Origin: a virus | Virus record (IMG/VR): IMGVR_UViG_3300022693_000337 | Span: 1-20,075 of that record | Direction: 5' to 3' (one strand) | DNA length: 20,075 nucleotides | Part shown: piece after piece, positions 1 to 20,075 of the stretch | Layout: the number at the start of each line of letters is the position of its first letter | Numbering within the stretch: position 1 is the stretch's first letter | Translations under genes and position numbers: made by a program | Notes under the pieces: model-generated | Told to the model about the DNA's origin: nothing | What the model saw: the letters and a program-made list of their open reading frames with translations, nothing else | The model's database searches: none

Positions 1-98
1 GGGTATTTGTGGGTGACAAGCCCAATAGGATATATTGAAAGCCTTCACAAGATTAATTGACACACGCCATACACTGTACAAGACCTAAACACCACGCA

Positions 99-121
99 TA
101 AAAAAGCCCCTATAAAGGGGC
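99..121 (-). terminator. Rho-independent terminator of the leftward genes
   Basis: Read on the minus strand, a 5-bp GCCCC/GGGGC stem with a 6-nt loop (plus strand 106-121) is followed directly by a run of six U (plus-strand A 100-105). It lies 26 nt after the stop of the last leftward gene (147-317), so it is well placed to end transcription of that block. Positions 1-98 to its left show no supportable gene. Confidence 0.88.
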
Positions 122-146
122 GTATTAATCTTATACAGTGCATAGG

Positions 147-317
147 CTATTTAATAGGCATTCGAACTTGCTTTACTTTATTGGAATTGTCCGCTAGATA
201 CCACACTGTGCAGCCGTTGGTATAATCAAGTGCGACTTTAAAAATTGATATATCAATGGTGTTGTCAATTTTAGCTCTGACTTTAACACGGCTTATAAAG
301 TTATCAGTCAGTCTCAT
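147..317 (-). CDS. Small hypothetical protein, 56 aa
   Basis: The reading frame runs from ATG at 317 to TAG at 147. It begins MRLTDNFISRVKVRAK and ends NKVKQVRMPIK. A perfect AGGAGG (327-332) lies 9 nt upstream of the ATG, which is the main evidence that this short frame is translated. The product is basic and has no signal peptide, membrane segment or recognisable domain. It is the last gene before the leftward terminator, 24 nt beyond the stop of the membrane-protein gene 342-677. Function is unknown. Confidence 0.75.
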   Translation of the reverse strand: MRLTDNFISRVKVRAKIDNTIDISIFKVALDYTNGCTVWYLADNSNKVKQVRMPIK

Positions 318-341
318 ATCAAATAACCTCCTAGTATTATA

Positions 342-677
342 TTAATCGGCTAACATAATCGTGAATTTGACATCATCAATTACGAAAACAATAGTGGCAA
401 TGGCTCCTACAACAGCCGCTACAATCGCACCTACTAAAGCGTAGCCTAGCATGTTACCGAACAATGAACCGACCAACACTAGCATGAACGTAACGACCAG
501 CATGATGGCAAATGAATTTAACGCGCTGCCCACGACCTCAAGGAAGTCTACTTTACGCTCAGATTGCGCTTTGATTATCTTAAGACATGCTCCAAATGTC
601 GCTTGGTAATTATCGCCATCGCGTACTGTTGCACGTGTCATCTCATGGGCTTTTTTGAAGAGTTGTGAGTTGGTCAT
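342..677 (-). CDS. Small membrane protein, 111 aa
   Basis: The start ATG at 677 has AAAGGGA upstream. Residues 1-40 are soluble and contain a pattern of the type LFKKAHEMTR..DGDNYQATFGACLKII, which I recall from the N termini of various small gammaproteobacterial phage and plasmid proteins (recollection, not a database result). Two hydrophobic segments follow, at about residues 47-75 and 77-99, the second rich in Ala, Val and Gly; they suggest a helical hairpin in the inner membrane. A strong sigma70-like promoter (714-741) sits directly upstream, so the gene probably has its own transcript. A host-takeover or envelope role is possible but is inference. Confidence 0.82.
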   Translation of the reverse strand: MTNSQLFKKAHEMTRATVRDGDNYQATFGACLKIIKAQSERKVDFLEVVGSALNSFAIMLVVTFMLVLVGSLFGNMLGYALVGAIVAAVVGAIATIVFVIDDVKFTIMLAD

Positions 678-692
678 GGCTGCATTCCCTTT

Positions 693-741
693 AATGCGTT
701 GGTTTATGCATTCATAATAGCATACCTACGCACCGCGTCAA
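693..741 (-). promoter_or_regulatory. Sigma70-like promoter with extended -10
   Basis: On the minus strand TTGACG (741-736) is followed after 16 nt by TATTAT (719-714), which is preceded by TGC, an extended -10 match. The -35 box lies inside the 3' end of the upstream gene 704-1081, so the site separates the membrane-protein gene from its neighbours. A short inverted repeat (AATGC/GCATT, 693-712) spans the expected start. The -35 half shares eleven bases (TTGACGCGGTG) with the promoter at 3573-3601. Confidence 0.7.
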
Positions 742-1081
742 CACTTCGCACCAATTTTTTCTTCCATAATCTTTTGATCCTGCCTTGCTCATGCTGCTCA
801 GCGTCTAAAAAATAACCTTGCAAGCGCTCATCATCCCTTGGGTAAAACATCCGGTCTAGTCTAGCTGTGTATAGTATGTTGTTAGTACCTACCACGTTAT
901 ATTGATAAGGTTTTTTATAAAATGCATTCCCTACCATGTCTCCATACTCTGTTAATACCTCCAACGTCAGGCTATCAATGTATAAGTAGCAGTGTGAAGG
1001 AGGTTTGGATAGCCAATATATTAGCTCTTGTTGTCGTTCATAGTGCTGTTCAGGTGTTGATGGTACTGTGAAAGTTTCCAT
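704..1081 (-). CDS. Hypothetical protein, 125 aa
   Basis: The start ATG at 1081 lies 2 nt after the TGA of the upstream gene (1084-1275), with no clear SD of its own, so translation is probably coupled. The product is soluble and rich in aromatic residues (many Tyr), with an Arg/Lys-rich C-terminal third (about residues 95-120). I do not recognise a family. Its 3' end carries the promoter of the next gene. Function is unknown. Confidence 0.75.
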   Translation of the reverse strand: METFTVPSTPEQHYERQQELIYWLSKPPSHCYLYIDSLTLEVLTEYGDMVGNAFYKKPYQYNVVGTNNILYTARLDRMFYPRDDERLQGYFLDAEQHEQGRIKRLWKKKLVRSVDAVRRYAIMNA

Positions 1082-1083
1082 AC

Positions 1084-1275
1084 TCAGATATACCCGTTAT
1101 GCGTATGGCCTTTAACAATTAAGACTTTAGGATTAGATTCTAACTTGCTTTGCAGGTCAATGAACAGACCACGATTCACACGTTTTTTAAGTTTGAATCG
1201 TTTAGGCTTATATCCGGTGCTTGATAGGTACTGTATAGAGACCATACCAACGTCATTGGCATTTAATGGGTTCAT
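1084..1275 (-). CDS. Small basic hypothetical protein, 63 aa
   Basis: An in-frame start exists at 1335, but it would lie deep inside the upstream gene. The ATG at 1275 follows TAAGGGCG at SD distance and lies 13 nt after the upstream stop, so it is preferred. The product begins MNPLNANDVGMVSIQYLSST and is basic in the middle (YKPKRFKLKKRVNRG, residues 22-36), which could bind nucleic acid. It ends VKGHTHNGYI. No family is recognised. Confidence 0.68.
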   Translation of the reverse strand: MNPLNANDVGMVSIQYLSSTGYKPKRFKLKKRVNRGLFIDLQSKLESNPKVLIVKGHTHNGYI

Positions 1276-1288
1276 AATAGAATCGCCC

Positions 1289-1678
1289 TTATTTTTCAAA
1301 AGTTGCTTTATTATTGTCGGTAAGGCCATTGGCAATCATAATCTCAAAAGACTTCTCGCATATTAAATTATTCGCTAGAACCCGATATTCATAAAAGCCG
1401 TTTTGATAATTACCACTTTGGAAGTAGTAGGCATCTTCTATTGGTTCATAGCAAACAAACTTCACGCCATGGCGCTTGGCAAGTTTTAAACAATCCGCCT
1501 TTGATACATAACACCTCAAAACATCTTGTTTAGTGTTTTGTAAGCCTACATAATCCTGCCCTTTGTTATAAGAAACTAACAATCCCGTAGAATCGTCTAA
1601 TACCTTATAAGCACTATTTGACCAGTGGACTGTTAAACCGTTTTCTAGCGCTTGCTTAACCTGGTTTATTGATTGCAT
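1289..1678 (-). CDS. Hypothetical protein, 129 aa
   Basis: ATG at 1678 is preceded by AAGGCG. The N-terminal half (MQSINQVKQALENGLTVHWS, then YKVLDDSTGLLVSYNKGQDYVGL) resembles small phage proteins in which a short helix is followed by a beta-rich domain describing 'string of characters on DNA-like' repeats of V/Y strands, but I assign no family. There are several Cys (C55, C63, C96, C109 approximately) without a clear metal-binding spacing. A candidate promoter lies at 1703-1731. It heads a compact run with 1084-1275 and 704-1081. Function is unknown. Confidence 0.78.
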   Translation of the reverse strand: MQSINQVKQALENGLTVHWSNSAYKVLDDSTGLLVSYNKGQDYVGLQNTKQDVLRCYVSKADCLKLAKRHGVKFVCYEPIEDAYYFQSGNYQNGFYEYRVLANNLICEKSFEIMIANGLTDNNKATFEK

Positions 1679-1702
1679 GGTGTAAACGCCTTTATAAGTT
1701 AA

Positions 1703-1731
1703 TTAATAACGTTTTATGCCATCCTTGGCAA
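1703..1731 (-). promoter_or_regulatory. Candidate sigma70-like promoter
   Basis: On the minus strand TTGCCA (1731-1726) is followed after 17 nt by TATTAA (1708-1703), placing the start about 20 nt upstream of the gene at 1678. Both hexamers deviate from consensus, but the spacing is optimal and position fits. Confidence 0.5.
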
Positions 1732-1745
1732 TTCTCCTTTAAAGC

Positions 1746-2417
1746 CTATTCTTTCATACTGTCAATTTGTGCTACTACTTCACCTGCAAACAACTCAACA
1801 GCAATGCTCAAAAAGTGTACTGCAATGCCTGACCAGCTTTCATTGTCCGGTAACGTTGGTATTTCACCTAAAGTGCTTTCGATGTATTCTAAAACATCGT
1901 CACCATGCACTGCCATTGTTTCATTAGCAATGAAATACGTAACAGCGGGCATGTATGCACCACTTGCGCATCCTCCTTCACTAATAGCGTATACGTCACA
2001 CACTAACAAATCGCTTTCAATCCACTCGGGAAGTTCAATGCCTAGTTTTGACACTTCTATATCGTCAATAGCTTCTACTAAGTATTCCTTAATATCGCTT
2101 TCAAGCGCTTGCACAGTATCCCCATACGCATCATAAAAACCATCCAACATCGCATCCCAAGCGCTGTCACTGTCTTCACGGTCGTTTAGTTCCTTCGCAT
2201 AAAACTCAAAAGGGGAATAGCTAGTATAATGCGCCCATACTTCTGTTGCATCGTCGTTAAGCGTTTCTAGCGTTTTCTGTACAGCGTCGGAAATATTGCC
2301 AGTCTCTAACAGCGCTTCTAAAGCTGTTTCTTTGAAGTCTATTAATTCCATACCTTCAGCAATTGACGCGCCAAAAGTGTTTAGTTCGCTGGTAGTGGCA
2401 TTTGTGAAATTTAGCAT
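1746..2417 (-). CDS. Very acidic hypothetical protein, 223 aa
   Basis: ATG at 2417, with AAGAGA upstream. By my count the product has about 47 Asp/Glu against 7 Lys/Arg, giving a strong negative charge spread over the whole length. The pattern is mostly helical (for example residues 28-55 and 90-125), and a small hydrophobic C-terminal stretch (IAVHFLSIAVELFAGEVVAQI) fits an amphipathic helix rather than a clear membrane anchor. The gene follows one of two copies of a promoter-plus-leader cassette (2438-2489). Acidic early phage proteins sometimes mimic DNA to block host nucleases or polymerase, but that role is only a hypothesis here. Confidence 0.85.
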   Translation of the reverse strand: MLNFTNATTSELNTFGASIAEGMELIDFKETALEALLETGNISDAVQKTLETLNDDATEVWAHYTSYSPFEFYAKELNDREDSDSAWDAMLDGFYDAYGDTVQALESDIKEYLVEAIDDIEVSKLGIELPEWIESDLLVCDVYAISEGGCASGAYMPAVTYFIANETMAVHGDDVLEYIESTLGEIPTLPDNESWSGIAVHFLSIAVELFAGEVVAQIDSMKE

Positions 2418-2437
2418 TTGTTTAGTCTCTTGGTTAA

Positions 2438-2489
2438 GTGTGAGTGTTTCTTACAACGTTACTTTAAAGGTTATTACCAGTTTTTGCAA
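2438..2489 (-). promoter_or_regulatory. Promoter and stem-loop leader cassette, copy 1
   Basis: On the minus strand TTGCAA (2489-2484) and TAAAGT (2466-2461) are 17 nt apart. Five nt later comes the 18-nt leader element TGTAAGAAACACTCACAC (2455-2438), which can fold as TGTAAG/CTCACA around an AAACA loop with one A-C mismatch. It ends 20 nt before the ATG at 2417. The same element with the same -10 and the same distance to its ATG recurs at 2868-2920. Confidence 0.65.
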
Positions 2490-2847
2490 GCACTGTTTCC
2501 ACGTCAACATCTATCACTTGCTGTACAATAGCGGTATAATCCACAAGGTATAAGTCACGTTTACCAACTTTCCAAAGTTCTACATCACTGGAATTAGCAG
2601 GAAGGCCGTCAACATTCTCCATAACTTGCCAGTCAATGCGGCTTGGCTCATCTTCGCATGGGTTTACCATATAGTCTGAACTACCTACAAATTCGTTGAC
2701 TTTATCAATAAGCGACTGTATAGAATCAGCTTTAAAGATAATGTCCACTTGCTTATTCGTACCGCTTGTGATGTCGCATCCGTGCTCATAATCATCCTTT
2801 TCTACGTTTGCAAATAAGCCGTTGATAACAAATTGTGCGTTTTTCAT
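2464..2847 (-). CDS. Acidic hypothetical protein, 127 aa
   Basis: ATG at 2847 is preceded by GATAGGCGG. The product begins MKNAQFVINGLFANVEKDDYE and is moderately acidic (about 23 acidic to 10 basic residues). It alternates predicted strands with short helices, has no membrane segment, and no family is recognised. The gene is driven by the second copy of the promoter-leader cassette (2868-2920). Its 3' end overlaps the -10 and -35 of the first copy, so each gene appears to be transcribed from its own site. Confidence 0.82.
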   Translation of the reverse strand: MKNAQFVINGLFANVEKDDYEHGCDITSGTNKQVDIIFKADSIQSLIDKVNEFVGSSDYMVNPCEDEPSRIDWQVMENVDGLPANSSDVELWKVGKRDLYLVDYTAIVQQVIDVDVETVLAKTGNNL

Positions 2848-2867
2848 AACACCGCCTATCGAATAGT

Positions 2868-2920
2868 GTGTGAGTGTTTCTTACACTGCGTACTTTATCA
2901 ATCTTACCAAGTACTGTCAA
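2868..2920 (-). promoter_or_regulatory. Promoter and stem-loop leader cassette, copy 2
   Basis: On the minus strand a perfect TTGACA (2920-2915) is followed after 17 nt by TAAAGT (2897-2892). Six nt later the same 18-nt element as at 2438-2455 occurs (2885-2868); here one extra pair extends the hairpin (GTGTAAG/CTCACAC with an A-C mismatch). It ends 20 nt before the ATG at 2847, exactly as in copy 1. Confidence 0.72.
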
Positions 2921-2923
2921 CGC

Positions 2924-3058
2924 CTATTGTAAAACAATTTCTTCTTTGTAATAAATCCCAGCGCTGTCTAGTTGCTTGCGTAAGATGTCGGCAGATTCTT
3001 GGTTATAGCGTTTTAGAGCGTATGTCAGCATACCTGATTTTACGACGAATTGATACAT
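2924..3058 (-). CDS. Small hypothetical protein, 44 aa
   Basis: Frame from ATG at 3058 to TAG at 2924; the ATG lies one nucleotide after the stop of gene 3060-3329, with GAGAGG about 11 nt upstream inside that gene. The product begins MYQFVVKSGMLTYALKRYNQ and ends YYKEEIVLQ; one amphipathic helix (about residues 9-33) is flanked by short strands. Spacing and direction suggest translational coupling to 3060-3329. Function is unknown. Confidence 0.7.
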   Translation of the reverse strand: MYQFVVKSGMLTYALKRYNQESADILRKQLDSAGIYYKEEIVLQ

Positions 3059-3059
3059 T

Positions 3060-3329
3060 TTATTTTATACCTCTCAATGCTGCCTTTGGGATGCACACCA
3101 GGACTCTTTTTAATTCAGGTGCGTATTGTGGTGACGCTGTTTTAAATTCTGCATCTGGTATGCTTTCAACTATTTTTGCACGCTGTTCAGAAGTTACCGA
3201 GTCGCATTTATAAAAATCGTATAGCTTGCGTTTTGTTTTTGAGCATTTCAGCACGCCATATTCGTGATAACTGATGCCCAAGTTATATAGAAAACTACCT
3301 ACCATTGTATTAGTAACCTTAGCTTTCAT
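3060..3329 (-). CDS. Hypothetical protein, 89 aa
   Basis: ATG at 3329 is preceded by AGGTGA at good SD distance. The product is basic (MKAKVTNTMV at the N terminus, CSKTKRKLYDFYKCD at about residues 29-43), with several Cys but no clear zinc-binding arrangement. It forms a pair with 2924-3058. The 81-nt gap upstream (3330-3410) holds a possible TATTAA -10 (3353-3358), but I found no matching -35. Confidence 0.75.
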   Translation of the reverse strand: MKAKVTNTMVGSFLYNLGISYHEYGVLKCSKTKRKLYDFYKCDSVTSEQRAKIVESIPDAEFKTASPQYAPELKRVLVCIPKAALRGIK

Positions 3330-3410
3330 AAGTCACCTATTAAGTCGTTGGTTTAATACTGCAAAGCGCCCTATGCGCCGTTGCTATGTAAGACATTTTA
3401 GACGTCTGTT

Positions 3411-3536
3411 CTATACAATGCAAAGAATATCACGACCGTTTGCAATCCGCTTTGCGTATTCTAGCGCTTCGTGCTCTCTATTACAACGATACTCGATAGC
3501 GGGGCCGGAAGAAAATAAGATAGTAAAAATATACAT
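3411..3536 (-). CDS. Very small hypothetical protein, 41 aa
   Basis: The open frame extends upstream to a TTG at 3614, but that region contains a good promoter. The internal ATG at 3536 has AGGAG 8 nt upstream and is preferred. The product begins MYIFTILFSSGPAIEYRCNR and ends IANGRDILCIV. The N terminus (residues 1-10) is hydrophobic but too short for a confident membrane helix. Its position 30 nt after a predicted start site supports an independent transcript. Confidence 0.6.
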   Translation of the reverse strand: MYIFTILFSSGPAIEYRCNREHEALEYAKRIANGRDILCIV

Positions 3537-3572
3537 TGTTAGCGCTCCTGAATTCCGTTGGGTACAAGGCGA

Positions 3573-3601
3573 AATATAGACACACCTCGCCACCGCGTCA
3601 A
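3573..3601 (-). promoter_or_regulatory. Sigma70-like promoter
   Basis: On the minus strand TTGACG (3601-3596) is followed after 17 nt by TATATT (3578-3573); each hexamer matches consensus at five of six positions. It shares GTTGACGCGGTG with the promoter at 714-741. It lies just after the stop of 3611-3784 and about 30 nt before the 41-aa gene. Confidence 0.75.
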
Positions 3602-3610
3602 CAATCTTTT

Positions 3611-3784
3611 TCAAATTAATTCACAAATCCCTTCCATCCATTTTTGCATAAATAGCAACGCGCACGCGCTTAGCATACCTGCAAAGCACTTGGCGATAAT
3701 ACCAAGGTATGAATCCGGATTGCATCCTGGGCAAAGCCCGACCTTTTTCAACAAATCCCAACACAAATCGACAGCAACCAACAC
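3611..3784 (-). CDS. Possible small protein with one membrane segment, 57 aa
   Basis: Only non-ATG starts are available in the N-terminal part: GTG at 3784 avoids overlap with the upstream 51-aa frame, while a GTG at 3823 would overlap it by 28 nt. Neither has a strong SD. The product contains one likely membrane helix (about YLGIIAKCFAGMLSACALLF) and four Cys. It fills the gap between 3796-3951 and the promoter at 3573-3601, which supports it being real, but the start is uncertain and the frame could be fortuitous. Confidence 0.42.
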   Translation of the reverse strand: MLVAVDLCWDLLKKVGLCPGCNPDSYLGIIAKCFAGMLSACALLFMQKWMEGICELI

Positions 3785-3795
3785 TTTAAAGCGCT

Positions 3796-3951
3796 TTACA
3801 TGCCTACCGTTGAAGCTGCGCACCCTTTCCCAAATTTTTCAGCAACTTTCAAATCTAAATCGTCGAAGCTGCCTATCGAAACCCTTGCTGCAAACTTCTC
3901 ACCGTTGAAATTGATATATCTTTTCCTAAATTTAACTTTACACCCACGCAT
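3796..3951 (-). CDS. Small basic hypothetical protein, 51 aa
   Basis: Frame from ATG at 3951 to TAA at 3796. The product begins MRGCKVKFRKRYINFNGEKF and ends GCAASTVGM; its N-terminal half is strongly basic. There is no clean SD: the ATG lies 6 nt after the terminator-like stem at 3957-3981, whose GCGGG arm is the only purine-rich tract nearby. The amino-acid composition looks coding, but expression from this start is uncertain. Confidence 0.5.
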   Translation of the reverse strand: MRGCKVKFRKRYINFNGEKFAARVSIGSFDDLDLKVAEKFGKGCAASTVGM

Positions 3952-3956
3952 AAAAT

Positions 3957-3981
3957 ACCCGCAAGCAATTAAGCAAGCGGG
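3957..3981 (-). terminator. Stem-loop terminator after the 3998-7177 operon
   Basis: CCCGC (3958-3962) pairs with GCGGG (3977-3981), with an inner GC pair across a mismatched AA/AA step and an AATTAA loop. On the minus strand the stem is preceded by AAAG and followed by TATTTTAT, an imperfect U tract. It lies 17 nt after the stop of 3998-4690. The next ATG (3951) is within the U tract. Confidence 0.65.
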
Positions 3982-3997
3982 CTTTGAAAGGCATTAC

Positions 3998-4690
3998 TTA
4001 TAGAATGTCTTGTTTAGGCCGTTGTGTGAATTCCTTACCAATAGCGTGTTCAGAACTTTCTAAATCACAACCACTACTCACAATAGCCTCATCATCTTCA
4101 TCAATATACAAGTTATGATAATCCCTTGCTGTAGTTACGTTATAAACCTTCGCACCAAACTCCTTAGCAAGAATCTCAGCGGCCTTTTCAATTTCTTCTT
4201 CAGTCCATTCAGAAACATCCCAATAAGAATACCGATCAAAGTTCTTCGTGGGTGTTGTTGTGGGTTTCGATGAAGCGGTCTGGGTAGATTCTACTTTAAA
4301 ACCTTTATCCTGTACAGACTTTTGCAATTCTTCAACAGCATCTTCGTAAGCTTTGCGGTTGTTTACGACTTCTTGTTGAAGCATTTGCACCGCATTTTCA
4401 CTATTGCAAAGGATTTCGTAAGCGTGTGAGATATTGTCAATAAGGTCTTTTGTAGTGTTATTCTTTTGCATATCAGGTTCCTTAGCTGAATTATTACACA
4501 GGATTAAGTCTGAGTCTTTAGACTTATATGAATTGTATCCGCCATTAGACCATTGCACAAATACCCAAGAGTTCCCCTTCTCAACAACTTCGCCAACGAC
4601 ATTTAAAGGGTTGTCAAGGATATTGAGAGACCACTTGCTTCTACTCGAAAGCATCACCTTGTCACCGACTTTCAAATCTTGATTTTTCAT
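3998..4690 (-). CDS. Hypothetical protein with N-terminal SH3-like fold, 230 aa
   Basis: The ATG at 4690 (MKNQDLKVGDKVML) is chosen over 4708 because AGGAG lies about 10 nt upstream of it. Residues 5-60 (KVGDKVML, then VVGEVVEKGNSWVFVQWSNGG, then KDSDLIL) follow the strand pattern of small SH3/KOW-like barrels. Residues 85-130 look like a coiled coil with repeated Leu, Val and Glu. A low-complexity Ser/Thr/Pro linker (about 138-150) leads to an acidic C-terminal domain. A scaffold or nucleic-acid-binding role is possible but not shown. It is the last gene of its operon. Confidence 0.82.
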   Translation of the reverse strand: MKNQDLKVGDKVMLSSRSKWSLNILDNPLNVVGEVVEKGNSWVFVQWSNGGYNSYKSKDSDLILCNNSAKEPDMQKNNTTKDLIDNISHAYEILCNSENAVQMLQQEVVNNRKAYEDAVEELQKSVQDKGFKVESTQTASSKPTTTPTKNFDRYSYWDVSEWTEEEIEKAAEILAKEFGAKVYNVTTARDYHNLYIDEDDEAIVSSGCDLESSEHAIGKEFTQRPKQDIL

Positions 4691-4704
4691 TTTAGGTTCT
4701 CCTA

Positions 4705-5145
4705 TCAATCAGTTACCTCTTTATAGAAAGAATGCCCACCAATCCTAACAACCTTTTCAATCTTATTTAAATCCCAAGCTGGTGTTTCTCCTGAATGAAA
4801 GTACAAAGCATTCTTCATAGGTCTTTGGAAGTCATGTACAGGCATTTCTAACACATCCTGAGCAGCTTGTTGAGCAACTTCCCAGGCTTCTTGTGCAATA
4901 ACACTATCACTTATATCTTGCAAATGCAATCCATTCGTTACGAAAGCAAACTGACGATCTTGCAACATTACTTCGCAGAAGCTATCTGGAAAGTCCTCAG
5001 ATAATACACGGTTCCTTGCGACAATTACTGGTGCAACTTTTGCAGCGTATGTTTCTTCACCACGCGCTTCATAAAATGAAATCTGCGAAGCACATTGCAA
5101 TTCTTGTGCAAGGAGTGACGCTGTTAAGATTGCTGCTAAGGTCAT
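4705..5145 (-). CDS. SleB/Hydrolase_2-type cell-wall hydrolase, 146 aa
   Basis: The pattern ISFYEARGEETYAAKVAPVI at residues 22-41, then VARNRV, FPDSFCEVMLQDRQFAF and a C-terminal ALYFHSG, matches cell-wall hydrolases of the SleB family (Hydrolase_2), which cleave peptidoglycan glycan strands. Glu26 in YEARGE is the likely catalytic acid. Residues 1-19 (MTLAAILTASLLAQELQCA) are hydrophobic and could be a signal or anchor, though the N terminus lacks the usual basic residues. AAGGAAAA precedes the ATG at 5145. The gene sits among early small genes rather than next to a holin; it could act in lysis, superinfection or entry. Confidence 0.85.
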   Translation of the reverse strand: MTLAAILTASLLAQELQCASQISFYEARGEETYAAKVAPVIVARNRVLSEDFPDSFCEVMLQDRQFAFVTNGLHLQDISDSVIAQEAWEVAQQAAQDVLEMPVHDFQRPMKNALYFHSGETPAWDLNKIEKVVRIGGHSFYKEVTD

Positions 5146-5148
5146 TTG

Positions 5149-5247
5149 TTATTTTCCTTTGTTATCTTGTGCAAGAACCTGTATCTTATACTCTAAAGCC
5201 TGTGCAGCCATTTGTTGAAGCTGCTCTTTTGAATACTTATTGCTCAC
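5149..5247 (-). CDS. Small GTG-started protein, 32 aa
   Basis: GTG at 5247 overlaps the last codons of 5237-5533 in another frame, with AGGAG 7 nt upstream. It reads MSNKYSKEQLQQMAAQALEY and ends with VLAQDNKGK before TAA at 5149; the stop lies 3 nt before the ATG of the hydrolase. One amphipathic helix covers most of it. Strong SD placement and operon fit support translation, possibly as a coupling unit for the hydrolase. Confidence 0.65.
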   Translation of the reverse strand: MSNKYSKEQLQQMAAQALEYKIQVLAQDNKGK

Positions 5248-5533
5248 CAGTCTTCTCCTCTATACCAAACCAATACCCATTCTTCTCAGCATCACATGTG
5301 TAATACATCTTGAAAGGATTGTAACCCTTATCAATCTTCCCTTGCAAGGACACCATTAAGATTTTATCAGAAATCTTTTCAACAATCAGGTCGAGGTTTT
5401 CCATAACACCTTCATAGCCTGCTAGTTTGCCGTCTTTATAGATACGTGACCAGGGGCATGAGTAGCTTTTGTACCATGTTTCGAGGTCTTGTTCAATCGC
5501 TTGGTAAAGCTGTTTGTTTACGATGTATGTCAT
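5237..5533 (-). CDS. Hypothetical protein, 98 aa
   Basis: The ATG at 5533 (MTYIVNKQLYQAIEQDLETW) follows GGAG and lies 1 nt after the upstream stop; the longer frame from 5554 would overlap the upstream gene. The product is soluble with a Trp- and Tyr-rich core and no family I recognise. It is a mid-operon gene, overlapping the 32-aa frame at its 3' end. Confidence 0.78.
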   Translation of the reverse strand: MTYIVNKQLYQAIEQDLETWYKSYSCPWSRIYKDGKLAGYEGVMENLDLIVEKISDKILMVSLQGKIDKGYNPFKMYYTCDAEKNGYWFGIEEKTGEQ

Positions 5534-5534
5534 T

Positions 5535-5780
5535 TTACTCTCCAATACTATCATAGCACATCTGAGCAGCTAATTCTAAAATATCTTTAGTATGGTCTTT
5601 TAGGAATTTTTCTTCGGCCTGCAATACAAAATTAATTCTGTTAGTGTTCCTGTCTGATGAATCACAAACGTTATTCCATTTTAAGTACGAGTTTGTATAT
5701 CCCGTCGATGCTCTAATACATTCTGCATCTTGTAAACGAAGTTTCTTTTCACGTTCATACTCTTCTTTTAAAGTTCTCAT
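5535..5780 (-). CDS. Hypothetical protein, 81 aa
   Basis: ATG at 5780 overlaps the TGA of gene 5777-6190 in an ATGA arrangement, with GGAGG 7 nt upstream. The product begins MRTLKEEYEREKKLRLQDAE, a charged helix that may form a coiled coil, followed by a second helix near the C terminus. The ATGA overlap implies translational coupling. Function is unknown. Confidence 0.78.
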   Translation of the reverse strand: MRTLKEEYEREKKLRLQDAECIRASTGYTNSYLKWNNVCDSSDRNTNRINFVLQAEEKFLKDHTKDILELAAQMCYDSIGE

Positions 5781-6190
5781 ACAAACACCTCCGAAGGACA
5801 ATTCAAAACACCTTCCTCATCATCAGGTAATTCTGCATCAGCACCAACCCTATAATAGTAATGTGAAATACCTTTGTCAACCTCATAATAAGCATTCATA
5901 AAGGCAATGCCAGTGGACTTCTTAGTGGTATCCCAAGCGACCAATCCTTTATACCTTGACACTTTCTTCATTAGCAATAGTTCTAAAGCATCACCGAACG
6001 ATAATGAGTTATTTGTCAACATGCGCTCTTGAGCAAGCTCTTTATCAGTAACGGTGACTTTGAAGCGTTGTAACGCGTTCTCTTGGGTAATACATTCTTC
6101 GACAATTAGTTCAAGATTCTCTGGCTCAAGGTATTTATCAGTGCGTTTACGATCATTTGCTGAAGCATGTTGTGGGATTTGGATTGTCAT
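5777..6190 (-). CDS. Hypothetical protein, 137 aa
   Basis: ATG at 6190 is preceded by AAGGA at a rather long distance. The product starts MTIQIPQHASANDRKRTDKY, is mildly acidic in the C-terminal third (ELPDDEEGVLN) and lacks membrane segments. I recognise no domain. It overlaps the downstream gene by 4 nt. Confidence 0.8.
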   Translation of the reverse strand: MTIQIPQHASANDRKRTDKYLEPENLELIVEECITQENALQRFKVTVTDKELAQERMLTNNSLSFGDALELLLMKKVSRYKGLVAWDTTKKSTGIAFMNAYYEVDKGISHYYYRVGADAELPDDEEGVLNCPSEVFV

Positions 6191-6204
6191 AATTGATAAG
6201 TTCC

Positions 6205-6468
6205 TTAAATAGAAGTCTTGGGAAGGATATGAGGCACTACAAAGATGTTATCCGATTCATCGTTCTTTGTAATAAGCGTATTAAAATGCCCAATGTCTGT
6301 CACAGGCCATGTTTCAGGGTTGCTTCGGACATAATTTAACAAGTCTGGAAGATATACAACGTGTTCCCCACCAGAAGGTATCAACTCAACAGCATTGTCA
6401 GGAATCTCTGCTTCACATCCACTATAATACTTACCAGATTCTTTAAAACATGTAATTTCAATAATCAT
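6205..6468 (-). CDS. Hypothetical protein, 87 aa
   Basis: ATG at 6468 follows AAGGGCG at normal SD distance; that SD lies inside the 11-codon frame 6471-6506, which stops 2 nt before this ATG. The product is a likely beta-rich domain (MIIEITCFKESGKYYSG, later EHVVYLPDLLNYVRSN). No family is recognised. The upstream mini-frame may couple or attenuate its translation. Confidence 0.78.
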   Translation of the reverse strand: MIIEITCFKESGKYYSGCEAEIPDNAVELIPSGGEHVVYLPDLLNYVRSNPETWPVTDIGHFNTLITKNDESDNIFVVPHILPKTSI

Positions 6469-6470
6469 AA

Positions 6471-6506
6471 CTAACGCCCTTCAAAAGTTTCAATATCAAT
6501 GTCCAT
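6471..6506 (-). CDS. Candidate 11-aa leader peptide
   Basis: ATG at 6506 has a very strong GAGGAGG 8 nt upstream and encodes MDIDIETFEGR before TAG at 6471. The final codons contain the SD of the following gene, and the stop is 2 nt from its ATG. The SD strength suggests real initiation; the peptide itself may have no role beyond coupling translation of 6205-6468. Confidence 0.5.
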   Translation of the reverse strand: MDIDIETFEGR

Positions 6507-6526
6507 CTTTAGTACCTCCTCGATAA

Positions 6527-6841
6527 TTAATACCTTTCCGTAATCAAGATGCAGACTTTCTCGCCATTCTGTTCAAACTGCAACTGTTGTTTAGACTTTT
6601 TTGAAGCTTCTACAGGCCAAGTATTTCGACAAACAACGCTGTTGAACATGACTTGTGCATTGTCATCAACATAAAGCGTTGACATGTTATGGAACCATAT
6701 GATTTTATAATTTTGCCCACCTGCTTGGAAGTGGATTGTTCTATTGAGGTTATAGTCAGTATCAAGCTCACCTACAATCTCTTTATTAAGAACGTTTGCG
6801 CCAGACTGTACAATTACTTTTAAAAGGTCTTCAAGTTTCAT
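6527..6841 (-). CDS. Hypothetical protein, 104 aa
   Basis: ATG at 6841 is preceded by AAGGAG. The product begins MKLEDLLKVIVQSGANVLNK (a helix), followed by alternating strands (TIHFQAGGQNYKIIWFHN). It is soluble and belongs to no family I recognise. It is a mid-operon gene with an 18-nt gap to the upstream stop. Confidence 0.8.
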   Translation of the reverse strand: MKLEDLLKVIVQSGANVLNKEIVGELDTDYNLNRTIHFQAGGQNYKIIWFHNMSTLYVDDNAQVMFNSVVCRNTWPVEASKKSKQQLQFEQNGEKVCILITERY

Positions 6842-6859
6842 TTAAGTTCTCCTTAGTAA

Positions 6860-7177
6860 TTAATCTTCAAAATCTTCAGGTTCGAATAAAGAAGGATGTT
6901 TATGAAGAATAGCTGCGTAATCCATTTCAACCAATTCTAAATCACCAATCATTGACCCTGCTAATCTTACAGCAAGATTGCCTGTTTGTGAATCACTAAA
7001 CACCATTTCAAAAGGGTGGTCTTCAGGATCAGGCATTTGAGATATTGCTTCTTGAATATCTCTGAAGGTTTCTTGATAAGCCTTGTTGATTTCCTGTGTG
7101 TTCACAATGTATTCAACAATCTCTCCGTTAGGTGCGTAGACAGCAAGGTATGAGTGTGTATCGTCAAACTTCTGCAT
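6860..7177 (-). CDS. Hypothetical acidic protein, 105 aa
   Basis: ATG at 7177 has GGAGG 7 nt upstream. The product is acidic, with a Pro/Glu/Asp-rich C terminus (SLFEPEDFED). Residues 10-30 (SYLAVYAPNGEIVEYIVNT) look like paired strands, followed by a helix. It is the first gene of the 3998-7177 operon, behind a possible weak promoter and a leader hairpin (7204-7257). Confidence 0.8.
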   Translation of the reverse strand: MQKFDDTHSYLAVYAPNGEIVEYIVNTQEINKAYQETFRDIQEAISQMPDPEDHPFEMVFSDSQTGNLAVRLAGSMIGDLELVEMDYAAILHKHPSLFEPEDFED

Positions 7178-7203
7178 GTTTGCCTCCAGATATCGCTTCT
7201 AAG

Positions 7204-7257
7204 GTGAGTTTTCTTATGCTCACGCTATATAAATCAGATTAGAAAGCCCTTACCCAA
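7204..7257 (-). promoter_or_regulatory. Possible weak promoter and 5' leader hairpin
   Basis: On the minus strand TTGGGT (7257-7252) is followed after 18 nt by TTTATA (7233-7228). Four nt later the arms GTGAG/CTCAC (7223-7219 and 7208-7204) could form a hairpin at the 5' end of the transcript. The -35 match is poor, so the promoter call is tentative. Confidence 0.35.
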
Positions 7258-7276
7258 ACCGCTTTAGTAAGGGCTT
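7244..7276 (-). terminator. Strong stem-loop terminator
   Basis: AAGCCCTTAC (7244-7253) and GTAAGGGCTT (7267-7276) form a perfect 10-bp stem with a 13-nt loop. It begins 12 nt after the stop of gene 7289-7984. On the minus strand it is followed by TCTAATC, so the U tract is weak, but stem strength and position support termination of the 7289-8545 operon. Confidence 0.78.
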
Positions 7277-7288
7277 GTTTATATGGTT

Positions 7289-7984
7289 TTAGAGGTAGTC
7301 GTCTAGGCTATCTAGTGCCTTGTGGATATGTTCGATACCCAATTCGTTAGATACTTTGTACTTTGGGGAATCCCCTGTATCGTTAGTGATTTCAAAAACT
7401 TTCTCTAGTTCATTGAACCAAATACTGAAACCTAATTCGTCAAACTCCCATTTCCAACGCTCTAAAATACCCTTAACAAGTTCTTCTTCAGCCTTCTTTG
7501 CTGCATATTCAGCATCTTCAATTTCCTGCTTACGCTTATTCTGGCGAAGCTTCAAACCTTCTTCAATAATCTTCAAATACGAATCACCACCTGATAAGCC
7601 TTCGTAGAAACCTGCCAAGACTTCTGAAGCACCTGCATATTCTGTCACAAGATCGCATGTTTTGTGCCAGTGTTCAATACGCGGGTCTTGTTGAGATGGT
7701 TTAGGAGGAATGCACAGTGCCCTCATACGATCATATTCAATTTCTTCGAAAGTTACTTTGATATTGTAATTAGGACTTCCATCTACAAACACTTTGCCTT
7801 TACCATCAGTTTTCAAGATTCGACAGAATTTATATTCGCCTCTCACAATCAAATCCTCATCGAAAATAGTATCTTGTTCAAGACCACTTTCATCAAGCCA
7901 ATCTTGATAATCCTTAATAACAATCTCCCGCTGGTCTTCTGAAAGATTTGACAAGTCTGTGTAAGTTTTATCTGATACGATCAT
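7289..7984 (-). CDS. Hypothetical protein with coiled coil, 231 aa
   Basis: ATG at 7984 overlaps the upstream TGA by 4 nt (ATGA), with AAGGAG upstream. Residues 140-178 (LKIIEEGLKLRQNKRKQEIE, then YAAKKAEEELVKG) form a charged coiled-coil segment. The N-terminal half looks like a mixed fold with an acidic start (YQDWLDESGLEQDTIFDED). No family is recognised. It is the last gene before the 7244-7276 terminator and translationally coupled to 7981-8163. Confidence 0.82.
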   Translation of the reverse strand: MIVSDKTYTDLSNLSEDQREIVIKDYQDWLDESGLEQDTIFDEDLIVRGEYKFCRILKTDGKGKVFVDGSPNYNIKVTFEEIEYDRMRALCIPPKPSQQDPRIEHWHKTCDLVTEYAGASEVLAGFYEGLSGGDSYLKIIEEGLKLRQNKRKQEIEDAEYAAKKAEEELVKGILERWKWEFDELGFSIWFNELEKVFEITNDTGDSPKYKVSNELGIEHIHKALDSLDDYL

Positions 7985-8163
7985 TCTGATTCTCCTTCCT
8001 CAGTAAATGTTGTGTAAATATACACACGTTTAACAGGTACGTCAACAGTAATTTTAAATTCTTTGTAGGTGATTAACGTTTCATTGTTATCTGGATTGAT
8101 AATGTCGAAGCTCTGTAGAGGACTTCTTGGGTAAAATGCTTCATACCATGTGTTTTCACGCAT
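7981..8163 (-). CDS. Small hypothetical protein, 60 aa
   Basis: ATG at 8163 has AAAGGT upstream and a product beginning MRENTWYEAFYPRSPLQSFD, ending TTFTEEGESE. A beta-rich C-terminal half (YKEFKITVDVPVKRVYIYTT) suggests a small sandwich or dimerisation module. Its stop overlaps the next start (ATGA), and its start overlaps the stop of the 21-aa frame 8156-8221. Confidence 0.75.
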   Translation of the reverse strand: MRENTWYEAFYPRSPLQSFDIINPDNNETLITYKEFKITVDVPVKRVYIYTTFTEEGESE

Positions 8164-8221
8164 ATCTGAGACCTTTAAAATTTGAATATAAAATGACCCT
8201 TGCGCACCCCACCCTGTACAT
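8156..8221 (-). CDS. Candidate 21-aa peptide
   Basis: ATG at 8221 follows a strong AGGAGGGGC and encodes MYRVGCARVILYSNFKGLRY plus Ala before TGA at 8156. The stop overlaps the first codons of 7981-8163. Translation looks likely from the SD; a coupling role is as plausible as a functional peptide. The rest of the 8222-8299 gap shows only a poorly spaced TTGCCA/TATAAA pair. Confidence 0.42.
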   Translation of the reverse strand: MYRVGCARVILYSNFKGLRYA

Positions 8222-8299
8222 TGCCCCTCCTAGACCCTATTACCTCTGTTTTATACACGTTCCTGTAAGGTTATTTGGCAAGAAGGGTATGTTCAGGGT

Positions 8300-8545
8300 C
8301 TATTTTGGCCGTACATTCCAAAGTGGACAGTCTGTACACGGACAATTACGAACCTGCGTCTTCCAAGAACCCTTTTCAGCGGGATCGTATATACACTGAA
8401 AACAAAATGCTACAATAGCCTTAGCTTTGGAAGTCTTGTCTTCAAGGTGTCTGTCCAGCGGTGTTTTCTGAGGTGGCTTCTCAATCTCACCAGTACGAAT
8501 CTTTTCACGATATTCTTTCAGAGCTTCTTGCGCATTGATATTCAT
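8300..8545 (-). CDS. Cys-rich putative zinc-binding protein, 81 aa
   Basis: ATG at 8545 is preferred over the TTG at 8551 because AGGAG lies 8 nt upstream. The C-terminal half has a C48-x2-C51 pair (FCFQC) and a C68-x1-C70-x2-C73 cluster (NCPCTDCPLW), the arrangement of a small zinc-ribbon family common in proteobacterial phages in my recollection. The N terminus is a charged helix. It is the first gene of the leftward operon, behind the promoter at 8583-8611. It could be a DNA- or protein-binding early regulator; this is inference. Confidence 0.8.
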   Translation of the reverse strand: MNINAQEALKEYREKIRTGEIEKPPQKTPLDRHLEDKTSKAKAIVAFCFQCIYDPAEKGSWKTQVRNCPCTDCPLWNVRPK

Positions 8546-8582
8546 TTTCAAATCTCCTGTAAATTTGCTTCCGACACTTCCA

Positions 8583-8611
8583 AAGGTACGTCATGTGAAG
8601 GGTTCTGTCAA
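8583..8611 (-). promoter_or_regulatory. Leftward early promoter
   Basis: On the minus strand a perfect TTGACA (8611-8606) is followed after 17 nt by a poor -10, TACCTT (8588-8583). The weak -10 could mean activator dependence. The inverted arms AAGGTAC (8583-8589) and GTACCTT (8612-8618) bracket the promoter, one covering the -10 and the other abutting the -35, as an operator might. Confidence 0.55.
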
Positions 8612-8625
8612 GTACCTTGTGAAGT

Positions 8626-8725
8626 CTTTATAAAGAACTTAATAAGTAAATATATTACTTAATATAACACCAATAAGATATTTATAAATACTCTATAAAG
8701 ACCTTATTAATATACTTATTAAGTA
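8626..8725. repeat. AT-rich palindromes and direct repeats in the divergent region
   Basis: Two palindromes, ACTTAATAAGT (8637-8647) and TACTTATTAAGTA (8713-8725), share the core ACTTA-N-TAAGT. A further inverted repeat AAGTAA/TTACTT lies at 8644-8660. A 20-nt direct repeat (8626-8645 and 8691-8710, starting CTnTATAAAGA) matches at 17 of 20 positions. The tract lies between two divergent promoters and has no gene. It could be a replication origin with easily melted DNA or a set of operators. Confidence 0.6.
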
Positions 8726-8798
8726 TCTTTTAAGAGAGTAACGTAAGAGGTTCCTCAAGTCAATACATCAGATGAAATTATTTTATCGTGTAATTCTG

Positions 8799-8828
8799 TT
8801 GACAAGATCGTGTAGGGAGGTGTATAGT
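8799..8828 (+). promoter_or_regulatory. Rightward early promoter
   Basis: A perfect TTGACA (8799-8804) is followed after 18 nt by TATAGT (8823-8828). It is the best plus-strand promoter in the window and sits ahead of all rightward genes, including the replication module. Confidence 0.75.
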
Positions 8829-8832
8829 GGTT

Positions 8833-8864
8833 GTGAAGCGATTGGCATACGCCATGTAATTCAC
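8833..8864 (+). other. Predicted 5' leader hairpin
   Basis: GTGAA (8833-8837) pairs with TTCAC (8860-8864), and inside it TGGC (8843-8846) pairs with GCCA (8851-8854) around an ATAC loop. It starts 5 nt after the -10, so the transcript would begin at or just inside this structure. Such 5' hairpins often stabilise phage mRNA; that role is inferred. Confidence 0.45.
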
Positions 8865-8890
8865 AGGATTTATACAGGGTATCACACAAC

Positions 8891-8968
8891 ATGAATATCT
8901 TCTACACTGACCACAATCCAGAGTTTGAGATGGATATTACAGACTTCCTAGAAGGGAATCTTGATTAA
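8891..8968 (+). CDS. Candidate 25-aa acidic peptide
   Basis: ATG at 8891 to TAA at 8968 encodes MNIFYTDHNPEFEMDITDFL and EGNLD. AGGG lies 11 nt upstream, slightly far for an SD. It is the first frame after the rightward promoter. The acidic composition with few basic residues is like other early phage peptides. The gap that follows (8969-9047) holds only a GGGATAAATCCC hairpin at 8975-8986 and the SD of the next gene. Confidence 0.42.
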   Translation: MNIFYTDHNPEFEMDITDFLEGNLD

Positions 8969-9047
8969 TTTTACGGGATAAATCCCTATAGATACTGCGT
9001 CGTTTTCAGCTTCTATATAAATCAATTACTTATGAAAAGGTGTACAA

Positions 9048-9233
9048 ATGCAAACAGTATACGTTTGGGCAGACACAACATGGTGTTATGAAGATGAACT
9101 CCACCAATACGATTGGAAATCTGATGACTATTTCACACTAGAATTTCCAGATGAGCTTGACGAAGATGGTATTGAGGTGTATGTTTGTAGAGTAGTTGGG
9201 AAGTGGTCTGAAGGATTACAAACTTGGGTATGA
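9048..9233 (+). CDS. Small acidic hypothetical protein, 61 aa
   Basis: ATG at 9048 is preceded by AAAAGGTG. The product begins MQTVYVWADTTWCYEDELHQ and is very acidic and aromatic (DWKSDDYFTLEFPDELDEDG), with no basic patches apart from the C-terminal third. A compact beta-rich domain is likely. It is the first well-supported rightward gene. Function is unknown; early expression can be inferred from position. Confidence 0.8.
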   Translation: MQTVYVWADTTWCYEDELHQYDWKSDDYFTLEFPDELDEDGIEVYVCRVVGKWSEGLQTWV

Positions 9234-9246
9234 TAGGAGAAATAAG

Positions 9247-9846
9247 ATGAAGATTCGCATTTTGAACGCAAGAGAGATGTGTGTAGATGGTCGATACCGT
9301 AATGGGGATATTGTTGAGGTATCTAGAGAAGGGGATGGTTTTTTAGTAGAGTCTAATGTTGAAGAGCTGTCTGGTATAGACCCTTATTATTTTACCATTA
9401 AATGGCAAGACAAATACTTTGAAATTGTTGATGAAGATGATTGGATTACTTGGGCAGGTGGTGAACGACCAATCCCTTTAGGAACACTTGTTGAAGTTAA
9501 ACATCGTGACGGAGGTATCTATAAAGAACCTTGTGGAGAATATTATTCAGAGAGTTGGCAACATTCTATTGACAAACACCCAGGAGATATTGTAGCTTAC
9601 CGAGTGCTTACTGAAGATACTACACAAAAACCTTTAAAAGAAACTGTAAAAGTCTATAAGAAAGCTGATCCACAATACACACAAGGAGCAATGCTGCAAA
9701 AGCATTTAAAACAATTATCAGAGCTTGAACACGCGATTGAAAGGCACGATAATAAACAGAATAAACGTCGGCAAGAACGTCAGAAGTTGTTAGAAATTAT
9801 TAACGAAAGTATGCCGAAGCGTGTTAAGTTGGTGGTTGGTGAGTGA
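9247..9846 (+). CDS. Hypothetical protein, 199 aa
   Basis: ATG at 9247 (MKIRILNAREMCVDGRYRNG) is chosen over 9196 because TAGGAG lies 7 nt upstream and the earlier start overlaps the previous gene. Residues 1-70 look like a small barrel (YRNGDIVEVS). Residues 74-130 contain WITWAGGERPIPLGTLVEVK, then DGG and a distal HPGDIVAYRV, a segment I recall from many phage hypothetical proteins. The C-terminal third is a basic coiled coil (LEHAIERHDNKQNKRRQERQ). Binding to nucleic acid is possible. Confidence 0.83.
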   Translation: MKIRILNAREMCVDGRYRNGDIVEVSREGDGFLVESNVEELSGIDPYYFTIKWQDKYFEIVDEDDWITWAGGERPIPLGTLVEVKHRDGGIYKEPCGEYYSESWQHSIDKHPGDIVAYRVLTEDTTQKPLKETVKVYKKADPQYTQGAMLQKHLKQLSELEHAIERHDNKQNKRRQERQKLLEIINESMPKRVKLVVGE

Positions 9847-9898
9847 CAACGAGACTGATGAGTTGAAACCCTTTTGAAAATTGATTTGGAGAATTAAG

Positions 9899-10090
9899 AT
9901 GACTGTTGTAAATATACCTAGCGATGCCCAGTATTTATATAGTGACGTATCTGCATTAAAGGTTGTGGATGGTGTTTGGCATTTTTGGACTTATGTAAGA
10001 TACATAGATTCTAGCGAATGGGCTTGGAGAGAAGCCGACCAAGGAAGGTGTGAAAAGCTTTACGAGAACGGTATTTTGAAGGAGGTTTGA
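9899..10090 (+). CDS. Small hypothetical protein, 63 aa
   Basis: ATG at 9899 follows GGAG at 7 nt; the in-frame start at 9881 lacks this. The product begins MTVVNIPSDAQYLYSDVSAL and is rich in Trp and Tyr (VWHFWTYVRYIDSSEWAW). It ends LKEV, and these last codons supply the SD (AAGGAGG) of the next gene. Function is unknown. Confidence 0.75.
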   Translation: MTVVNIPSDAQYLYSDVSALKVVDGVWHFWTYVRYIDSSEWAWREADQGRCEKLYENGILKEV

Positions 10091-10093
10091 TAT

Positions 10094-10645
10094 ATGAAAT
10101 CTAACAAACACTATGATAATGTTGCCATTGAGTATCGAGAAGATATTAAAGGGTATGTCGGAACGGATGGAAGATTTTGGGGTAAAGATGAGCACATGGC
10201 TCGTTGGACAAGTTGTGATACCTTAGATTGCGCCACAGAAGGTTGCAGTAATGTTATCACAAAAGGGTTTGTCCGATGCATGTCTTGTCAAGAGAAACGT
10301 GCAAGAGATAAATGTGAGGAGGCTGATAAACGGCCTGTGGGAGAAAACGATATGATGTATTGGTCTGAAGCCTGTGACAAGTATTTTCAAGAATGGGAAG
10401 AAGTAGATGATCATTGCCAAGAATTTGATTGTAAAATCGAAGACTTACTCTTGTATCACTGTGAAAGAGAAAGTCCTCCGCAAGTTGATCTTGATATGAT
10501 ATATGAGGATATAACACCGGAAGACTTAGATATAAATGATATGATAAGCGATGAAATTGATGATCTTGTCAGAGAATTGAATGACGCTTTGTTAAGACAC
10601 CCCGTTAATTGTTTTCGCCCTTCTAAAATTGCTGTTGAAATATAA
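10094..10645 (+). CDS. Putative zinc-ribbon acidic protein, 183 aa
   Basis: ATG at 10094 is preceded by AAGGAGG. Residues 41-65 hold Cys at 41, 46, 51, 62 and 65 (CDTLDCATEGC, then CMSC), fitting a zinc ribbon. The C-terminal 90 residues are very acidic (DLDMIYEDITPEDLDINDMI). A regulator or a protein binding host machinery would fit, but no family is identified. It lies in the run of genes sharing the GGAGGTTT start region. Confidence 0.8.
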   Translation: MKSNKHYDNVAIEYREDIKGYVGTDGRFWGKDEHMARWTSCDTLDCATEGCSNVITKGFVRCMSCQEKRARDKCEEADKRPVGENDMMYWSEACDKYFQEWEEVDDHCQEFDCKIEDLLLYHCERESPPQVDLDMIYEDITPEDLDINDMISDEIDDLVRELNDALLRHPVNCFRPSKIAVEI

Positions 10646-10657
10646 AGGAGGTTTAAT

Positions 10658-11041
10658 ATGAAACGCTACCGTTACGACCCGTATGGAATGTATGAGGCGG
10701 TTGATAGTGAAGATGGTGAGTGGGTTCTCTACAAAGATGTAAAAGACGATCTTGAATACCTTGACAAGATTCTGGATGTGTTGCAAGATATGCCTGTAGA
10801 CATTGATGAGATTAAGGTAAAAATCAGTACAACAAAAGAATTTCTTGAGACTGTGCGAATACTTGAGTCACGTTTTAAAAGCGGTAATAGCATTCCTGTG
10901 GAGTCTTCACGAATTACTAAGGAAGAATTTAACGTTTTGCTAAGCGAGGTCGAGCATTTGATTATAAACAATGAACTTCTTTTAATTGAAAATTATAAAT
11001 TAAACAATGGTGAATATGAGGAGGTTTGGGATGAACATTAA
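10658..11041 (+). CDS. Helical acidic hypothetical protein, 127 aa
   Basis: ATG at 10658 follows AAAGGAGG. The product begins MKRYRYDPYGMYEAVDSEDG, after which residues 27-115 are largely helical with heptad-like Leu and Ile (DDLEYLDKILDVLQDM and later LLSEVEHLIINNELLLIENY), suggesting a coiled coil. The last 11 nt overlap the following gene, whose SD lies in the codons for the EEV near its C terminus. Confidence 0.8.
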   Translation: MKRYRYDPYGMYEAVDSEDGEWVLYKDVKDDLEYLDKILDVLQDMPVDIDEIKVKISTTKEFLETVRILESRFKSGNSIPVESSRITKEEFNVLLSEVEHLIINNELLLIENYKLNNGEYEEVWDEH

Positions 11042-11372
11042 TGACCCTGTAGATATTGACCTTGCAAAGCATCTTGACCAGCTTGATAAAGAAGATAAGA
11101 TGTTAGAGGCTACTGAAGAACTTCAGAAGGAAATGATCGAACACTTTTACATGAATGATGTATACGCATCAGTTGAAGAGGACTTTCTTACATGGTTTGA
11201 TGAAGAAGGTGTTGCTTGGGAGATTGTAGGGCTTGTTAATCATTATCGTCAGAACCGTATGCAGGAATGGTTAGATGGTTTTGAGGATGTTTGTAAAAGG
11301 ATTGATGAGAAGGTGATTGAAATGTCTTGGGATAATGCTGTTGAGGGTTTGAAGAAAACTGAGGAGGTTTGA
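11031..11372 (+). CDS. Helical acidic hypothetical protein, 113 aa
   Basis: ATG at 11031 (MNINDPVDIDLAKHLDQLDK) is chosen because GAGGAGG lies 6 nt upstream; the longer frame from 11007 lacks an SD. The protein is acidic and helical, and its C-terminal EEV codons carry the SD of the next gene. No family is recognised. The similar composition and start context of this gene and its neighbour leave open an old duplication, though the sequences do not visibly align. Confidence 0.78.
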   Translation: MNINDPVDIDLAKHLDQLDKEDKMLEATEELQKEMIEHFYMNDVYASVEEDFLTWFDEEGVAWEIVGLVNHYRQNRMQEWLDGFEDVCKRIDEKVIEMSWDNAVEGLKKTEEV

Positions 11373-11373
11373 T

Positions 11374-11577
11374 ATGGCAAAATGTATTGACAAATTAACT
11401 GTTGAATTAGGTGTTGAAGATGTTCAGTCAGTGATTTTGAAGACACTTGGGATGACCAAATCAACACTTATTGAATGGCGTGAGATTATGGCTTCACATG
11501 GGTACCAAGGACGTGCTGGCGAAGTTCAGAAGTATGTTGATATGATTGTGAAGGCTTCTGGGGAAGAAGATCAATAA
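11374..11577 (+). CDS. Small hypothetical protein, 67 aa
   Basis: ATG at 11374 is preceded by GAGGAGG. The product (MAKCIDKLTVELGVEDVQSV, then LGMTKSTLIEWREIMASHGY) has helix-turn-helix-like spacing at about residues 25-45, but this is not strong enough for a DNA-binding call. It precedes the PhoH-like gene by 27 nt. Confidence 0.75.
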   Translation: MAKCIDKLTVELGVEDVQSVILKTLGMTKSTLIEWREIMASHGYQGRAGEVQKYVDMIVKASGEEDQ

Positions 11578-11604
11578 ACTTACACCAATAGAAGGATGAT
11601 GACA

Positions 11605-12336
11605 ATGCCTAAACGTAATAAGCAAAAAGTCGTTCAACAGCGTTGGGAGAATAAAATGGAAAAGGGTAAACAGGTTAAAGAGCAATATATTAAGCCTCCT
11701 GTTCAAGCACGTAATGAGAACCAGAAGCAATTTTTAAAACACCTTAACACCAAAGATGTTGTAATTTTCAATGCTGTTGCAGGCGTTGGTAAGACCTTCT
11801 TAACAATGTCAGAAGTTACCGATTGGTTGAAGAAAGGTATTTATGACAAGCTGGTTATCGCTCGCCCAAACATCTTAATGGGTAATTCTATAGGTTTATT
11901 AAAGGGAAGCGCTATTGAAAAATGTGAGCCGCTGATGATGCCTATGATCGACGTTATTAAGCAGCGCTATGGAGCAGGGTTTTACGAATCCAGTCTTCAC
12001 AATGGTACTATTGAATTACAACCTCTTGAGTATATCCGAGGGCGTAATTTCAATTATATTACAGTTCTTGATGAAGCACAGTTGACAACACCTGAAGAGA
12101 TGTACACGATATTGACACGTCTTGCTGATGGTGGTAAATTGATTATTCTTGGTGATCCTACGCAGAAAGATCAGAAGGGTCTCGATGGGATTACTTGGTT
12201 ATTAGACTTTGTAAATCGCCACAATCTTCAACATATTGTCGGGTATACTGAAGCAGGTAGTGATGATATTGAGAGGGGTGGGGTTTGTAAGGCTGTTGTT
12301 AAGGCGATGGAAAAAGACCGTGCTGAGGGGGTTTGA
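11605..12336 (+). CDS. phoH: PhoH-like ATPase
   Basis: This 243-aa protein has the PhoH P-loop fold: Walker A AVAGVGKT at residues 57-64, Walker B YITVLDEAQ at 151-159 and the LIILGDPTQ motif at 179-187, as in the helicase-like domain of PhoH and RNA helicase superfamily 1. Of three clustered ATGs, the one at 11605 is best spaced from AGAAGG (11590-11595). PhoH-like genes are frequent in marine phages, where their exact role (phosphate stress or RNA metabolism) is unsettled. The C-terminal codons contain the SD of the primase-helicase gene, and the two overlap by one base (TGATG), so they are coupled. Confidence 0.93.
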   Translation: MPKRNKQKVVQQRWENKMEKGKQVKEQYIKPPVQARNENQKQFLKHLNTKDVVIFNAVAGVGKTFLTMSEVTDWLKKGIYDKLVIARPNILMGNSIGLLKGSAIEKCEPLMMPMIDVIKQRYGAGFYESSLHNGTIELQPLEYIRGRNFNYITVLDEAQLTTPEEMYTILTRLADGGKLIILGDPTQKDQKGLDGITWLLDFVNRHNLQHIVGYTEAGSDDIERGGVCKAVVKAMEKDRAEGV

Positions 12337-14087
12337 TGGAGAGTCTTTCACAAGGTTCGTTTATGTATCACGAAGAATGTGAAGAATGTGGTTCGCGTGA
12401 TGCTAAGGGTATCTACAAAAACGTAATAGAAGATGGCGAAGAAGTGTTCACAGGGTATTGTTTTTCTTGTGAACATTGGTTTCCACCGTCTTCATTTGAC
12501 CAAGAGTACAAACCTTCTGTAAAAACTGAACGAGGTGATAAAAAAGTGGATCAAAGTGCAAAGGTGCAAGAGATTCTTAAAGACTACGAAAGCCGTGGGG
12601 TTCGTGATCGTCGTATTAAGAAAGAATTTGCAGAGATGTACGGAATGAAAGTTGGGTATAACGGCGAAGGTGAAATCACTGAACATTACTACCCAATTAC
12701 TGTAGATAATAACGTTACAGGGTATAAGGTTCGTGAACTGCCAAAAACCTTTCGTGTGGTGGGGGATGCTAAGAAGTGTCAGCTATTCGGTCAACATTTA
12801 TTCTCACAGGGAGGTGCATACGCAAACAGAATTAACAAGAAGTTTGTAATACTTACTGAGTCAGAACTTGACACGATTGCTATGCAGCAAGCAATGAATG
12901 AAAACGGTAATTCAGACTTTATTAATGCCGTGGTAGGTCTTCCTAACGGTGCTAATGTAAAAGCTGTAAAAGAAAACTACGCATTCTTAATGCAGTTTGA
13001 ATCAGTAATTATCTGCCTTGACCAAGATGATCCTGGATTAAAATGTGCCAAAGAGATTGCCAAGATATTACCAATGGGTAAAGGTAAAATTGCGCATTTT
13101 TCTGAGAAAGACCCTGCGGATATGGTTAAGAAGGGGAAAGGCGCAGAGCTTGCAAAGGTAATATGGACAGCTACACCTTTCACACCGCAAGGGATTGTAT
13201 CAGGAGAAGGTCTTTGGGAGACAGTACGCAAACCACTAGAAGAGTCTGCTATTGATTATCCTTGGGAGGGTCTTAATAAGAAGGTTCACGGTATTCGTCC
13301 TTCAGAGCTTGTAACACTTGTCAGTGGTTCTGGTATGGGCAAAAGTGAATTTGCAAGAGCTATTATGTACCACATTCTAAAAACGACCGATGAAAATGTT
13401 GGAGCTATGTTTTTAGAAGAGTCTACACGTAAGACAGGATTGGCGTTAATGAGCTTTGAAGCTAAGAAGCTCTTACACCTTCCACACGTTGAACGTAATG
13501 AAGAAGAAATGAAGAAGGCTTTTGATGAGACACTAGGCACAGGCCGAGTATTCCTTTTCGATAGCTTTGGCAGTAATGATATTGATACAATTTGCGAGAA
13601 CATCTCTTATTTTGCTAAGGTGGCAGATTGTAAATATATCTTCTTAGACCATATTTCCATCCTAGTAAGTGGTGGTGGGTATGGTGATGAACGTAAAGCT
13701 CTTGATGAGATTGCTACTAAACTTCGTACACTTGTTCAAGAGCTTGGTATTAGCTTGTTTATGATTAGTCACTTGAAGCGTGTCGAGGGTGGTGGTCACG
13801 AACAAGGATCACAGACAGCACTCAGCCATATCCGTGGCTCAGGCGGTCCTGCACAACTTTCAGATATTGTTATTGGATTAGAGCGGAATGGACAAGCTGA
13901 AGATGACAAGGAGCGTAACACGACAACGTTGCGAGTGCTGAAGAACCGTTTTAGTGGTGATCTTGGAGTTGCTGCGAAGGTGCATTTTAATAATATCACA
14001 GGCGAGCTTACCGAAGTCTTCGACGAAGATCATCAGGACGTAAGTCAAGAGTACGAGGATGAGTTCGCAGCCTTAGAGGCGTATTGA
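12336..14087 (+). CDS. T7 gp4-like DNA primase-helicase
   Basis: The 583-aa protein combines primase and replicative helicase in the T7 order. A zinc-binding domain has C15-x2-C18 and C42-x2-C45. The TOPRIM core has E175 (VILTESELD) and D229/D231 (CLDQDDPG). The RecA-like helicase has Walker A GSGMGKS at 331-337, Walker B KYIFLDH ending at D438, a His in MISHLKR (H489) and a likely arginine finger at R538. The length is close to T7 gp4 (566 aa). It would unwind DNA and make primers at the fork. The C terminus is acidic and ends in Tyr (EYEDEFAALEAY), like the acidic-Phe tail of T7 gp4 that contacts the polymerase. Start ATG at 12336 follows GAGGGGG. Confidence 0.95.
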   Translation: MESLSQGSFMYHEECEECGSRDAKGIYKNVIEDGEEVFTGYCFSCEHWFPPSSFDQEYKPSVKTERGDKKVDQSAKVQEILKDYESRGVRDRRIKKEFAEMYGMKVGYNGEGEITEHYYPITVDNNVTGYKVRELPKTFRVVGDAKKCQLFGQHLFSQGGAYANRINKKFVILTESELDTIAMQQAMNENGNSDFINAVVGLPNGANVKAVKENYAFLMQFESVIICLDQDDPGLKCAKEIAKILPMGKGKIAHFSEKDPADMVKKGKGAELAKVIWTATPFTPQGIVSGEGLWETVRKPLEESAIDYPWEGLNKKVHGIRPSELVTLVSGSGMGKSEFARAIMYHILKTTDENVGAMFLEESTRKTGLALMSFEAKKLLHLPHVERNEEEMKKAFDETLGTGRVFLFDSFGSNDIDTICENISYFAKVADCKYIFLDHISILVSGGGYGDERKALDEIATKLRTLVQELGISLFMISHLKRVEGGGHEQGSQTALSHIRGSGGPAQLSDIVIGLERNGQAEDDKERNTTTLRVLKNRFSGDLGVAAKVHFNNITGELTEVFDEDHQDVSQEYEDEFAALEAY

Positions 14088-14148
14088 TTACATATTTATT
14101 TCAGATGATTTAGATGATACACTACTGAATCTGGACATAGGAGAAAAG

Positions 14149-16116
14149 ATGAAAACTGTTATTGCGGATATTGAAGCAAACGGACTACTAGATACCATTT
14201 CAAAAGTATGGGTTATCGCTTGCGTAGACGAAGATGGAAGTAACCAGAAGGTATTTACTGATGAAGACTGCCAAGGAATTGTAGAGCCTGCTGGAAATCT
14301 TGAGGATGGGGTTAAGCACCTAACAAGCTATGACCGTGTGGTTATGCACAATTTGATGGGGTATGATTACCACGTATTACAGAAGTTCTTCCCTAAGTTG
14401 TGGAACAATAGGACAGCACCATTTAAAAAAATGTGGGATACGCTTGCACAGTCTAAGGCGCAGCATTTTGACAGACCGAGGCTGAAAGGTGTTAAGGGTA
14501 ATCATGGCTTAGAGTATTACGGGCTGTTATTCAAGTATCCCAAACCACCTATTGAAGATTGGACGTATTGGGACGCTGAAAAACTTAACCGTGTTCTTGT
14601 GGACATTGAGATTAACCGTAAGACCTACCACTTTTTGAACAAAGAGGCTGCTCAGACAGGTCTGGACTTTTCTAAGCAAATACGTCGAACTCAAGTCTCA
14701 CAGTATTGGTATGCACTGCAAGAGCTTTACGGGTGGATGGGAGATCGTGCTTACTTAGAAAGTTGTGTTGAAGACCTTGACAAGCAGATTGCAGACCTTG
14801 CCTCTGAAATCGAACCACGGTTACCTAAGCAGGTAAAACCCAAGGCTGTAAAATGTACATGGGAAGATATACGTGATAAGTGGGAGGGGTTCTTTAGGAA
14901 AGTCCCGAAGCCTAAAGTAGATATGGAAACAGGGAAGGTTATCAAAAATGCCTATATGCCGACTACAAAGGTGTTTTTAAAGTCTGGTAAGTATGATAAG
15001 CACACTGCTTCGCATTTTGGTATTGACCAAGACCCTAAGAAGTCTAACTATTTGGTTCGTGGCGCTTACACTAAGATTGAAGTGTTCGAGTCTAAAATGT
15101 CTCAGCACGCCATTGTAAAAGACTACTTGCTGAGTATTGGATGGGAGCCCACCCAATTTAACTACCAAAAAGATAAGGATGGTAAGCTGTTGAGAGATGC
15201 CGCCAATAATCTCATCAAGAAGTCGCCAAAGCTGACTGAAGACTCCTTTGAAAGTATTACGGGTGATCTTGGTGAGAAAATTGCTCTCTACAATACGCTA
15301 ATGCACAGACGTAGGACTATGAAGAATGAGAAAGATGATAGCAAGGGTTGGTTAAACCAACTACGTAAGAGTGATGACCGGATACCCGCTGGCGCAATGT
15401 CGTGGGCAACTTCAACAGGTCGAGCAGCCCAAAGGGGTATCGTAAATGTGCCGAGCGTGTCAGCAGTGTATGGATACCCTATGCGAAGGACTTGGATATG
15501 CCCTGATGACAAAGTGCTAGTCTCTGTAGATATGGACTCTGCACAACTACGGTTACTAGCTAATTACATGGGCGATGAAGACTTTACCCAGGCTGTTATG
15601 GAAGGTACAGAGTTTGATAGTGAGCATAACTACGTAGGTACAGATGCCCACACATTCAACAGTCGATTCTTTGGGTTGATTGATGACGATGATTGGAAGC
15701 GTGCTATTGAAACGCAAGACAAAGAGTTGATTCAAAAGGTTTCTAATGCTCGTAAGAAAGGAAAAAACGCTATCTACGCCTTGTTATTTGGGGCTGGTGA
15801 CGCCAAATTTGCTAACACTGTAGGGTATAAAACTGCTGCACAAGGCAAAGCTGTCAAGGAAAACTATTACCAAAGGCTTCCAAAAGTCAAAGCCCTCATT
15901 GATAGACTAGAAAACCAATGGAAACAAAACAGTTTCCGTAAAGGTGGTTATATAGAAGTTGCTGGCGACACATGGGTATGGTGTCCTAGTTCCCATAAAC
16001 TTCTCAACTACTTGCTGATGGGTTCGGAGGCAGCTTTACAGAATGAAGCTATCTGCTGGATTAATGCAGAGGTAAGAAAGAGAGGATTGAGCGGGAAACA
16101 ACTTGCAGCGATCCAT
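14149..16116 (+). CDS. Family A DNA polymerase, exon 1 (T7 gp5-like)
   Basis: Exon 1 encodes 656 residues; AGGAG precedes the ATG. The 3'-5' exonuclease domain shows ExoI D7/E9 (IADIEANG), ExoII around D73 (HNLMGYDYHVL) and likely ExoIII D152. Polymerase motif A is D461-MDSA-Q466-L-R468 and motif B is R535-x3-K539-x3-Y543-x3-F547-G. Exon 1 ends after His656 of motif C; the reading frame then runs into the intron and stops at 16122, which would give an enzyme without the motif C Asp. Family A polymerases usually have Glu where this one has Gln466. Joined to 16385-16537, the product is 706 aa (T7 gp5: 704). It is the replicative polymerase. Confidence 0.95.
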
Positions 16117-16384
16117 AAATAATTGTGGCCTTGTGTGGTAACACACATTGAATAACTCCTTTAATTGCTGGAAGGCTAACGGTCTAGTCAACCCATGCTA
16201 ATCAGCAGCCAAGGCTTGGGAGAAATCCCTTGCAAGGTTCAGAGACTAATTGTAGGTTGGAAGCGGTTGCCAATCGAAACGGGGAGCATCCTTCTAGGAT
16301 GGTGATATAGTCCGATCTTGCGGGAAACCGTAAGCAGCACATAATGGTGCGGGTTCACAAGTAGCGTTGTGGATTGAACTGTTG
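16117..16384 (+). ncRNA. Group I self-splicing intron in the DNA polymerase gene
   Basis: The 268-nt element follows an exon T (16116) and ends in G (16384), as group I introns do. P1 can form between exon CCAU and intron GUGG with the required U-G at the splice site. P2 is TGTGTG/CACACA with a GTAA loop (16132-16147). P3 pairs CTCCTT (16156-16161) with GGGGAG (16281-16286). P6a has a GAAA loop (16218-16229). P7 pairs GACTA (16244-16248) with TAGTC (16308-16312), in the typical GTTCAGAGACTA and GATATAGTCC contexts. P8 is 16287-16301 and P9 is capped by GAAA (16318-16333). The extra hairpin between P7 and P3 fits subgroup IA. It carries no ORF. Confidence 0.94.
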
Positions 16385-16537
16385 GATGAATTGACTTTTG
16401 AGTTTGATCTAAACGAGGAAGGGTTGGGGATTGACCTAATGAGCGAAATGTATGAGGCTGCTTCAAAACGAATGGGTTTGGAAATCCTTGTTACAGGGTC
16501 GGCTCAGTCAGGTAGAAATTGGGCAGAAATCCATTAA
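16385..16537 (+). CDS. Family A DNA polymerase, exon 2
   Basis: Exon 2 encodes 50 residues from DELTFEFDLNEEG to SAQSGRNWAEIH and stop TAA. Its first two codons complete motif C (H|DE), the second catalytic carboxylate of family A polymerases, and its end matches the GRNWAICH terminus of T7 gp5 closely. It has no start signal of its own, which supports splicing to 14149-16116 rather than independent expression. Confidence 0.93.
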   Translation, partial: DELTFEFDLNEEGLGIDLMSEMYEAASKRMGLEILVTGSAQSGRNWAEIH

Positions 16538-16548
16538 TAGGAGGAAAT

Positions 16549-17088
16549 ATGGAAGAACTTTGGCATGATGTTAAAGATGAGAAGATGTACGGGTATGTAG
16601 AAGTATCAAACTTAGGGAGGGCTAGATACAAAGACACTGGTGAAATTTGTAGACTGGCTGACAATGGTAATGGATATTTGGCAGTTTACTGTAGAATTGA
16701 TAAGAAAACTGTGTTACGTTATATACATAGGCTTGTTGGACAGGTGTTCCACGATAATCCTGATAATCTCCCGCAAGTCGGTCACAGGGATGATGACAAG
16801 TCTAATAATCACCCTGACAATCTTTACTGGTGTTCAGGGTCAAGGAATATCCGTGATGCTCATAAATCAGGACGTATGAAGAAGCGGTCTGAATTAGGTT
16901 CTATCTCAAGATATGATGATAAAGTTGTTGCAAGCGCTTATAGAGATGTAGTAGTATTTGGAGAAGGAATTACAAAGACCGCTACAAAACATGACATGCC
17001 AAGGACAACGTTGAGCAGTATTATTAACAAACGTGCGAGGTCTAACATCACAGATAAAATTGATGAAGAAATTGTAGAAGTGGCTTGA
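16549..17088 (+). CDS. Free-standing HNH homing endonuclease (NUMOD4-HNH)
   Basis: The ATG at 16549, 4 nt after AGGAGG, is chosen over a TTG at 16519 inside the polymerase exon. The 179-aa protein starts with a NUMOD4-type motif (LWHDVKDEKMYGYVEVSNLG, residues 4-23). The HNH core follows: RYIHRLVGQVF (H60), then VGHRDDDKSNNHPDNLYW (H79, N86/N87, N91). Residues about 120-165 look like a helix-turn-helix used to read the target (ITKTATKHDMPRTTLSSIIN). Such enzymes nick or cut intron-free alleles. It lies 11 nt after the polymerase stop, outside the intron, so it may promote spread of the ORF-less intron. Confidence 0.93.
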   Translation: MEELWHDVKDEKMYGYVEVSNLGRARYKDTGEICRLADNGNGYLAVYCRIDKKTVLRYIHRLVGQVFHDNPDNLPQVGHRDDDKSNNHPDNLYWCSGSRNIRDAHKSGRMKKRSELGSISRYDDKVVASAYRDVVVFGEGITKTATKHDMPRTTLSSIINKRARSNITDKIDEEIVEVA

Positions 17089-17114
17089 CAATAACCTTCA
17101 TACCTTGCTACCAT
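17085..17114 (+). promoter_or_regulatory. Possible promoter before the 17198 genes
   Basis: A perfect TTGACA (17085-17090) overlaps the stop of the endonuclease gene and is followed after 18 nt by TACCAT (17109-17114). The -10 is poor but the spacing matches the rightward promoter at 8799. It would feed 17198-18830 independently of the polymerase transcript. Confidence 0.4.
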
Positions 17115-17122
17115 AACTACAC

Positions 17123-17150
17123 AGGGTTAGGAAATAAACCTCTTAACCCT
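17123..17150 (+). terminator. Stem-loop, possible weak terminator
   Basis: AGGGTTAGGA (17123-17132) pairs with TCTTAACCCT (17141-17150) over 10 bp including one G-U. Only TTG follows, so termination is likely partial at best. It may instead process or protect the mRNA between the endonuclease and the next genes. Confidence 0.35.
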
Positions 17151-17197
17151 TTGTGAAACAGCTACGCACACCAACCAACCTTAAAAGGAACCATCAA

Positions 17198-17437
17198 ATG
17201 CTTGACCAGAAAACCGAAAACGCTGCTATTGAAATCTCAAAACTCCTTTTGCAACAAGATTCTATCGAAGACTCTATCAAAGACATTTGCGAATCTGCTG
17301 CCGAAGACTCTGAAGAATACTCCAAAGCAGACATTAAACAGATTGCCAAACTCTTCTATAAAAACGCTGTTGCTGAGGAACGTGCTAAGAAAGAAAAGAT
17401 TTGGCAAGCTGCTGAAGAATTGCTTGAAAAACATTAA
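17198..17437 (+). CDS. Small helical acidic protein, 79 aa
   Basis: The ATG at 17198 (MLDQKTENAAIEISKLLLQQ) is chosen because AAAAGGAA lies upstream; a longer frame from 17153 has no SD. The product is almost entirely helical, acidic in the first half and rich in Lys and Ala in the second. Size and composition recall small dsDNA-binding proteins such as T4 DsbA, but I see no decisive motif. It opens the cluster leading to the SSB gene. Confidence 0.72.
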   Translation: MLDQKTENAAIEISKLLLQQDSIEDSIKDICESAAEDSEEYSKADIKQIAKLFYKNAVAEERAKKEKIWQAAEELLEKH

Positions 17438-17449
17438 GAGGCGACTAAA

Positions 17450-17614
17450 ATGGACGACACTAAATACGTAATCTTCACTGAATCTGATGGAGCTTACATA
17501 GGGACTTTAGACAGCATCCAAGAACTCTGTTCAATGAATGATATTGACCCATTTAACTGTGCTTTACATGAGATTGGTAAAGAAGTATCTTTGAAACTTG
17601 CTGTCTCCGAATAA
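17450..17614 (+). CDS. Small hypothetical protein, 54 aa
   Basis: Frame from ATG at 17450 to TAA at 17614, with AAGAGG upstream and 12 nt after the preceding stop. It begins MDDTKYVIFTESDGAYIGTL and ends IGKEVSLKLAVSE. The product is acidic, with short strands followed by a helix. No family is recognised. Confidence 0.72.
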   Translation: MDDTKYVIFTESDGAYIGTLDSIQELCSMNDIDPFNCALHEIGKEVSLKLAVSE

Positions 17615-17661
17615 TGAAAGTACACAAGCACTGAAACATTTAAAGTAATTAAGGATTGACC

Positions 17662-17886
17662 ATGAACATCCAAGCTGGTAAGATTGATAAGGCATATCTC
17701 GAAGAACTTGAAGAGTCTTACGAAGAACACCCTGAGACACTTTTTGAAAAGGTGTCTAACAAAGAATATGGACGAGGTGATTCAAAGAAAATCAGTGATC
17801 CGAAAGAACGTCGAAAGCAACGTGATGAACGGTTGAAAAGGCAGAGCAAGTTTAACAAATTAGACATGAATATGGAGATTGGATAA
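17662..17886 (+). CDS. Small charged protein, 74 aa
   Basis: ATG at 17662 follows AAGGA. The N-terminal half is acidic (AYLEELEESYEEHPETLFEK) and the C-terminal half basic (KISDPKERRKQRDERLKRQS), a bipolar charge pattern seen in small nucleic-acid- or protein-bridging factors. Its stop directly abuts the ATG of the next gene, so the two are coupled. Function is unknown. Confidence 0.74.
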   Translation: MNIQAGKIDKAYLEELEESYEEHPETLFEKVSNKEYGRGDSKKISDPKERRKQRDERLKRQSKFNKLDMNMEIG

Positions 17887-18057
17887 ATGATTTATACCAA
17901 GTCAGTACACACCCATGTTGGTGAAAGCTTTGAAACTGTTGAGCATACGTTTGAAGGGAGTGTTGAGGATATTCAGGAGGTAATTGAGCAGTTGCATCAG
18001 CAGGAATTAGAAGGTACAATGGACATTCAACCGATCAACTTTAACATTCAGCTTTAA
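17887..18057 (+). CDS. Small hypothetical protein, 56 aa
   Basis: ATG at 17887 immediately follows the previous TAA; GGAG lies about 11 nt upstream. It begins MIYTKSVHTHVGESFETVEH and ends MDIQPINFNIQL before TAA at 18057. Acidic in the middle with one helix. It lies 17 nt ahead of the SSB gene and is probably cotranscribed with it. Confidence 0.72.
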   Translation: MIYTKSVHTHVGESFETVEHTFEGSVEDIQEVIEQLHQQELEGTMDIQPINFNIQL

Positions 18058-18074
18058 ATAGGAGATTTACACAA

Positions 18075-18830
18075 ATGAGTTCTTTTAAGACGATCAAAAC
18101 TGATAAGAAAGGCAACATTGAGAAAGCAGCTATTATGGGTGGCGTAGCCTTCTACACGAAGTTCAAAGAGCCTGCTGTAATCTACGATGAGAAAGATTTA
18201 CCCAAGGCTCAGCAGAAGAACTTCGAATGGACTGTAGAGATTGTTGTTGATGAAGACACAGCAGACGCCTACGACGAGACAGTAAGCGATAAACAGTCTT
18301 CTAAGAAGCTTTCTAAAGCACAAGCTGCTAAGAAGTTTCGCCTTGTTGACGACGATGGTAAACCCGACGACGAGAAGTTTAAAGATGCTAATCTCGACCC
18401 TTCTCAGAAAAAGTTCTTTGTAATTAAGAAGGCACAGCGTTGTCAGAAGCGGGATGGTACGCCTTTGACACAACTTCAACCACGCGCAATCCAGAAGATT
18501 GATGGTAAGAATGTTGACATTACTTTTGAAAAGTTAGTTGGAAATGGTTCAGTCGTAAACTTATTGCTGCGCTATGCAGACCAGGGTTCTTATGGTGTGT
18601 CATCATACCCTGATAAAATGCTTGTCGAAGAACTTGTTGAGTATGAAGGTTCAGGTAGTGGTAATAAGATGTCTGAAGAAGAACAAGATTTCTTTGGAGG
18701 TGACATTGAGTTAGCAGAGGTTCCTGAAGGTGCTGGTAAACCTTCTGAGGATTCAGATGTCCAACAAGAACCACCTTTTGAGCCGGATGAACAACCTGAC
18801 TTTGGCGAAGAGGATGATGAGCTTTATTAA
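18075..18830 (+). CDS. T7 gp2.5-like single-stranded DNA-binding protein
   Basis: The 251-aa protein has the layout of phage gp2.5-type SSBs: a beta-rich OB-like core (roughly residues 15-190, with FYTKFKEPAVIYDEKD near the N terminus and GNGSVVNLLLRYADQGSYGV then VEELVEYEG near its end), followed by an acidic tail from about residue 198. The tail ends GEEDDELY, resembling the acidic-Phe tail of T7 gp2.5 that contacts the polymerase and helicase and regulates DNA binding. Its place between the polymerase and exonuclease genes supports the call. The SD is GGAG, 10 nt from the ATG. Confidence 0.87.
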   Translation: MSSFKTIKTDKKGNIEKAAIMGGVAFYTKFKEPAVIYDEKDLPKAQQKNFEWTVEIVVDEDTADAYDETVSDKQSSKKLSKAQAAKKFRLVDDDGKPDDEKFKDANLDPSQKKFFVIKKAQRCQKRDGTPLTQLQPRAIQKIDGKNVDITFEKLVGNGSVVNLLLRYADQGSYGVSSYPDKMLVEELVEYEGSGSGNKMSEEEQDFFGGDIELAEVPEGAGKPSEDSDVQQEPPFEPDEQPDFGEEDDELY

Positions 18831-18851
18831 GGTTTAAGGAGCAATTGACAG

Positions 18852-18887
18852 AAGGGCAGCTTTGACAGGTTGCCCTTTTTATTTCTT
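18852..18887 (+). terminator. Rho-independent terminator after the SSB gene
   Basis: AAGGGCA (18852-18858) pairs with TGCCCTT (18871-18877) around a 12-nt loop, and the stem runs into TTTATTT. It is a standard plus-strand terminator 22 nt after the SSB stop. No good promoter lies between it and the exonuclease gene, so read-through must supply downstream genes, or expression comes from elsewhere. Confidence 0.85.
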
Positions 18888-18901
18888 TGGGAGATGTGGG
18901 T

Positions 18902-19831
18902 ATGGCAATAATTGCTAAAGAAGATGTTCCTGAGAAGTTTGATGTATGTTTTATCGGTGATTTAATAAAGTATCGTAGTAGCTTTGCAGCAGAGAAAACT
19001 TATTGGCATTTGTACGACGCTGAAGGAAACCATATTGACCGTTTTGATTCTGCTAAGGCTGCTAAAGATCACTTACAAGAATTAGAAGAGTTCTTGATGG
19101 TTGACACAGCAGGGTATTACAAAGAACCTGAGAAAGTAGTCGGGGAACGTGGACAGGCATTGAACGCATGTGACCTTATTATCGAACACATCAAAAAGAA
19201 CTGTCCTGCTGATGAGTATAAGTTGTACTTAACAGGTAATGACACTTACAGGCTATCAATCTCAACTATCCATAAGTACAAAGGCAGCAGAGAGAAGATG
19301 GAAAAACCTCGTTGGATTGACGCCGTTACCGAACACTTGATGCAAACACATGGTGCAAAACCTGTAGATTATATTGAGTGCGATGATGTTTTATCGGTAG
19401 GTCTTTGGAGTTGTTATCGAAAAGGTTTGGAGGCGGTTGCGGCCAATTTAGATAAAGATGTTTATCAGGCACCTCTTCACCATTACGATTGGGTTAAAGA
19501 TCAATTCCGATATATCACACCGGAAGAGGGTTTAGAGTGGCTCTTCATCCAAACACTCGCTGGCGATATGAGTGTGGATAATTATGAAGGTGTCCCTGGG
19601 ATTGGGAAGGTGAAAGCTAAAAAGATTCTTGAAGGATGTACTACAGAGCGGCAAATGTATGATAAATCTGTAGAAGCTTATCGTAATTACTTTGGTGACG
19701 AGTACACCTACACAACATGGGATGGGAAAGAAGTTACCAAGACTGCTGAAGAAATCATGTTAGAGAATCTTCGCTTAGCATATATGTGGAGGAAGAAGGG
19801 AGAAGAATACCAAATTCCAAAGGAGGAATAG
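18902..19831 (+). CDS. 5'-3' exonuclease (T7 gp6/FEN-like)
   Basis: ATG at 18902 follows GGGAG; an upstream TTG at 18887 would lie in the terminator U tract. The 309-aa protein has the FEN-type metal sites: D20 in CFIGD, E159/D161/D162 in YIECDD, D184/D186 in LDKDVYQ, and G221-D222/D226 in LAGDMSVDNYEG. A helix-hairpin-helix-like VPGIGKVKAKKI spans residues 231-242. These match T7 gp6 and the 5' nuclease domain of DNA polymerase I. It would degrade host DNA and remove RNA primers during replication. Its stop is 3 nt before the resolvase ATG. Confidence 0.92.
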   Translation: MAIIAKEDVPEKFDVCFIGDLIKYRSSFAAEKTYWHLYDAEGNHIDRFDSAKAAKDHLQELEEFLMVDTAGYYKEPEKVVGERGQALNACDLIIEHIKKNCPADEYKLYLTGNDTYRLSISTIHKYKGSREKMEKPRWIDAVTEHLMQTHGAKPVDYIECDDVLSVGLWSCYRKGLEAVAANLDKDVYQAPLHHYDWVKDQFRYITPEEGLEWLFIQTLAGDMSVDNYEGVPGIGKVKAKKILEGCTTERQMYDKSVEAYRNYFGDEYTYTTWDGKEVTKTAEEIMLENLRLAYMWRKKGEEYQIPKEE

Positions 19832-19834
19832 AAC

Positions 19835-20075
19835 ATGAACATCTATTACGTAGGTATTGACCAGTCCTACAGAAACTCAGGAATTGTCGTATTGGACAAT
19901 GAAGACAACGTTGTTAAGTTTGAAGTTGTCCAGACTTTAAAAGATGACGGCGATTACTTCACACGTTCAAAGAATGCTGCGGAATCCATTGCAAATGTTA
20001 TCCGCACGATTGATGAATATAGTGATGCGGAATCTTTTGCAATCGGTATAGAAGGCTTGGCATTTGGTATGCGGG
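19835..20075 (+). CDS. RuvC-like Holliday junction resolvase (partial)
   Basis: The first 80 codons are present; the gene runs off the window. ATG at 19835 has GGAGG upstream, 8 nt away. The start MNIYYVGIDQSYRNSGIVVL contains the first catalytic Asp (D9) of the RNase H/RuvC fold, and IGIEGLAFGMR near the cut has the following Glu. It would cleave branched DNA during phage recombination and packaging. It is coupled to the exonuclease gene. Confidence 0.85.
   Translation, partial: MNIYYVGIDQSYRNSGIVVLDNEDNVVKFEVVQTLKDDGDYFTRSKNAAESIANVIRTIDEYSDAESFAIGIEGLAFGMR

Follow-up and report, generated by a model that had tools for sequence, protein, structure and literature searches.

Collaborative homing of an intron has been reported for the psbA intron of S-PM2, which is served by the free-standing endonuclease F-CphI (Zeng 2009, as recounted in PMC6083498 and PMC3984707). 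In PMC3984707 the arrangement is regarded as a stage on the way to endonucleases encoded by introns. PMC10448857 describes the origin of such arrangements as unclear and suggests endonuclease turnover. Introns of the DNA polymerase gene are known at site 881 (E. coli numbering) in PhiI and W31, with the HNH gene inside the intron (PMC3428280). A further relevant case is gene 5.3 of T3, a free-standing HNH gene which starts about 10 nt after the polymerase gene.

The locus described here lies within a viral sequence of 20,075 nt (IMG/VR record IMGVR_UViG_3300022693_000337), the whole of which is referred to as the window. As in S-PM2, an ORF-less group I intron interrupts a conserved gene and a separate endonuclease gene adjoins it. 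The genes differ, being psbA and the EndoVII-type F-CphI in S-PM2 but a DNA polymerase gene and an I-HmuI-like HNH gene in the window, where cutting at motif C is a putative activity. The intron site is shared with the T7-like phages PhiI and W31. There the HNH endonuclease, I-TslI, is encoded within the intron (PMC3428280, PMC10448857), whereas in the window it is encoded outside an ORF-less intron. The polymerase gene of T3 is intronless, unlike that of the window.

Neither the mechanism (S-PM2 psbA/F-CphI) nor the site of insertion (PhiI and W31, site 881) is new. What is added, with partial support, is an unannotated, recurrent and partner-swapping version of the collaborative arrangement in a DNA polymerase gene. 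No description of an ORF-less intron with an adjacent HNH gene in polymerase motif C was found in the literature searched, subscription papers being outside the search.

The split polymerase gene and its motif C intron

The polymerase gene is carried on the plus strand in two exons. Exon 1 (14149..16116) has 656 codons, of which the last encodes the His of motif C, and matches PF00476 (E 6.9e-16) and phrog_17 (E 1e-90). Exon 2 (16385..16537) begins with the Asp-Glu of motif C and contains 50 codons followed by the stop codon TAA (16535-16537). The sequence reads ATC CAT at the 3′ end of exon 1 and GAT GAA from 16385. On translation, the spliced exons give a single family A polymerase of 706 aa, in which AAIH is joined to DELTFEF. 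Its C-terminal end, NWAEIH, is typical of phage family A polymerases. If the gene is read unspliced, the polymerase frame ends one codon after the motif C His. This joint is that of site 881, which falls between His881 and Asp882. Upstream of the polymerase, the window encodes a PhoH-like ATPase and a Toprim-DnaB primase-helicase (11596-12336 and 12333-14087), and a weak match to a 5′-3′ exonuclease at 18887-19831 completes the replication module.

The initial annotation had placed an ORF-less group I intron with core pairings exactly between the His and Asp codons of motif C, and had suggested a search with the Rfam group I model and a comparison of relatives with and without the intron. Each of these points was borne out, and every coordinate was confirmed. 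Among polymerases from viral contigs, motif C is uninterrupted at precisely the window's joint in L094, L095, L096, L097 and L099. The L100 polymerase is also continuous at this joint, though another group I intron lies elsewhere in the gene. These six relatives without the motif C intron are 62-80% identical to the window over exon 1. In L100 the intron (L100:5297-5683) separates residues 431 and 432 in the numbering of the window, which makes this a second site for group I introns.

The intron occupies 268 nt (16117..16384, plus strand) and its last base is G16384. In an Rfam scan, positions 16106-16334 match RF00028 with 77.4 bits (E 1.9e-18), above the gathering score of 50, and this is the sole Rfam family matched in the whole window. 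No plus-strand ORF of at least 60 aa was found inside 16117-16384. The assignment is further supported by the precise absence of the intron in relatives and by covariation with eight further introns at the same site.

The RNA core was compared with those of another twelve introns inserted at this joint, and covariation was counted on an alignment of nine introns. In this alignment a double compensatory change is found at 39 of the 58 consensus pairs. In P1 the exon half CCAU (16113..16116) is matched by the internal guide sequence GUGG (16125-16128), with U.G at the 5′ splice site. P1, consisting of four pairs between the last four exon bases and the guide, is present in all 13 introns, either as CCAU/GUGG or, where the exon differs, as GCAU/GUGC. 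The 5′ strand of P3, CUCCUU (16156..16161), pairs with GGGGAG (16281-16286), with double changes at four of its six pairs. P7 is formed by GACUA (16244..16248) and UAGUC (16308-16312). It was missed by the RNAalifold fold, being a pseudoknot, and was checked by hand; it is paired in 9/9 introns, with the compensatory variants GAUCA/UGAUC and GGUCA/UGACC. Compensatory changes are also seen in P8. P10 has three pairs in the window intron and three to five pairs in 11 of the 13 introns.

The His codon of motif C is CAT in all 11 occupied alleles tested. Alleles with neither the intron nor the HNH gene have CAT in 23 of 65 cases and CAC in the other 42 (Fisher p 5e-5 against the occupied alleles). 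The U.G rule at the splice site requires CAT in occupied alleles, and the splicing chemistry apparently fixes the active-site His codon.

From these features, the intron is predicted to self-splice and to be removed from the mRNA in vivo. That the insertion is instead non-splicing, an assembly artefact or a decayed gene, leaving a broken polymerase, is hardly credible in view of the complete conserved core with its compensatory changes, the precise joint relative to intronless polymerases and the downstream exon, which is intact in at least 12 phages. In the related phage CB7, splicing of polymerase introns has been demonstrated by RT-PCR (PMC7344957).

The adjoining HNH gene and its distribution

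The endonuclease gene (16549..17088, plus strand) encodes 179 aa. Its ATG at 16549 lies 11 nt after the polymerase stop and is preceded by a Shine-Dalgarno-like AGGAGG (16539..16544). The location outside the intron and the HNH motifs, both reported in the initial annotation, were confirmed from the ORF and from profile matches. The protein has a NUMOD4-like N-terminus, an HNH core and a C-terminal helix-turn-helix-like block, RTTLSSIINKR. Matches to Pfam HNH_3 and NUMOD4 fall slightly under the cut-offs, and residues 1-170 match phrog_59 (PHROG 59) with 137 bits (E 1.7e-39). The family profile also matches I-HmuI (1u3e) with E 2.5e-18 over residues 5-161. By profile, I-HmuI and I-BasI belong to the same family as the window HNH, but they are intron-encoded at another polymerase site whereas the window HNH is free-standing. 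His79, in the core, and the Asn positions are kept. The residue before the catalytic His is Gly in the window HNH, as in M1, L014, L017 and L019, compared with Asp in I-HmuI and Asn in most relatives. Orthology with T3 gp5.3 was considered and rejected, the best BLASTP E being 0.10 and the profile match only 11 bits.

At least ten other phage lineages combine an ORF-less motif C intron with a phrog_59-type HNH gene that lies 11-67 nt downstream of the polymerase stop: Pseudoalteromonas phage HM1 (L010), L015, L016, L105, L106, L107, L142, L145, L170 and L188. L104 is an additional, truncated example. Pairwise identity among the polymerases that carry the pair is mostly 17-58%, with 76% between HM1 and L142. 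The HM1 genome (KF302034) resembles the window in having an ORF-less motif C intron and an HNH gene directly after the polymerase stop, both unannotated; its polymerase is about 32% and its HNH about 40% identical to those of the window.

Other endonucleases are also found with the motif C intron. The neighbour is an HNH gene of another family (phrog_953) in K412 and L141, a GIY-YIG gene in L174 and a CapR-domain endonuclease gene in qdvp001. SSE121, phiTE and Aeromonas 2L372D have an HNH gene inside the motif C intron, that of SSE121 being a 34% relative of the window HNH. The occurrence of these insertions across very distant phages shows that the joint between the active-site His and Asp of the polymerase is an insertion hotspot.

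Further insertions were observed in the same polymerase genes and in others. The genes of phiTE (L002) and SSE121 (L003) each contain two introns with their own HNH genes, the second being at the motif C site. Intein-like insertions (L015:1545-2525 and L188:2344-3264) are present alongside the motif C intron and adjacent HNH gene. In the Felix O1-like polymerases L135-L138, a different conserved position (profile position 158; about 3046-3849) is interrupted by a group I intron, and some of these insertions exceed 750 nt.

The association of intron and endonuclease was assessed in loci L111-L235, which had been retrieved by polymerase sequence and not by HNH. Dereplication at 90% identity and the requirement for at least 300 nt downstream left 78 loci, of which 10 carry an intron in motif C. 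Directly after the polymerase, a phrog_59-type HNH gene is found in 7/10 intron alleles and 3/68 others (Fisher p 5e-6, kinship ignored), or 4/7 against 3/68 when the query loci are left out (Fisher p 9e-4, kinship ignored). HNH genes of this type are enriched beside the motif C intron. An endonuclease gene of any kind is next to the polymerase in 8/10 intron alleles (5/7 without the queries) and in about 18/68 of the remainder, a comparison for which p is 0.025 without the queries, kinship being ignored. No endonuclease gene was found next door in L194 and L213, which have the motif C intron. The enzymes encoded directly after polymerases without this intron comprise HNH of phrog_59, 953 and 99, GIY-YIG and EndoVII. 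These counts identify the 3′ flank of the polymerase gene as a general hotspot for endonuclease genes.

The phrog_59-type HNH gene is not confined to intron-bearing polymerases. It follows intronless family A polymerases in L014, VH-8, M1, AM24, D'Alembert, L122, L144 and L169. It also lies directly after apparent family B polymerases in L017, L019, L109 and L110, assigned to that family by eye from DxxSLYP- and DTD-like motifs (no Pfam match was obtained for L017); no group I intron was found by Rfam in these four loci. In L014, an HNH gene (L014:3492-3764) whose product is 85% identical to the window HNH lies 10 nt downstream of a T7-type family A polymerase gene that has no intron. The two polymerases have no BLAST similarity, and DNA similarity to the window starts at the HNH gene itself. 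This indicates that the HNH gene has moved from one lineage of phages to another.

Such observations invite the explanation that the HNH enzyme is an ordinary agent of intronless homing which targets the 3′ end of the polymerase gene, the intron being a passenger in the copied tract that is neither targeted nor protective. Several endonuclease families occupy this flank in the absence of a motif C intron, and the HNH gene itself follows intronless polymerases of both families. The HNH gene starts only about 165 nt from motif C, so any cut at the 3′ end of the polymerase gene would co-convert the intron site. The significant enrichment of phrog_59-type genes beside motif C introns is set against this explanation, as is the homologue within the motif C intron of SSE121. 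Moreover, a fixed short target could not serve family A and family B polymerases unless the HNH lineages differ in specificity. On balance this passenger role for the intron is unlikely, though it deserves consideration.

Histories of the intron and the endonuclease

A natural comparison of alleles is provided by L107, with both intron and HNH gene, and L157, with neither. Over exon 1 they are 85.3% identical (3276 nt). Positions 3620 and 3884 of L107, on either side of the intron, join exactly to positions 3280 and 3281 of L157. L157 cleanly lacks the HNH-bearing block that separates the polymerase stop from the next gene in L107. The two insertions are 276 nt apart and are present or absent together between close relatives, as co-transfer of the intron and HNH gene predicts.

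A footprint of co-conversion was also sought in exon 2. Exon 2 of L107 and L157 is 78.6% identical compared with 85.3% for exon 1, but 9% of segments of the same size in exon 1 are equally low and the candidate was set aside. The comparison of the window with L094, its nearest relative, likewise has its lowest identity in exon 2 (60% against 67-79% elsewhere). This footprint was also set aside, because L094 has its own GIY-YIG gene and identity between L094 and L100 also drops, so the converted side cannot be told. The GIY-YIG genes of L094 (L094:4725-5522) and L099 (L099:6115-6825) lie directly after the polymerase stop, where the window has its HNH gene, in alleles without a motif C intron.

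On a longer scale, the identity matrices of polymerase, intron and HNH (11 pairs) are uncorrelated, with Mantel values of 0.016, -0.017 and 0.002 and intron identities near the noise floor. The absence of correlation indicates that the pair has not travelled as one fixed unit. HM1, L142 and L141 have the same intron lineage and similar polymerases but three different endonucleases next door. The HNH proteins of HM1 and L142 are 34% identical, and the neighbour in L141 belongs to phrog_953. This trio is a direct example of endonuclease turnover beside a stable intron. The partnership of intron and HNH looks loose and exchangeable, since the HNH gene occurs without the intron, the distances are uncorrelated and one intron lineage is found with three endonucleases.

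It may be asked whether turnover alone accounts for the locus, the intron having lost its own endonuclease gene and now being largely vertical in descent, with a free-standing gene settled nearby by chance. This idea, proposed in PMC10448857, draws on the existence of motif C introns with internal HNH genes (SSE121, phiTE and Aeromonas 2L372D) and on the HM1-like group, which keeps its intron and polymerase beside changing neighbours. Chance settlement is difficult to reconcile with the same HNH family beside an ORF-less intron in at least ten lineages and with the joint gain or loss in L107 and L157. The uncorrelated polymerase and intron distances, a comparison of low power, are contrary to simple vertical descent. 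Turnover as the whole explanation is consequently rated as decidedly improbable.

In phages with the HNH gene and no intron, the motif C flanks show more differences to the occupied consensus (p 0.048, one-sided; kinship ignored). Resistant target sites in these phages were dropped as a proposal, the difference being too weak.

Proposed collaborative homing with exchangeable partners

The locus consists of an intron without its own endonuclease gene and a free-standing endonuclease gene adjoining the intron-bearing gene, which is the anatomy of collaborative homing. The initial annotation had proposed this mechanism, with the adjacent HNH enzyme as the cutter. The proposal was upheld in part: it is favoured by the anatomy, the recurrence, the association and the L107/L157 alleles, while the HNH genes beside intronless polymerases, the non-congruent histories, the intron alleles L194 and L213 with no neighbouring endonuclease and the Gly in place of the Asp of I-HmuI count against it. 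Collaborative homing in which the HNH partners are replaceable over time is the best explanation of these data, with a probability of roughly 0.64. The homologous HNH inside the motif C intron of SSE121 fits this reading, as does the inclusion in the family of I-HmuI, which serves a polymerase intron as its homing endonuclease. The partnership may also be a looser one, or a case of simple hitch-hiking.

Under collaborative homing, the intron would self-splice out of the mRNA at motif C, and the HNH enzyme from the downstream gene would nick or cut polymerase genes that lack the intron, at motif C or close to it. A window-type allele would then serve as the template for repair, which would copy the intron, exon 2 and the HNH gene together, a tract of about 1 kb. 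The presence of the intron would stop recutting of the occupied allele, and the HNH partner may be swapped over time. The cutting site, the co-transfer and the protection by the intron are predicted here from sequence comparison.

A broader proposal, offered tentatively, is that ORF-less motif C introns may be a passenger shared among endonucleases of several families, which serve it interchangeably. The intron could be moved by any enzyme encoded in the 3′ flank whose cut falls close to the invariant codons of the active site, and the partners would be reshuffled repeatedly. Collaborative homing might then be a stable lifestyle rather than a brief step to an intron-encoded enzyme.

According to the literature (PMC10448857), it is not clear by what route collaborative homing originates or for how long it persists, and the present set of loci makes the question directly testable. 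At a single invariant codon pair, the locus and its relatives offer alleles that are occupied, half-occupied or empty. Among them are a near-matched pair of empty and occupied alleles and an intron lineage found beside three different endonucleases. That the intron-HNH pair recurs in about ten phages unrelated to one another points to a role of the cutter in spreading the intron RNA.
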